Source: Rickettsiales bacterium (lineage in GTDB: Bacteria > Bacteroidota > Bacteroidia > Cytophagales > Cyclobacteriaceae). From it: a stretch of 64,000 nt of DNA. The stretch spans positions 76,192 through 140,191 of the forward strand of contig PBTY01000006.1 of assembly GCA_002729235.1 (NCBI GenBank), read 5' to 3'. The notes under the pieces were generated by a model. That model made no database searches, was not told the origin of the DNA, and saw nothing but the letters and a program-made list of their open reading frames with translations. Made by a program: the position numbers and the translations under genes. Of the stretch, positions 1-64,000 are shown piece after piece. Numbering within the stretch: the first letter of the stretch is position 1; the number at the start of each line of letters is the position of its first letter.

Positions 1-820
1 AAGCTTATTTACAAACCATATAGATATAGTGATCAACTGTGTCAGCTTATCCTCTCCCTGGGGTTCCTATGAGGAATTTTACAATGCCAATGTAGTGACC
101 CAGCAATTACTTATTGAACAGTGCATAAAACATGATGTTCACCGATTCATTTACATTTCATCACCTAGCGTTTACTTCAAGTTCAAGGATCAGTTTGATG
201 TAACAGAGGAGACTCCTCTGCCCAATCATCTGGTCAACGACTATGCACGGACTAAACTGGAAGCAGAGCGTTTGTTAGAAAACTCCGGTTTGACTTACAT
301 AACCTTACGTCCTAGAGCTCTCGTAGGTGCAGGAGATACTGTGATCATGCCTCGATTGGTACGATCATACGAAGAAGGAAAGTTGAAAATCATGGGTTCT
401 GGGAAAAATCTGGTGGATTTAACCCCTGTCTCCAACATGGTTGACGCCATTTTTCTAGCTACTCAGGCAACCAAGGATGCTTGTAACGAAGTTTACAATA
501 TTGCCAATGGACAGCCCATCCAGTTATGGCAAGCCATCAACCAAATACTGAAGAAGATAGGCTATGCACCAATTGCGAAGAAAATCCCCTATTGGCTTCT
601 AATGACCGTAGCTACCCTGATGGAGTTTGCCGCTAAGTATTTCGGAGGAAATAAAGAACCAACACTCACAAGATATTCTGTCGGGGTGTTAGCACATTCG
701 TTTACACTTAATATCGATAAAGCCAAATCCAAGCTCCATTACAAACCCAGACAAACCGTTCAGGAAGCCATGAATGAGTTTGCCAACTGGTACAAACTAC
801 AAAAAGATGGCAACAGTTAA
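1..820 (+). CDS. NAD(P)-dependent epimerase/dehydratase (SDR, 3beta-HSD/OleD-like), 5'-truncated by window edge
   Basis: Frame is open to base 2 (SLFTNHIDIVINCVS...); YISSPSVYF...YARTKLEAERLL and LRPRALVGAGD motifs typical of extended SDRs. Confidence 0.85.
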   Translation, partial: SLFTNHIDIVINCVSLSSPWGSYEEFYNANVVTQQLLIEQCIKHDVHRFIYISSPSVYFKFKDQFDVTEETPLPNHLVNDYARTKLEAERLLENSGLTYITLRPRALVGAGDTVIMPRLVRSYEEGKLKIMGSGKNLVDLTPVSNMVDAIFLATQATKDACNEVYNIANGQPIQLWQAINQILKKIGYAPIAKKIPYWLLMTVATLMEFAAKYFGGNKEPTLTRYSVGVLAHSFTLNIDKAKSKLHYKPRQTVQEAMNEFANWYKLQKDGNS

Positions 821-1652
821 ATTTGAATTGCGATCGGCAGGATATTGTACTGCTTTGAAGTCACATGCGCTCAGAGGCACAGCAGCTCGGACCATTAAAT
901 TCTTTGCGACCTACTCCTACTTACATCACCCGACACATGGTCATATCCTTTTTGACACGGGCTATACAACTCGTTTTTATGAGCTAACCAAATCCTTACC
1001 TATGAGCTTGTATGCCAAAGCAACAAAGGTATTTGTCAAGCCAGAGAATCATGCTTCTGTTGCTCTTTCCAAGGATGGAATTTCACCAGAATCCATTGAT
1101 AAAATCATCATATCCCACTTTCATGCAGATCACATTGGTGGGTTACGAGATTTCCCAAATGCAACTTTCATTTGTAGCCAACAAGCTTATGACAGCATTC
1201 AGAATAAAACGGGATTCTCCGCATTGAAACAAGGATTTATTCCGGAACTATTACCAGATGATTTCGATCACCGCGTGCAACTAATCCATACTGAATCGGG
1301 AAAAAATCAAGATATACACCTTGGGCCAATGTTTGACCTGTTTGGTGATGGAAGCATTCAGTTATTTCAGGTAGAAGGACATGCCTGTGGACAAATTGGC
1401 GCCTTGATCAAAACCGAACAAAAACCCGTACTACTCATCGCAGACGCTGCCTGGCTCAAAGAAAACTACTTGCAAATGCACCTCCCCTCTCCAATTGTTC
1501 GTTTATTCTTTCACTCGTGGAAAAACTTTAAAGTCAGCTTGAAAAATGTGCATAATTACCATCAAGCCAATCCAGATACGCTGATTATACCATGCCACTG
1601 TGAAGCAACATACCGCCAGCTTGCTAATGACCTAACCGATGAAGCCCAATAA
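807..1652 (+). CDS. MBL-fold metallo-hydrolase
   Basis: HFHADHIGG metal-binding motif; start at internal Met MATVKFEL likely; overlaps upstream gene. Confidence 0.85.
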   Translation: MATVKFELRSAGYCTALKSHALRGTAARTIKFFATYSYLHHPTHGHILFDTGYTTRFYELTKSLPMSLYAKATKVFVKPENHASVALSKDGISPESIDKIIISHFHADHIGGLRDFPNATFICSQQAYDSIQNKTGFSALKQGFIPELLPDDFDHRVQLIHTESGKNQDIHLGPMFDLFGDGSIQLFQVEGHACGQIGALIKTEQKPVLLIADAAWLKENYLQMHLPSPIVRLFFHSWKNFKVSLKNVHNYHQANPDTLIIPCHCEATYRQLANDLTDEAQ

Positions 1653-2913
1653 ATTACATATCCTCCTTTGGTTCCTAAAGCTTCGGTATTCACGGCTCTT
1701 TCACTCCAATAAAATAAGTGGATCAAGAGTAAGACATTGGAAAAAAACGCTTTCAAAATCCGATTTTTATCAACCACTGATTTCCTCTGGGGACTTTCCG
1801 ATCATGAATAAGCAGCGCTTCATGGATCATTTCGATGAAATCAATACTGTTGGAGTATACAAATCAGAGGCTATGGACATTGCATTGAAGAGTGAACAAT
1901 CCAGGGACTTTACGCCCACCATCAACAACATTAGCATTGGATTATCATCTGGCACCAGCGGCAACAAAGGAATATTCCTAACCAACCCTGCCGAAAAAGC
2001 CATTTGGGTTGGCGCTATCCTCGATCGGGTAATTGGGCTGTCTCTGAAGAAACGAAAAGTGGCGTTTTTCTTACGAGCTAACAATAACCTGTACGAGTCT
2101 GTAAAATCCAAAACCCTGGAATTCACTTTTTTTGATCTGAAAGAATCAGTGAATGTACATTTTCAACGACTGGCAGAGTTATCTCCAGACATTTTGGTGG
2201 CTCAACCTTCTGCTCTTTACCAAATTGCAAAATGCTATGAAGGCACAAACACCAAACCCACTTTTAGTAAAGTGATCTCAGTAGCAGAAGTTTTGGAAGA
2301 TGACCAGAAAGCCTACTTCCAAAGAGTGTTTCAATGTCGGATTGATCAGGTCTATCAATGCACCGAAGGCTTTCTAGCTTATACCTGTAAACAAGGAAAA
2401 CTCCATTTCAATGAAGATTGGCTGAAAATCGAAAAGCGATACCTCGATGAATCCCGGTTTCATCCGATCATTACCGACTATCTCCGTTCCTCACAACCAA
2501 TAGTTCGTTATGAACTTAATGACATCATCCATGAAGGAAAAGTGTGTACCTGTGGAAGTAAAGCTACTGTTATTGACCGAATAGAAGGGCGATCCGATGA
2601 TGTCTTTTTATTTGAGGTAGCAGGTGATGAAAAGATCATTTACCCCGACTTTATCCGTCGGGCAGTGATCTCCTCCTCTGATGAGATTCTCAATTATTTG
2701 GTTCGCAAAACATCCAAATCACGATTAGAGGTGTCTTTGGAAACAACGGACAAATCATCCTCCAATGAGGTATTTGATACTGTGAAGCAGCGACTCGTTG
2801 AATTACTCACACAGTATGGTGTGGTTGATATCGAAATAACGCAAATGGAGTACCAACATGATCCCATGATGAAATTTACCCGCATTAAAAATGACTCCCG
2901 TGAGAACGTTTAA
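1639..2913 (+). CDS. Adenylate-forming enzyme, F390-synthetase/CoA-ligase related
   Basis: SSGTSGNKGIFL P-loop-like AMP-binding motif; YQCTEGF; overlaps neighbours. Confidence 0.75.
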   Translation: MKPNKLHILLWFLKLRYSRLFHSNKISGSRVRHWKKTLSKSDFYQPLISSGDFPIMNKQRFMDHFDEINTVGVYKSEAMDIALKSEQSRDFTPTINNISIGLSSGTSGNKGIFLTNPAEKAIWVGAILDRVIGLSLKKRKVAFFLRANNNLYESVKSKTLEFTFFDLKESVNVHFQRLAELSPDILVAQPSALYQIAKCYEGTNTKPTFSKVISVAEVLEDDQKAYFQRVFQCRIDQVYQCTEGFLAYTCKQGKLHFNEDWLKIEKRYLDESRFHPIITDYLRSSQPIVRYELNDIIHEGKVCTCGSKATVIDRIEGRSDDVFLFEVAGDEKIIYPDFIRRAVISSSDEILNYLVRKTSKSRLEVSLETTDKSSSNEVFDTVKQRLVELLTQYGVVDIEITQMEYQHDPMMKFTRIKNDSRENV

Positions 2914-3892
2914 CATTGCCGGAATTGGTAAGTATTTGCCTCAGAAGCAAGTGTCAAGCCATGCGCTGGAGGAGCAGCTACAATTGCCAGAAGGCTGGAT
3001 TGAACAATACATAGGAGTGCAAACACGATACCTTGCGGAAACGGAGAGCAATACCGAAATGGGTGCCAAAGCACTTCAGTCGGCACTTAATGATGCTGGT
3101 ATTACGATAGGTGATCTTGATTGCCTCATTGGCGCAGCAGGAACATTTGATCATGTCATCCCTAATCGATCTTCACTCATCAAAGCCGCTTTTAAAGAAG
3201 CACATTTATATGATTTCCCCTGTGTTGATATCAATACCGTTTGCACCAGTTTCATTACCGCATTGGATTATGCTTCGCTATTGATTCAATCCGGACAACA
3301 TCAAACCATCGCGATTGTCACCTCAGAAATCAGCTCCAAAGGTCTGGATCCTTCCAATACGGAAACCTATTGCCTCTTTGGAGATGGTGCTGCAGCGGTG
3401 ATTCTCACAGCAGGAGATGATGGTGGATTGATTCATTCCAATCAAAAGACATATTCTGAAGGAGCCATCAATACGATGATAGCAGGTGGTGGCAACCAAT
3501 ACCATCCAAAAGATTATCCATATGATCCTGCATTGTATAGCTTCAAAATGGATGGAAAGAAGCTCCTGAAACTGGCTCATCAGCACCTGGAAGAATTTAT
3601 TATCAATTTCTTTTCTAAATCGTCGTTGAGATTGAATGAGGTGAATTGGATAGTGCCCCATCAAGCGAGCAAATTAGGTCTGAGAATGCTCTGCTCCTTG
3701 GAAGAAATTGAATCAGAGAAAGTGATAGATCAGCTATCTCTTTATGGAAACTGCATTGCGGCTTCGATACCAATCGCCCTAATCACCAGCATTGAGCAGG
3801 GAAAAATCAAAGAACAGGACACATGCTTCCTGATAGGAACTGCTGCTGGCATGTCAATTAGTGGATTGTTACTCAAATACACCAAATCATGA
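2891..3892 (+). CDS. 3-oxoacyl-ACP synthase III (KAS III/FabH-like)
   Basis: Cys in NTVCTSF, PHQASKLG His, YGNCIAAS Asn: complete Cys-His-Asn triad. Confidence 0.85.
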   Translation: MTPVRTFNIAGIGKYLPQKQVSSHALEEQLQLPEGWIEQYIGVQTRYLAETESNTEMGAKALQSALNDAGITIGDLDCLIGAAGTFDHVIPNRSSLIKAAFKEAHLYDFPCVDINTVCTSFITALDYASLLIQSGQHQTIAIVTSEISSKGLDPSNTETYCLFGDGAAAVILTAGDDGGLIHSNQKTYSEGAINTMIAGGGNQYHPKDYPYDPALYSFKMDGKKLLKLAHQHLEEFIINFFSKSSLRLNEVNWIVPHQASKLGLRMLCSLEEIESEKVIDQLSLYGNCIAASIPIALITSIEQGKIKEQDTCFLIGTAAGMSISGLLLKYTKS

Positions 3893-4989
3893 GTCTCGCT
3901 ATCGCCAACTCTCTTCTGCTGATCCTGGTTCTTATCGAACTGATGGTGATTGGATTGATTAAGAAACAAACCATTCCCTGGAAAGAAGTGGTGTTTAATC
4001 TCAACTCCGGTCACATTCTCATGTGGATCTTCAGAGGATTGGAAGTGACCATCTTTCACCTCATTTCTACTCATTTCGGGCTAGGCATCGTGGATAACTG
4101 GCCATATTTAGCTATCTGGATCTTTACCTTCTTTGCCTGGGATTTTTGCTTTTACTGGCTACATCGGATTCACCACAAACTTCGGATTCTGTGGGCAGTT
4201 CATGTGGTGCACCATGAGGGGGAACACTATGGCTTGTCACTTGGCATCCGAAACTCGTGGTATTCTTCCATCACGTCCATCCCATTTTTCCTGGTTTTGG
4301 CTTTTATAAGCATTCCAGTGGAGATTTTCCTCACAGTTGGTAGCATTCATTACTTTATCCAATTTTACAACCACAACGATCTGGTAAGGAAGAGTGGAAT
4401 CCTGGAGAAAATCATGATCACACCTTCTCATCATCGAGTGCACCATGGCATGAATGACGAGTACATCGACCGAAACTTTGGGGGAACGTTGGTGATCTGG
4501 GACCGACTCTTTGGAACCTTTCAGGCCGAAAAGGAAGACGTGCCGGTTCAGCTAGGCACTAGAGACAACCCACATACAATGGATGTCATCAAAGCCAACA
4601 ATCTACCCTTTGCCAAGCTTTTCGGGAAAGCTAGATATCATTTACCTGAACCGAAATATTCCATCAGTAACTGGTTCATCGCTTCTGGAGGTATCTTGTT
4701 GTTTGTCCTGCTTCTGTTTTACATCCTACAGGAAGAGACCTGGCCAATGGTGATGAAGATTCAACTGTTTCTTATTGTTTTTATGGGCACCATAGCAAAT
4801 GGTGGATTGTCCGAAGGAAGAACCTGGGGATTGGTACTCTGGAGCTTTCTTTTTGTAGTGGCAGCACCATTGTTTCTCTACTTCCAGGAGGTCACGGATT
4901 GGAAACTCATACTTCCCATGGGATTGCTGGGGCTGCATGCGCTAGGTACCTTGTTATTTGTTAAGTTTCAGGCACTTGCGCGAAAATAA
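3889..4989 (+). CDS. Sterol desaturase / fatty acid hydroxylase family membrane protein
   Basis: Histidine boxes HRIHH, HVVHHEGEHY, SHHRVHHG; multiple hydrophobic segments. Confidence 0.88.
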   Translation: MSLAIANSLLLILVLIELMVIGLIKKQTIPWKEVVFNLNSGHILMWIFRGLEVTIFHLISTHFGLGIVDNWPYLAIWIFTFFAWDFCFYWLHRIHHKLRILWAVHVVHHEGEHYGLSLGIRNSWYSSITSIPFFLVLAFISIPVEIFLTVGSIHYFIQFYNHNDLVRKSGILEKIMITPSHHRVHHGMNDEYIDRNFGGTLVIWDRLFGTFQAEKEDVPVQLGTRDNPHTMDVIKANNLPFAKLFGKARYHLPEPKYSISNWFIASGGILLFVLLLFYILQEETWPMVMKIQLFLIVFMGTIANGGLSEGRTWGLVLWSFLFVVAAPLFLYFQEVTDWKLILPMGLLGLHALGTLLFVKFQALARK

Positions 4990-5182
4990 ATAACTACATA
5001 ATCAACTGAATTACAGTTCATTATATGTATAATCCTATTTTCTATAAGATTCCTCTTACCCCTTTTTAGGTATTTTCATCTCAGATGATGGTTTTAGTTG
5101 TTCCATGAGTCAAAATACTGTACTTTAAAATCGAGATCATTTGATTTTCTAATCCAAATACTAATATTAAGAAGCTTTTTAC

Positions 5183-5854
5183 ATGCCACCTCCCAATAGA
5201 CAAAGTATTATTCATACCAAACAAGCCAATTGGTTACATCTTATCCTATTCCTTTTATTGGCAGTGAGTACTGTTTTAATAGTTCTCAAAGTTCCAAATC
5301 TCTATTCAGATAAACTTTTTTTTCTAAGAATTATAATGGGACTTTCAACAGCTGGAATAGCTGCTATTATTCCAGGGTTTTTCGAAATAAATATAAAATG
5401 GCTTGATAACACAATTAGATCAGGAGGAGCTATTGGTCTCTTTATCCTAGTCTTTACTTATACCCCTCCGGCAATCATCCCCAACAATAGTTGTATTAGT
5501 GCTATTGACTTAAATGGTGATTGGTCTATTGAAACCGTATCTTCTATTGGAGCTAAGACAATTGGTGTAGCAAACATTCAACAGAACAACATGGAGTGCT
5601 TCTTGAAAATCTACGGGGATTTTGAAAACCTGACTGAAGGAAAACCCAAAATTCGATTTAATTCAGAAATTGCTGAAATCAAGGACAATGAAATCATTTT
5701 TGTTTATATGAATAATGATGATGAACGAGGAGTATGCCGTGGACAATTGAATGTAAGTAACCCTGACGAAATATATATGAACTATTACGATCTATCTGGT
5801 TATGACAAAAACAATGACCCTAGTGGAACATTGATATTTAGTAGACAAAAATGA
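5183..5854 (+). CDS. Hypothetical membrane-anchored protein
   Basis: ORF with N-terminal hydrophobic segments; no family recognised. Confidence 0.55.
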   Translation: MPPPNRQSIIHTKQANWLHLILFLLLAVSTVLIVLKVPNLYSDKLFFLRIIMGLSTAGIAAIIPGFFEINIKWLDNTIRSGGAIGLFILVFTYTPPAIIPNNSCISAIDLNGDWSIETVSSIGAKTIGVANIQQNNMECFLKIYGDFENLTEGKPKIRFNSEIAEIKDNEIIFVYMNNDDERGVCRGQLNVSNPDEIYMNYYDLSGYDKNNDPSGTLIFSRQK

Positions 5855-6013
5855 GTAAGCAGATAAATACTTAGATTTGTTTTTTCTACCTCAATTTAGT
5901 AATGTCCAAATTCAACATGACCTTTGTTACTTTCCTCCCCATCAAACATAAGACCTTTTAAACAAAGTAACTTCGGACGTTAAGAAAACAGAATAAAGAA
6001 ATAAAAACACCCC

Positions 6014-6928
6014 CTACCTCAAATTATCCGTCCCTAGTGCCTTGCGCTTGTGCACTCGGTTGAACAAGGGATAGATCAATACGGATAACAAAATCAGCCC
6101 CGTACCCATGTAAAAACCAGGGTTCATTTGCTCATCTTCAGGAAAGAAAATCAAGGCCAGAACAATTCCATAGACAGGCTCCAGATTGACGGTAAGGTTC
6201 ACAGAGAATGCAGACAACCGTTGCATCAACTTCACAGAATAACTATAAGCAAATACGGTACAAACGAGCCCAAGCAGCAATAAATACCACCAGTCACTGG
6301 CTGTTGGTTGAAGTGCTAATTCATCAACTCCATCCAGAGTTAGATAAATCGGGAAAAACAATCCAATGGATAGGCAAGCGCCAACCATCTCGTAAAAAGT
6401 GATGACAAAAGGATCTTCCTTTTTGGTTAGGTCTCCATTGATCACGGTAAAGAGTGCTGCCAGGAATGCTGAAACCATAGCGAGAATCAAACCGAGGAAG
6501 TAATCAAACTCCACATTGAAAATGATGACAATCCCAATGAACGCCATCACGCTTAAGATCACTTCAAACAGTTTGATTTTCTTTTTAGTAGTCAATGGCT
6601 CCAAAATACTCGTCCACAAAGAACAAGTAGCCATTCCTGCCAAGCAAACGGAAACATTAGAAACCCTCGCGCTCAAGAAAAATAAAATCCAGTGCCCAGC
6701 GATTAAGATTCCTGTTCCCAATGTGATTGGAAATGTTTTGCCAGCTCGAAAATTGAAACCTTTCTTCCAAATGACAAGCAAAACAGCTAACCCAATGGAG
6801 GCAATCATCGTCCGGTAAAAGACCATTTCCACAGGAGGTAAATCAATCAGCACACCAAGGATCGCCGTAAACCCCCACACCAGCACAATGAAGTGTAGAA
6901 ATCCAAAGTCTTTGGTTTCCTGAGTCAT
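6014..6928 (-). CDS. EamA/DMT family transporter
   Basis: About 10 hydrophobic segments, EamA-like repeats; start MTQETKDFGF gives an ATGA overlap with the upstream lptF-like gene. Confidence 0.8.
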   Translation of the reverse strand: MTQETKDFGFLHFIVLVWGFTAILGVLIDLPPVEMVFYRTMIASIGLAVLLVIWKKGFNFRAGKTFPITLGTGILIAGHWILFFLSARVSNVSVCLAGMATCSLWTSILEPLTTKKKIKLFEVILSVMAFIGIVIIFNVEFDYFLGLILAMVSAFLAALFTVINGDLTKKEDPFVITFYEMVGACLSIGLFFPIYLTLDGVDELALQPTASDWWYLLLLGLVCTVFAYSYSVKLMQRLSAFSVNLTVNLEPVYGIVLALIFFPEDEQMNPGFYMGTGLILLSVLIYPLFNRVHKRKALGTDNLR

Positions 6929-8007
6929 CGGGGAACGGTGTTGTAAAGAAATACGCCGATAGCCGTAAAGATCATATTTGGTATCCAAACAGCAATAATT
7001 GGATTAATAGAGCCCGCCTCTGCAATAGCCCTTGCAAGAATAAAAAAGAGAATAAAGATAAAGGCAATGAGGAACCCTAAGGCTATCTGAAATCCAGTTC
7101 CACGCCTCGATTTTCTTGCCGACACAATGACCCCAATGAAACATAGAATGATCACTCCAAATGGCTGCATATACCGAATATAAACTTCGATCTCATAAAA
7201 CTGAACATCATCTGCACCTCTACTTTTTTGTAAGGCTATATAGTCATTGAGCTCAGTGAGTGTCAGTGTTTCGTGGTGTCGCTCCTTATTTTGAAAATCT
7301 GCTGGTGTCAAGTTGAGCAAAGTATCAATATCTGCACTTGCACCTCCTCCAGTAATCACCTCCTTATCATCAAAAACTTGTCTGCGTTGCCAGTTTTTCA
7401 AACTCCATTTATTGGTGGCTGTATCCCAGTGAATTCTTTTGGCAGTTATTTTATCTTCCAGTCGTTCATCTATAATCTTTTCAAGAGTGACAGTGTAACC
7501 AATGTCTCGCTGATTATTATACCGATCAATGTAGATGTAATCATTGTCACCAATTTTCAAGTGAATGTTTCGATCCGAATAAAAAAATGGTTTTTTCAGG
7601 TAATTCAACTCAAAACCAATTCGAAACTTATTGGCATCAGGAATGATATATCCCATCGAAGCAAAGCTCAGCGCCGCAATCAATACTGAAGCGATGAAAT
7701 ATGGCCACAGTAATCTCTTAAAAGAAATGCCTGAAGCAAGAATAGCTACAATCTCTGTCTTGGAAGCCAACTTCGCTGTAACAAAAACTACTGCAATAAA
7801 CGCAGTAATTGGAGTCAATAACGATGCGAAATAAGGAAACAGCGTCAAATAATACTTCGCGATCTGTGCTCTGGACACATTATTCTGAATGAAGTCATCA
7901 TTCTTCTCTGTGAAATCAATCACGCAGATGATGAGCACCAACAGAAACACCACAAACACGAACGTGGTAAGTATCTGACGAAGTATATACCAGTCTAATT
8001 TCTTCAA
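6925..8007 (-). CDS. LptF/LptG family permease
   Basis: MKKLDWYILRQILTTFVFV start and YjgP/YjgQ-like architecture. Confidence 0.85.
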   Translation of the reverse strand: MKKLDWYILRQILTTFVFVVFLLVLIICVIDFTEKNDDFIQNNVSRAQIAKYYLTLFPYFASLLTPITAFIAVVFVTAKLASKTEIVAILASGISFKRLLWPYFIASVLIAALSFASMGYIIPDANKFRIGFELNYLKKPFFYSDRNIHLKIGDNDYIYIDRYNNQRDIGYTVTLEKIIDERLEDKITAKRIHWDTATNKWSLKNWQRRQVFDDKEVITGGGASADIDTLLNLTPADFQNKERHHETLTLTELNDYIALQKSRGADDVQFYEIEVYIRYMQPFGVIILCFIGVIVSARKSRRGTGFQIALGFLIAFIFILFFILARAIAEAGSINPIIAVWIPNMIFTAIGVFLYNTVPR

Positions 8008-9134
8008 AGTCTAGTTGTCACTTTTTTGACCATTTGATCTTTCCAGCTTGCAAAGGTACCTGCTTTTATTTGCTCCCTTGCTTCTTTCACTAACCACAAG
8101 TAGAAAGTTAAATTGTGAATGCTGCTGATTTGTGCTCCCAATATCTCCTTGCTCATGATCAGATGGCGAACATATGCTTTCGAGTAAAACGTACTTACAT
8201 ACCCTCCAATAGCAGGATCAATTGGAGAAAAATCAGTCTTCCAACGTTCGTTCTTGATATTAATTATGCCTTCACTAGTAAAGAGCATCCCATTGCGGGC
8301 ATTTCGTGTTGGCATTACACAGTCAAACATGTCCACACCCAAAGCTATGCACTCCAGAATATTCTCTGGTGTACCAACTCCCATCAGATAACGTGGCTTA
8401 TCTTTTGGTAAGATCTCACAAACCAAGTCTGTCATAGCGTACATGTCTTCATGAGGCTCTCCCACTGACAACCCACCAATAGCATTACCTTCTCGACCCT
8501 GCTCAGCAATGAATTCAGCGGATTGCTTCCTCAAATCAGGATAAGTACTTCCTTGCACTATGGGAAACAAAGTTTGAGAATAGCCATGAATAGGACCTGT
8601 TGCATCAAAATGATCAATACATCTCCTCAACCAGCGATGCGTCATGTGCATAGAGTTCTCCGCATACTTTTTATCGCAGGGATATGGTGTACACTCATCA
8701 AAAGCCATGATGATATCAGCACCAATCACTCGCTGAATGTCCATGACATTCTCTGGAGTGAAGTCATGCATCGACCCATCAATATGGGATTTGAATTTAA
8801 CACCCTGTTCTGTAATCTTTCGGTTATCACCAAGACTGTATACCTGATATCCTCCGCTATCAGTTAGAATAGGTTTGTCCCAACCATTGAATTTATGAAG
8901 TCCACCAGCTGCCTTGATCACATCCAAACCCGGACGCAAATACAAGTGGTAGGTATTACCAAGGATAATCTCAGCTTTTATATCCTCTTTAATTTCACGC
9001 TGATGTACCGCTTTAACAGTACCAGCAGTACCAACAGGCATGAATATCGGTGTTTCAATCTGACCATGGTCTGTTTCGATCAAACCAGCTCTGGCCTTAG
9101 ACTGAGGGTCGTTATGTTGTAAGGTAAATTTCAT
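8004..9134 (-). CDS. tgt: tRNA-guanine transglycosylase
   Basis: LTDSGGYQVYSL, IMAFDECTPYP, GGLSVGEPHEDMY, MPTRNARNG motifs. Confidence 0.97.
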   Translation of the reverse strand: MKFTLQHNDPQSKARAGLIETDHGQIETPIFMPVGTAGTVKAVHQREIKEDIKAEIILGNTYHLYLRPGLDVIKAAGGLHKFNGWDKPILTDSGGYQVYSLGDNRKITEQGVKFKSHIDGSMHDFTPENVMDIQRVIGADIIMAFDECTPYPCDKKYAENSMHMTHRWLRRCIDHFDATGPIHGYSQTLFPIVQGSTYPDLRKQSAEFIAEQGREGNAIGGLSVGEPHEDMYAMTDLVCEILPKDKPRYLMGVGTPENILECIALGVDMFDCVMPTRNARNGMLFTSEGIINIKNERWKTDFSPIDPAIGGYVSTFYSKAYVRHLIMSKEILGAQISSIHNLTFYLWLVKEAREQIKAGTFASWKDQMVKKVTTRL

Positions 9135-9161
9135 GAACGGCGCAAAAATAGTTGGCTCGGA

Positions 9162-10304
9162 ATGAAATGCACGAATTTTAGCCTTCTATCTTTACCCACC
9201 GTGTTGATTACTGTCGTATACATCGCCTTTATCCTGCTAATATTAATTGATGGTGCACTAACTATCAGTTCATGGCGTACAATCCTATCTGTTTCGAAAC
9301 CGATAAAATCCAATCAATCTCTATCTGTTAGCATCATCATATGTGCACACAACGAGATAGAAAATCTTGAAAAGCACCTTCCATTTATACTCAACCAGGA
9401 CTACCCAAATTTTGAAGTCATTCTTGGTCTGGATCGCTGTACAGATGGATCTATCGAATATGTTCAGTCAGTGGCCAATGATCGTTTAGTACCGGTGATC
9501 ATTCATGAGACACCATCTGGATGGAATAGTAAAAAGTTTGTCTTAAGACAATGCATTGACAAAGCTCAAAATGATTGGCTACTATTAACTGATGCCGATT
9601 GTCAACCTCAATCTTCGAAATGGATTCAATCATATGTGGATCATATGAGTGGCGCTACCAATCTTGTCCTTGGAGTCAGTCCATATCAAAAGGAGCCGCA
9701 TCTTATTTCTCTCATCACTGAATATGAGACATTTATAACCGCTAACAAATTCCTCACACAGGCGATCAAGGGCGAAACATATATGGGAGTTGGGCGAAAC
9801 ATCGCTTATACCAAATCTCTTTTCCGTGAAGTCTCTGGATTTGAAGACATTGCCCATATTACTGGTGGAGATGATGATTTATTAGTCCAAAAAATGGCAC
9901 CATTCGCTAAGGTAAGTGTCAATATTCAAAAAGAATCGCTAACCTATTCCGCTCCAGAACGTACATGGAGAAAGTACCTAACTCAAAAGACTAGACATCT
10001 CTCCGTTGGCAAGTATTACCAGGAAAAATTTAAGAAAAAACTTAGCACCAGCGCTGTGTTACACAGTAGCTTATGGTTGAGTTTTCTATATTTGATAGGT
10101 TTTTCGGATACTATCTGGAGAATTATTGTACCCTTTGCGACGTTGGTACTTATAAAAGGACTATTTTTCAAGAAAATCGCTAACCAGCTAAACATGCCTT
10201 TGCGTGTGATTTGGTATCCAGTAATGGACCTGATTTATGCGGTTTTTTTACCTCTGGTTGCTATCAGAGCGGTGCTAGAACGAAATATTAGATGGAAGAA
10301 GTAA
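9162..10304 (+). CDS. Glycosyltransferase family 2
   Basis: SIIICAHNEIENLEKHL, LLLTDADCQP; C-terminal TM segments. Confidence 0.88.
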   Translation: MKCTNFSLLSLPTVLITVVYIAFILLILIDGALTISSWRTILSVSKPIKSNQSLSVSIIICAHNEIENLEKHLPFILNQDYPNFEVILGLDRCTDGSIEYVQSVANDRLVPVIIHETPSGWNSKKFVLRQCIDKAQNDWLLLTDADCQPQSSKWIQSYVDHMSGATNLVLGVSPYQKEPHLISLITEYETFITANKFLTQAIKGETYMGVGRNIAYTKSLFREVSGFEDIAHITGGDDDLLVQKMAPFAKVSVNIQKESLTYSAPERTWRKYLTQKTRHLSVGKYYQEKFKKKLSTSAVLHSSLWLSFLYLIGFSDTIWRIIVPFATLVLIKGLFFKKIANQLNMPLRVIWYPVMDLIYAVFLPLVAIRAVLERNIRWKK

Positions 10305-10903
10305 AAAGGCAGTTTTCAGATAAAGCATTAAAAGATTTCAAACTCATAGATCGTGCAACTCTGGAGAATGATGAATCAGCTTTCGCGGAATTAATGAGCC
10401 GTTACAAAAAGCCAGTTTATCACATGATCCTGAAAATGGTTAGAAATGTGGATGATGCTGAGGATTTGACCATTGAGGCTTTTGCTAAAGCTTTCAAGAA
10501 CCTTGCACGCTTCAAAAAAGACTACACGTTTAGTACCTGGCTATTTCGTATTGCTACTAACAATGCCATCGACTTTATTCGTAAGAAGAAGTTAGAAACT
10601 TACAGTCTAAACACCTCATTTACCGATGACAGTGGAGAATCTGTCAACATTGATGTAGAGGACGGTGATAGAACGCCAGACGAAGAGGCTATCAACACAC
10701 AAAAGATTGAGTTGGTCCGCATGTTCGTGACCAAACTTCCTGCAAAGTATCAGCGTCTTGTGAAGCTTCGTTATTTTGACGAGCTATCATACGAAGAAAT
10801 TGCAATCGAGCTTGACGCTCCTCTAGGCACTGTCAAAGCACAACTTCACCGGGCTAGAGAGTTGATGTACGAATTGGTGAAGGATAAAAAGAAGCATATT
10901 TAA
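10292..10903 (+). CDS. RNA polymerase sigma factor, sigma-70/ECF family
   Basis: Region 2 DDAEDLTIEAFAKAFKNL and region 4 LSYEEIAIELDAPLGTVKAQLHRAR. Confidence 0.92.
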   Translation: MEEVKRQFSDKALKDFKLIDRATLENDESAFAELMSRYKKPVYHMILKMVRNVDDAEDLTIEAFAKAFKNLARFKKDYTFSTWLFRIATNNAIDFIRKKKLETYSLNTSFTDDSGESVNIDVEDGDRTPDEEAINTQKIELVRMFVTKLPAKYQRLVKLRYFDELSYEEIAIELDAPLGTVKAQLHRARELMYELVKDKKKHI

Positions 10904-11535
10904 TGAGCCAGGGTGTTCAGCAGGTTTTTGATCATTTCCCAAACCTTACAGAAAAACAAAAAGAACAGTTTAGTCGGCTGGAATCACTTTATTCCGAATG
11001 GAACGAGAAAATCAATGTGATTTCACGCAAGGATATTGAGCAGTTGTATACCAGACATGTTCTTCACAGTCTGGCCATCGCAAAATATTTGACATTCACA
11101 CCGGGAGCAAGAGTTTTGGACATTGGAACAGGTGGTGGTTTCCCTGGCATTCCTTTAGCTATACTTTATCCGGATTGTGAGTTTTTGTTGGTGGATAGTA
11201 TAGGTAAGAAAATCAAAGTAGTACAAGGAGTTGCAGATGCTATTGGTCTAATCAATATAAAAGCAGAGCATGTCAGGGCAGAGAAAATCAAGCAAAAGTT
11301 TGACTTCATCGTTTCCAGAGCTGTCGCAAGAACCAAAGTAGTCTACCAGTGGTCCAATAGATTGATTGAGGCTAGTGATCACCCAACCGCAGCTAATGGC
11401 TACTTACTCTTGAAAGGTGGTGATCTGGATGAAGAACTGAAAGAGTTTGGTAGATCACATACTACACAGGACATCAGTTCTTACTTCGATGATGAGTTCT
11501 TCGAGACTAAGAAGATCGTATACATTCCGGTTTGA
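10903..11535 (+). CDS. rsmG: 16S rRNA (guanine527-N7)-methyltransferase
   Basis: WNEKINVISRKD, HVLHSLAIAKYL, VLDIGTGGGFPGIPLAI. Confidence 0.95.
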   Translation: MSQGVQQVFDHFPNLTEKQKEQFSRLESLYSEWNEKINVISRKDIEQLYTRHVLHSLAIAKYLTFTPGARVLDIGTGGGFPGIPLAILYPDCEFLLVDSIGKKIKVVQGVADAIGLINIKAEHVRAEKIKQKFDFIVSRAVARTKVVYQWSNRLIEASDHPTAANGYLLLKGGDLDEELKEFGRSHTTQDISSYFDDEFFETKKIVYIPV

Positions 11536-12111
11536 TTGCTCTTTATGTTTGTTAAACACTTATTTATTGTTTGCTTCATTGGGTGTTCACTTGCATTATC
11601 TGCACAAGACATCAAGATTGAGATAGAGTCTCGTGTTGCAGTGTCTGAAGTTCCCAAAAAAGCTCTTGAGAAAATAAAAGAGCATTTCCCATCTTCTCAG
11701 GCCAAGTGGTACAAAGAAGAAAGCGAGAGTGGCATTTCCTTTGAAGCCAAGTTTAAGGTGAAAGAACACCTCCTAAGCATCGAGTTTGGAGATGACGGTG
11801 TGTTGCAAGACACTGAAATAACTATCAAATGGAAAGAATTGGAACCTTCCATTCAAAGAAGCCTTCTATGGTATTTTGAGGACAGCTTTGATAAATACAA
11901 ACTCCACAAAATACAACTTCAGTATACACAACCATTAGCGCAAGTCGCCGAACATCTCTTGAGTGGCAATTCTTTGATTCCAACTTACGAAATAGAGTTC
12001 TTTGGCAAAAATGAAAGTAAAGACCTTTGGGAGGGTGAATTCAATGAATCTGGAGAGTTCATTTCTAAGCGGAAAATAATTACCAAACCATCTGACACTC
12101 TCCAATATTGA
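11536..12111 (+). CDS. Hypothetical secreted protein (PepSY-like)
   Basis: Signal peptide; coupled to rsmG and the next ORF. Confidence 0.6.
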   Translation: MLFMFVKHLFIVCFIGCSLALSAQDIKIEIESRVAVSEVPKKALEKIKEHFPSSQAKWYKEESESGISFEAKFKVKEHLLSIEFGDDGVLQDTEITIKWKELEPSIQRSLLWYFEDSFDKYKLHKIQLQYTQPLAQVAEHLLSGNSLIPTYEIEFFGKNESKDLWEGEFNESGEFISKRKIITKPSDTLQY

Positions 12112-12776
12112 GATGTTGGTTCACGATATTGCTTGGCATTTCGAGCACAACGTTATTTGCTCAAACAGATACCTATGGTGGCTTATTTCCTGAGATGGCC
12201 TTAAGTAAGAGTCAGGGAAACTGGAAGTATACCCTGAAAATTGAATCACAGAACTATTTCTACTCCTCTCCAGCTCTTGATCAATGGAAATACACTAAAA
12301 AGCAGAATGACCTTCAAGGTTTCATAGCTCATAAAATTACCCCCTTGGCATCCTTGTCAGTTGGATATCAGTATCGCATGACAAATAGTGAGGACAACAG
12401 TCATCGGCTAATTGAGCAACTTAGTTTTGTTCAAAAATCATCTCTATTGAGAGTAGGCCATCGTATCAGACTAGATCAGACCTTCCTTGACGAGGGACTA
12501 CAGCTTAGATTCCGTTATAGACTCTCTTTAGAAATACCCTTAAACGGTCATTCGCTTGATCCAAAAGAATTCTATTTACTAGCTCAGGATGAACCAATCA
12601 TGAGCTTTGAACCAGAAAAGCAAGATCTGGAAAACCGCCTCAATACAGCTATTGGATATGTTTTTAGAAATCACAGTAAGATTCAATCAGGAATCGACTA
12701 CAGAACTGATCGTTATTTTATTGCTGGATTTCGTCATCGTATATGGTGGAAAACCGGTCTTTACCTCAAAATTTAG
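12108..12776 (+). CDS. DUF2490-like outer membrane beta-barrel protein
   Basis: Signal peptide, alternating beta-strand pattern (HRIRLDQTF, LRFRYRLSLEIPL). Confidence 0.65.
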   Translation: MRCWFTILLGISSTTLFAQTDTYGGLFPEMALSKSQGNWKYTLKIESQNYFYSSPALDQWKYTKKQNDLQGFIAHKITPLASLSVGYQYRMTNSEDNSHRLIEQLSFVQKSSLLRVGHRIRLDQTFLDEGLQLRFRYRLSLEIPLNGHSLDPKEFYLLAQDEPIMSFEPEKQDLENRLNTAIGYVFRNHSKIQSGIDYRTDRYFIAGFRHRIWWKTGLYLKI

Positions 12777-12977
12777 AATCTCAACATTGCCTCCATTCTG
12801 ATTGAATGCAGTCAACCGCTAAAGTGCCTGAAGAAGAATCTTCAGCTTGATATCATAATTGCAAAATACCTTCGGTAATGATTATTTGTTTGCAATGAAC
12901 AAATCCTTTTTTTGCACATTTTAAAACATTCCGTTCTATTCAGTGTTTCTTGATTAGAATCAAAACTTTTTTATCTT

Positions 12978-13304
12978 ATGAAACACTCAAAATCTCTCTT
13001 ACTCGCCTTCCTATTTTTTAGCACTTCCATTGGAGCAATGGCTAGTGATGGTTTAACAAAAGAAAACGTTTCGTCCAAATCAGAAACTGAAGTAAAGAAG
13101 CGAGTTGGACAACTACTTGATCGAGTAGAAGAGATAAGAGGATTTGATAGAACTAACATGGATCAGTTCGAACGAGCGGAATTGAAAGAGGAACTTATCG
13201 ATATTAAAAAAGAATTGAATGTAGCAAAAACAAATGGCGGTACAATCACTATTTCAGTGGGTGCGGCTATCATCATTATTTTATTGCTAATTATTATCCT
13301 ATAA
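12978..13304 (+). CDS. Small secreted/membrane protein, C-terminal TM
   Basis: Signal peptide and C-terminal VGAAIIIILLLIIIL helix; followed by terminator. Confidence 0.6.
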   Translation: MKHSKSLLLAFLFFSTSIGAMASDGLTKENVSSKSETEVKKRVGQLLDRVEEIRGFDRTNMDQFERAELKEELIDIKKELNVAKTNGGTITISVGAAIIIILLLIIIL

Positions 13305-13329
13305 TACTCACATCTGAAACTTAGAAATG

Positions 13330-13358
13330 ACCTTCGGCCTTATAGTCGAAGGTTTTTT
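13330..13358 (+). terminator. Rho-independent terminator
   Basis: ACCTTCG...CGAAGGT stem followed by TTTTTT. Confidence 0.75.
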
Positions 13359-13487
13359 GTACACTATTCAACAGTGACTGTTTCACTCTGAAACACACCT
13401 TCCCTCTATACCCTTCTTTTTTCAGTCAGAATCAACATTTTCAGGTCTGGCACATCGTTTGGAATCGTGAAACCAAACATATTACCT

Positions 13488-15869
13488 ATGCTAAGAAATT
13501 TCCTATTAAGTAGCCTAAGAAACTTTCGTAAAAACAAGTCTTTCACTTTCCTTAACCTTTTGGGGCTGGCAGTAGCTATCTGCGGAATTTTCACCATTTA
13601 CGTCTTTATCCAAAATGAGCTCTTGGTAGATAGTTCTATACAAGAAAAGAATTCAACCTACCTGGTAACGTATACACAGCAAACGGAATCATCATCACGA
13701 GAAATAGGACTTGGTGATATGCAAACAGACAAATGGTTGCTTGATAAGAACTCAGAAGTAGCAGCATCACATCATATTAGACATATTGGAGAATCTCTCG
13801 TTAGAAATGGGAATATCAAAGCAGAACGATCAATTACATTAACCCAGTCCAATTTCTTCGACTTCTTCAACATCCCACTCGTTCAAGGAGATATCAACAC
13901 AGCACTTAGCAAACCAAACAGTATCATTCTATCTGAATCTGCAGCAAAGGTATTTTTTGGAGACAGTAACCCCATTGGCCAAAAACTTGAGATTTTTGGA
14001 GATTACACCATGCCTCTACAAGTGACTGGCGTCATTCAAGAAGGGGTTAATCTTCATTTTGACTATGACTGTCTGGTTTCCTGGGATTCAAGACCAAATG
14101 ATGAACCAAACACCATTGGCGAATGGTACCGTTATTCTATCAATAGCTACATCAAATCAAACAATACTAGCTCAGTAGAGCTTGCCAATACATTAACTGC
14201 GCGATATCAAACTGAATTTCCAGAAGAAAATATATCCATTAATCTCTATCCGATATCGGATCTATACTTTAAGATTGGTCATGTTCAGTTTTTACCTGGC
14301 TTTAAATCCGGTAATAAAAACAGCTTAACCATCCTTTCCCTCATTGCCGTTTTGATTCTGGTGATTTCAGTAGTCAACTACATCAACATCAACATCTCGC
14401 TTGTCCTAAAACGGCTGAGAGAAATTGGTATGAGAAAAGTAATGGGTGCCAGTAAACTCACCTTGGGCAGTCAGTTTTTGGTGGAGAGTACACTTTTGGT
14501 CCTACTAGCCAGCGTCATAGCCATTACGCTATCAGACCTACTAATTAAAGAGCTACCTTCTCTATTCGGAGCAATCAACGGCCCTTTTAGTAATATTTCC
14601 TATCTCTGGACACTCATTGGATTGAGTTTGTTGATTGGACTTCTGTCAGGCTCCTATCCAGCCCTCTTTATCAGCCGAATCAAGCTATCCGATGGCCTTA
14701 AAAGCCAGCTGAATGGTGGCAAATCAAGAAACATCATTAGAAACAGTTTAATGGGCCTTCAGTTTTTCATCACCTTTGGCCTATTGGTAATGTCCATAGT
14801 CGTTTATCAACAATATCAATTCATTCAGAACAAAGAATTAGGATTCAATAAAGAGGATATTCTCATTGTAGACATTGGCAACAGTGGTAAAATAACTGAA
14901 GGATACAGAGCATTCCAAAGCACTATTAATACCTTCCCAGAAGTCAAAAGTACTAGTGTAAGTACCGATATTATTGGGACAGGATACACCAACAATTCCT
15001 ACTATGCGATCAAGGAAGGTCAAACTAGTGCACCTGAAAACGGTGTGATGACCACTTACTTTTCTGTTGACCCTGACTTTACCACCACATATGATTTACA
15101 AATACTTGAAGGAAGAGCCTTTAATCGCGACTTGTCTATAGATAGCTCAGGAGTAATCATCAATGAAGCATTGGTGTACAAATTAGGCCTTGAAAATCCT
15201 GTTGGTTCAAGAATCAAATTATTTGGCGCAGACAGTAAAAGTCTTCATGTACTAGGAGTAGTAAAAAACTTCAATTTTAAAAGTTTACACAATGAAGTCA
15301 CACCTATTGCCATGTACCTCGGAAGACGAAATTTTTGGAACCTAAGCATTCAGTTTGATCGAAACAATACGGCGGCATTGATGGCTAAGTTGGAAAATGC
15401 CTGGCTTCAATTCGATCAGGATGTTCCGTTTTCGTACGAGTTCCTGGATGACAAACTTGGCAGATTCTACGAGCAGGATCAACGTTTCAGTAAGTTGATT
15501 AGTGGTTTTGCTATCATGAGTGTGATTTTATCACTAATTGGGTTATTTGGTTTGACAGCTTTCTCAATGGAGCAGCGATTAAAAGAAATAAGCATTCGTA
15601 AAATATTGGGGGCGGATATTAAAACGTTGATTTTGCTATTCAACAAACAAGTGATCATTGTTTTTACAATAGCTTCTGCTTTGGCCTTACCACTCATTTA
15701 CACATTGGCAGGAGACTGGTTGTCAAACTTCGCATTTCATATAGGCAATACCTGGGTAATTTATATCTCATCAGCCATCATCATTTTTACGTTGATTGTA
15801 ATGACCGTAACCATCACCTCTTTGAAGGCAGCTAATTCAAACCCTGCCAAGTATTTAAAAGATGATTGA
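13488..15869 (+). CDS. ABC transporter permease (MacB/FtsX-type)
   Basis: MLRNFLLSSLRNFRKNKSFTFLNLLGLAVAI; RLREIGMRKVMGAS, RLKEISIRKILGAD. Confidence 0.92.
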   Translation: MLRNFLLSSLRNFRKNKSFTFLNLLGLAVAICGIFTIYVFIQNELLVDSSIQEKNSTYLVTYTQQTESSSREIGLGDMQTDKWLLDKNSEVAASHHIRHIGESLVRNGNIKAERSITLTQSNFFDFFNIPLVQGDINTALSKPNSIILSESAAKVFFGDSNPIGQKLEIFGDYTMPLQVTGVIQEGVNLHFDYDCLVSWDSRPNDEPNTIGEWYRYSINSYIKSNNTSSVELANTLTARYQTEFPEENISINLYPISDLYFKIGHVQFLPGFKSGNKNSLTILSLIAVLILVISVVNYININISLVLKRLREIGMRKVMGASKLTLGSQFLVESTLLVLLASVIAITLSDLLIKELPSLFGAINGPFSNISYLWTLIGLSLLIGLLSGSYPALFISRIKLSDGLKSQLNGGKSRNIIRNSLMGLQFFITFGLLVMSIVVYQQYQFIQNKELGFNKEDILIVDIGNSGKITEGYRAFQSTINTFPEVKSTSVSTDIIGTGYTNNSYYAIKEGQTSAPENGVMTTYFSVDPDFTTTYDLQILEGRAFNRDLSIDSSGVIINEALVYKLGLENPVGSRIKLFGADSKSLHVLGVVKNFNFKSLHNEVTPIAMYLGRRNFWNLSIQFDRNNTAALMAKLENAWLQFDQDVPFSYEFLDDKLGRFYEQDQRFSKLISGFAIMSVILSLIGLFGLTAFSMEQRLKEISIRKILGADIKTLILLFNKQVIIVFTIASALALPLIYTLAGDWLSNFAFHIGNTWVIYISSAIIIFTLIVMTVTITSLKAANSNPAKYLKDD

Positions 15870-15874
15870 GCTAG

Positions 15875-16705
15875 CTACTCAAAATTAACTTGAATCATTC
15901 CCGCATATTCAGATACCAGCCGATTATAAAGCTGATCAAATTGCTCAGCTTTATATTCTTCCAACAAGTCAGCTGCAGAATTCATTCCTCCAACGTAGTA
16001 TCGCTGGAACCATGGGGAAACGCTTATTAATCCGACCACCAATCCATAATTAGTGATGGTAAAAACATAGGCAGCCCCGAATGCAGAAATCGTAATTAGA
16101 GAGTTGATTCCTTCCTTATAATGCCTGGAGTACGCTTGTCCAGTACCAGGAAAAACTGCTGAAAGCAAGATCGCCTTCATTTTTGTCTTCTTATTTACTT
16201 TATCAACTGATCTAAAGACCTCATTCAGTTGGTCTGGAGAAGCATCAAGTTTCAAGAAACCTTCTTTAGCTTTAGCATAATCACCTAAATAAAAATCGAT
16301 TAATGACTTGATAATTTGTTTGTTTTGCTCCCCAATTTCATTGTCAGGTCGGTAAGCCAACACACTTCTCTTTGCGTTCAGAAAATCATCCAATTTAACT
16401 AGAGATAGAATTTCCATCAATTCATACCCCTCACCTTCCTTCATTCTGGTTAAGGTCTTAAAGTATTTGGCAGACACATCATAGTCACCTGACAAATAAC
16501 TTGACCATGCCAAGCCTTCTACAGTGAGGGAATCAAAATCTCCCGATTTATCGAAGAAAAGCACACGCTTATAAAAAGAAGCGGCCTCATCATATTGCCC
16601 TATCTCAAAGGATGTTTCAGCCAACTCAATCGTTTGACTAATCGATTGAGCGGACATACTACCTACCGTAATAAATATCCAAAAGATACTGAACGCGATC
16701 TTCAT
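15875..16705 (-). CDS. TPR/membrane protein, paralog of neighbour
   Basis: TPR-like N-terminus, AVFPGTGQAYSRHYKEGINSL then hydrophobic C-terminus. Confidence 0.65.
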   Translation of the reverse strand: MKIAFSIFWIFITVGSMSAQSISQTIELAETSFEIGQYDEAASFYKRVLFFDKSGDFDSLTVEGLAWSSYLSGDYDVSAKYFKTLTRMKEGEGYELMEILSLVKLDDFLNAKRSVLAYRPDNEIGEQNKQIIKSLIDFYLGDYAKAKEGFLKLDASPDQLNEVFRSVDKVNKKTKMKAILLSAVFPGTGQAYSRHYKEGINSLITISAFGAAYVFTITNYGLVVGLISVSPWFQRYYVGGMNSAADLLEEYKAEQFDQLYNRLVSEYAGMIQVNFE

Positions 16706-17495
16706 ATTTCTTCTCTTCAATCTGATTAAACTCTTGAGCAGATTTCACACTTCCATAGATATTGCCTGTATAGAATCCCAGTGCAAGCCCTCCAAATATC
16801 CAGGCACCAGGTCTGTCAATACCTTTTTCGGAGATGATTCTATAGGCTTGATATCCGGTTGTAGATATTAGCAACAAGGAAAACAAGCCATCCTTCCATC
16901 TACCAGTATATATTTTACCTAAACCAGGCACAACCGTGGATAAAGCTCCTGCCAGAAAGGGGCTTTTATGACGTCTATCCTGAGCCTCAGAAGCAACAGT
17001 ATACATTTGTTGTACCAGATAAGGAGGATTGTTTAGTTGCTCTGACTCTTGCTGGGCTGATTCCCAGTTTCCCTCCAGCGCTAATGAAGCAGCTGTCAGG
17101 AAATTAAGATCAGGTTTCGTAAAAGTATAGTTTCCAACCACACCACGAATTTCTTCGAATTGACTACTGGAAAACAATGCATAGGTATGAATTTTCCCAA
17201 ATTGAATACTCGCTATCGTCACTGTCTCAATACTCTTTAGCCGTCGTATAGACTCCTGGTATAGCTCCAGGTTTTGCATACTAATTAACAAGTTATGCCA
17301 TGAGGTTGTATCTGTGGGATTTAAATAAACAACCCGTTCATATTCCGTCGCGGACTCATCATATCGTCCTGCTTCAAACAAATAATCTGCGTACTTCTTA
17401 CTATTTGAATAATCAAAAAGATCCTGACCAAACGTCAGAGTGGTACATCCAAAAAGACATACAATCACAAATAACCTAAAACTCTCCAACCTCAT
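16659..17495 (-). CDS. TPR/membrane protein, paralog of neighbour
   Basis: Same architecture: TPR-like N-term then TVVPGLGKIYTGRWKDGLFSLL. Confidence 0.65.
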   Translation of the reverse strand: MRLESFRLFVIVCLFGCTTLTFGQDLFDYSNSKKYADYLFEAGRYDESATEYERVVYLNPTDTTSWHNLLISMQNLELYQESIRRLKSIETVTIASIQFGKIHTYALFSSSQFEEIRGVVGNYTFTKPDLNFLTAASLALEGNWESAQQESEQLNNPPYLVQQMYTVASEAQDRRHKSPFLAGALSTVVPGLGKIYTGRWKDGLFSLLLISTTGYQAYRIISEKGIDRPGAWIFGGLALGFYTGNIYGSVKSAQEFNQIEEKKYEDRVQYLLDIYYGR

Positions 17496-17871
17496 CCACT
17501 AACCTATTTTTATTCTTATCGAGTTTATAAAAACCAGGACTCAAGGAATTGCACCTGGTATAGCGATCAAAAAAAGATATGGTCCCCTTGACTAATCCAA
17601 GCTTTTTCACCGCCTGAACAGCATACTCTGAACACGAAGGAGTAAAAGAACAAGTACTTCCATCTTGAGAGCTGATAAAACTCTTGTAAAAAACAAAAGC
17701 ACCCGTGTAGAGCATTTCAACCTCATTGTCAGCCCTTTTAAAATACTCACCATAATGGCGGTGCTCAGACTTTTTATCAACCGTTAACTCCTTCTCAAAA
17801 TCAATGGATTTGACCTGAGCGGATAACTGGAAGGATAACATCATCAAAAACAGAATAAATAGCTGCTTCAT
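17476..17871 (-). CDS. yidD: YidD-family membrane protein insertion efficiency factor with N-terminal signal peptide
   Basis: YKSFISSQDGSTCSFTPSCSEYAVQAVKKLG motif; N-term MKQLFILFLMMLSFQLSAQ signal. Confidence 0.85.
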   Translation of the reverse strand: MKQLFILFLMMLSFQLSAQVKSIDFEKELTVDKKSEHRHYGEYFKRADNEVEMLYTGAFVFYKSFISSQDGSTCSFTPSCSEYAVQAVKKLGLVKGTISFFDRYTRCNSLSPGFYKLDKNKNRLVDEVGEF

Positions 17872-18505
17872 CTTCAAAATCGTCAATCTTTATGTCACTG
17901 TGGGTTGTAATCTTTTTATTATCTCCTAATGGTGTATGAATGATCTCATAAATTTTCATAGGAAACATGTATCGACCGACCTTCTGATGCTCTTTAAAAT
18001 ATTGCTTCACAAGTGGCTCGCCTTTCTTTTTGTAAAAGATAATTCCTTCTAACAGGCCTTCAGACTGGGTAATGGCCACATATCCTTCTTCACTGGCAGG
18101 ATGTTTCCATTTTGAAACGACCTGATTTCCCACCTCTTCTACATCCATAAGTCTGAATCCCATTTTGGACAAACCAAAATCGTCCATCTCATTTTTTAAA
18201 AGTAAGTGATAAATAGAAAAACCAACGGTCATTGCTGAGGAAGATGTACGCATGACACTATCGTTCAACACAATGTATGCAGCAGTATCCTTAAATACCA
18301 GAAATTGCTCACGCGGAAATGTCTGATTATGAATTAATGTTTCCTTATTCAAATCATAGAATACCTTTCCTACGATTAAGGACTGTTTCTTATCAGGGCT
18401 AATCTCTTTAATACTATACTTGGCTTCTATTCGAGTGCCAAAATTCTGGGTAAATGCAATGTGTGAAATCAGCACACAAAACAGAAAATAAAAAAGGTGT
18501 TTCAT
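17801..18505 (-). CDS. Hypothetical secreted protein
   Basis: Signal peptide; beta-rich, lipoprotein-localisation-like composition. Confidence 0.6.
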   Translation of the reverse strand: MKHLFYFLFCVLISHIAFTQNFGTRIEAKYSIKEISPDKKQSLIVGKVFYDLNKETLIHNQTFPREQFLVFKDTAAYIVLNDSVMRTSSSAMTVGFSIYHLLLKNEMDDFGLSKMGFRLMDVEEVGNQVVSKWKHPASEEGYVAITQSEGLLEGIIFYKKKGEPLVKQYFKEHQKVGRYMFPMKIYEIIHTPLGDNKKITTHSDIKIDDFEDEAAIYSVFDDVILPVIRSGQIH

Positions 18506-18526
18506 AAAAAAAGGGCCTTACGGCCC
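18503..18526 (-). terminator. Rho-independent terminator
   Basis: Minus strand GGGCC-GTAA-GGCCC then T-run, after 18554-19018. Confidence 0.75.
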
Positions 18527-18553
18527 ATTTTACTTTTACAAATCTACTACTAA

Positions 18554-19018
18554 TTAATAACTATAGTAGAATGGGGAAGTGATTGCTCCTAAAACTACGT
18601 TAGCAGCAAAACCAATCCAGAAAGATGTTTTTTGATCTTTTGTCTTGTTCTTGTTAGTAATCACTACGAAGAAACCAATTGGACAACATAGGAAACCCCA
18701 AAGACCAGATGGCCAATCGAAGTTGCTCCATTGGAAACCTTGAGTTCCTTCTACTGAATTCACGCTTTTGAAAGAAGCCATATCAATTGATGCGTCCATT
18801 GAAGAAAGCTCCTCCATAGAAGTGATTTCGTTAGCAACAACTAACTCTTCTACCTGGTTTAGCTCATCAAACTCAGCTTCGAAAGCTACAGCATCAAATT
18901 CAACATCTTCTACAGCAACTTCCAACTCCATATTTGCAGGTGCTGCAAACAATGCTTGAGTTGAGAAAATCAAAGTCGCCATGAACATCGAAGAAACTCT
19001 TAATAATCTCTTTTTCAT
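18554..19018 (-). CDS. Hypothetical secreted/membrane protein, acidic N-term and hydrophobic C-term
   Basis: Signal peptide, WPSGLWGFLCCPIGFFVVITNKNKTKDQKTSFWIGF. Confidence 0.6.
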   Translation of the reverse strand: MKKRLLRVSSMFMATLIFSTQALFAAPANMELEVAVEDVEFDAVAFEAEFDELNQVEELVVANEITSMEELSSMDASIDMASFKSVNSVEGTQGFQWSNFDWPSGLWGFLCCPIGFFVVITNKNKTKDQKTSFWIGFAANVVLGAITSPFYYSY

Positions 19019-19279
19019 AATCTGTTATAATGGTGATAAGTTTAGAATGTGAATATTATGATTTACGCATTCATTTCCTAATGTTGTTTGTAAAATACTA
19101 TCATACTTTACGCTTTCAGTTCTGATCAAGGAGGTATTTCGTGATATAATTATTTGACATTAAATGAATTAATACCACAAAAAACTATTCTTCCCGAGCT
19201 TATTATTTTTTTTGTTTCTGGCTTCAGATTACCATCATATTTTTCCCCTCTTTTCATTTAACTCCTCTAGATTTAAACA

Positions 19280-19972
19280 GTGAGAAAAAAGATAGTCGTA
19301 TTAACTGGAGCTGGCATAAGTGCAGAAAGCGGAATAAAGACATTCAGAGATGCAGGTGGTCTTTGGGAAGGACATGACGTAATGGAAGTGGCAAGCCCTC
19401 AAGGTTGGGCTAAAAACCAGGAGTTGGTATTGAATTTTTACAATCAACGTAGAAAACAGGCACTTACTGCAAAACCAAATAAAGGTCATTCGGCTCTTGC
19501 CGAATTAGAAAACCATTATGAAGTAGTGATCATCACTCAGAATGTGGATAATCTTCATGAAAAATCAGGAAGTACGAATGTTATTCATCTTCATGGAGAA
19601 CTATTTAAGGTTAGGAGCACATTGGATGAGTCGTTGATATATGACCTGGATGGCTGGGAATTAAAAACTGGAGATTTGTGTGATTTAGGAAGTCAATTGC
19701 GTCCACATATTGTTTGGTTTGGAGAAATGGTCCCCATGATGGAAGTCGCAATCGAGGAAACACTGACCGCTGATTATTTCATCGTTGTGGGCACATCTAT
19801 GATGGTTTATCCGGCCGCTGGACTAATCAATTATGTACACTCAGATGTCATGAAGTACATTGTTGATCCAAACCTACCAGCCATCAAACCCGATTCTTCC
19901 ACAGTTTTTATTGCTGAAGCCGCAACTTCCGGAGTTGCCAAAGCCATTGACTTAATCAACCAAACCAACTGA
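19280..19972 (+). CDS. Sir2 family NAD-dependent protein deacylase
   Basis: LTGAGISAESGIKTFRD, TQNVDNLHEKSG, HLHGE, GTSMMVYPAA. Confidence 0.95.
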   Translation: MRKKIVVLTGAGISAESGIKTFRDAGGLWEGHDVMEVASPQGWAKNQELVLNFYNQRRKQALTAKPNKGHSALAELENHYEVVIITQNVDNLHEKSGSTNVIHLHGELFKVRSTLDESLIYDLDGWELKTGDLCDLGSQLRPHIVWFGEMVPMMEVAIEETLTADYFIVVGTSMMVYPAAGLINYVHSDVMKYIVDPNLPAIKPDSSTVFIAEAATSGVAKAIDLINQTN

Positions 19973-20169
19973 CCATCAGACCAAATCATCGAGAAATCTA
20001 ACTGGTTCAACTAATAATACAATTGTATCTCATTCATAAGTCATACCATTGTATCTAAGTAAATCTTGCAATACTATCTAGGTGTTTTGTGTACGCATTA
20101 CACCTAAAAAGGCTTAAATTTACAGTCCAGTTTAATATTACCGTCTTATTAACCACAAACCGTAACCGC

Positions 20170-23100
20170 ATGAAGAGATTGCTAACTCTGCTGACTCTGC
20201 TTGTAGCATTCATTCTATTCCTGATTTTTACCAATCCTGCCTACGCCGAAGGCTCGAAAAACTTAACACCAAGTTTTGGGACTGGTGATGGAACAACCAA
20301 TAACAATTTCATTGGTTATTTGTGTCATTCACAGGAAGCTAGTATTACAGGCAATTTCCTATCTCCAAACGCCACTGCCGATGAGCGTCTTTACATTTAT
20401 GTTAAAGAAGGGGAAACCCTCTACATGGGTTTAAGAAGGATAGATCCTGTGACAAATAATGAACTTCAACATCAAGACCTCACCATTGTCATACGAGAAA
20501 ATGATGGCACTTTGGTCACTTCCTTTACCTTAGATGACGATGATGCTGTTACAGATACAGACGGAGATTCTCAAGGATATCCATTCACCACTCCCCAAAC
20601 CGGCGTTATCGAATCCTACGCAGAAGTATTGGCAGGCCCATCAGCTATTGTTGGTGTGTCGGGTTATGATGCTCTGAGTTGGACAAACAGCTCTCTGGGT
20701 GATCAGAATTTCTATATTGAATTCATTCAATTCGATGGAGGAAGTACTACAGCCTCTGATGATATTGACGTAGAAAGCTGGTATGACCTGTGGGACTTCT
20801 CCGTATATGATGGCACAGAGGAAAAACCTGGTAGAATGCACTCGAAAATCTGGGGATTTACAGCGGGTAGCTACACGAATCAGTTTTCTGATGATTTCAG
20901 TTTATATGCCACTATGCCTTCTGTAATTGCTGGTTCCGATGCAGGGTATTATGTGAAAAATCTTAACTATGCCGGGCTTGAAGCTTACACCACACTCCTT
21001 TATGCCAACTCTACAGGAGCAGATTTAGGGTCAACCACCGATTTGAATGGTGATGGAACTATCGATTTTCAGGATGCTAGGCGTACGCAGACTGGCAACA
21101 TCGGTGCACAAGAATATGATATATTCATCAATAACCCAGACATAGAACTCTACCCAACAACAACTCTACCCGATGTTTCTATTTCTAATGCGAATTTTTA
21201 TTGTAATTCGAGTGGAACAGGTGGTGAGGGAATTATCTATTTTGAGTCGAATCAGTCCGGGATTATCAGTTTGATCATTGATTTGGATGGTACGCCTGGC
21301 TATCAAGCTGGTACAGAAGATGTGATCATTGAGCAATTGATTGATGCCTCATCTGGATTTGCCTCCTCTTCGGTTCGATGGGATGGATACGATGGGACTG
21401 GCGCTATAGTACCTGCCTATACCGATTTAAACATAAGTGGTCGTTTCACTGCTGCTCCCGTACATTCTCCATTGTATGACCCAGAAATTAACTCTCTTGG
21501 TATTAATATGGTGGATACCAGACCAAATACTAGTTTTGATTTAGTCTATTGGGATGACCTCAGCCAGACCGGTGTTGGCTCAAGCCCAACCTCTGAGCTC
21601 GATGGTTCTAACTCAAATCAACACACCTGGACCACTGGTAATGCGTTGCTAGTAAATACCTGGTCATTCGGATATTATCAGATTAACACAGAAAACGTGT
21701 CATTCGACTTTGTTTGTGATATTGATGGAGACGGCATCGATGAACAAGATGATTTAGACAATGACAATGACGGAGTTGCAGATTCAGAAGAAGGAGATTA
21801 CTACAACGATACTGATGGAGATGGTATTCCAGATTATTTGGATTCAGATTTTGCCGGTTTTGTAGATAGTAATGGTGATGGAGTCAATGATAACTTTGAT
21901 GCTGATTTGGATGGTATTCCAAATGGTCGAGATCGTGATAGTGATAATGACGGTATTCCAGACATTATTGAATATGGCTTGACAGACGCGGACAATGACG
22001 GACAAGTAGATGGGTTTACTGATGCCAATGGCAATGGAATACATGATGCCTATGATGTCGCCTGTGATGGAAGTGGCACTACCCCTGGAACATATTACGC
22101 CTCGAGTGTATATGCAACTAACGGAACTACCTCCAACGAAACAGATGGCCTCGGAGCTCCTGATGGTGCCACGGCTGGCACAAATACAAATAATACCTCT
22201 GGAAGTGGATTCGTAGCGGAAATAGAATCCACTGCTAACGGTTCCTACATTATCTACCAACTCGCAGGAAGTATTCCCTCGGGAACTGTACTAACTTTTA
22301 GACTTGACAGAGAAGATGGTGGCGGACCAGTTGCTGATTATGAATTCGGGCAATCATCTGACGGAAGTTCTTTCACTAACCTGGTCACTCAAACTATTAG
22401 TCGGTATACAGAAAATTATACTTACACGCTAACAAGTGACGCAGAATACATACGTTTTAGAAATAATAATGCTGGCAACAACAGGGACCTATACATTGAT
22501 GCCATCACTTATACAATAACCACACCTGCTTGTTCTGGAGGTGTCGCACTTACTCCTCCAGATACTGATGGAGATGGTGTTCCAAACTATTTAGATATCG
22601 ATTCGGATAATGATGGCATTGTGGATGGCTATGAGATAGGTCTTACTGTTAATACAAGCACTGGGAAAATTGTATTTACTGATAGCAATAGTGATGGGCT
22701 AAATGATGATCAGGAAATCGTAGCAGCTACCTTGTTTGATACCGACGGTGATGGAATATACGATTATCTGGATATTGATTCAGATAATGACGGAATTCTT
22801 GATAATGTAGAAGGACAATCAAGCGATAACTATACCTCTTCCATAGATGGAGATACTGATGGCGATGGACTACTGGATATTTATGATCCAGACAATGGAG
22901 GAACCATTCTAACACCAGTTGATACAGATTCCGATGGAGATGCAGATTACACAGATACTGACGCTGATGGAGATGGCATTTCCGACTTCATCGAAGGGTA
23001 TGACTCCAACGCTGATGGGATTTGTGATTTAGATACAAATAGTGATGGTATCTTAGACAATTCCGATGCTTGTGCGGCATATACAGGAACAGGAATGTTG

Positions 23101-26100
23101 AGAACCGAAAATGCTGATTTTGAAAATGGATTAAAATCTCTTAATGCATTTTCAGGGGATGTGTTTGTAACTGCTGATGCACAATCAGGTGATGCAGCGA
23201 TCATAGCAGGACCAGCTGAAGGTGGCAGTAATGTTACTACTTATTTACCATCCGAAGCAGGTATTAACTATCAGTTTACTGGATATGCAAAGGTAGCAGG
23301 TGGTCCAAGTTATGCTGCTATAGGTATCACTTTTTGGGATGCAGATAAAACAACTCGTCTTTTTGAACCACAACAACAAGTTCTAGCTACCACCTACACC
23401 TTATATACCGTAACGGCTACTGCTCCAGCAAACACTAAATATGTGGAAGTTTGGGCCTATAAAGTTGGCGGTGTAGGTACATTAACTTATGACAACTTCT
23501 CATTAATTGTTACCGATGCATGTAGTGGAGACATCACCGATGATACCAATGGGGACGGATTGCTGGATCTATACGAAAACTACAATGCGCCGCTACAAAA
23601 TACGGACGGAGCAGATTTGAAGGACTGGCAAGACAGCAACGATGACAATGACAGTAGCCCTACATCTGGCGAGGATATAAACAACAATGGAGACTGGTCA
23701 GACGACTTTTCAGAGGGAGGAATTTCTATTCCAGACTATTTATATTCAGGAGATTTGGATGGTGATGCAATTGCAGATGCTCTTGATGCTGACTCTGATA
23801 ATGATGGCATACCTGACAATATCGAATCGAATGGGGAAAGTGTAGACCCAAGTGGTGACACGGATGGAGATGGCATCCCTAACTATAAGGACGCCGGAGT
23901 GGCAGCATCTCTTTCTTCACCTGTTGACGCCAATGGGGACGGTATTTTTGATGTCTTTGATTCAGATTTGGATGGAGTTCCTGACTTCCTGGATTTGGAT
24001 AGTGACAATGACGGCATCTGGGATGCAGTAGAAGCATACGGAGGCTCTATTCCTAATGGACTAAATCTTGCTACTGGCCGGTTTAACCTTAATGATCCAG
24101 ACAATGATGGGTTGATGAATTACATTGACTCCTCTCCTGCTTCCAATGGTGGAACCTCAACTTTGGCTAATCCAGATTCTGACGGTGATGGAATCAGAGA
24201 TTATGTAGACATTGATAGCGATGGAGACGGTATTGTTGATCTCATAGAGAGTCAATCAACTACTTCACAAATATCACTAGCGAACAATGACGAAGACGGA
24301 GATGGAATTGATGATGCCTTTGATCCTACAGACGGAGGAACACTCATTACACCAGTTAACACAGATGGTTTGGACCTGCAAGATTATTTGGATGATGATT
24401 CCGATAATGATGGTGTTTTAGATATAGTAGAAGGACATGATGCCAACAATGACGGTTATGGTGACTGGGATGATAATTTGGACGGCACAACTGATGAAGC
24501 TGATTACACTACAGATAGTGACGGTGATGGACTCCCTGATGCCTTTGACAATGTAACACTCGGAAATACTGGCAACAGCACTGGATCCAACTCAGCTCTT
24601 CAAGACACTGATGGACTTCAGGATGTTGATTTCAGAGATACTGACGATGATGCCGACGGAGTTTTAACGGCTAATGAAGACAGAAATAGTAATGGTGACT
24701 TTGCCGATGACCGGACTGATGGTCAAGGTGGACTAAGTATTCCTGACTACTTATACAATGGTGATTACGACAAAGACGGAATTGCTGACAACCTGGATTT
24801 GGATTCTGACAATGATGGTGTAGCAGATGCTGATGAAGATGGTGGTCAATCAATAGACCCAAGTGGAGATGAAGATGGTGATGGTATCCCTAACTATCGT
24901 GATGCTGATGATGCAACTGTAACCTCTAGTTTAACTAGCACGGCAGACATCAATGGTGATGGAGTTTATGATGTTTATGATCATGATCTTGATGGTGTTC
25001 CTGATTTTAAAGATGCTGATTCAGACAATGACGGAATACCTGATTTGATTGAAGCCGGAGGAATTGATTCGGATGGAGATGGACGAATAGACGGACTTTC
25101 AGACAGTGATGGAGATGGCATTCCAGACAATGTAGATGTGGATAATACTGGAGGGGTAGATACTGATGATGACGGTATAGACGATTCATTTGATGCAAGT
25201 GTAACTCCAGGATCTGATGCTGATGGAGATGATATTATTGATTCCGCGGACACTGATATTGATGGTGATGGGCTTCCAAATGCTTATGATGTAGATAATG
25301 GAGGCACAGCTCTAACAGTGAGCGATTTTGATGGAGATGGCATCAATGACCTATTGGATCTAGATTCAGACAATGATGGAACTCCAGATATTATTGAAGC
25401 TGGTGGAACAGATACGGATGGAGATGGTAAAGTTGATAATTTCACAGATTCCGATTATGATGGGTTCGCAGATTCCGTAGACACTGATTCGGGAGGAACA
25501 GCCTTCACCTTCCCTGATTCTGATAATGATGGATTGTTGGACATGAAGGATTTGGATTCTGATAATGATGGAATTACAGATGCTGTAGAAAATGGTGCCC
25601 TTGATACCAATTTGGATGGCCTCATCGATGACTATGCTTCTGATTCTGACAATGATGGATTAGCAGATTCGGTGGATCCAGATAGCGGGGGTACTGCAAT
25701 AGTTAGCCGTGACACAGACGGTGACGGAGTATATGATTATTTGGACTTAGACTCTGATAATGATGGTTACCCGGACATCATGGAAGCTGGAGGTACTGAT
25801 ACTGATTATGATGGTATAGTAGATGATCTTTTGGACATTGATCTGGATGGTATTCCAGCCAATGTGGATGTTGACCAAACTGGAGGGACAGATGCTGATG
25901 GAGATGGAATTGATGATGCTTTTGATGTTACTTACACAGGAGGCAATGACAATGATGGAGATGATATTGATGACATCTATGATTATGACATTGATGGAAA
26001 TGGATTTAGCGATTCTGTTGAAGCACTTCCTTACGCCCTTCTAGACTCGGATAACGATGGAATTAAGAATTTCCGTGATTTTGATTCTGATAATGATGGG

Positions 26101-29100
26101 ATTGTTGATGTTATTGAATTTGGACTTACTGTAGACGTGAGTACTGGAACTATTTCCGGTTTTACTGACACAGATGGAGATGGATTTAACGATACTCAAG
26201 ATGGATACATTGGAACTGTAGTAAACGGATCCGTTGTACCAGTTTCGCCACTCAACTCTGATTCAGGTTCCGAACCATCTTCCGCAGTGGTACTAGACTA
26301 TTTGGACATTGACTCAGATAACGATGGTATCGTTGATCTAAAAGAAGCACAATCCAAAAGCACTTTCATTGCTTTATCAGGAGTAGATGTAGACAAAAAT
26401 GGTTTGGATGACGCTTTTGATCCCAATCAGTCTGCAACCTTAATCACACCAGTTAACACAGATGGTGATGGAAACCCAGACTATTTGGATGACGATTCTG
26501 ATGGCGATGGTGTTTTAGACCTTATCGAAGGAAGTAACTCTGACAAGAATTTATACGGTGATTGGGATGCCAATCAAAATACGAATTTTGATGACTCAGG
26601 ATACAACACGGATACGGATGAGGATGGCTTATTAGACATTTTTGATAACGTGTACAGTACGGGCAATACAAATGTAGTAGGGTCGAATGCAGCCGTTCAG
26701 GATACAGACAGTGATGGAACCTGGGATTTCCAGGATGTTGATGACGATAATGATGGCACCAATACTGTATCAGAAAGCACTTCATCTACTCTAGACCCAA
26801 ATGGTATTATACCAGATTATTTATATGGAGATCCTGACTCTGATGGAGATGGAGTGGATGATGGAAGTGATTTGGATCAGGACAATGATGGACTGGCAAA
26901 TGCCTCAGAGGATGGAGGTACTGGGATAGATCCTAGTGCCGATACAGACGGCGATGGTTTGTATAACTACCAGGACTATGACATTGATGGCGATGGTATC
27001 AAAAACAAAGCTGACACTAACACAAGTGGAGTTAACACAACTTCATTTACAGATATCAATTCAGATGGAGTTATAGACCAGTTTGATCAGGATTATGATG
27101 GAGTACCTGACTTCAGAGATGCGGATTCTGATAATGACGGAATTGCTGACATCATCGAATTTGGATTGACTGATACTAATGAGGATGGTACATTGGATGA
27201 AGGTGCTGGAATCACCGATGCTAATTCCAATGGATTAGTAGATGCTTATGATCCTGCTTGTGATGGAGTATCTACTCCTGTTTCGGGTAACGCTGATGCA
27301 GTTATAACAAGCACCTCGGTTACCTTTGCGACACGTGCACTTGGGACACCTAATAACAGTGGAGCTGTCTTAAACACAACAGCAGCAGATTTGATTCTGG
27401 ACTTGACTGATGAAGTGATTAGTGGTACAACATTGTCTATTAATACAGGATCAACTACTGGTGGCAACTCCTTCACTTACACACAATCTTTGGATAATGT
27501 TACGTTTACCAATCCAACTGTTTCTGCTGTATCAAATGGAGTATGGGCGAATACTAACTATACCTTGACATCAGATGCTCGATACATTAGGATTCGAATA
27601 ACAACAGCTGGAGGTGGTGGTAACAGAGATTGTCGTGTAGATGCAATCTCCTATTCATATACCGCACCAGCTGCTTGTTCCGGTGGGGTTGCTATTACTA
27701 TTCCTGACTCAGATAGTGACGGAATCGACGACTATCTTGATTTAGATTCAGACAATGATGGTATTCCTGACAATATTGAAGCTCAGCCGCATGCTACCTA
27801 CACAGCACCAGTGTTAGCGGATGCTGATGGTGATGGTATCCTCAACGTCTACGATGAAGATTTTGCGGCAGGAAATGCAATAGCACCTATTGATACTGAT
27901 TCTGACGGAACAGATGATTATCTGGATACAGACTCTGATAATGACGGAATCGCTGACGTGATTGAAGCCTTTGATAGCGATAGTGATGGCTACGGAGATT
28001 GGGATAGTGATGGAGACAATGATCCTTCAGACGAGGGTGGATACAGCTCAGACACTGATTCTGATGGAATTTCTTACTTGTTTGATAATACGACTTCAGT
28101 CTCTTCTGTTGCTAACATCACAGGAACGACGGCCTCATTACAAGATACTGATAACGATGGGACTCCGGACTATAGAGATGATGATGATGACGAAGATGGA
28201 ATCCTGACAAGTGCAGAAGATAGCAATAGCAACTTGAATTGGGCAGACGACTTCTCTCAAGGAGGAATTACAATACCTAACTATCTATTCAACAATGACT
28301 TTGATGGTGATGGCATTGCCAATGAATCGGATCCTGACTCTGATGGAGATGGAGTGCCAAATGCCCTGGAATACGTAGGTGCAACATACACAGACAACAG
28401 TTCACCATTTGGAGATGATGATGGAGATGGAATTTATAACTACCTGGATTCTGATGCTACTGGGTTTACCGACACAAATGGTGATGGAGTGGATGATAGA
28501 GTTGATCAAGATAGAGATGGTTTACCTAATTTCTTAGATCTGGATTCAGACAATGACGGCATTGCTGACGCTGATGAGAATGGAACTACTACCAATTATG
28601 CCTTAACAAGTACACCTTCAGAATCGTCTACGTCAGGGTTGTATGGAAGTCCGGTAACGGTAGTAATAGATGGCGACACGGATGGAAATGGGGAAGCACA
28701 AGCAAATCATACCAATAGTGAATTAGAAGCCTACGTTGAACTTGACTTAGGAGCTGTTTATGACATCTCGGCAATCAACATTTGGAATAGAATTGACTGT
28801 TGTTCTGATCGTGCTGACAATTTCTATGTATTTGTTTCAGAAAATGCCTTTACTGCAGGTGACGTAGCAACTACTTTAGCTCAATCTGGAGTAACAGCCA
28901 TCTTGCAATCCCAGCAAGCTGGATCACCTTCCACGTTCACATTTGGTACAACTGCCAGATACATTCGAGTACAACTAACCGAAACAGAGTACTTGCATTT
29001 AGCAGAAATACAAGTCTATGCAGCTGCTCTAGACACTGACAGTGATGGAATTCCTAACTACCTTGACCTGGACTCTGATGGTGATGGTATTACCGATAAC

Positions 29101-31146
29101 ATAGAGGCACAGTCTACTAGTGGATACATTGCTATAACAGATACAGATTCAGATGAGAATGGACTTAAGGATGTATATGACGGTGGTAACGGTGGAGTAG
29201 CATTGGTTCCTGTTGACACTGACTCAGATGGCACACCTGATTATTTGGACACAGATAGTGACAATGACAATGTTGACGATGTGATTGAAGGTTTTGATGC
29301 CAATAAAAACGGGTTCAGTGATCTGGACATTGACCAGGATGGTGATCTTTCTGACGAAACCAATTACGGTGTTGATCAGGATGGTGATGGTTTGGAAAAA
29401 CTATTTGACAACTATAGTGGCTATGGCATCAGCAACATCACCGGATCAAAAGCGACTCTGCAAGATACAGATGGAGATGGCATTCTAGACTGGAGAGATG
29501 ATGACGATGATACAGATGGTATCAATACCGCGGGAGAAGATGCCAACAGCGACACCTTCTTCTACAATGACAAAACTCAAGGAGGTGGTGCTACACCAGA
29601 TTATCTATACGCTAATGATACCGATGGAGATGGCATAATCGATGGCATTGATCTGGATGCAGACAATGATGGTATTACGGATGCAGTAGAATTCAATGGT
29701 GCTACCTACGCGGGATCCAACGGACCATTTGCAGATGATGATTCGGACGGAATTCTAAATTATCGAGACAGTGACGCTACCAACTTTGTAGATGCGAATA
29801 GCGATGGTGTAGATGATCGTGTAGATGCTGACGAAGATGGTATTCCTAACTTCTTTGATCTGGACAGTGACAATGACGGAATCCCAGACAGTATTGAAGG
29901 AAATGGTGGTAGTGACCCTGGTTTGTCAGGAGTTGATACGGACAATGATGGTTTGGACAACACGGTCGATTCAGACAATGGAGGTTCTGCCCTACCTGTA
30001 CCGGATACTGACAATGATGGTATTCCCGACTACCTGGATCTGGATAGTGACAATGACGGTCTGACAGATTTGTTTGAAGCCGGAGGTAATGATTACAACG
30101 GTGATGGAAAACTAGATTCGTTTGGAGATACAGATGGCGATGGTCTTGGCAATAGTGTTGACTCAGACAATGGAGGAAGCGCACTGCCATATACTGACAC
30201 AGACACTGATGGCACTCCTGACTATATAGATAATAACTCTGATGGTGACCTAACCTGGGATTATGAGGAAGCATACTACGAGGCTGGACCAACAGATTGG
30301 ATAAACTCTTGCATAAATAGAGTTACTTCATACAATACGGCAAATGCTGCAACAGGAAATGCATTGTACCCTTCTGACGATTTAAGTCCAGCCAATGGAA
30401 CTCCTGATTATCTGGATGACAGTGATGGAGATGGGATCAGAAACTTGTTTGACATGGATAGTCCACATTTCATCGACGAAGATGGCGATGGACTTATCAA
30501 CCTGTTTGATGTGGATCAAAACGGCAACTTCTTTGCTAACGTAAGTGGTGCTCCTGATAGAGATGGGGACGGAATCATTAATCAATTAGATGCTAATGAC
30601 ATTCCTCTTCCATTGGACTTCTTAAGCTTTGAAGCAAAAGAGATCAATGACAATGTGGGTCTTGTTTGGCTGACGACTAATGAGGACAATGTAAGTCACT
30701 TCCAAATTGAGCACTCTACATCAGGTCAAGAATTCCAGGTGATTGGAGTGAAAGATGCGGTGAATATCAAAGATGGCGTGAACACCTATACATTCACTCA
30801 TAAAGGTGCTGTGAAAGGTTATAACTACTACAGATTAATGGAAGTTGATTTCGATGGTTACTTCGAATACTCAGAAATTGTCTATGTAATTAAAGATGCT
30901 TCGGGAATTGAGTGGACGGTATATCCGAATCCAACGAGTGATGTAGTCTTATTGAGATCAAATGTTAACATTACCGAGGCTAATATTAAAATGGTAGATC
31001 TAAATGGACGTATTGTATTTAGCAATCAAATCTTACTAGATGAGAATCAGTATACCATAGATCTCACGACGCTTTCTTCTGGGGTTTATCAACTAATCAT
31101 TGACTTACCAAACAAACGAGAAAGCTTTAGAATAATCAAACAATAA
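20170..31146 (+). CDS. Giant thrombospondin type 3 repeat surface protein with T9SS C-terminal sorting domain
   Basis: Signal peptide at MKRLLTLLTLLVAF; dozens of DxDGDGIPDYLDLDSDNDG repeats; C-terminal VYPNPTSDVV...GVYQLIIDL...RIIKQ. Confidence 0.93.
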   Translation: MKRLLTLLTLLVAFILFLIFTNPAYAEGSKNLTPSFGTGDGTTNNNFIGYLCHSQEASITGNFLSPNATADERLYIYVKEGETLYMGLRRIDPVTNNELQHQDLTIVIRENDGTLVTSFTLDDDDAVTDTDGDSQGYPFTTPQTGVIESYAEVLAGPSAIVGVSGYDALSWTNSSLGDQNFYIEFIQFDGGSTTASDDIDVESWYDLWDFSVYDGTEEKPGRMHSKIWGFTAGSYTNQFSDDFSLYATMPSVIAGSDAGYYVKNLNYAGLEAYTTLLYANSTGADLGSTTDLNGDGTIDFQDARRTQTGNIGAQEYDIFINNPDIELYPTTTLPDVSISNANFYCNSSGTGGEGIIYFESNQSGIISLIIDLDGTPGYQAGTEDVIIEQLIDASSGFASSSVRWDGYDGTGAIVPAYTDLNISGRFTAAPVHSPLYDPEINSLGINMVDTRPNTSFDLVYWDDLSQTGVGSSPTSELDGSNSNQHTWTTGNALLVNTWSFGYYQINTENVSFDFVCDIDGDGIDEQDDLDNDNDGVADSEEGDYYNDTDGDGIPDYLDSDFAGFVDSNGDGVNDNFDADLDGIPNGRDRDSDNDGIPDIIEYGLTDADNDGQVDGFTDANGNGIHDAYDVACDGSGTTPGTYYASSVYATNGTTSNETDGLGAPDGATAGTNTNNTSGSGFVAEIESTANGSYIIYQLAGSIPSGTVLTFRLDREDGGGPVADYEFGQSSDGSSFTNLVTQTISRYTENYTYTLTSDAEYIRFRNNNAGNNRDLYIDAITYTITTPACSGGVALTPPDTDGDGVPNYLDIDSDNDGIVDGYEIGLTVNTSTGKIVFTDSNSDGLNDDQEIVAATLFDTDGDGIYDYLDIDSDNDGILDNVEGQSSDNYTSSIDGDTDGDGLLDIYDPDNGGTILTPVDTDSDGDADYTDTDADGDGISDFIEGYDSNADGICDLDTNSDGILDNSDACAAYTGTGMLRTENADFENGLKSLNAFSGDVFVTADAQSGDAAIIAGPAEGGSNVTTYLPSEAGINYQFTGYAKVAGGPSYAAIGITFWDADKTTRLFEPQQQVLATTYTLYTVTATAPANTKYVEVWAYKVGGVGTLTYDNFSLIVTDACSGDITDDTNGDGLLDLYENYNAPLQNTDGADLKDWQDSNDDNDSSPTSGEDINNNGDWSDDFSEGGISIPDYLYSGDLDGDAIADALDADSDNDGIPDNIESNGESVDPSGDTDGDGIPNYKDAGVAASLSSPVDANGDGIFDVFDSDLDGVPDFLDLDSDNDGIWDAVEAYGGSIPNGLNLATGRFNLNDPDNDGLMNYIDSSPASNGGTSTLANPDSDGDGIRDYVDIDSDGDGIVDLIESQSTTSQISLANNDEDGDGIDDAFDPTDGGTLITPVNTDGLDLQDYLDDDSDNDGVLDIVEGHDANNDGYGDWDDNLDGTTDEADYTTDSDGDGLPDAFDNVTLGNTGNSTGSNSALQDTDGLQDVDFRDTDDDADGVLTANEDRNSNGDFADDRTDGQGGLSIPDYLYNGDYDKDGIADNLDLDSDNDGVADADEDGGQSIDPSGDEDGDGIPNYRDADDATVTSSLTSTADINGDGVYDVYDHDLDGVPDFKDADSDNDGIPDLIEAGGIDSDGDGRIDGLSDSDGDGIPDNVDVDNTGGVDTDDDGIDDSFDASVTPGSDADGDDIIDSADTDIDGDGLPNAYDVDNGGTALTVSDFDGDGINDLLDLDSDNDGTPDIIEAGGTDTDGDGKVDNFTDSDYDGFADSVDTDSGGTAFTFPDSDNDGLLDMKDLDSDNDGITDAVENGALDTNLDGLIDDYASDSDNDGLADSVDPDSGGTAIVSRDTDGDGVYDYLDLDSDNDGYPDIMEAGGTDTDYDGIVDDLLDIDLDGIPANVDVDQTGGTDADGDGIDDAFDVTYTGGNDNDGDDIDDIYDYDIDGNGFSDSVEALPYALLDSDNDGIKNFRDFDSDNDGIVDVIEFGLTVDVSTGTISGFTDTDGDGFNDTQDGYIGTVVNGSVVPVSPLNSDSGSEPSSAVVLDYLDIDSDNDGIVDLKEAQSKSTFIALSGVDVDKNGLDDAFDPNQSATLITPVNTDGDGNPDYLDDDSDGDGVLDLIEGSNSDKNLYGDWDANQNTNFDDSGYNTDTDEDGLLDIFDNVYSTGNTNVVGSNAAVQDTDSDGTWDFQDVDDDNDGTNTVSESTSSTLDPNGIIPDYLYGDPDSDGDGVDDGSDLDQDNDGLANASEDGGTGIDPSADTDGDGLYNYQDYDIDGDGIKNKADTNTSGVNTTSFTDINSDGVIDQFDQDYDGVPDFRDADSDNDGIADIIEFGLTDTNEDGTLDEGAGITDANSNGLVDAYDPACDGVSTPVSGNADAVITSTSVTFATRALGTPNNSGAVLNTTAADLILDLTDEVISGTTLSINTGSTTGGNSFTYTQSLDNVTFTNPTVSAVSNGVWANTNYTLTSDARYIRIRITTAGGGGNRDCRVDAISYSYTAPAACSGGVAITIPDSDSDGIDDYLDLDSDNDGIPDNIEAQPHATYTAPVLADADGDGILNVYDEDFAAGNAIAPIDTDSDGTDDYLDTDSDNDGIADVIEAFDSDSDGYGDWDSDGDNDPSDEGGYSSDTDSDGISYLFDNTTSVSSVANITGTTASLQDTDNDGTPDYRDDDDDEDGILTSAEDSNSNLNWADDFSQGGITIPNYLFNNDFDGDGIANESDPDSDGDGVPNALEYVGATYTDNSSPFGDDDGDGIYNYLDSDATGFTDTNGDGVDDRVDQDRDGLPNFLDLDSDNDGIADADENGTTTNYALTSTPSESSTSGLYGSPVTVVIDGDTDGNGEAQANHTNSELEAYVELDLGAVYDISAINIWNRIDCCSDRADNFYVFVSENAFTAGDVATTLAQSGVTAILQSQQAGSPSTFTFGTTARYIRVQLTETEYLHLAEIQVYAAALDTDSDGIPNYLDLDSDGDGITDNIEAQSTSGYIAITDTDSDENGLKDVYDGGNGGVALVPVDTDSDGTPDYLDTDSDNDNVDDVIEGFDANKNGFSDLDIDQDGDLSDETNYGVDQDGDGLEKLFDNYSGYGISNITGSKATLQDTDGDGILDWRDDDDDTDGINTAGEDANSDTFFYNDKTQGGGATPDYLYANDTDGDGIIDGIDLDADNDGITDAVEFNGATYAGSNGPFADDDSDGILNYRDSDATNFVDANSDGVDDRVDADEDGIPNFFDLDSDNDGIPDSIEGNGGSDPGLSGVDTDNDGLDNTVDSDNGGSALPVPDTDNDGIPDYLDLDSDNDGLTDLFEAGGNDYNGDGKLDSFGDTDGDGLGNSVDSDNGGSALPYTDTDTDGTPDYIDNNSDGDLTWDYEEAYYEAGPTDWINSCINRVTSYNTANAATGNALYPSDDLSPANGTPDYLDDSDGDGIRNLFDMDSPHFIDEDGDGLINLFDVDQNGNFFANVSGAPDRDGDGIINQLDANDIPLPLDFLSFEAKEINDNVGLVWLTTNEDNVSHFQIEHSTSGQEFQVIGVKDAVNIKDGVNTYTFTHKGAVKGYNYYRLMEVDFDGYFEYSEIVYVIKDASGIEWTVYPNPTSDVVLLRSNVNITEANIKMVDLNGRIVFSNQILLDENQYTIDLTTLSSGVYQLIIDLPNKRESFRIIKQ
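21720..30600 (+). repeat. Coding tandem Ca2+-binding TSP3 repeats
   Basis: Recurrent gatagtgayaatgayggaat-type codons encoding DSDNDGI/DTDGDGI. Confidence 0.9.
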
Positions 31147-31165
31147 TAATGGTCATAAAAAATAG

Positions 31166-31190
31166 AAGCCGGGATTCCCGGCTTTTATTT
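31166..31190. terminator. Bidirectional terminator between convergent genes
   Basis: AAGCCGGG-ATT-CCCGGCTT with T-run on + and A-run upstream. Confidence 0.8.
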
Positions 31191-31604
31191 TGCACTTAAA
31201 AATGCTTTAGCCCTATCTAAGGTATAAAAGACCCCTCCGCTACCGAGACCCTTGTTCAGGCCTACTGTCTCTGCAAATTTGATCAGCCTGGGAAGCTCTT
31301 CCCTATAATACACCTGCTTAATCCCCTTGAATGCATCGGCTACGTAACTCGCCAACGAATAATAATCTGATACCGTAAGTTCTTCTACATGTGAAATCAT
31401 ATCATGGATCAAAACACCCTTAGAAGAATATTTAGAGGAGAGTTTCCTAAGTTGGGGCCAATACTTCATTGAAATATTGAAGTTCGTTCGGGGACCTTTG
31501 ATGACAAAATGCAAGAAATCACTAGAACTATCATCAAGATGGATTTCATATTCGGACTCAACAAAAGTTTTCATAGACTTAGATAAAAAGCCATCCTCCT
31601 TCAA
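31185..31604 (-). CDS. Hypothetical protein (STAS/SpoIIAA-like?)
   Basis: ORF; pattern resembles SpoIIAA/SEC14-like small proteins. Confidence 0.5.
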   Translation of the reverse strand: MKEDGFLSKSMKTFVESEYEIHLDDSSSDFLHFVIKGPRTNFNISMKYWPQLRKLSSKYSSKGVLIHDMISHVEELTVSDYYSLASYVADAFKGIKQVYYREELPRLIKFAETVGLNKGLGSGGVFYTLDRAKAFLSAK

Positions 31605-31656
31605 AAGCAGAACTATCTGATTAAGGCTCGAGTTGACATGGTTAGGTAAATAAAAA

Positions 31657-32715
31657 CTAAACCGACTTATCCAACAATTGTTTGATTGCCTGGTCTTCCG
31701 TTTTAGATCCCAGACCCAACCAATCCAGTGTAGAACGATACATGATATTCTCTAAATCCTCTTCAGGAAGGTTCATTTCTTCAATAAACTTGCCTATTTC
31801 TAAATCACCTAGAGGAAATGGATAATCAGATCCCAGACATATTTTATCAGAACCGATCAGTTTAATGATGTAGTCCAAAAGCATCGGATCGTGTGTAATG
31901 CTGTCCACCCAAAACTTTCCAAGATACTCTCGGGGATTGACATCATTATGTACAGCCACCAAGTCTGGTCGGCAATCATAGCCGCGTTCCAGACGGCCAA
32001 TGGTTGGCAAAAATGATCCTCCTGCATGAGCAAAACAGACTCTAAGCTTAGGGTAACGTGCAAAAACACCACCAAATATCATGGAAGATATAGCTCTAGC
32101 CGTTTCTGCAGGCATACCTACCAACCATGGAAGCCAGTATTTCTCCATATATTCCTTGCCCATCATATCCCATGGATGTACCAGTACAGCCATATCCAAA
32201 CGCTCACAAGCCTCAAAGAACTCAAAGAATCTCGGCTTACTTAGATTGTGTTGATTGATATTCGAACCTATCTGAACGCCCGGGATACCCAATTTTTTTA
32301 ATCGCTCCAGTTCCTCTATGGCCAGGTCTACATCCTGCATTGGTACAGTACCAAGTCCAATGTAGTGTTGTGGATATTGTTCAACAATTTCCGCAATGTG
32401 ATCATTTAAAAACTGAGATAAATACAAGCAGTCTTTAGGTTCCGCCCAGTAGCTAAACATGACGGGTATAGTACATATGACCTGCACCTTTGTATGAAAC
32501 TGTGCATATTCGTCGACTCGCAACTTTGGGTCCCAACAGTTGGAAGCTATTTCTCTGAAAAACTTATCTCCCTTCATCATAAGGGCAGCACCTTCTTTAT
32601 GATGTAGCAAATTGATGAAATCTCCATAACCAAACTTATCAGCAAAGTTCGGAAGCTTTTCCGGTAAGATATGCGTGTGCATATCGATCTTCAAAGGGGT
32701 GCGTGACTTGGTCAT
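31657..32715 (-). CDS. Amidohydrolase family (ACMSD-like decarboxylase)
   Basis: IDMHTHILPEKLP, FAHAGGSFLPTIGRLERGY, LGSDYPFPLGD. Confidence 0.85.
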   Translation of the reverse strand: MTKSRTPLKIDMHTHILPEKLPNFADKFGYGDFINLLHHKEGAALMMKGDKFFREIASNCWDPKLRVDEYAQFHTKVQVICTIPVMFSYWAEPKDCLYLSQFLNDHIAEIVEQYPQHYIGLGTVPMQDVDLAIEELERLKKLGIPGVQIGSNINQHNLSKPRFFEFFEACERLDMAVLVHPWDMMGKEYMEKYWLPWLVGMPAETARAISSMIFGGVFARYPKLRVCFAHAGGSFLPTIGRLERGYDCRPDLVAVHNDVNPREYLGKFWVDSITHDPMLLDYIIKLIGSDKICLGSDYPFPLGDLEIGKFIEEMNLPEEDLENIMYRSTLDWLGLGSKTEDQAIKQLLDKSV

Positions 32716-32734
32716 AAACCAAAAATAATAAATC

Positions 32735-33904
32735 CTATCGGCAATGTTTATCAATCATGGTTTTTGCCTGCACCATTCCCAGGTTATTTGCTCTATTCAA
32801 ATAATGACAGGCATTCATATTGTCTTTAAGTTGCAAATGGCTGACAGCTGCATTGTACCAAACCATGGCACTTTGGGGATCCACTGTGAGATATTGGTCG
32901 TAGAAAGATACGGCCATTCGATAATTTTTTTGAAAGAAATAAGTATTACCTATCAAATGCAAGCATTCAAACCTCGTGGGCTCTAGTTTACGTGCAGCTA
33001 CTAAATCTGCTCTTGCTTTATCATATTTTTGAAGTTTGATGTATGCCCTGCCCCTATTGATCAAGTGAAGTGGCTCTTTTTCATTAGTAATCGCCTGTGT
33101 AAGGTATTTTACTGCGTCAGTGTAGTTCTCATCTTCCATAGCTCTGGAAGCCAGCAAGCCCAATGTAGGTGCAAACGAATTATCTTCGAGTAAAGCTGTC
33201 GGCAACTTTATGGAAGGATCAACAAGAGCGAGGTTATACCATGCTAGCTGATTCTCCTCATCAATGTTGATTGCTGATTTAAAGTCATAAATTGCTCTTT
33301 TCTGATTTTGAAGCTTTAGAAGTGTTAATCCTCGAGCTACGAAATAATCGGAGGCAGAATCTATTTTGATTGCTTCATCATAATCACTAATGGCTTTTTC
33401 GTATTTATCCATCTTATCATAAGCCTGACCTCTGTAATAGAACACTTTGCTTTCCAGATTTACAAGACTCACCACTGATGTCGCTTCGGATCCACTGATA
33501 TCCGTTTCAAAATAAATACCTCTGGTTTCTGTCACTCCACCTTTCGCTAGCAATGAAGTAAAATCTTTAATCGCCTGACCTGGATCTCCATATTGGAGAT
33601 ATAAAATAGCTTTTTGGAAAAGGGACTCGCGATGATCAGGATCCAGCTTTAAAACAGCTTCATAGGACGATACGGCTCTAAGATCTTTTCCTAGCGCCTC
33701 ATAGATCAAACCGTTTAAATAATAGGTCTCAGGTGTTGCATCAAGCGAAAGTGCCTCCTCGGATAACATTAGTGCTTCTTCAAGGTTCCTGTTACGATAT
33801 GCTACCAAAGCCTGGTCGTTGATAGCAGCTGCTTGTTCACTCTTTTTTTGAGCTAAAAGAATAAAAGAAGAACACAGTAGAAAAAGGAATAGAAGAGCTC
33901 TCAT
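32735..33904 (-). CDS. TPR repeat protein
   Basis: Multiple TPR motifs, signal peptide. Confidence 0.85.
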   Translation of the reverse strand: MRALLFLFLLCSSFILLAQKKSEQAAAINDQALVAYRNRNLEEALMLSEEALSLDATPETYYLNGLIYEALGKDLRAVSSYEAVLKLDPDHRESLFQKAILYLQYGDPGQAIKDFTSLLAKGGVTETRGIYFETDISGSEATSVVSLVNLESKVFYYRGQAYDKMDKYEKAISDYDEAIKIDSASDYFVARGLTLLKLQNQKRAIYDFKSAINIDEENQLAWYNLALVDPSIKLPTALLEDNSFAPTLGLLASRAMEDENYTDAVKYLTQAITNEKEPLHLINRGRAYIKLQKYDKARADLVAARKLEPTRFECLHLIGNTYFFQKNYRMAVSFYDQYLTVDPQSAMVWYNAAVSHLQLKDNMNACHYLNRANNLGMVQAKTMIDKHCR

Positions 33905-33921
33905 GTCTCTTTATACGAATT

Positions 33922-34938
33922 TTAGAACCTTAGTTCAGTATCTAGCAAAATTAATTGCTGTTTTAAGTCTTGTCTAATCTTCAAATATGTATCGCCATTA
34001 ATGCGTCCCAAAACGTGTTGGGTCCGTAATATTTGTTTGATAACTGATGCCGAATAACCTAATCCAATCTCTATACCTAACAAGTTGGCTTGATTTTCCA
34101 GAAAGAAATATATCAAGTCTTCCGCTCTTAAAGCCTTCAATTGAGTGTTTTGTTCATTAATGAATCGAGTCAGAGATTTTGTCAGAATAACTCCTTCATT
34201 GCTATGACCAAATTCTCTTCTCCGAATCTCACGTTCCGTTTGACTTGCCTGACGTATATTTTGAGGAATGTAGCTCCTGTTGATTCCCAACTTAACACCG
34301 ATTAAAGACCACATGAATAGATAATCATTCGCCTGATCATCTGAGATGGATATTCCTATTTTTCTTAGCCCTCTGATAACTATTAAAGAGAAAGACAACA
34401 GAGTCGCCAGTTGATCATCCTGATTAACCGGCACTTCATCTTTAATCTTATTGGAGGTATAGTGCCTGGCACCAGCATGGAGCATTCTTACATATAAAAT
34501 GGATATCAATCCTCTACCATTTGGTTCAAAAGCATCAGGGCCGCATACATCCATGACGAATTCAGCAGTTTCTGCCAGACGCTTACCAGGATCATCTGTA
34601 ATTTTCTTCGACTCAACTAGAACTCTGGCACCATTGGCTCCTGCATAGCAATATGGAAGTGAGTATAGGCCTAAAACGGCGAGAATCATTGAAATGTGAT
34701 CTTGAAAGAATTGAGAGGCATTTTTAAGTTTCAGAAAATCACTCGATTCAAAAGCCATGAAATCACCAAGCATCTCATTGATTTCATTATGTTGCTTCAG
34801 AAATATGGATAGATCCTTGTTTGACTTAAGTGACCTGAAATGTTCCAGTAGAATGGAATCTTTCTTAAATAGACTGAAGAGTTGATCTCCAATTGGATCA
34901 CCTTCTAACCGCCTGGGATATTTTACAAGCACACTCAT
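33922..34938 (-). CDS. Oxygenase MpaB-like/DUF2236-type protein (tentative)
   Basis: Helical protein; RRLEGDPIGDQLF..., conserved helical pattern; family assignment uncertain. Confidence 0.45.
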   Translation of the reverse strand: MSVLVKYPRRLEGDPIGDQLFSLFKKDSILLEHFRSLKSNKDLSIFLKQHNEINEMLGDFMAFESSDFLKLKNASQFFQDHISMILAVLGLYSLPYCYAGANGARVLVESKKITDDPGKRLAETAEFVMDVCGPDAFEPNGRGLISILYVRMLHAGARHYTSNKIKDEVPVNQDDQLATLLSFSLIVIRGLRKIGISISDDQANDYLFMWSLIGVKLGINRSYIPQNIRQASQTEREIRRREFGHSNEGVILTKSLTRFINEQNTQLKALRAEDLIYFFLENQANLLGIEIGLGYSASVIKQILRTQHVLGRINGDTYLKIRQDLKQQLILLDTELRF

Positions 34939-34971
34939 GATTCATATAACCACGAGTACCAGGTAAAAGGT

Positions 34972-35763
34972 TTAGTAAACTTGCTTGATCGTCATGCCGC
35001 TCTCTTTGTTTAGATGCTCGAACTTACCATTCTCATAATGGTAAAAACTTACAGCCATCAACAAAAACAAGGCAGTATTTTCAGGTACCTCCAACTGATC
35101 AACTGAAACATGAGCCGTCATTGGCTCAGTTGGTATCTTTAAGATTGGTAGCATAGGGCTCACATAAGACCCAAACTTGCCGTGAAATTCTTTATTCAAA
35201 GCGATGTAACTCTTTTCTGAGTGATCGTACTGGTAATCACTCAAAGCAACTAAACGCGCATTGATTTTGAAATTGGTTGCTCCCTTTGGTGCTTTGAAGG
35301 TATCCTCTGGCACAAATGCTGGAAAATGTAAAATTATTTGACCTCTTCTACTGCTTGATTTTAGAAAATACTTTGCGCCAAAGATATCTTCATACGGTGC
35401 GGTCGTATTAAACTCAAACCCACTCAGGTTATGTCCGTGCTTAGTCACATACAATGGACGCGTACCTGTTGGCCCATCCTCATACTTGGCAATATTTCTG
35501 AACTGGGCGGTCAACCTACCAGAAACATAAGTCTCGCAGATTTCAGTCAGACCGTCAGAGAGAGAATTCCTAAGAACTTTAGCCATCATTGAAGCCACTC
35601 CAAATTCCTTTTGGTTATTTCTTAATTCAGCATAGGTAGATTTATTTTTCACTGCGTCTGCCGATGGACCACCTTTTTTTGCTACTATCGGCTGATCTAC
35701 ACCCTTGATGGTGTACACGCGATAACCTTTCGGAATTACTTGAGTGCCTACGTTTAATTTCAT
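34972..35763 (-). CDS. Hypothetical protein
   Basis: Intact ORF, no family recognised. Confidence 0.5.
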   Translation of the reverse strand: MKLNVGTQVIPKGYRVYTIKGVDQPIVAKKGGPSADAVKNKSTYAELRNNQKEFGVASMMAKVLRNSLSDGLTEICETYVSGRLTAQFRNIAKYEDGPTGTRPLYVTKHGHNLSGFEFNTTAPYEDIFGAKYFLKSSSRRGQIILHFPAFVPEDTFKAPKGATNFKINARLVALSDYQYDHSEKSYIALNKEFHGKFGSYVSPMLPILKIPTEPMTAHVSVDQLEVPENTALFLLMAVSFYHYENGKFEHLNKESGMTIKQVY

Positions 35764-36053
35764 TGATGAACTGGAGTTGGGTTGAACCTGTAAATTGACT
35801 AAGCTGCCCGAATATATTTAAATATTGCGAAAACTTGAAGGAATGCTTGAAAAATCTCTTTAATTATTATGATTTGACCAATTGATTCTCAATTAGTTAT
35901 CTTAAAAATCAGCAATTCATACTTATCTGACTATTATCATGCTTACCATAATTGATAAAAAAACTAGCTTTGTTATGCCGTAGTTTTAAATTTCGGGGTA
36001 GTGTATCCACACCATTGTTGGATAGATGTGCCCTATTTAATGTCGTAGAAAGT

Positions 36054-37610
36054 ATGAAAGAATATTTCGGAAGTAATCTGAAAAATGACATACCTGCAGG
36101 ACTTGTCGTAGCTCTCGTTGCTCTTCCCTTGTGCCTAGGTATTGCATTGGCATCCAATGCTCCAGCATTTTCGGGGATTTTAGCAGGTATAATAGGTGGC
36201 TTGGTGGTTGGTATGATCAGCGGATCCCAGCTCAGTGTAAGTGGGCCAGCAGCAGGTCTCACAGTGATTGTAATCAATGCGATTGAGACACTTGGAACTT
36301 TTGAGTCGTTTCTTCTTGCAGTATTCATTGCAGGCATATTTCAATTCATATTCGGCATACTAAAGGCTGGAATTATTGGGCATTTCTTTCCTTCGTCTGT
36401 TGTCAAAGGAATGCTATCAGCAATAGGACTAATTCTCATTCTAAAGCAAATTCCCCACGCACTGGGTGATGATCAGGATTATGAAGGGGATGAGAGTTTC
36501 TTTCAATCTGATGGTCAGAATACGTTTACAGAAATAGCGCTTGCATTTCAAAATATTGATACAGGGGCCTTAATCATAAGCATTATTGCTTTGGTCATTT
36601 TAATCCTATGGGAACAACCATTCATGAGGAAACAAAATTGGACAAAGATTTTACCAGGTGCATTGATAGTGGTTGTTTGGGGAGTAGTAGCCAATTCAAT
36701 GATCTATGGTAAACTATTACCAACAATGTTTCTCACAGGTAAGCACATGGTTTCCTTGCCTGTAAGCTCATCCGTTGGCGAATTCATGGGATTCTTCACC
36801 TTCCCAGATTTTGGACAGATTCTAAATCCAGATGTTTATATCACAGCCATCACTATTGCCATTATTGCCAGCCTGGAAACACTGCTTAGTCTTGATGCAG
36901 TTGACAAATTAGATCCATACAAAAGGATCGCACCTCCAAATAGAGAACTTACTGCACAAGGTATCGGGAATATGCTTTCCGGATTAATTGGTGGACTGCC
37001 TGTAACAGCCGTAATAGTCCGGAGTACAGCAAACATTAGTTCTGGTGGAAAGACCAAAATATCGGCAGTTTTCCATGGATTGCTTATCGCCATGTCTGTA
37101 GTCTTCTTTCCAGACATTCTAAACATGATCCCAAAGGCTTCCCTGGCTGCTGTTTTACTTGTGGTAGGATACAAACTAACTAAACCAGCCATATTTAAAT
37201 CAATGTATGCCAAAGGGAAAGATCAATTCATACCTTTTGTTATCACTATCCTGGCCATCCTATTAACTGATCTATTGATAGGGATAACTGTCGGAATTGT
37301 AGTTGGACTGTACTTCGTGATGAAGAGTAACCTACATCAAGCAATCACAGTGAAAAAAGCTGATGAGCATAATTTCCTGATCACTTTGGAAAAAGACGTA
37401 AGCTTCCTGAATAAGGCGTTTCTCAGGAGAACACTTCGAGCTATTCCTGAGGACTCCCACGTCGTATTTGACGAGACTGAATCGATCTTTGTGGATAATG
37501 ATATTGTTGAAACAATCGAAGACTTCAAGGCGACTGCTATTAACAAAAACATCATCGTAGAAATAAAACCGGCAAAAAATTCAAATTCTCCGCAATTAGC
37601 AGATGTCTAA
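36054..37610 (+). CDS. SulP family inorganic anion transporter
   Basis: SGPAAGLTVIV, SLETLLSLDAVDKLDP, GNMLSGLIGGLPVTAVIVRSTANI. Confidence 0.93.
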   Translation: MKEYFGSNLKNDIPAGLVVALVALPLCLGIALASNAPAFSGILAGIIGGLVVGMISGSQLSVSGPAAGLTVIVINAIETLGTFESFLLAVFIAGIFQFIFGILKAGIIGHFFPSSVVKGMLSAIGLILILKQIPHALGDDQDYEGDESFFQSDGQNTFTEIALAFQNIDTGALIISIIALVILILWEQPFMRKQNWTKILPGALIVVVWGVVANSMIYGKLLPTMFLTGKHMVSLPVSSSVGEFMGFFTFPDFGQILNPDVYITAITIAIIASLETLLSLDAVDKLDPYKRIAPPNRELTAQGIGNMLSGLIGGLPVTAVIVRSTANISSGGKTKISAVFHGLLIAMSVVFFPDILNMIPKASLAAVLLVVGYKLTKPAIFKSMYAKGKDQFIPFVITILAILLTDLLIGITVGIVVGLYFVMKSNLHQAITVKKADEHNFLITLEKDVSFLNKAFLRRTLRAIPEDSHVVFDETESIFVDNDIVETIEDFKATAINKNIIVEIKPAKNSNSPQLADV

Positions 37611-37619
37611 TTCGGACTT

Positions 37620-37880
37620 ATGCCAAGAAAATCGTTAGTTTGTCGTTTCAGAAATATGAGACACAGATTTCGTTTTCTTGGCCTATTCATTTTAATGTTT
37701 GTTAGCATTCATCTGTTTACTGGATGCCACGCCTCCTATTACAAAATTCCTATTACCAAATCCAAAAAACACTTCAGACCATACGACAGTAAAAAGGACA
37801 GGAAAAGGAAACGAATAAAAGTCAGGAAATACAAGTCATTGAAGCGAACTAAAAAGATCAATGCGAATACTCAAAAGTAG
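37620..37880 (+). CDS. Small lipoprotein-like basic protein
   Basis: Hydrophobic segment with GCHA lipobox-like motif followed by Lys/Arg-rich tail. Confidence 0.55.
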   Translation: MPRKSLVCRFRNMRHRFRFLGLFILMFVSIHLFTGCHASYYKIPITKSKKHFRPYDSKKDRKRKRIKVRKYKSLKRTKKINANTQK

Positions 37881-39552
37881 TTTTATCATAACTCTGGCCA
37901 TCATCATTGTATCCTGTGGTGGCGAGATTCATGAGTCTAAAGTTGGTGCAATCGGTGATAGTGCCATGGTGGTCTCTGCCCATCCATTGGCAACAAAAGC
38001 GGGAGTATTCATTCTAAAAAATGGAGGTAATGCATATGATGCAGCCATAGCCACCCAATTTGCATTGGCAGTAGTATATCCAAGAGCTGGTAATATAGGT
38101 GGCGGAGGATTTGCGGTAATCCGTGAGAGCGATGGTGATTTAGGAGCCCTTGATTTTAGGGAAAAAGCACCAATGGCTGCATTCAAAACTATGTTTCAAA
38201 ATGATAGTGGACGAGTTATTTCAGAACTCAGCACAATTGGCCATTTAGGCGCAGGCGTACCAGGAAGTGTAGCTGGCATGTGGCAGCTGCACCAAAAATA
38301 CGGATCATTACCTTGGGCACAATTGGTTCAACCAGCAATTGATATAGCATTTGAAGGCCATCGAATTACTGCTGATGAAGCAGATGCACTCAACGAAAAA
38401 CAAGAAAACTTCAAAGAAGCTAATGATTGGTCGCCATGGGTAATTAATGATGACGGATGGCATGAAGGAGCTTATGTCAGACAATTGCAATTAGCTGCCA
38501 CACTTTCGTTTATAAGAGATTCGGGAAGAGATGGTTTCTATAAAGGTATTGTAGCCAACCTCATCGCTACCGAGATGGAAAGAGGTGGTGGAATTATTAC
38601 TCTTGAAGATTTAGAGAAATATGAAGCTGTGTGGAGAGAACCATTGATCGGACACTATAAAGGACACAAAGTGATTTCAATGCCTCCAACCTCTAGTGGC
38701 GGAGTGGCTCTATTGCAACTGCTTCAAGGAGCCGAACAAGTTAATATTGGAAAATATCCACATAATGGTGTAGAAGCAGTACATCTAATGGCTGAAATTG
38801 AAAAAAGAGTTTTTGCAGATAGAGCAAAACATCTGGGAGACCCGGATTATTATAATGTACCAAGTGGTGAATTGATTAGTAAATCATATAATGACACCCG
38901 CTTCAAAGGTGTTGATACTAAATCTATTACACCTTCTTCTCAAATCAAAGGTGGTGATGTGATGTATGAATCAGATCAAACCACCCATTTTTCAATTGTG
39001 GATAAAGATGGGAATGCTATTTCGGTGACTACCACGCTGAATCTAAACTACGGGTGCAAGGTATGGGTAAAAGGTGCGGGATTTGTCCTAAATAATGAAA
39101 TGGATGACTTCAGTGCCAAGCCGGGTGTCCCGAACTTTTTTGGGCTGGTTGGAGCTGAGGCAAACTCCATTGCCCCAGGCAAAAGAATGTTGAGTTCCAT
39201 GACTCCTACCATCCTGGAGAAAGATGGGCAATTAAAAGCTGTGCTTGGAAGCCCTGGTGGAGCCACAATCATAACCTCCGTATTTCAAACAGTACTCAAT
39301 CTGGTTGACTATAACATGACCATGCAAGAGGCTGTGGAAGGAAAAAAAGTCCATCATCAATGGCTACCAGACCAAATAAAAATGGAGACTGGAGCTATCT
39401 CAGACGAGGATAAGGCCCAGTTAGAAAAGCAGGGATATCTCTTCCAGGAAGTTGAGAAAATCGGTCGGAATGATTGCATCCTCGTCTTACCTAATGGTCA
39501 ACTCGAAGGTGGTTCAGATCCAAGAGGAGACGATTATGCAGAAGGTTATTAA
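37861..39552 (+). CDS. ggt: Gamma-glutamyltransferase
   Basis: GGNAYDAAIATQFAL, TTHFSIVDKDGNAISVTTTLN, MTPTI. Confidence 0.93.
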   Translation: MRILKSSFIITLAIIIVSCGGEIHESKVGAIGDSAMVVSAHPLATKAGVFILKNGGNAYDAAIATQFALAVVYPRAGNIGGGGFAVIRESDGDLGALDFREKAPMAAFKTMFQNDSGRVISELSTIGHLGAGVPGSVAGMWQLHQKYGSLPWAQLVQPAIDIAFEGHRITADEADALNEKQENFKEANDWSPWVINDDGWHEGAYVRQLQLAATLSFIRDSGRDGFYKGIVANLIATEMERGGGIITLEDLEKYEAVWREPLIGHYKGHKVISMPPTSSGGVALLQLLQGAEQVNIGKYPHNGVEAVHLMAEIEKRVFADRAKHLGDPDYYNVPSGELISKSYNDTRFKGVDTKSITPSSQIKGGDVMYESDQTTHFSIVDKDGNAISVTTTLNLNYGCKVWVKGAGFVLNNEMDDFSAKPGVPNFFGLVGAEANSIAPGKRMLSSMTPTILEKDGQLKAVLGSPGGATIITSVFQTVLNLVDYNMTMQEAVEGKKVHHQWLPDQIKMETGAISDEDKAQLEKQGYLFQEVEKIGRNDCILVLPNGQLEGGSDPRGDDYAEGY

Positions 39553-41084
39553 TTTACCTTCACAATCTCAAACTCTACTCTCCTGTTCAGCTTTCTGGTT
39601 GATTCGTTTGAATTGCTGGCAACTGGCTGTTCACCGCCATAGCCTTCTCCATCTATTCGAGAGGAATCAATTCCTTTGGATACTAGATAGTCAGTAACTG
39701 AGTACACTCGTTCCTGTGAGAGTTCAACGTTCAACATGGCGTTACCCACGTTGTCCGTATGGCCTTTGAGGAATATTTTGACATTGGGATTCTCAGACAT
39801 CATTTCTACTACTAGATCCAACTCCTCCTCTGATCCTTCTATGAAATTGGCTGTTCCTCTATGAAAAAGAACATTACTCAAAGTAATCACATTCCCCTCT
39901 TGTATCGGATCAAGTGAAATCAAATATTCCTGATCCATTAGCATTGTATCCAGGTTAAAACTCGACTTGTACGAAAAGTAACCATCTGCTTTAAACTCTA
40001 CTGAAACTTGTCCAAGATCTTTCTCCAACAGAATACCCATTTCATCCACCTTCCTAACATCTGGACTTTCTCCAAAAATGATCAGGCTCCCATTTAATTT
40101 TTCTCCTGATTTCTTATCTACCAATTGGAAATTGATGGACTCTGAATCAGATTCATCCATTTCAAATACGACTTGCTGTGTAGTATCTGGTTGAGCCTCC
40201 TCATAATCGGATTGAATCTTAATCCGCTTGATATCTCCATAGCCATCACTGTTTTGTGTTGAAACGAAATAAGCATACTCTGAAGCGTTACTGAAGACAA
40301 AAGAAGTCTCCGATCCTGAAGTATTCACAGCCTCTAAATTTTGAGGTGTACTCCAGTTCTGCCAGGTATCATCCAATCTTGTACTGTAAAAAATATCGAA
40401 GCTCCCCGCTCCTCCTTGCCCGTTACTGGCGTAATACAAGGTTTTGTTATCTGGAGCTAGAAACGGAGATATCTCCTGAAATTTTGAGTTAATGGTTATT
40501 CCTAGATTTCTGGGAGCTGACCATTGACCATCTTCATTCAGAAAACAGACAAAAAGATCATCCACTCCATAACCCAGGTTATTTTCCAGACTAAGAAATA
40601 GGTATCGTCCATCAAACGATAAGCTACCAGTCTGCAAAGGCGATTTATTCTTTAAATAGGGTATCTCAAGATCTTGCACTGATCCATCAGCCTTTTGAGC
40701 CATGACCTTACCGTAATACAATCCTTTTTCGAACCAGACGTAATTGTATAGAAAATATTGACCTCCGGAAGTTTTACCAATAGGAGAAGCAAAGTTCTTA
40801 TCGTTGAAGTCCATATTCACTGGTGTATTCCAATCAGCTCTCAAGTTTGATGACCAGATATCTCCAACATCCTGAAATCCGCCAACATTTTGAGGGTGAC
40901 GCTCCCGAGTGAAGTAAAAAACCGAATTGTCAAAATCAAAGAAAATGTAATTCTCTCCCTTATTTGAATTTAGAGAGTCTAAAGGCTCTGGATCACTATA
41001 AAACTGTAATTGTGCTTGTGTTGAAAATGAAAGAAACAATGAAAAGATTAGAATCAGGTGTTTCTGCATTATATGAATATTCAA
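39549..41084 (-). CDS. OmpA family protein with WD40-like/PD40 repeats
   Basis: C-terminal IFLKGHTDNVGNAMLNVELSQERVYSVTDYL; N-terminal PD40-like repeats. Confidence 0.9.
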   Translation of the reverse strand: MNIHIMQKHLILIFSLFLSFSTQAQLQFYSDPEPLDSLNSNKGENYIFFDFDNSVFYFTRERHPQNVGGFQDVGDIWSSNLRADWNTPVNMDFNDKNFASPIGKTSGGQYFLYNYVWFEKGLYYGKVMAQKADGSVQDLEIPYLKNKSPLQTGSLSFDGRYLFLSLENNLGYGVDDLFVCFLNEDGQWSAPRNLGITINSKFQEISPFLAPDNKTLYYASNGQGGAGSFDIFYSTRLDDTWQNWSTPQNLEAVNTSGSETSFVFSNASEYAYFVSTQNSDGYGDIKRIKIQSDYEEAQPDTTQQVVFEMDESDSESINFQLVDKKSGEKLNGSLIIFGESPDVRKVDEMGILLEKDLGQVSVEFKADGYFSYKSSFNLDTMLMDQEYLISLDPIQEGNVITLSNVLFHRGTANFIEGSEEELDLVVEMMSENPNVKIFLKGHTDNVGNAMLNVELSQERVYSVTDYLVSKGIDSSRIDGEGYGGEQPVASNSNESTRKLNRRVEFEIVKVN

Positions 41085-41186
41085 AGATTTTTTTTAATAA
41101 TTTTTATTTTTATTCGATATATCCTACTTTTGAATCATCGAAGGGGCCTTAACCAGCGTCCAAAATTAAACAAGTGTATGAATGCT

Positions 41187-41226
41187 TGAATCCCTAATCT
41201 CAAAAAGGTTAGGGATTTCTTTTTTA
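41187..41226 (+). terminator. Hairpin terminator
   Basis: AATCCCTAA ... TTAGGGATT TCTTTTTT. Confidence 0.7.
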
Positions 41227-41486
41227 TCAAACCCTCATATAGGAAGGTCTTTTCATCTCCTTTGTTCTATTATCCATTCATATCACCCTATCGCAACAAC
41301 GCTTACTTGACTATATTATTGATCTGCAAAATTCAAATAGAAAAATTAGCAATTCCATCAAGATCAAATTAGACTCCAATATACTATCTGGCAATAGTCC
41401 ACGTTGAATGTGTAATCAAATCCATTATGTCTAAATAAAGTGGATTGAATTTAAATCTAACCTTTAAGCCATTTAACTAATACAAC

Positions 41487-42053
41487 ATGACGTTTAAAAG
41501 TCTATTCATCACAATTGTCCTGTTTTCTTCATTTGTAGCTCATTCACAGCAGAACTCCCTACCCTATAAGATTGATCTGCAAGATGTGGAAGGCAACATC
41601 ATTAATTCCAGTGACATTCTGCTCGACACCAAATACACTTTAATTGAATTCTGGAGTTATGGTTGTAAACCTTGTATTGTTCAATTGAATGGATTTTCCA
41701 CTCACAAAGAAGAGTTTGATAAAAGAGACGTTCGAATCATTGCAATCTCACAGTTCGAATGGGATCAAAAAGATGCAGATCGTATGACAAAACTGGGCAT
41801 AGAGGCCTATTTCGACTTTACTGGAAAATATTTCAAAAAAAATGCAAAATTCCTTCAGTCAAGTATTCCATTAACCGTCATTTATGATATCAACGGTGAT
41901 AAAATATTTACGAAAACAGGAGCTCCTGTAGTTCTCAAAGGTATGGATCCCAATGCACCAGACTATACTCAAAAAGTAAGTGATGCCATGTTAAACAACC
42001 CATCGCTGCTTGATTTAGATATAGCCAAATACTTAGATATCTTGAATAATTAG
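41487..42053 (+). CDS. TlpA-like thioredoxin-fold protein
   Basis: EFWSYGCKPCIVQL CxxC motif with signal peptide. Confidence 0.88.
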   Translation: MTFKSLFITIVLFSSFVAHSQQNSLPYKIDLQDVEGNIINSSDILLDTKYTLIEFWSYGCKPCIVQLNGFSTHKEEFDKRDVRIIAISQFEWDQKDADRMTKLGIEAYFDFTGKYFKKNAKFLQSSIPLTVIYDINGDKIFTKTGAPVVLKGMDPNAPDYTQKVSDAMLNNPSLLDLDIAKYLDILNN

Positions 42054-42667
42054 TTACTTCTCACACTAACAAAATCACTTTCTTTAATATAGAATCTCCA
42101 GGGGAGTAGTGCATCTGTGCCAGCATAATCAACACCTATGCGCTTATCTGATACCACTGTGAAATCATCCTTTTCCAATGAGGAGCTGATCCAAATTGTG
42201 TTACTTAATAAATCTGCTCCATTCAGGATAGTATGAATACCAAGAGCCTTACTCAGCGTACCGGGCCCTGCACTGAGTTTTTTATATGGCACATTTGCTC
42301 CTCTTCTTTCCTTCATCAATTCTATGTTTGCTACAGGCTCCACCCCTCTTATCAGTACTGCATCCGCTAGGCCATCAACATTCGTAACCACATTGAATAA
42401 ATGATGTATACCGTAGCACAAATACACATAAGCCTTACCTCCTTCCCCATACATAATCTCCGTTCTTGGCGTTCTCTTTTGATAGGCATGGCAAGCTTTA
42501 TCAGTACGACCATTATAGGCCTCTGTCTCCACTATCTTGGCTACTGTCAGATTTCCTCCTATGTTTGTGCACAGATACTTTCCTAGAAGATCTCTTGCTA
42601 TCTGCACTACGTCATCTCTTAGATAAAACGATCGTGGGAGTTTTTCGTATGAAGAAAGATCATCCAT
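42050..42667 (-). CDS. DNA-3-methyladenine glycosylase (AAG/MPG family)
   Basis: IVETEAYNGRTDKACHAYQKRTPRTEIMYGEGGKAYVYLCYG. Confidence 0.95.
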   Translation of the reverse strand: MDDLSSYEKLPRSFYLRDDVVQIARDLLGKYLCTNIGGNLTVAKIVETEAYNGRTDKACHAYQKRTPRTEIMYGEGGKAYVYLCYGIHHLFNVVTNVDGLADAVLIRGVEPVANIELMKERRGANVPYKKLSAGPGTLSKALGIHTILNGADLLSNTIWISSSLEKDDFTVVSDKRIGVDYAGTDALLPWRFYIKESDFVSVRSN

Positions 42668-42696
42668 TATAAATGAACTAAAACCTATTTAAAACA

Positions 42697-43566
42697 ATGA
42701 GTAAAATCACAAAACTAACCTTATTGTGTATCCTATTTGTATATGGCACTGCAGCTGTAGCACAAATTGACACCCCACAACCAAGCCCGGCAGGGTCAGT
42801 ATACAGTAAAGTTGGATTAACAGACGTTACTATCGATTATTCAAGACCTGGTGTGAAAGGACGTAAGATCTTCGGAGAAGGTGACAGCTATCTACAACCA
42901 TATGGTGTTTTATGGAGAACAGGAGCTAACTCTGGATCAAAAGTAACTTTTAGCACTGAAGTTACAGTGGCTGGAACTAAGGTACCAGCGGGTGAATACC
43001 TAATCTTCTCAACTCCAGGAAAAGATGAGTGGACTGTATCTCTTTACAGCGATCTTAGCTTAGGCGGTAACGTGAATGGTTATGATGTTGCTAACGAGGT
43101 AGTGAAGACAACTGTAAAAGCCATTAAACTAAGTTCTCCAGTAGAAAGATTAACGTTCAATATCGCTGACATCTCTGAAGACAACTCAAAGGCAGCTATT
43201 CAAATGTCTTGGGCAGATGCTTCATTCAAACTTCCTATTGAAGTATCATTTGTTGAAGACGTGAAGAAAGCAATTGAAAAGCAAACTAAAGTAAACCCTG
43301 CAGTATATGTTCAGGCAGCTAATTTCTACTTCGCTCAAAACATTGAATTGGAAAAAGCTCTAGAATACATGAACATGTATTTGGCTGTAGGTGAGAATAG
43401 TAAGCAATTCTGGAATGTTCATACCAAGGCAAAGATTCAAGCTGCTTTAGGTAAAAAGAAAGAAGCAATCGCTACTGCTAAAGAATCAATGGAAACTGCT
43501 AAAGCAAGTGGAAATGATTTCGGTTACGTAAAGAGAAATAAAGATTTGATTGATTCTTTGAAGTAA
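42697..43566 (+). CDS. DUF2911 domain-containing protein
   Basis: IDYSRPGVKGRKIFG...GVLWRTGANSGSKVTFSTEVTVAGTKVPAGEY. Confidence 0.85.
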   Translation: MSKITKLTLLCILFVYGTAAVAQIDTPQPSPAGSVYSKVGLTDVTIDYSRPGVKGRKIFGEGDSYLQPYGVLWRTGANSGSKVTFSTEVTVAGTKVPAGEYLIFSTPGKDEWTVSLYSDLSLGGNVNGYDVANEVVKTTVKAIKLSSPVERLTFNIADISEDNSKAAIQMSWADASFKLPIEVSFVEDVKKAIEKQTKVNPAVYVQAANFYFAQNIELEKALEYMNMYLAVGENSKQFWNVHTKAKIQAALGKKKEAIATAKESMETAKASGNDFGYVKRNKDLIDSLK

Positions 43567-43585
43567 ATTTTATGGATTCAATTTA

Positions 43586-43623
43586 GAAAGCTTCACACTT
43601 CGGGTGTGAAGCTTTCTTTTTTT
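43586..43623 (+). terminator. Strong rho-independent terminator
   Basis: 13-bp perfect stem GAAAGCTTCACAC-TTCGG-GTGTGAAGCTTTC then T-run. Confidence 0.92.
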
Positions 43624-43714
43624 AAGGCACTTATTTCATTTCTAGCAATTCCAGTATTCAACCATACGGGTAAGGAAAACAAATTGATTCTATCACTAAA
43701 CCTGGTAGGAGAAT

Positions 43715-44863
43715 TCACTTTTTAGAAAAAATAGAGTTGATAAAATTCCCTCTGCCGTTCTTAGAGTATACGGAACGTAACGTAGCAGGAATTACCGATT
43801 TAGTTGGGTGACGGAAAGCATCGTAAACTGAACAAATAGTATAGGCTAAGGAATTAGCAGTCTCTTTTGCTGCCCAATAGCGGGTTGCACATCCTACTGT
43901 GAAATCCGTTAAATTCTGGACTCTATGCCACCAAAAAGGTGGGTTGAACAACAAGTCCCCCTCCTCTAAAACACAACGATACACAGGTATGTATTTGAAG
44001 TAAGGATGATTTTTGATAAGACTAGTATAGAATTCCTCTTCCATGTTTTCATATAACTCAGATATAGAGTAAACCGCGTATTTGCTGAATGCAGGTTGCA
44101 TCAAAGGGGTATACGTTCGATCTATGAAAAACCATTCCTTGCGACCTTGAATGTTCAAAAACATGTTATCAGCAGGTGCACAATGAACACTTGAACCACT
44201 CAACTTCTTTCTGGAAATGAACCACTGGGCTAGAAAATTCTTACTTCCCTCCAAGTCCTCAATTTCCTTTCCCTTGGCTTTAGAGTAAAAATCTTCATCC
44301 TCCAGTATTCCATGAAAATTGTTAATGTAATAGTCCTTATAAGCATCAGAAGTTAAAAACTCCGCCAAAGAAATGGAACTGAGCTTTATAGTCTCACCAT
44401 ACCCTTTCTCATCTGTCACGTTCTTTGCACACTTCACCTGCACGTTGCCATTATTCTTAATTAGCTCCTCCATAGAGGTGACTTGTCTAATTTCTGCATC
44501 ACTCAGGTAGTTTCTAACCACTAAAGGCATGTTTACTTTTCGCTTCCAGTACTTAAAAAAGTCCTTATCAAAATCCTCATGCGCGATAGTAGGTAAGGTA
44601 AGGGGTTCATCGAAAGTTAGTTGACTATGCCGCTTTTCCAAACTCGCTACACTTTCATTGTGGATCTTATCAAATTGCCGACCAACCCAAGACGGATGTT
44701 CTACCTTTCTATGAATTTGTCCTTCTTTAGTCTTTCTTTTGGTGATATTGAAAATAAAATCATATACAAATAACCAAAGCCACTTGAAGGCTGGTTTATT
44801 ACATATCCATTTTGGATGAGAAGGATCATAGCCTTCAACACGACCTAATTTTTCGTGACTCAT
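43715..44863 (-). CDS. Cupin-like (JmjC-type) domain protein
   Basis: HCAPADNMFLNIQGRKEWFFID ... LLFNPPFWWHRVQNL. Confidence 0.8.
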   Translation of the reverse strand: MSHEKLGRVEGYDPSHPKWICNKPAFKWLWLFVYDFIFNITKRKTKEGQIHRKVEHPSWVGRQFDKIHNESVASLEKRHSQLTFDEPLTLPTIAHEDFDKDFFKYWKRKVNMPLVVRNYLSDAEIRQVTSMEELIKNNGNVQVKCAKNVTDEKGYGETIKLSSISLAEFLTSDAYKDYYINNFHGILEDEDFYSKAKGKEIEDLEGSKNFLAQWFISRKKLSGSSVHCAPADNMFLNIQGRKEWFFIDRTYTPLMQPAFSKYAVYSISELYENMEEEFYTSLIKNHPYFKYIPVYRCVLEEGDLLFNPPFWWHRVQNLTDFTVGCATRYWAAKETANSLAYTICSVYDAFRHPTKSVIPATLRSVYSKNGRGNFINSIFSKK

Positions 44864-45084
44864 ATGTTAAACTGTGAGAGGTTGGTTACGTTTAAACCCA
44901 CCAAAATTGTGCAATAAAATGAATATTATCACAATGGTGTTTCAACATTTTTGTATAGTAAAGGGCCTTCATTCAAAAATATATAAGGGCTATTATAAAC
45001 CCTTTGACTGGTTTGTTTATCCGCTGTTAACGGTTAGTTTATCTGGTGACATTAAAACAAAGCACAAGCTATTTTATTCTATTT

Positions 45085-46761
45085 CTATTTCGAATGATCG
45101 GCTATCTGAATAATCAGACTCAAAATAATAGTAAGTAGACAACCAATAGCATTATACCATAAATAGCCAAGTGTAATCACTTCATAAACTGTGAGAAAAT
45201 GAAATACAATTACTACGGTTTGAGAAATGATCGCCGCCCAGAATACTGCATTGCCTCCTACTTTCTTCAAAAAGAAAGCCACAAGAAAAATCCCCAGTAT
45301 AGTGCCATAGAAAATAGAACCTACAATATTCACCGCTTCGATTAGGTTCTCAGAATTCTTGGCCAGAATAGCAAAAGAGATCGCTAATATGCCCCACAAA
45401 AGTGTTAGTCCTTTGGTGATCAACATATCATTTTTCGACTCACCTTTACTCAGCAAACGCCTATAAATATCCACTGTAGTCGTGGAAGAGAGTGAGTTGA
45501 TCTCCGAAGATGAAGAAGACATGGCTGCTGAGAAAATGACTGCAATCAGCAAACCGATAAGGCCATGTGGTAGGTAAGTCAATATAAATGTCAAAAAGAC
45601 ATAATCTGAATCTTTGGTTTCAATAGTTGGATCTGCTTGAACCAATAAGTCTTTCACTTCTTGTCTCAACTCCCTGGATGCCTGATCTGAGGCTAGCAGT
45701 TTGGCTTCATTCAATTCCGTTGGTTCTTGTGCATAGAGCAACGCCTGATTTTTTCGTTCTTCCAGCAATTGCTCATAATTGACTGATAACTCCTGATACT
45801 GCAGCTCATATGGTGTACCATTCAGCTTTTGTACTGACACATCTTTGAAATGGACTGGAGGAGTGTAGAAAATAAAGAAGACATAAACCATCACTCCGGT
45901 CAACAGTATGAAAAATTGCATTGGGATTTTCAAAATGGCATTAAACATCAATCCCATTCTACTTTCGGTGATATTCTTACCACCTAAATAACGCTGCACC
46001 TGAGACTGATCCGTCCCGAAGTAAGAAAGAGCTAAGAAAAGTCCACCTGTCAACCCAGACCAGACAGTGTATCGTTTCTCCACATTGAAATCAAAGTCAA
46101 CCGTATTGAGCTTATCAAGCTTCCCCGCAATTTCCAATGCTGATCCGAAAGAAACATAATCCGTAATGTAGGCCACAATGACTCCAAAAGTCACAAACAT
46201 CCCAATCATGATCACAGCCATCTGCTGCTTTTGGGTAATGCTAACAGCCCTGGTTCCCCCGGAAACCGTATAGACGATGACCAATCCCCCAGTGATGAAA
46301 ATGGTCATAGTCAAATCCCAATCAAGAATACTGGATAGAATAATAGCAGGAGCGTATATGGTAATACCTGCCGCCAAACCTCTTTGAATCAGAAAAAGTA
46401 GCGCTCCAAGCATACGGGTTTTCAGGTCAAACCTCGACTCCAAAAATTCATATGCGGTGTAGACTTTTAGCTTGTAAAAAATAGGAATAAATACAGCCGA
46501 CACAATGATCAAGGCGATGGGTAATCCAAAGTAATTCTGTACAAAACCCATTCCACTTTCATACCCTTGACCCGGAGTGGAGATAAATGTTATAGCACTG
46601 GCTTGTGTCGCCATTACAGACAATCCAATTGTCCCCCAGCCCAATGAGTTATTGCCTAGCAAGTAACCTTCAATATTGTTTTGCCCTCGGGTTTTATAGA
46701 CACCATAAGCAACAATGGATAGCAGCGTACCAAACAATACAATCAGATCTAATGTATTCAT
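45085..46761 (-). CDS. Sodium:solute symporter family protein
   Basis: YLLGNNSLGWGTIGLSVMATQASAITFISTPG; SSF architecture. Confidence 0.92.
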   Translation of the reverse strand: MNTLDLIVLFGTLLSIVAYGVYKTRGQNNIEGYLLGNNSLGWGTIGLSVMATQASAITFISTPGQGYESGMGFVQNYFGLPIALIIVSAVFIPIFYKLKVYTAYEFLESRFDLKTRMLGALLFLIQRGLAAGITIYAPAIILSSILDWDLTMTIFITGGLVIVYTVSGGTRAVSITQKQQMAVIMIGMFVTFGVIVAYITDYVSFGSALEIAGKLDKLNTVDFDFNVEKRYTVWSGLTGGLFLALSYFGTDQSQVQRYLGGKNITESRMGLMFNAILKIPMQFFILLTGVMVYVFFIFYTPPVHFKDVSVQKLNGTPYELQYQELSVNYEQLLEERKNQALLYAQEPTELNEAKLLASDQASRELRQEVKDLLVQADPTIETKDSDYVFLTFILTYLPHGLIGLLIAVIFSAAMSSSSSEINSLSSTTTVDIYRRLLSKGESKNDMLITKGLTLLWGILAISFAILAKNSENLIEAVNIVGSIFYGTILGIFLVAFFLKKVGGNAVFWAAIISQTVVIVFHFLTVYEVITLGYLWYNAIGCLLTIILSLIIQIADHSK

Positions 46762-46900
46762 TGATATACTGAGCTAAAAACTGACAATAACAAGATCATG
46801 ATTATCAGACAACCAGTTACCAACCAGTATATAGATTTCCAACTGGAGAAATATGGTGGGGTGTCCAATTCCCTCTCTGAATTAGTTGACATAGGTTTTT

Positions 46901-49396
46901 TTATGGGTTTGTTTGATTATCTCCTAAAGAGATCATGTTTACTAATAGCTTGTATGCTCCGGGAACACCCGCAGGTAACTCTCTAAAGAATGATAAACCA
47001 GTGTAGCAATAATAACCCTTACCGTATTTCGCTACTAATAAACTTCCTTTAGTCTCTTCCTCCCCCGGATCATTCATTCCCAGAATAGGAATAAATTCCT
47101 CAGACCATTTATTCGGGAAATATAATCCTCTTTCCTGAACCCAACCATCCATATCCTCAGAAGTAATCTTATTCGGATAATTCAAAACAGAATGCTTCGG
47201 TGCCAAAAATTTGACTTCTGAATTCTCAACCGTAACTCGATCTCTCGACAATGTTAGTGCATATGGAGCTACATCTTGCGTCACCAATCGATGGCTTGTA
47301 TTGTATTGCACAATGACATTGCCGCCTTGTTTTACAAATTCAAATAATTCGGTATTCTTAAAAGCTAACCAAGGAAGGGTATTAAATGCTCGCACTCCAA
47401 TTAAAACAGCATCAAAACTATTCAGTCGATCAGCTACCACATCATCTTTATCTAATAAGGTAACATCATAACCAATGCCTTCTAGAGCTTCCGGAACCTC
47501 GTCACCTGCTCCCATAACATACCCAATTTGGGCATTTGTTTTTTTGATGTCAAGTTTCACCACTTTACTGGAAGAAGACTGAAACAAGTTTTGCTGTGGT
47601 ATGTGATCATAATCGATCACCACTTTCTCTCTACTGTAGGATTCACCTTCAACTTTGATAACAGGATAAATTTCCCCAATTGACTCTCCAGATGGAGGCG
47701 TTAGAAGAAACTCAACGATTTTTTCCTCATTCTTTTGTTCCAGATTAACATCAATGAATTCTGGAGTCACCTTCCATCCTTGGGGAACTTCTAAAGATAA
47801 TTGACCACTTAATTCTTCCTTCCCAGCTATCACAACAACCTCAACAGCTTTTGGAGCAGAATGAGAGAAAATAAGGGATTTTGCTTTCAAATTAACCATT
47901 GCTTTTGGTTGTATGATCAATGGAGTCACCACTTCCCCTTTTACAGGATCAGTCCGCCGATAGTTAACGGGTACTGGAACCTCGATTACCTGATCACCCA
48001 ACGTTAATGTAACATAACCTGTGATTGCAGGGAGATTCTGAGGCAATCCACGAAGTTTCTGATCACTAACACCATACATACCCTCAGAAGCTTCTTCTTC
48101 TAGCCAATAAGGATTAGTATAATTCATGTTTTCAGGAATGACTAGTTCATAATTGAATTGAAGTTTGTCATTTCTCTCCATGGACATTTCATTTAAAAAT
48201 CGCTCGTTGCTTGATGAAAACCTCAGAGCTTCCAATTCCCAATTAACATCACTCCTACTAATTGCTTCAAAACTAACTTTGATAGAGTCACCGGGTGTAT
48301 AAGATGAGTTCTCAGCATTAAGAGCGAGATATGTGCCAGTAATATCTAACAACAGTTGCTCCAATTCCATCAACTTAACTTCCTTCCAATATTGATCAGG
48401 TAATGCTAATAGTGCTGATCGAGCACCAATCAATTTATTTAAAATGGATTCAGGCTCTCTTGGGTCATAATCCTGGAGAGCTTGATTCAAAAATTTCTTC
48501 ACCACTTCAGCTCCTTTCACTCGATCCCACGAAGTATCAATTCCTTCAAACAAATCATTGGAGACCACATCCCCTCCCCATTGTTTAAAATACTCAAATT
48601 CAGATCCTCGAGATCCTGAATTACCGAATCCCTGACTTTTATGCATACTTCGACTCAATGCGGAAATCTCCGTATATGAATATCCAAGAGCTGAGTTATA
48701 TTCACCCACATCTACCCTAAGATACTCTTCGGGATTAAAGGTGGTTCCCGAGTTTCTAAAAAACCAGGAACTGGTATTCCAAAAAATCCTTTTAGGCTGC
48801 CATACATCAACAAACTCCAACTGCTCAGGATATCTATTAGGATCACCTGCAGCCCTGAATGCCTCCATAGCCAAAATAGCTGAGGCCGTATGGTGCCCAT
48901 GTGTTATTCCAGGTTGTAAGGAAAATCTCGTAATCAAAACATCAGGCTTAAACTGACGAATAACCCACACAAAATCTGCTAACACCTTATCCTTATCCCA
49001 AATGGTAAACGTTTCATCAGGATGTTTGGAATAGCCGAAATCATTTGCCCGAGAAAAATACTGTTCTCCTTTATCCGTTCGACGAGCGGCAAGTAATTCC
49101 TGAGTTCTGATTACACCTAATTTCTCACGGATCTCAGTACCTATTAAGTTCTGCCCACCGTCACCACGAGTTGCCGCGAGATATCCAGTACGGTAATGTC
49201 TACCATTTGCCAAATAGGCTATGAGCTGAGTATTTTCATCATCTGGGTGAGCTGCAATGTATAAGGCAGAACCAAGGGTATTTAGACGTTCCAATTGTTG
49301 TAACACATTGGAAGCCGAATATCTTGATGTGACCTGGGCTAAGGAATCGAGAAGGTTTAAAAGGAATATGAAAAAAAACAGGGATTTATGTTTCAT
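46901..49396 (-). CDS. PIG-L family deacetylase, large secreted form
   Basis: AAHPDDENTQLIAYLANG and HGHHTAS metal motifs; long beta-rich C-terminal region. Confidence 0.9.
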   Translation of the reverse strand: MKHKSLFFFIFLLNLLDSLAQVTSRYSASNVLQQLERLNTLGSALYIAAHPDDENTQLIAYLANGRHYRTGYLAATRGDGGQNLIGTEIREKLGVIRTQELLAARRTDKGEQYFSRANDFGYSKHPDETFTIWDKDKVLADFVWVIRQFKPDVLITRFSLQPGITHGHHTASAILAMEAFRAAGDPNRYPEQLEFVDVWQPKRIFWNTSSWFFRNSGTTFNPEEYLRVDVGEYNSALGYSYTEISALSRSMHKSQGFGNSGSRGSEFEYFKQWGGDVVSNDLFEGIDTSWDRVKGAEVVKKFLNQALQDYDPREPESILNKLIGARSALLALPDQYWKEVKLMELEQLLLDITGTYLALNAENSSYTPGDSIKVSFEAISRSDVNWELEALRFSSSNERFLNEMSMERNDKLQFNYELVIPENMNYTNPYWLEEEASEGMYGVSDQKLRGLPQNLPAITGYVTLTLGDQVIEVPVPVNYRRTDPVKGEVVTPLIIQPKAMVNLKAKSLIFSHSAPKAVEVVVIAGKEELSGQLSLEVPQGWKVTPEFIDVNLEQKNEEKIVEFLLTPPSGESIGEIYPVIKVEGESYSREKVVIDYDHIPQQNLFQSSSSKVVKLDIKKTNAQIGYVMGAGDEVPEALEGIGYDVTLLDKDDVVADRLNSFDAVLIGVRAFNTLPWLAFKNTELFEFVKQGGNVIVQYNTSHRLVTQDVAPYALTLSRDRVTVENSEVKFLAPKHSVLNYPNKITSEDMDGWVQERGLYFPNKWSEEFIPILGMNDPGEEETKGSLLVAKYGKGYYCYTGLSFFRELPAGVPGAYKLLVNMISLGDNQTNP

Positions 49397-49601
49397 TTTG
49401 GTGAGCTAATCCGTTGAACATTTTATAGAAATGGATGGCAAAACAATACCAATTCCATTTTGTCTAACTTTTCAAACTGAAAACTAAACAATAATTTAGT
49501 CGGAAAATTGCCATTTATTATTTAATTTATGATTAATCAAGTAAGTGGAGTAATGATTATTTGATTGGTAATAAAGCGAACACAAAACTACTACCGTCGA
49601 A

Positions 49602-50249
49602 ATGGATAAAAATACTATTCTGCTCGTGGATGATCACAAGATCATTCGCGATGGGTTGAAGCTATACTTTGAAGGTAACGATAAATATTCAGTGGTTGCT
49701 GAGGCCGCAACAGCTAAAGAAGCATTGAAATTGCTAGAAGAGAATGACTTTGACCTGGTCATCACAGACATTAGCATGCCCGAAATGGATGGAATCAGGT
49801 TTACCCAGGAACTGAAAGTTTTCAAACCTGAACAAAAGGTCATGGCATTGACCATGATCAGCGAAAATCAACATATAAAACACATGTTGTCGGCTGGAGT
49901 AAATGGCTATATTCTGAAGAATGCTGATAAAAGTGAGATTTTCAAAGCGATTGACACCATTCTAAGTGAAGAAAACTATTTTTCAAGCGAGGTTACCAAA
50001 ATCATCATGGACAACATGGTTGGCAAGAAAAAACCATCCAAGCGTCTTACACTAGAAACACCCCTAACACGCCGAGAAAAAGAGGTTTTGGAATTGATTG
50101 TAAAAGAGTATTCTAATCAGGAAATTGCAGATGCATTGTTTATTAGCGTAAGAACAGTAGACGCCCATAAGAGAAATTTACTAGAGAAAACTGGCTGTAA
50201 AAATATTGCAGGTTTAGTGGTATATGCAATTGAGCACAACATAGGATAA
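49602..50249 (+). CDS. LuxR/NarL-family response regulator
   Basis: LLVDDHKIIRDGL receiver; LTRREKEVLELIVKEYSNQEIADALFISVRTVDAHKRNLLEKTG HTH. Confidence 0.95.
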   Translation: MDKNTILLVDDHKIIRDGLKLYFEGNDKYSVVAEAATAKEALKLLEENDFDLVITDISMPEMDGIRFTQELKVFKPEQKVMALTMISENQHIKHMLSAGVNGYILKNADKSEIFKAIDTILSEENYFSSEVTKIIMDNMVGKKKPSKRLTLETPLTRREKEVLELIVKEYSNQEIADALFISVRTVDAHKRNLLEKTGCKNIAGLVVYAIEHNIG

Positions 50250-50336
50250 TCACCGCTTTTTACAATTTTTATTATATCAAAATCAACTTATTTATTTAGA
50301 GTATTTGAGTTATCTTATAACTTAAATACTTTCTAA

Positions 50337-53171
50337 ATGGGTATTGTTTCCAGCGAAAAGCAATTAGAAATCTTTCAAGAAATCTTTCATAACTCTCCTG
50401 GTGTACAGGTGGTTATCGATTGCGATAACGTGATTGTGTTCACTAATCAATCCTCTCAAGAACTTTTCAATAATCAAGATCTCATTGGACAACCAATTCT
50501 GAATTATATCAATGTAATTCCATGTGATACCGAGAAATCTTCAGAAATAATCAATGGGTTTCCTTACAGCATTAAGACAAACGAGCTAGCTGAAAATTAC
50601 AAGGTTCTCTTTATGGAACCATTATTTCGAACTCCAGATCCCGAAAATTGGTTTACCGATATCAGTGACTTTTTTCGAGAGCCCATGTGGGTCATTAATA
50701 AAGACTACCAATTAGTCAATTACAATGAGCAGTTCAAACTTGAAGTTGAAAAAATCGGAGTAAGAACAGTAAGAAAGGGTGATTCCGTTTTGTATCCCGA
50801 GTACCCTCAAAAATACCTTCAATTCTGGCAAAATATTTACAATCGAGCTTTTCTGGGAGAAGAAATTACACATGAATTTGAGCGCCCTGATCAAGCCTCA
50901 GGTAATTACTATTCATTATCTGTTGTTCCGATCGTTAAAGATTCGAAGATCATAGGAGTAGCATGTTTCACCAAAGATATTAGTGACTTTAGAAGGCAAA
51001 ATGAGGTTCTAATGAATCAATCACACAAGCTGAAAAAGGCTTTTGGGATTGCTTCTATGTCTGAATGGGAATATGATTTCAAAGCTCAGAGATTCACCTG
51101 GATTGAAGGCACCTCAAAGTTATTGGGAATTGAGTCGGTCAAACTACCTACCAGCTGGACCTCCTTTATTAAACTGATACATCCAGATCATCAAAATGGA
51201 GTCAAACAGGCATTCGAGACTGCTAGAGCTTCAAAATTCCTAAAGATAGAAACAAAAATTCGCCTAGATCAAAAGAACTACATCTGGATCAAGCTTTCTG
51301 GGATTGAAACAGATGACTCTGATCAGAATTTCAGACTAATTGGTATTATTCAAAACATCAACTCCAGAAAACTGGCTGAACTCCAACTTATAGAAAGTGA
51401 AACCAGATATAGGGAACTCATTAGTGTTGCCCCGGCTATTATTTTTCAATACAATATTTCCACGGATACTGGAATATATTATTCGGGAAAACCCTTAGAT
51501 ATCTTAGGCTACACGGTTGATGAAATGATTCGCAATAAAGAATTTTGGACCAATAAAATTCATCCTGAGGATTATAAGAGAGTTGCCAAACATGCAATGA
51601 GTTTAAAACCAGGAGATGTATATGTCAAGGAATATCGGGTACTACACAAACGTGGTAATTGGGTATGGGTAAAAGAATATAGCATAGATGTGAAAGAGGT
51701 CAAAGGGCAAATCATTCTAACAGCCATCTCATTTGATATCACGAAAGAAAAAGAATACGAAATTCGACTCAACTTAGCACTGGAAAGTTCTAATCTGGGA
51801 GTTTGGGAGCATCATTTAGTTACAGACGAATTCATTCTAGATGATAAAATGTTAAGTATGATCGGTTACACAAGAGATGAGCTACCCTCTAATTATCAGG
51901 AGGTTGTTAAACTAACCATACATCCAGATGAGCAACAAAGAAGTCATAAGATACCAATTGAAGTCGCCAAGGATGGAATGGAAGACATTATTGTTACATA
52001 CAACAAACTAATCCACAAAAATGGAAATGTTCTTTACATTGAATCTTATGCAATCATAGCCGAAAGGGATGACAGTAAAAAACCAATAAAAGTAATAGGC
52101 ACAGTCAAGGACGTCACTGAGAAGCGACTTCAGGAAATCAAACTATTTGAGACCAACCAAACCTTACAAAAAATCATTGAGAGTGTTCCAGGAGTTGTAT
52201 TTAGGTACCCAAAAGATGATCCTACCAATCCAGATTTCATTAGTGATCAAATATTTGAAATAACTGGATATCATCCTGAGGAAATTCATCCAAAGGGAGA
52301 TATTAGTTTCCTAAGTTTGGTCAATATGAACGATGCTGCTGTAGCTACAATCGAAATCGAAAAGGCATATCAAGAACAACGCAGCTACCAGATTACTTAC
52401 AGACTAAAGCATAAATCCGGACGTAATATTTGGATATGGGAACGCGGGGGGTTCGTCAAAATCGAAGATCGGGAATTTGTAGAGGGGTTTATGACAGATA
52501 TAACCGACAAGGTAAAAGCAGAGGACCGAATCATTTCAGCAACATTAAAAGCAGAAGACTCTGAACGATCGCGTATTTCTAGAGAGATTCATGACGGTCT
52601 ACAACAGACTCTTGTTTCTTCTTTGTTTTCATTTCAGGAGTTTGGAACTCGAATCGAAAAACAATTCACTCCAGAACTTAAACAACTATTTACTAATGCC
52701 TTAGAAACGCTTCAAAATGGAGTGGCCGAAACCCGTATGATTGCGCATAGCATCATGCCTAAATCCATACAAGATTTCGGGCTCATCGAAACTCTCGAAT
52801 ACATGATTGAAGGGCTCAATCGGTCAACCATTACATCCTTCAAATTATACCATAATATCTCGGAAGATAATATCAGACATGAAATTGCCACCTCTCTATA
52901 CAGGATTTGCCAGGAGGCGACCAACAATATTTTAAAATATGCCAAAGCCTCTGAGGTGGAAATTCAATTAATCAAGCACGACAATTCTCTCATTATGAGT
53001 ATTGATGATAACGGTATTGGATTCGATACGAATAAAAAAGACCTTTTGTATGCTGGTTTAGGATTCTCTTCCATGAGAAGTCGCGCCAATGCCATTTCAG
53101 CAACTTTTGATTTTAATAGCACCCCTGGAAAAGGTACGAGTATTGTTGTGGAAACTCCACTTAAAACTTAG
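50337..53171 (+). CDS. Multi-PAS sensor histidine kinase (HisKA_3 type)
   Basis: Repeated PAS/PAC segments; SREIHDGLQQTLVSSLF H-box; NNILKYAKASEVEIQL and DNGIGFD ATPase motifs. Confidence 0.93.
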   Translation: MGIVSSEKQLEIFQEIFHNSPGVQVVIDCDNVIVFTNQSSQELFNNQDLIGQPILNYINVIPCDTEKSSEIINGFPYSIKTNELAENYKVLFMEPLFRTPDPENWFTDISDFFREPMWVINKDYQLVNYNEQFKLEVEKIGVRTVRKGDSVLYPEYPQKYLQFWQNIYNRAFLGEEITHEFERPDQASGNYYSLSVVPIVKDSKIIGVACFTKDISDFRRQNEVLMNQSHKLKKAFGIASMSEWEYDFKAQRFTWIEGTSKLLGIESVKLPTSWTSFIKLIHPDHQNGVKQAFETARASKFLKIETKIRLDQKNYIWIKLSGIETDDSDQNFRLIGIIQNINSRKLAELQLIESETRYRELISVAPAIIFQYNISTDTGIYYSGKPLDILGYTVDEMIRNKEFWTNKIHPEDYKRVAKHAMSLKPGDVYVKEYRVLHKRGNWVWVKEYSIDVKEVKGQIILTAISFDITKEKEYEIRLNLALESSNLGVWEHHLVTDEFILDDKMLSMIGYTRDELPSNYQEVVKLTIHPDEQQRSHKIPIEVAKDGMEDIIVTYNKLIHKNGNVLYIESYAIIAERDDSKKPIKVIGTVKDVTEKRLQEIKLFETNQTLQKIIESVPGVVFRYPKDDPTNPDFISDQIFEITGYHPEEIHPKGDISFLSLVNMNDAAVATIEIEKAYQEQRSYQITYRLKHKSGRNIWIWERGGFVKIEDREFVEGFMTDITDKVKAEDRIISATLKAEDSERSRISREIHDGLQQTLVSSLFSFQEFGTRIEKQFTPELKQLFTNALETLQNGVAETRMIAHSIMPKSIQDFGLIETLEYMIEGLNRSTITSFKLYHNISEDNIRHEIATSLYRICQEATNNILKYAKASEVEIQLIKHDNSLIMSIDDNGIGFDTNKKDLLYAGLGFSSMRSRANAISATFDFNSTPGKGTSIVVETPLKT

Positions 53172-54244
53172 AATGCTATATTTTCCCAAGCACCATTGGA
53201 ATTATATCCTAAAAATTCTCCATTGATTTCTAACGGAGACAAGACATTATTTTCATAAAGCTGTCCAGTACCCAATCCCTGATAACCTATATTTTCAAAC
53301 TCTCCAGCAAATTGTGCTATTGCATTGAGTCCAACATTGCTCTCAAGAGCTGATGTTAGCCACCATCCAATCCCCAAAGTCTGAGCTGTTTTTATCCATT
53401 CCAGAGTAGCTCTTAAGCCACCCAACAATGTAGGTTTCAGGATTATAAATTGCGGCTTGATCATCTTCAACAGTTCCATTCTTCTGCTCTGATCATGATA
53501 ACCTATCAATTCTTCATCCAAAGCAATCGGCACTGATGTTCGCCTACAAATCAGCTGCATAGCCTCTAATTGTCCAGGCATGATGGGCTGTTCAATTGAA
53601 TGAATTCCTAGTTTTTCCAATTCAGCTAATCTTGCAAACACTTCATTTGTTGGAAATCCACCATTGGCATCCACTCGAATAATCACTTTCTCCGATTTAC
53701 TTCGAAGATATTCCAAAACAGCCAGTTCTTGATCAAAGCCAATTGCTCCAACCTTTAACTTGATGCACTTAAATCCTGCATGTAGTTTTCGGTCGACCTG
53801 TTCTTTCATGAAGTCCACTTCCCCCATCCAGATTAACCCATTAATTGGAACATCTCGTTCTGCTTTGTAAAAAGTGTTATCATATATTTTACGAGTTCCA
53901 CCATTCAGCAAATCAAGCAAAGCCGTCTCTAATCCAAACCGCAGGCTGGGCAATTCTGCCGGCACTAAGGACCCTGCAATACTATAAACCTCTTCCTCTC
54001 TTAATGGAATCTCTAGTTTTTTCAATCTGGCTGCCAATTCCGGAATAAATTCCATCACTTGATCCATTGTCTCAATACTGAGTTTTTCCAGAGGAGCGGC
54101 CTCACCCAGACCAAATTCTAATGGATTATCAAGCAGAGAAAGCTTTAAAAGACATACTGGATGTTCCTTGAGTACACCTCTGGAAGTACCAGCATCAAAC
54201 TTAAATTTCAAATTGCGTACGGTGGCCTCTAAATTCATAACCAT
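53168..54244 (-). CDS. menC: o-succinylbenzoate synthase (enolase superfamily)
   Basis: KLKVGAIGFDQE, IRVDANGGFP, SIEQPIMPGQ, IALDEEL. Confidence 0.85.
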   Translation of the reverse strand: MVMNLEATVRNLKFKFDAGTSRGVLKEHPVCLLKLSLLDNPLEFGLGEAAPLEKLSIETMDQVMEFIPELAARLKKLEIPLREEEVYSIAGSLVPAELPSLRFGLETALLDLLNGGTRKIYDNTFYKAERDVPINGLIWMGEVDFMKEQVDRKLHAGFKCIKLKVGAIGFDQELAVLEYLRSKSEKVIIRVDANGGFPTNEVFARLAELEKLGIHSIEQPIMPGQLEAMQLICRRTSVPIALDEELIGYHDQSRRMELLKMIKPQFIILKPTLLGGLRATLEWIKTAQTLGIGWWLTSALESNVGLNAIAQFAGEFENIGYQGLGTGQLYENNVLSPLEINGEFLGYNSNGAWENIAF

Positions 54245-54362
54245 TAAATTAACTGTATATACTTAAGGTTTGAACCTTTATCCAAATAATTCTTAAAAGT
54301 TCGTGATTCTACATTTTCTTTGAATTTTAGAATCAGTACTCCTAATTCAAAAGACACAGGTT

Positions 54363-55529
54363 TTGAACCTAAAAGATTACAACTACGAACTTCCAGAGTC
54401 CAAAATAGCAAAGTTCCCTTTGGCTAATAGATCGGACTCCAAGCTGCTTTTTTACAACCATGGATCGATTGAACATCATGTCTTCAATGAGATCACTGAG
54501 CTTATCCCAAAAGACTCACTATTGGTCTTCAATGATACAAAGGTTATTCCGGCAAGATTAATCCTTAACAAGGAGACCGGTGCCAGAATTGAAATATTCT
54601 TGTTAGAGCCATTGTTACCTTCCAACGTACATGAGCAAGTCATGAGTTCTGTGGAGTCTACCACCTGGAAAGTAATGATAGGGAATTCCAAAAAATGGAA
54701 AATCGATTCGGAACTAACTCTTGAGATTGGTAGCAACTTATTTAGGGCAATTAGAATGAATCAGGATACGGTCAAATTCGTTTGGAATACAGATGATACC
54801 TTTTCAGAAATCCTATTAAAAATCGGACAGATACCTCTTCCTCCCTATTTGGATAGAGAAGCAACAGAAGAAGATGTCCCTCGCTATCAGACCGTGTATT
54901 CCAAAAATGAAGGAGCTGTTGCCGCTCCTACTGCTGGGCTTCATTTTACTGATGAAGTATTGGAATCACTTCAGTTCAAAGGCATCGAAAAGGATTTCCT
55001 CACCCTACACGTATCAGCAGGAACGTTTCAACCCATTAAGGCAGATACTATTGAAGAGCATCCGATGCATCGAGAGCAGGTACATGTAAGCCGAACGAAT
55101 ATTGAAAAACTACTCAGTAATGAGGTAATTATCCCTGTTGGCACGACCAGCATGCGCACCTTAGAGAGCTTGTTTTGGTTTGGGCAGTTATTGGAGACTG
55201 ATCCAGAATCAGCATTTTTCATTAAAAAGGAGACGGCCTACTCTTTCACCTCGGTAATTAGTCTGGAAAGAAGTCTAAAAAACGTCTTGTCCTATATGAA
55301 AGGAAACAGACTCAATTCAATCACTGGTCAAACTGAAATATTTATTTACCCAGGGTATACCTTTAGAGTGTGTAGCGGACTCATTACCAATTTTCACCAA
55401 CCAGGTTCTACATTGATATTGTTGGTTGCAGCTTTGTTAGGTGATAACTGGAAGAAGGTCTACGATGAGGCACTCAATAAGGATTACAGATTCCTTAGTT
55501 ATGGGGATAGTTCTTTACTTTTTCCTTAA
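54363..55529 (+). CDS. queA: S-adenosylmethionine:tRNA ribosyltransferase-isomerase
   Basis: DYNYELPESKIAKFPL, VFNDTKVIPARL, GAVAAPTAGLHFT; TTG start. Confidence 0.96.
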   Translation: MNLKDYNYELPESKIAKFPLANRSDSKLLFYNHGSIEHHVFNEITELIPKDSLLVFNDTKVIPARLILNKETGARIEIFLLEPLLPSNVHEQVMSSVESTTWKVMIGNSKKWKIDSELTLEIGSNLFRAIRMNQDTVKFVWNTDDTFSEILLKIGQIPLPPYLDREATEEDVPRYQTVYSKNEGAVAAPTAGLHFTDEVLESLQFKGIEKDFLTLHVSAGTFQPIKADTIEEHPMHREQVHVSRTNIEKLLSNEVIIPVGTTSMRTLESLFWFGQLLETDPESAFFIKKETAYSFTSVISLERSLKNVLSYMKGNRLNSITGQTEIFIYPGYTFRVCSGLITNFHQPGSTLILLVAALLGDNWKKVYDEALNKDYRFLSYGDSSLLFP

Positions 55530-55547
55530 TTCGTTATATTCAAGGCA

Positions 55548-56447
55548 ATGGAAGCACTCAACGATGTTTGGATTGAATTCAAAGAGGTACTGACTGGTAT
55601 CTATCACCTATTTACACGATCTCTTTTCAAGCTAGGAGACAATGACGTTAGTTTAGGCAAGATCCTTTACATACTCTTATCCTTTGTCATTCTAACATTT
55701 CTAGCCAGAAGAATTAAACGCCTTTTAGTAGAAAAAATACTGGTAAACACCTCCATGGAACCTGGTGCTAGGGCCACCGTTGGTACCGTAACCAAATTCG
55801 TATTCATAGTAGTTGGAAGTATAATTATTATTCAGACTGCTGGCATAGACATGACAGCACTCACCTTTATTGCTGGTGCCTTGGGGGTAGGTATTGGATT
55901 CGGACTTCAAAACATCACTGATAACTTCATATCTGGGGTGATCATCTTGTTCGAGAAACCTATCAAGGTAGGTGATCGAATAGATGTAGGTGATGTACAG
56001 GGAAATGTCATGAGTATCTCGTTTAGGGCGACCCAAATTTTGACTAATGACAATATTTCCATCATCGTCCCTAATTCTGAATTCATTTCAAGTCGAGTGA
56101 TCAACTGGAGTCATAATGATCGCAACATCCGATTTAGAATTCCAGTAGGAGTCAGTTACAATGAAGACCCTGATCATATTAAAAAAATACTGCTGGAGGT
56201 GGCAGACAAAAACCCTCATGTACTAAAGAAACCTGAGCCAAATGTACTGTTTGATGAATATGCGGATAGTTCACTTAACTTCTATCTAGCCGTCTGGACG
56301 AGTACGCATACAGATAAGCCCCGGATACTTAAATCAGAGCTCTATTTTGAGATATTCAGGAAATTTAAGGAGCATAATGTAGAAATCCCTTTCCCACAAA
56401 GGGACATCCATATCAAATCACAGCCAATGATCATTGATACCAAATAA
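55548..56447 (+). CDS. MscS family mechanosensitive ion channel
   Basis: GALGVGIGFGLQNITDNFISGVIILFEKPIKVGDRI. Confidence 0.95.
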   Translation: MEALNDVWIEFKEVLTGIYHLFTRSLFKLGDNDVSLGKILYILLSFVILTFLARRIKRLLVEKILVNTSMEPGARATVGTVTKFVFIVVGSIIIIQTAGIDMTALTFIAGALGVGIGFGLQNITDNFISGVIILFEKPIKVGDRIDVGDVQGNVMSISFRATQILTNDNISIIVPNSEFISSRVINWSHNDRNIRFRIPVGVSYNEDPDHIKKILLEVADKNPHVLKKPEPNVLFDEYADSSLNFYLAVWTSTHTDKPRILKSELYFEIFRKFKEHNVEIPFPQRDIHIKSQPMIIDTK

Positions 56448-56482
56448 AAAAGGCCTTTCCCTAAATAGAAAAAGACCTTTTT
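56447..56482. terminator. Imperfect hairpin terminator
   Basis: AAAAAGGcCTTT...AAAAGaCCTTTTT. Confidence 0.6.
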
Positions 56483-56591
56483 ATACTTCTTCATACTTCT
56501 ACATACAGTAAAAATACAAATATTTTGTCGTTAGGCGAAATCATTACCCCATTACAGACCTAACTTTCGATTTTTGGTAGGTTTTGATCGT

Positions 56592-57521
56592 TTACTTGCT
56601 AACCTGAGCTCCAAAGTTATATGCTAAACCAGCACCAAACACACTTTTGAACTGCACTTTAGCCTCCGGAGTACCACCATCTTCAGGTTCCATTTTGATA
56701 TCTTCATCATATAATAAATGGGTAAACAGATTAGCCGAAAGCACCTTGTTTATTTTCATAACAACTGTATTTTGCCAGTTGACATCTATGGTACCAAAGC
56801 TCTCCACATAGTTGGTAAACAACTCCAACCTTGACTCGAGATTGACATTTTTCATTACCTCATCCTTGTATTTAATACGAAGGAACGATCCTAACTCAGC
56901 TCTGGACTTCTTACCAGGATCTACCCCATAAGCACCTTGATCCGATAGTGCCTGGTTGTTGACAAACGTAAACTTCCCTGTAAGTGGGATGTAGTTGAAA
57001 GAAAGAACCTTGTTAGGTTTGTAATCAATACCGAGTCCGACAGTCAGATAACCTGGTGCCATGAAATCGGATATAGTAATTGTGCTATCTGCACCAGTAG
57101 AGCTCTCCACTACATCTTCGCCGATAGCAAATTGAGTTCTAAAATCCAACAAACCACTGAAATACCACTTGGAGTTACCATTTTTGATTTGATACCCATA
57201 TTTAGTTACAAGGTTGATTTTATCATCACTCTTCTCAAATCCTTGATTATCCTGATTGATTACACCATATCCCATATCTAAGGAATTTTCCCAGGTAGTT
57301 CGAGCTTTGGCATAGTTTGCAAATAATCCGGTTGCAGCATTTACTGAAACGTTCTCCGCACCTCCGGCGGCCCAACTTTCACTAAGTGTAACATTCGAAA
57401 AGGTGAGTGCTACAAATCCACCTGATGTCCAGTAGGTAGTGTCTGCATCCTGTGCTTTTAGCATTGATGACGCCAAAAGCATCATGGTTAAAATGACGGT
57501 TGATCTGAATTTCATATACAT
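56592..57521 (-). CDS. DUF3078 domain protein (outer membrane barrel-like)
   Basis: WTSGGFVALTFSNVTLSESWAAGGAENVSVNAATGLFANYAKART. Confidence 0.85.
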   Translation of the reverse strand: MYMKFRSTVILTMMLLASSMLKAQDADTTYWTSGGFVALTFSNVTLSESWAAGGAENVSVNAATGLFANYAKARTTWENSLDMGYGVINQDNQGFEKSDDKINLVTKYGYQIKNGNSKWYFSGLLDFRTQFAIGEDVVESSTGADSTITISDFMAPGYLTVGLGIDYKPNKVLSFNYIPLTGKFTFVNNQALSDQGAYGVDPGKKSRAELGSFLRIKYKDEVMKNVNLESRLELFTNYVESFGTIDVNWQNTVVMKINKVLSANLFTHLLYDEDIKMEPEDGGTPEAKVQFKSVFGAGLAYNFGAQVSK

Positions 57522-57613
57522 TTGACTTTTAAAGACGTTGTGATTAAATCGTTAGACAAGACAAAAAAAATCAATAATCTCTAAGAAGTATCATCATCTC
57601 GTTAAAACATACT

Positions 57614-58411
57614 ATGCGCTCGTTTAAATATCTCATTTTCCTACTAATTGTACAATTCGCATGTTCCGTAGAGCAGTCTTCCCAAGAAAAACCGCAAACA
57701 GAAGAACCTACAGAAAAGATCTTATCCAGCAATAGCATTCAAGCTGCCGAAATGATCAAGGTTGAGAAAAAAGCATCTTGTAATGAACCTCCCTGTACCA
57801 CGGTTTCGATTAGATATCCAAGGTTTGAGTCCATTCCAAACTTCAATAAAATAATTGAGGAAACAATTATAGAAACATTGAGTGAGGATTTCATTATGGA
57901 CGCTGACGGCTCCGAATCGATGGAGGAGCTCGAAAACATGTTCATTGCTTCATATGAAAATTTCGTTGCCAATTTCCCAGAATCAACGACACCATGGGAT
58001 CTTTCTATTTCGGTTCAGGTGAGTTACGCTTCCGAAAACTTTACCTCCTTTGAAATGGCTATTTCAAGTTATACAGGTGGTGCTCATCCAAATAGTAGCG
58101 TAACTTTTATAAATCTGAGTAAAGACAGCAAAAGACCACTCGAATTAAAATCAATCATAAAAAATGACAGAAAGTTGAGAAAGATAGCTGAAGAAGCTTT
58201 TCGCACGCATTATGAAATCCCAGAAGGATCTTCTTTTTCGGACTTTGGATTCACCTTTGATAATGACCAGTTTACCTTACCTCAGGCGATTGGCTTCAAT
58301 AAAGAAGGTCTGATCATCTACTACAATAGTTATGAGATCGCCTCCTATGCCAATGGTCCTACCGAAATAACCATTCCACTCAACAAACTTGAAGACTTAA
58401 TTAAAATTTAG
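57614..58411 (+). CDS. DUF4163/DUF3298 lipoprotein
   Basis: Lipobox FACS; AISSYTGGAHPNSSVTFINL. Confidence 0.85.
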   Translation: MRSFKYLIFLLIVQFACSVEQSSQEKPQTEEPTEKILSSNSIQAAEMIKVEKKASCNEPPCTTVSIRYPRFESIPNFNKIIEETIIETLSEDFIMDADGSESMEELENMFIASYENFVANFPESTTPWDLSISVQVSYASENFTSFEMAISSYTGGAHPNSSVTFINLSKDSKRPLELKSIIKNDRKLRKIAEEAFRTHYEIPEGSSFSDFGFTFDNDQFTLPQAIGFNKEGLIIYYNSYEIASYANGPTEITIPLNKLEDLIKI

Positions 58412-60096
58412 TCATAGGAGCAAACTCGAGCGTCCTCTTCTTTGATTAATCTTCTCAAAATTTTACCAACATTTGATTTTGGAAGTTCTTCAGAAAATGC
58501 CACGTGTTTAGGTCTTTTGTAACCAGTGAGATTATCCTTGCAATGATCGATGATTTCTTGCTCAGTTAAGGATTGATCCTTTTTAACGATATACACCTTG
58601 ACTGCCTCAGTGGACTTGCTATCTGGTACACCAATTGCTCCAACTTCTAATACTTTCGGGTGAGTAGCAATGGCATCCTCCACTTCATTGGGATAAACGT
58701 TAAACCCTGAGACAAGAATCATTTCTTTCTTACGATCCACGATTCGGAAATACCCATCGGGATCCATTGTTGCTATATCTCCCGTTTTGAAGTAACCATT
58801 AATGAAGCTACTCTCTGACTCTTCCTCACGTTGCCAGTAACCAGTAAAAACTTGTGGGCCCTTACAACACAACTCTCCTCTTTCCCCTTCCGCTACTTCA
58901 TTGCCTTCATCATCCAACAACTTCACGTCAGTATCTGGCAATGGCAATCCAATAGTACCCACTCTATTACCTTCAGACAAAGGGTTGATACATAAGCCTG
59001 GAGAAGTCTCGGTCAGACCATAAGCTTCCGCTATCCGTTTACCAGTGACCTTCTCCCATTTATCAAATACAGCACGCTGAAGAGCCATCCCCCCTGCCAG
59101 TGCTACTTTTATGGTACTATGATCCAATTCCGCAAATCCAGGAGTATTCAACAAACCATTGAATAATGTATTGACACCAGTGATAAGAGTATAAGGATGC
59201 TTCTTAAGTTCCTTTACAAACCCTTTCATGTCTCTAGGGTTAGTGATCAACACATTTTTCGCCCCTACTTTCGCAGGAAGTAAAGCATGTGCATTCAAAG
59301 CAAAAATATGATAAAGAGGAAGCGCTGCGATGAATATCTCCTTACCTTCCACAGGGTTGGCTTGCTTCAACCAGCATTCAATTTGTTGAAGGTTTCCAAT
59401 CAGGTTTCTGTGAGTGAGCATAGCACCTTTTGAAACACCAGTAGTTCCTCCTGTATATTGTAGAAAAGCTAAATCATTAGCATCAATTTTTGGAGCCGTG
59501 AAAGACTCAGATCTAGCCTCTTTTAAAATCTTCTTGAATGGAATGGCTTCTGGGAGACTATAAGCTGGAACCATCTTCTTGATTTTCTTCACCACAAAGC
59601 TGACCAAAGCACCTTTGACTCCTCCCAACATATCCCCTAGCTCAGTGATGATTACGTGATCTATGGAAGTATCCTTTATAATCTCTTCTAAGTTCGCAGC
59701 GAAGTTGGCTAATATAACTATTGCCTTTGCTCCAGAATCTTTGAACTGATGACGCATTTCGGAAGGAGTATACAGGGGATTGGTATTAACTACTACCAAA
59801 CCAGCCTTTAATGCCGCATACATCACTACTGGATTCTGAATAACATTTGGTAATTGTATCGCTATTTTATCACCGGGCTTCAATCCCAGGTCATTTTGAA
59901 AATAAGATGCAAACCGATCTGATAGCTCTCCCAATTCTTCGAAACTGATGATTTTACCCATATTTTCATAGGCAGGCAGGTCGCTATACTTGCTTCTTGA
60001 TTCTACAAATAACTCTGCAAGTGAACCATACTTATCAGCATCAATTGATTTGGGTACTCCAGCAGGGTAAGATTCTATCCAAGGTTTGTTGCTCAT
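58408..60096 (-). CDS. fadD: Long-chain fatty acid--CoA ligase
   Basis: QYTGGTTGVSKGAMLTHRNL, GYFKTGDIATMDPDGYFRIVDRKKEMI. Confidence 0.93.
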   Translation of the reverse strand: MSNKPWIESYPAGVPKSIDADKYGSLAELFVESRSKYSDLPAYENMGKIISFEELGELSDRFASYFQNDLGLKPGDKIAIQLPNVIQNPVVMYAALKAGLVVVNTNPLYTPSEMRHQFKDSGAKAIVILANFAANLEEIIKDTSIDHVIITELGDMLGGVKGALVSFVVKKIKKMVPAYSLPEAIPFKKILKEARSESFTAPKIDANDLAFLQYTGGTTGVSKGAMLTHRNLIGNLQQIECWLKQANPVEGKEIFIAALPLYHIFALNAHALLPAKVGAKNVLITNPRDMKGFVKELKKHPYTLITGVNTLFNGLLNTPGFAELDHSTIKVALAGGMALQRAVFDKWEKVTGKRIAEAYGLTETSPGLCINPLSEGNRVGTIGLPLPDTDVKLLDDEGNEVAEGERGELCCKGPQVFTGYWQREEESESSFINGYFKTGDIATMDPDGYFRIVDRKKEMILVSGFNVYPNEVEDAIATHPKVLEVGAIGVPDSKSTEAVKVYIVKKDQSLTEQEIIDHCKDNLTGYKRPKHVAFSEELPKSNVGKILRRLIKEEDARVCSYD

Positions 60097-60439
60097 TTTT
60101 GGTCTATTGATTTTGAGCTAAATATAAGTCAACCTTCATAGCTGTGAAAATTCGCTAGACAAACTACTACTATCAAATTCATTGCATATAGCCACAAACA
60201 CCTTATTACATTTCAATAGGCCGCATTATTTTAAGCATCAAATGAAATACTAAACCCGATTTAATGTGATTTTCACAATTATTAGGACCTGTATTAAAAT
60301 CAGATGAGAAATCGATTTTGCTTGAAAAATGAGCTGAAACTACAAAAGTCAATAGATAAATAAACGTTGGTTCACATTATCCAAAACAATGTAATTAAAA
60401 GGATCAAGAAGAATTGCTAATTGTGGGGAGATGGGAGGG

Positions 60440-60477
60440 TATAAAAAAGAATAGGTCGAGGCACCCCTACCTCGACC
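60440..60477 (-). terminator. Terminator of tRNA-like RNA copy A
   Basis: Minus strand GGTCGAGG-TAGGGGTG-CCTCGACC then TATTCTTTTTT. Confidence 0.8.
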
Positions 60478-60510
60478 AGATTCAAATAAACAACATTAAC
60501 CCAAAAATAG

Positions 60511-60662
60511 CTGTAGGAGAAGGATTCGAACCTCCACGAAGCAGTTAGTCCCGATGATTCACGATTAAATGCCGAAACATTTAATCGTGAAACACGCGGG
60601 ATTTATCCCTTATCTTCACCCCCGAGACAGGAGGGCATGTCTGCCAATTTCATCACCCTACA
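60511..60662 (-). ncRNA. tRNA-like structured RNA, copy A (giant variable domain)
   Basis: Minus strand: acceptor TGTAGGG/TCCTACA, D-arm ATG AAATTGGCAGA CAT, anticodon-like arm CCCTC-CTGTCTC-GGGGG, ~83 nt variable domain, T-arm GGAGG-TTCGAAT-CCTTC. Confidence 0.85.
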
Positions 60663-60669
60663 GTGTGTA

Positions 60670-60687
60670 AACGCATCGTTTTGCGTT
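60670..60687 (-). ncRNA. 5' leader hairpin of copy A
   Basis: AACGCA-AAACGA-TGCGTT on minus strand; counterpart in copy B with different sequence. Confidence 0.65.
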
Positions 60688-60699
60688 GTTTTGATGATT

Positions 60700-60707
60700 C
60701 AAAATTA
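60700..60707 (-). promoter_or_regulatory. Bacteroidetes-type -7 box (TAATTTTG) for copy A
   Basis: Matches TAnnTTTG; same context TTTTGAATCATCAAA as copy B. Confidence 0.6.
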
Positions 60708-61362
60708 CCACCAACTTTCAATCTTTAAAATTTTATTAACGCTTTTTGAAAAGATTTACATATTGGATCAAAATCGCTCTTTCAAATTTAAAATTTCACA
60801 ATTTACCCCCATTTAAATGCCTGAAATTAGATTTCATTTAATCGTCTCACACACAATTCCAACCAAAATTTGGCATTTCATGATTATGGGAGAATAAAAT
60901 TCTTTGATTTTGTTCAAAATATCCTTCAAAACATTGAACTAATAGCTTGTTTACATTTGATAATCACAACAGCATCATGTAACACAATTGTTCTGAATAC
61001 ATCATTAGATTCCGAGGCATACAATCTCGGAACCTTGGCTTAACACCCACATATGAAGAGTACATTATGAGCAACACCGAAGAATGAAACAATAAGTGAA
61101 CAAGCAACAAGGTTCGTCATTCCAGGTTGCATACATTAATAAAAGATGGCCTAGACAGTCAAACAGTGGAAAACAATGAGTTACCAATGACACTCGGTGC
61201 CTCTAATAAAACATATTAAAAGAGGGAGGTTAAACAATCAAACTTTAGCCCAATAAAAAGAGAAGATGAAGGAACGCCTAGTTTGGGCCACATAGCCTGG
61301 CAACCAAGGTGCCTTTTCGTGGTTGTAATAAGATTATCATGAAAATCAGAAAGTTCATGATG

Positions 61363-61600
61363 CCTAAAAAAAGAAAAAGGTCGGGGACGCCTAATCTGGA
61401 GCGTGTAGTTGAGGGACGCCTAGACAGGCACCTATTCACCGTATTGTCCTACTTCGACCAGACCTAGCCGGTCGCATTCAATAAACAACATTAACCCTAT
61501 CGAAAAGAGTTGTTAAATCAGGCACAAAAAAATCATGGCTGTAAGGGAAAGAATCAATCCTTCACGGAACAGTGATAATCGGATGAATACTAATAAGGTG
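61363..61600 (-). pseudogene. Decayed third tRNA-like unit (terminator/spacer/3' half remnants)
   Basis: ttcaataaacaacattaaccc and atggctgtaaggga..acggaacagt..atcgg match copy B, but the T-loop is destroyed and the hairpin is interrupted. Confidence 0.65.
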
Positions 61601-61728
61601 AAAAGAAGTACTAACAAGAAGGCTTTGATGTGAGGAATTTCAACAGATCGTAACTGAGTTTAAAAATGAGTCAAAACATACCCAACTATCATACTTCCAT
61701 TAAGACCTACTGGTTAAACTTGATGCCT

Positions 61729-61765
61729 ATAAAAAGAAAAAGGTCGAGGCACCCCTACCTCGACC
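61729..61765 (-). terminator. Terminator of tRNA-like RNA copy B
   Basis: Minus strand GGTCGAGG-TAGGGGTG-CCTCGACC TTTTTCTTTTT. Confidence 0.88.
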
Positions 61766-61797
61766 AGATTCAATAAACAACATTAACCCAAAAATGA

Positions 61798-61943
61798 TGG
61801 CTGTAAGGGAAGGATTCGAACCTCCACGGAGCAGTTAGTCTCGCCACGATAAATTACCGGAGTAATTTATCGTGATCAGAGATTTATCCCTTATCTCCAC
61901 CCCCGAGACAGGAGGGCATGTCTGCCAATTTCATCACCTTACA
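61798..61943 (-). ncRNA. tRNA-like structured RNA, copy B (giant variable domain, encoded CCA)
   Basis: Minus strand: acceptor TGTAAGG/CCTTACA, discriminator G, CCA; same D, anticodon-like and T arms as copy A. Confidence 0.87.
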
Positions 61944-61948
61944 GTGTG

Positions 61949-61967
61949 ATCGCAACTGCTTTGCGAT
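61949..61967 (-). ncRNA. 5' leader hairpin of copy B
   Basis: Minus strand ATCGCAA-AGCAG-TTGCGAT. Confidence 0.65.
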
Positions 61968-61979
61968 TGTTTGATGATT

Positions 61980-61987
61980 CAAAAGTA
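61980..61987 (-). promoter_or_regulatory. Bacteroidetes-type -7 box (TACTTTTG) for copy B
   Basis: Matches TAnnTTTG at equivalent position to copy A. Confidence 0.6.
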
Positions 61988-62096
61988 ATAGACTTCTGAT
62001 ATTTTTAAAAATATTTTAATAAATTTGGTAAATATTTAGATGTCATTTAAAATTGAATGTATAATATTGCATTATTAGAAAATAGCACTTTTTGAG

Positions 62097-62558
62097 ATGA
62101 GTAAAAATTACGAAATTGACAATGTAGACCTCAAAATCCTCAATTTATTGATGGAAGACGCCAAAATTCCATACACTGAGGTAGCTAAAAAGGTCTTTGT
62201 TTCGGGTGGTACCGTCCACGTAAGAATGAAGAAGCTTGAAGAAATGGGAGTCGTAAGAGGAACCACTCTTCAAATGGATTACTCAAAGCTTGGATATGAT
62301 GTAACATGCTTTATGGGAATCTACCTTCAAAAGTCTTCTTTATATGATAGTGTGGTTGAGCAACTCAAAGACATTCCTGAAATCGTTAAGGTTCACTACA
62401 CAACTGGTAACTATAACATTTTCATTAAAATACATTGTAGAGATACAAAACACCTGAAGGATGTACTTCATGACAAAATCCAGAAGGTAGAAGGTATTGA
62501 AAGAACTGAGACATTCATCTCGTTAGAAGAAAGTCTAAACAGACATCTCAAGTTCTGA
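62097..62558 (+). CDS. Lrp/AsnC family transcriptional regulator
   Basis: VDLKILNLLMEDAKIPYTEVAKKVFVSGGTVHVRMKKLEEMGVV. Confidence 0.93.
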   Translation: MSKNYEIDNVDLKILNLLMEDAKIPYTEVAKKVFVSGGTVHVRMKKLEEMGVVRGTTLQMDYSKLGYDVTCFMGIYLQKSSLYDSVVEQLKDIPEIVKVHYTTGNYNIFIKIHCRDTKHLKDVLHDKIQKVEGIERTETFISLEESLNRHLKF

Positions 62559-62699
62559 TAACCTAAGCTTATCACCAAATAAGCAACAATCGTCGCTTTA
62601 ATTCGATTCTTATTTAGAACTGATATAAATAAGTGTTTACTTTGCGAAACTTACAGCTCAGTAAGTTGTTAAACACTAGTGTAGGAATCGAAACCTTAT

Positions 62700-64000
62700 A
62701 TGAGCAAAGACGATCAAATATTAGAGGAATTTACCTCAAAAGAATACGAACACGGATGGTCCGTAGACTTTGAAGCCGATGAGGCTCCATTAGGGATCAA
62801 CGAAGATATCATACGATTCATCTCTGCCAAGAAAGAGGAGCCTCAATGGCTCCTTGAATGGCGTTTAAAAGCTTTCCAGAAATGGACCGAGATGAAGGAG
62901 CCTAGATGGCCAAATGTCAAATATCCTGACATAGACTATCAAGGTGTCAAATACTATTCTGCTCCCAAGCAGGATAAGAAGCCTAAAAGCCTCGACGAGG
63001 TTGATCCTGAATTATTAAAGACTTTTGAAAGACTTGGCATCTCTCTTACTGAACAGAAGAGACTAACAGGTATTGCCGTTGATGCAGTTATTGATTCAGT
63101 ATCTGTAGCGACTACTTTCAAAGAAACTCTTTCTGAGCTTGGCATCATCTTCTGTAGCTTCAGTGAAGCAGTTCAAGAACATCCTGAGCTAATTAAGAAA
63201 TATCTAGGATCTGTAGTTCCTGCCACGGACAACTACTTCGCAGCATTAAACTCTGCAGTATTCTCTGACGGATCATTCTGTTATATTCCTTCAGGAGTAA
63301 GATGTCCAATGGAGTTATCTACTTATTTCCGAATCAACGCTGCTAACACTGGTCAGTTTGAAAGAACATTGATCGTAGCTGAAGAAGGATCTTACGTTTC
63401 TTATCTTGAAGGGTGTACTGCACCAATGCGTGATGAGAATCAATTGCATGCTGCAGTTGTAGAAATATACGCAGCTAAAGATGCTGAAGTAAAATACTCT
63501 ACCGTACAGAACTGGTATCCTGGTGACAAGAATGGTAAAGGTGGTATTTACAACTTCGTTACTAAAAGAGGTATCTGTGCTGGTGACAACTCGAAAATCA
63601 GCTGGACTCAGGTTGAGACTGGATCAGCTGTAACCTGGAAATACCCTTCATGTATCCTTAAAGGAGATAATTCACAAGGAGAATTCTACTCTGTGGCTGT
63701 TACGAATAACTACCAGCAAGCAGATACAGGAACCAAAATGATTCACATTGGTAAAAACACCAAGTCAAGAATCGTTTCCAAAGGTATCTCTGCTGGTAAA
63801 TCACAAAACAGTTACCGTGGACAGGTTCAAATAATGAAACGTGCTGAAAATGCTCGTAACTTCTCACAATGTGACTCCTTATTAATGGGTGATAAATGTG
63901 GTGCTCACACATTCCCATATATAGATGTAGAAAATAACTCTGCTCAGGTAGAACATGAAGCGACTACTTCGAAAATCGGAGAAGATCAAATCTTCTACTG
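62700..64000 (+). CDS. sufB: Fe-S cluster assembly protein SufB, 3'-truncated by window edge
   Basis: Manual translation [20 protein letters not shown]...[54 protein letters not shown]; open to window end and absent from the ORF track. Confidence 0.97.

What the first reader, a model, noticed from the sequence alone, without database searches (positions are those of the whole stretch)
60440..61990. Tandem tRNA-like RNAs with a giant, covarying variable domain: candidate undescribed structured ncRNA family
Two minus-strand elements (60511-60662 and 61798-61943) have a full tRNA frame: 7-bp acceptor, G18G19-type D-loop, 7-nt anticodon-like loop, canonical GG-TTCGAAT-CC T-arm. An ~80-nt structured domain sits in the variable-loop position; ordinary type II variable arms are far shorter. 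Compensatory changes between copies: acceptor G5-C68 to A5-T68; V-base stem GAAG/CTTC to GGAG/CTCC; middle stem TCCC/GGGA to TCTC/GAGA; distal stem TTCACGATTAAATG/CATTTAATCGTGAA versus CACGATAAATTAC/GTAATTTATCGTG; leader hairpin AACGCA/TGCGTT versus ATCGCAA/TTGCGAT. Internal loops AUAAGGGAUAAAUC and GACUAACUGC, plus the D and anticodon-like arms, are identical. Both distal stems end in UNCG tetraloops. The pattern is rigid conserved loops with covarying stems, expected for a functional RNA. I do not recognise it as tmRNA, tRNA-Sec or a standard tRNA-Leu/Ser/Tyr. Whether it is truly unreported cannot be decided here.
Basis: partly seen in the sequence, partly recalled or inferred. Interest (0 to 1): 0.93.

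Follow-up and report, generated by a model that had tools for sequence, protein, structure and literature searches.

The report
Bacterial tRNA-like RNA, giant variable arm
Two neighbouring genes make an RNA that folds like a transfer RNA but carries a large extra structured arm; it belongs to a widespread family in Bacteroidota and their phages that Rfam does not contain and that seems built to be charged with an amino acid but not to read codons.

Summary
Both minus-strand elements (60508-60662, 61798-61943) are complete tRNA bodies with a 71-80-nt structured variable arm. Rfam 15 and ARAGORN do not recognise them. A covariance model built from the two copies finds the family (E<1e-13) in 105 of 148 genomes of the order. 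It also occurs in Chitinophagales and Saprospirales, and in 108 IMG/VR viral contigs, several with it inside large phage tRNA clusters. Tree-aware covariation gives 11 significant pairs, all in the proposed structure. In 125 distinct sequences collected without fixing the anticodon loop, the tRNA tertiary core, U1-A72, G2-C71, U35, C36, C38 and G73 are invariant, whereas U33 and a purine at 37, both needed for decoding, are not kept. In 78 of 125 loci the neighbour is the same divergent Lrp/AsnC-type regulator. Best reading: a stable, tRNA-processed, non-decoding RNA, probably aminoacylated (aspartate best supported), with the variable arm as a protein-docking domain. Family, fold and distribution are shown; charging and function are inferred. 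New variant of a known kind (tRNA-derived RNA), not found in Rfam or in the papers searched.

The parts
60508..60662 (-). tRNA-like RNA copy A (U1 = 60662, G73 = 60511, then CTA); variable arm GAAG...CTTC 60617-60538
   Evidence: covariance model family
61798..61943 (-). tRNA-like RNA copy B (U1 = 61943, G73 = 61801, then CCA)
60663..60705 (-). leader of copy A with TAATTTTG (-7 type) box and AACGCA/TGCGTT hairpin
   Evidence: sequence; box enrichment across family
61944..61988 (-). leader of copy B with TACTTTTG box and ATCGCAA/TTGCGAT hairpin
   Evidence: sequence
60440..60480 (-). terminator-like hairpin GGTCGAGG...CCTCGACC plus T-rich tail after copy A
   Evidence: sequence; folds
61725..61768 (-). 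same terminator-like hairpin after copy B
   Evidence: sequence
61535..61573 (-). decayed 3' remnant of a third copy
   Evidence: 85% identity over 39 nt
62097..62558 (+). divergent Lrp/AsnC-family regulator, the conserved neighbour (78 of 125 loci)
   Evidence: Pfam; synteny
58408..60096 (-). downstream acyl-CoA ligase-type gene (AMP-binding), same strand in 17 loci

Best explanation
A conserved, stable, tRNA-derived but non-decoding RNA. It is transcribed from its own promoter, often as a tandem array, and its ends are cut and CCA-finished like a tRNA (inferred). It folds into a standard tRNA L shape with a normal 12-bp acceptor/T stack. Because the anticodon loop keeps the letters a synthetase reads (U35, C36, C38, mostly G34, plus G73 and G2-C71) but not those the ribosome needs (U33, purine 37), the likeliest job is to be aminoacylated without entering normal elongation. 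Aspartyl-tRNA synthetase is the best candidate: the loop CUGUCUC differs from the host tRNA-Asp loop CUGUCAC only at position 37. The invariant U1-A72 pair is the one read by GatCAB, so Asp could even be amidated to Asn on the RNA. The variable arm, with its conserved AYAAA/CUAA internal loop, is read as a docking site for a partner protein that sets the RNA apart from true tRNAs. Its tie to an Lrp/AsnC-type amino-acid regulator suggests a role in amino-acid sensing or supply; phages carry it among their translation RNAs. Shown: family, fold, covariation, synteny, phage carriage, conservation pattern. Inferred: processing, charging, partner, function.
For: Tertiary-core positions U8, A14, A15, G18, G19, A21, U48, T54, T55, C56, A58 all 125/125. 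U1-A72, G2-C71, U35, C36, C38, G73 125/125, while U33 is 98/125 and position 37 is U115 C9 G1. Covariation: 11 of 11 significant pairs in the structure; helices 98-100% paired. Published Asp determinants G73, G34, U35, C36, C38 (PMC9976931); host tRNA-Asp loop CUGUCAC. GatCAB reads U1-A72 (PMC4206432); gatB present beside asnS and glnS in the own genome. Promoter box in 79 of 130 loci against 10.6 expected; short spacers in arrays. Phage copies inside clusters of 14-26 tRNAs.
Against: G34 is kept in only 97 of 125 (A14 C8 U6). Bacterial tRNA-Asp has G1-C72, here U1-A72. A long variable arm may not fit a class II synthetase such as AspRS. The D arm resembles tRNA-Leu, and G73 with a long arm also fits SerRS. 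GatCAB is also present in relatives without the RNA (G025, G026, G030). No expression or charging data exist here.
Confidence: 0.4

Rival explanations
1. Same non-decoding tRNA relative, but charged with serine by SerRS, which ignores the anticodon and reads G73 and a long variable arm.
For: G73 in 125/125 and a long V arm in every member; literature on SerRS recognition of class II tRNAs (PMC7609411); phage copies often lie beside tRNA-Ser.
Against: Does not explain invariant U35, C36, C38 and the near-invariant anticodon stem; D arm is Leu-like, not Ser-like; U1-A72 unlike host tRNA-Ser.
Confidence: 0.15
2. A tRNA-shaped regulatory RNA that works uncharged, for example by binding the neighbouring Lrp/AsnC-type protein or a synthetase and so reporting amino-acid status.
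For: Divergent Lrp-type gene in 78 of 125 loci across Cytophagales and Chitinophagales. Shared phased A/T promoter architecture and a TTGnAWnnnWTnCAA palindrome upstream whether or not the regulator is adjacent (22 of 129 upstream regions against 0.85% of background windows).
Against: Phage contigs carry the RNA with no Lrp homologue in the fetched DNA. The acceptor end is fully conserved, which an uncharged regulator need not keep.
Confidence: 0.15
3. A decoy or spare part in the conflict with tRNA-cutting enzymes: host and phage copies absorb or replace targets of anticodon nucleases.
For: Present in phage tRNA clusters; one carrier phage encodes a T4-like RNA ligase; near-invariant anticodon arm.
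Against: In hosts it is near-core in a whole order with fixed synteny to a regulator and suf genes, not in defence islands; a decoy does not need the conserved V-arm core.
Confidence: 0.12
4. An odd but working elongator tRNA for Asp codons (anticodon GUC) with a giant variable arm.
For: Commonest loop CUGUCUC has anticodon GUC; intact cloverleaf.
Against: Position 37 is never A and almost always U; U33 is lost in 27 of 125; position 34 varies to A, C, U; an ordinary tRNA-Asp is present.
Confidence: 0.07
5. Decayed tRNA genes or a tRNA with an intron in the variable loop.
For: A truly decayed copy lies between the two; archaeal tRNAs can have introns outside the anticodon loop (general knowledge).
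Against: Stems covary over more than 100 genomes; the V base stem and AYAAA/CUAA core are conserved; an anticodon loop without U33 and purine 37 would remain after splicing.
Confidence: 0.02

Closest known systems
Class II tRNAs (tRNA-Leu, tRNA-Ser)
   Same: cloverleaf, Leu-type D arm (GAAATTGGCAGAC against GGAATTGGTAGAC), variable arm closed by a stem next to the T arm
   Different: variable arm about 36-120 nt with its own conserved internal loop; G73 not A73 (Leu); anticodon loop without purine 37
tRNA-Asp
   Same: loop CUGUC-C, G73, G2-C71, U35, C36, C38
   Different: position 37 U instead of A, U1-A72 instead of G1-C72, Leu-like D arm, giant variable arm, GUC not universal
tRNA-Sec, selC* tRNA-Cys and allo-tRNAs
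   Same: long variable arm, G73 (tRNA-Sec), unusual tRNA
   Different: acceptor 7 bp and T stem 5 bp (12 bp in all, not 13), 5-bp anticodon stem, no UCA anticodon
tmRNA
   Same: tRNA-derived stable RNA, tRNA-type acceptor and T arm, also carried by the same phages
   Different: keeps D stem and anticodon arm, no tag reading frame, no pseudoknots recognised, no match to RF00023
YrlA-type bacterial Y RNAs (tRNA-mimic module; from general knowledge)
   Same: tRNA mimicry in a non-coding RNA
   Different: YrlA forms part of a Ro (TROVE) RNP; no Rfam family of that kind matches here; no Ro gene was looked for

Membership tests
tRNA (elongator) | 7-bp acceptor, D, anticodon and T arms with the tertiary core (U8-A14, G18/G19 with T55/C56, T54-A58) | tested here: met
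   core positions 125/125
tRNA (elongator) | decoding loop: U33 and purine at 37 | tested here: not met
   U33 98/125; position 37 U115 C9 G1
tRNA (elongator) | recognised by tRNA models (RF00005, ARAGORN) | tested here: not met
   the 67 RF00005 hits of the own genome do not include it
aspartate-accepting tRNA | determinants G73, G34, U35, C36, C38 | tested here: inconclusive
   four of five invariant, G34 97/125; charging not testable here
serine-accepting tRNA | G73 plus long variable arm; charged by SerRS | tested here: inconclusive
   both sequence features met; charging not testable here
tRNA-Sec / allo-tRNA | 13-bp acceptor domain or lengthened acceptor and anticodon stems | tested here: not met
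   7 + 5 bp acceptor domain, 5-bp anticodon stem
tmRNA | match to RF00023 or ARAGORN tmRNA, tag reading frame | tested here: not met
   tmRNA found next to it in a phage, but not the RNA itself
any Rfam 15 family | score at or above gathering cut-off | tested here: not met
   window; nine loci with members from other genomes and phages
GatCAB substrate | U1-A72 pair and a mischarged Asp or Glu | tested here: inconclusive
   U1-A72 125/125, gatB present; charging and amidation not testable here
YrlA / Y RNA | binding by a Ro protein | not tested
   no Ro gene search was made; no Rfam match

The most novel reading that the evidence does not exclude
A new class of non-decoding, aminoacylated carrier RNA: AspRS charges it, GatCAB amidates it through U1-A72, and the product serves asparagine supply or sensing next to an Lrp/AsnC-type regulator, outside the ribosome, with phages bringing their own copy.
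Probability: 0.15. Interest if true: 0.97.

Novelty: new variant of a known kind. Interest (0 to 1): 0.87.

Why it matters
A structured RNA found in about 70% of sampled genomes of one bacterial order, in sister orders and in phages is absent from Rfam and is missed by a tRNA finder, probably because its variable arm is too long. It is a tRNA body in which synthetase-type determinants are frozen while decoding determinants are relaxed, so it offers a clean natural test of what tRNAs do outside the ribosome. Its presence in phage tRNA clusters gives a second, independent system in which to find its function.

Tried and rejected
(1) Rfam at relaxed E-value: only chance-level hits. (2) Intron in a tRNA: rejected, because the V base stem and inner core are conserved and covary, and the anticodon loop would still be non-decoding. 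(3) Pseudogene pair: rejected by covariation and distribution; only the 61535-61573 remnant is decayed. (4) 'Identical internal loops' as evidence by themselves: they stay identical only in close relatives; across the family the core is AYAAA / CUAA with a covarying flanking 2-bp stem. (5) First prevalence count of 120/148 corrected to 105/148, because hits near 85 nt with E>1e-11 look like ordinary class II tRNAs. (6) Conservation counts from pattern-fetched sequences were biased by the pattern and regex; anticodon-loop claims rest on the model-fetched set. (7) Lrp relatives in Flavobacteriaceae-like genomes, and one of family f16, have no such RNA upstream, so the RNA is clade-specific. (8) INPHARED phages and PLSDB plasmids: no match. 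(9) Literature searches found no report of this RNA; the library lacks most subscription journals. (10) Palindromes after the GGUUGACCAC hairpin in phage copies are enriched (24 of 30 at 6 nt or more, shuffle mean 8) but not in hosts, so they are not part of the core explanation. (11) Laying the whole genome in the Python box was not available.

Full report
What is there. The two elements lie on the minus strand. Copy A is 60662 down to 60508 and copy B is 61943 down to 61798. Reading from U1, each has acceptor TGTARGG, U8 G9, D stem ATG/CAT with loop AAATTGGCAGA, G26, anticodon stem CCCTC/GGGGG with loop CTGTCTC, a long variable arm (80 and 71 nt), T arm GGAGG-TTCGAAT-CCTTC, acceptor 3' strand YCYTACA, then G73. 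Copy B is followed by CCA, copy A by CTA. Both are preceded by a TAnnTTTG box and followed by a GGTCGAGG...CCTCGACC hairpin with a T-rich tail. A 39-nt remnant of a third copy lies at 61535-61573. ARAGORN finds no gene. Rfam 15 has no match at gathering score, and only chance-level ones at E<10.

A real family. A covariance model made from only these two copies found all 30 test relatives at E<=1e-17. In a sample of the order, 105 of 148 genomes have a hit below 1e-13, with up to six tandem copies. I give 105 rather than the printed 120 because weaker hits of about 85 nt look like ordinary class II tRNAs, as became clear. In a phylum sample 15 of 159 genomes have it, all in the window's own class. 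176 unique sequences were parsed.

Structure test. In a tree-aware test (own script: FastTree tree, independent column evolution as null, APC-corrected G statistic, 142 sequences) 11 column pairs reach E<0.05. All 11 belong to the proposed structure: acceptor, D, V base, a 2-bp stem beyond the V base, the first pair of the distal stem, and T. On the model-fetched alignment A3 (125 distinct) the acceptor, D, anticodon, V-base and T helices are 98-100% paired. The covariation score is 0.230, against 0.111 in shuffles and 0.05-0.10 when partners are slid. A3 is fitted to the model, so this count leans towards it; the parsed set, with stems at fixed positions, agrees, although its parser required most acceptor, T and V-base pairs to form.

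Anatomy of the variable arm. The base stem (4 bp) covaries freely. Then come a spacer, a covarying 2-bp stem, an internal loop AYAAA / CUAA, and a distal stem. The distal part is interchangeable: a plain hairpin in the window's genus, a very short hairpin in others (for example L005, L027), or a multi-branch domain with a conserved hairpin GG-UNGA-CC plus a bulged A (motif in 99 of 227 sequences; 35 of 44 phage ones). Arm length runs from about 36 to 120 nt.

Transcription and processing (inferred from sequence). TAnnTTTG occurs within 100 nt upstream of the first copy in 79 of 130 loci, against 10.6 expected. Aligned on that box, the upstream region shows phased A/T tracts and a -33 TTTG-like element. 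GTTCTT, boxA-like, is in 22 of 130 leaders against 1.5 expected, and terminator-like hairpins follow 43 of 131 arrays against 1-3 in shuffles. Tandem copies are often only 12-111 nt apart, and CCA is encoded in a minority, so tRNA-style end processing and CCA addition are the natural reading.

Decoding or not. In A3, which was not selected on the anticodon loop, the tertiary core of a tRNA is invariant. So are U1-A72, G2-C71, U35, C36, C38 and G73. U33 is kept in 98 of 125, position 37 is U115 C9 G1, and position 34 is G97 A14 C8 U6. A decoding tRNA keeps U33 and a purine at 37; this RNA does not. The published aspartate determinants are G73, G34, U35, C36 and C38 (PMC9976931), and the host tRNA-Asp loop is CUGUCAC against CUGUCUC here. 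U1-A72 is the pair by which bacterial GatCAB knows its substrates (PMC4206432). The own genome has GatB together with AsnRS and GlnRS. This makes aspartylation, and possibly amidation, the best-supported guess, but G34 is not universal, G1-C72 of normal tRNA-Asp is missing, and nothing was measured.

Neighbourhood. In 78 of 125 loci the gene immediately upstream, divergent, is the same Lrp/AsnC-family protein (window 62097-62558; Pfam), in 25 loci followed by a gene that I read as sufB from its sequence. Arrays not next to it share the same upstream architecture. Lrp relatives in other families of the class lack the RNA.

Phages. The same pattern hits 108 IMG/VR contigs, and the model confirms the 80 fetched for that search. 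None of these has an Lrp homologue in the fetched DNA. Several lie in clusters of up to 26 tRNAs, two of nine scanned contigs also with a tmRNA, often beside a tRNA-Ser. Carrying contigs encode a portal protein, a T4-like RNA ligase/tail-fibre protein and a primase-like protein. Phages keeping it among translation RNAs argues that it acts in or near the translation apparatus.

Verdict. It is a widespread RNA family with the body of a tRNA, not found in Rfam or in the papers searched. What it does is not settled; the leading reading is a charged, non-decoding tRNA relative.

Noticed in passing
L248:6933-7342 (viral contig IMGVR_UViG_3300047553_000511): The phage contig that carries this RNA, a tmRNA and 25 tRNAs also carries a GOLLD RNA (RF02032, 268 bits), another giant RNA known from phage tRNA clusters.
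   Followed up: no
window 61300-61600, minus strand: Besides the 39-nt remnant of a third copy, leader-like and terminator-like fragments (GTTAATGTTGTTTATTGAA, GGTCTGGTCGAAGTAGG) lie between the two copies: a decayed tandem repeat.
   Followed up: partly
phage copies, e.g. L229, L252, L254: Directly after the GGUUGACCAC hairpin, phage copies carry perfect palindromes of 6-10 nt (GCGCGC, GCATGC, TTGTGCACAA, GCCGGCCGGC), 24 of 30 against 8 expected from shuffles; they could allow RNA dimers by kissing. Host copies do not show this.
   Followed up: partly
upstream of arrays: Phased A/T tracts about 21 bp apart and a TTGnAWnnnWTnCAA palindrome at the -33 region in arrays both near to and far from the Lrp gene: a candidate operator.
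   Followed up: partly
own genome contigs C37 and C110 (L353, L354): A+T-rich tRNA sets that repeat isotypes found elsewhere and look organelle-like; possibly contamination (the assembly is listed at 4.64%).
   Followed up: no
L040, L042: Some tandem copies carry a large insertion between the V base stem and the conserved internal loop, as do copies in L019 and L023.
   Followed up: no
L145 (Phaeodactylibacter xiamenensis): Five near-identical copies about 151 nt apart with a variant V arm lacking the AYAAA/CUAA core.
   Followed up: no
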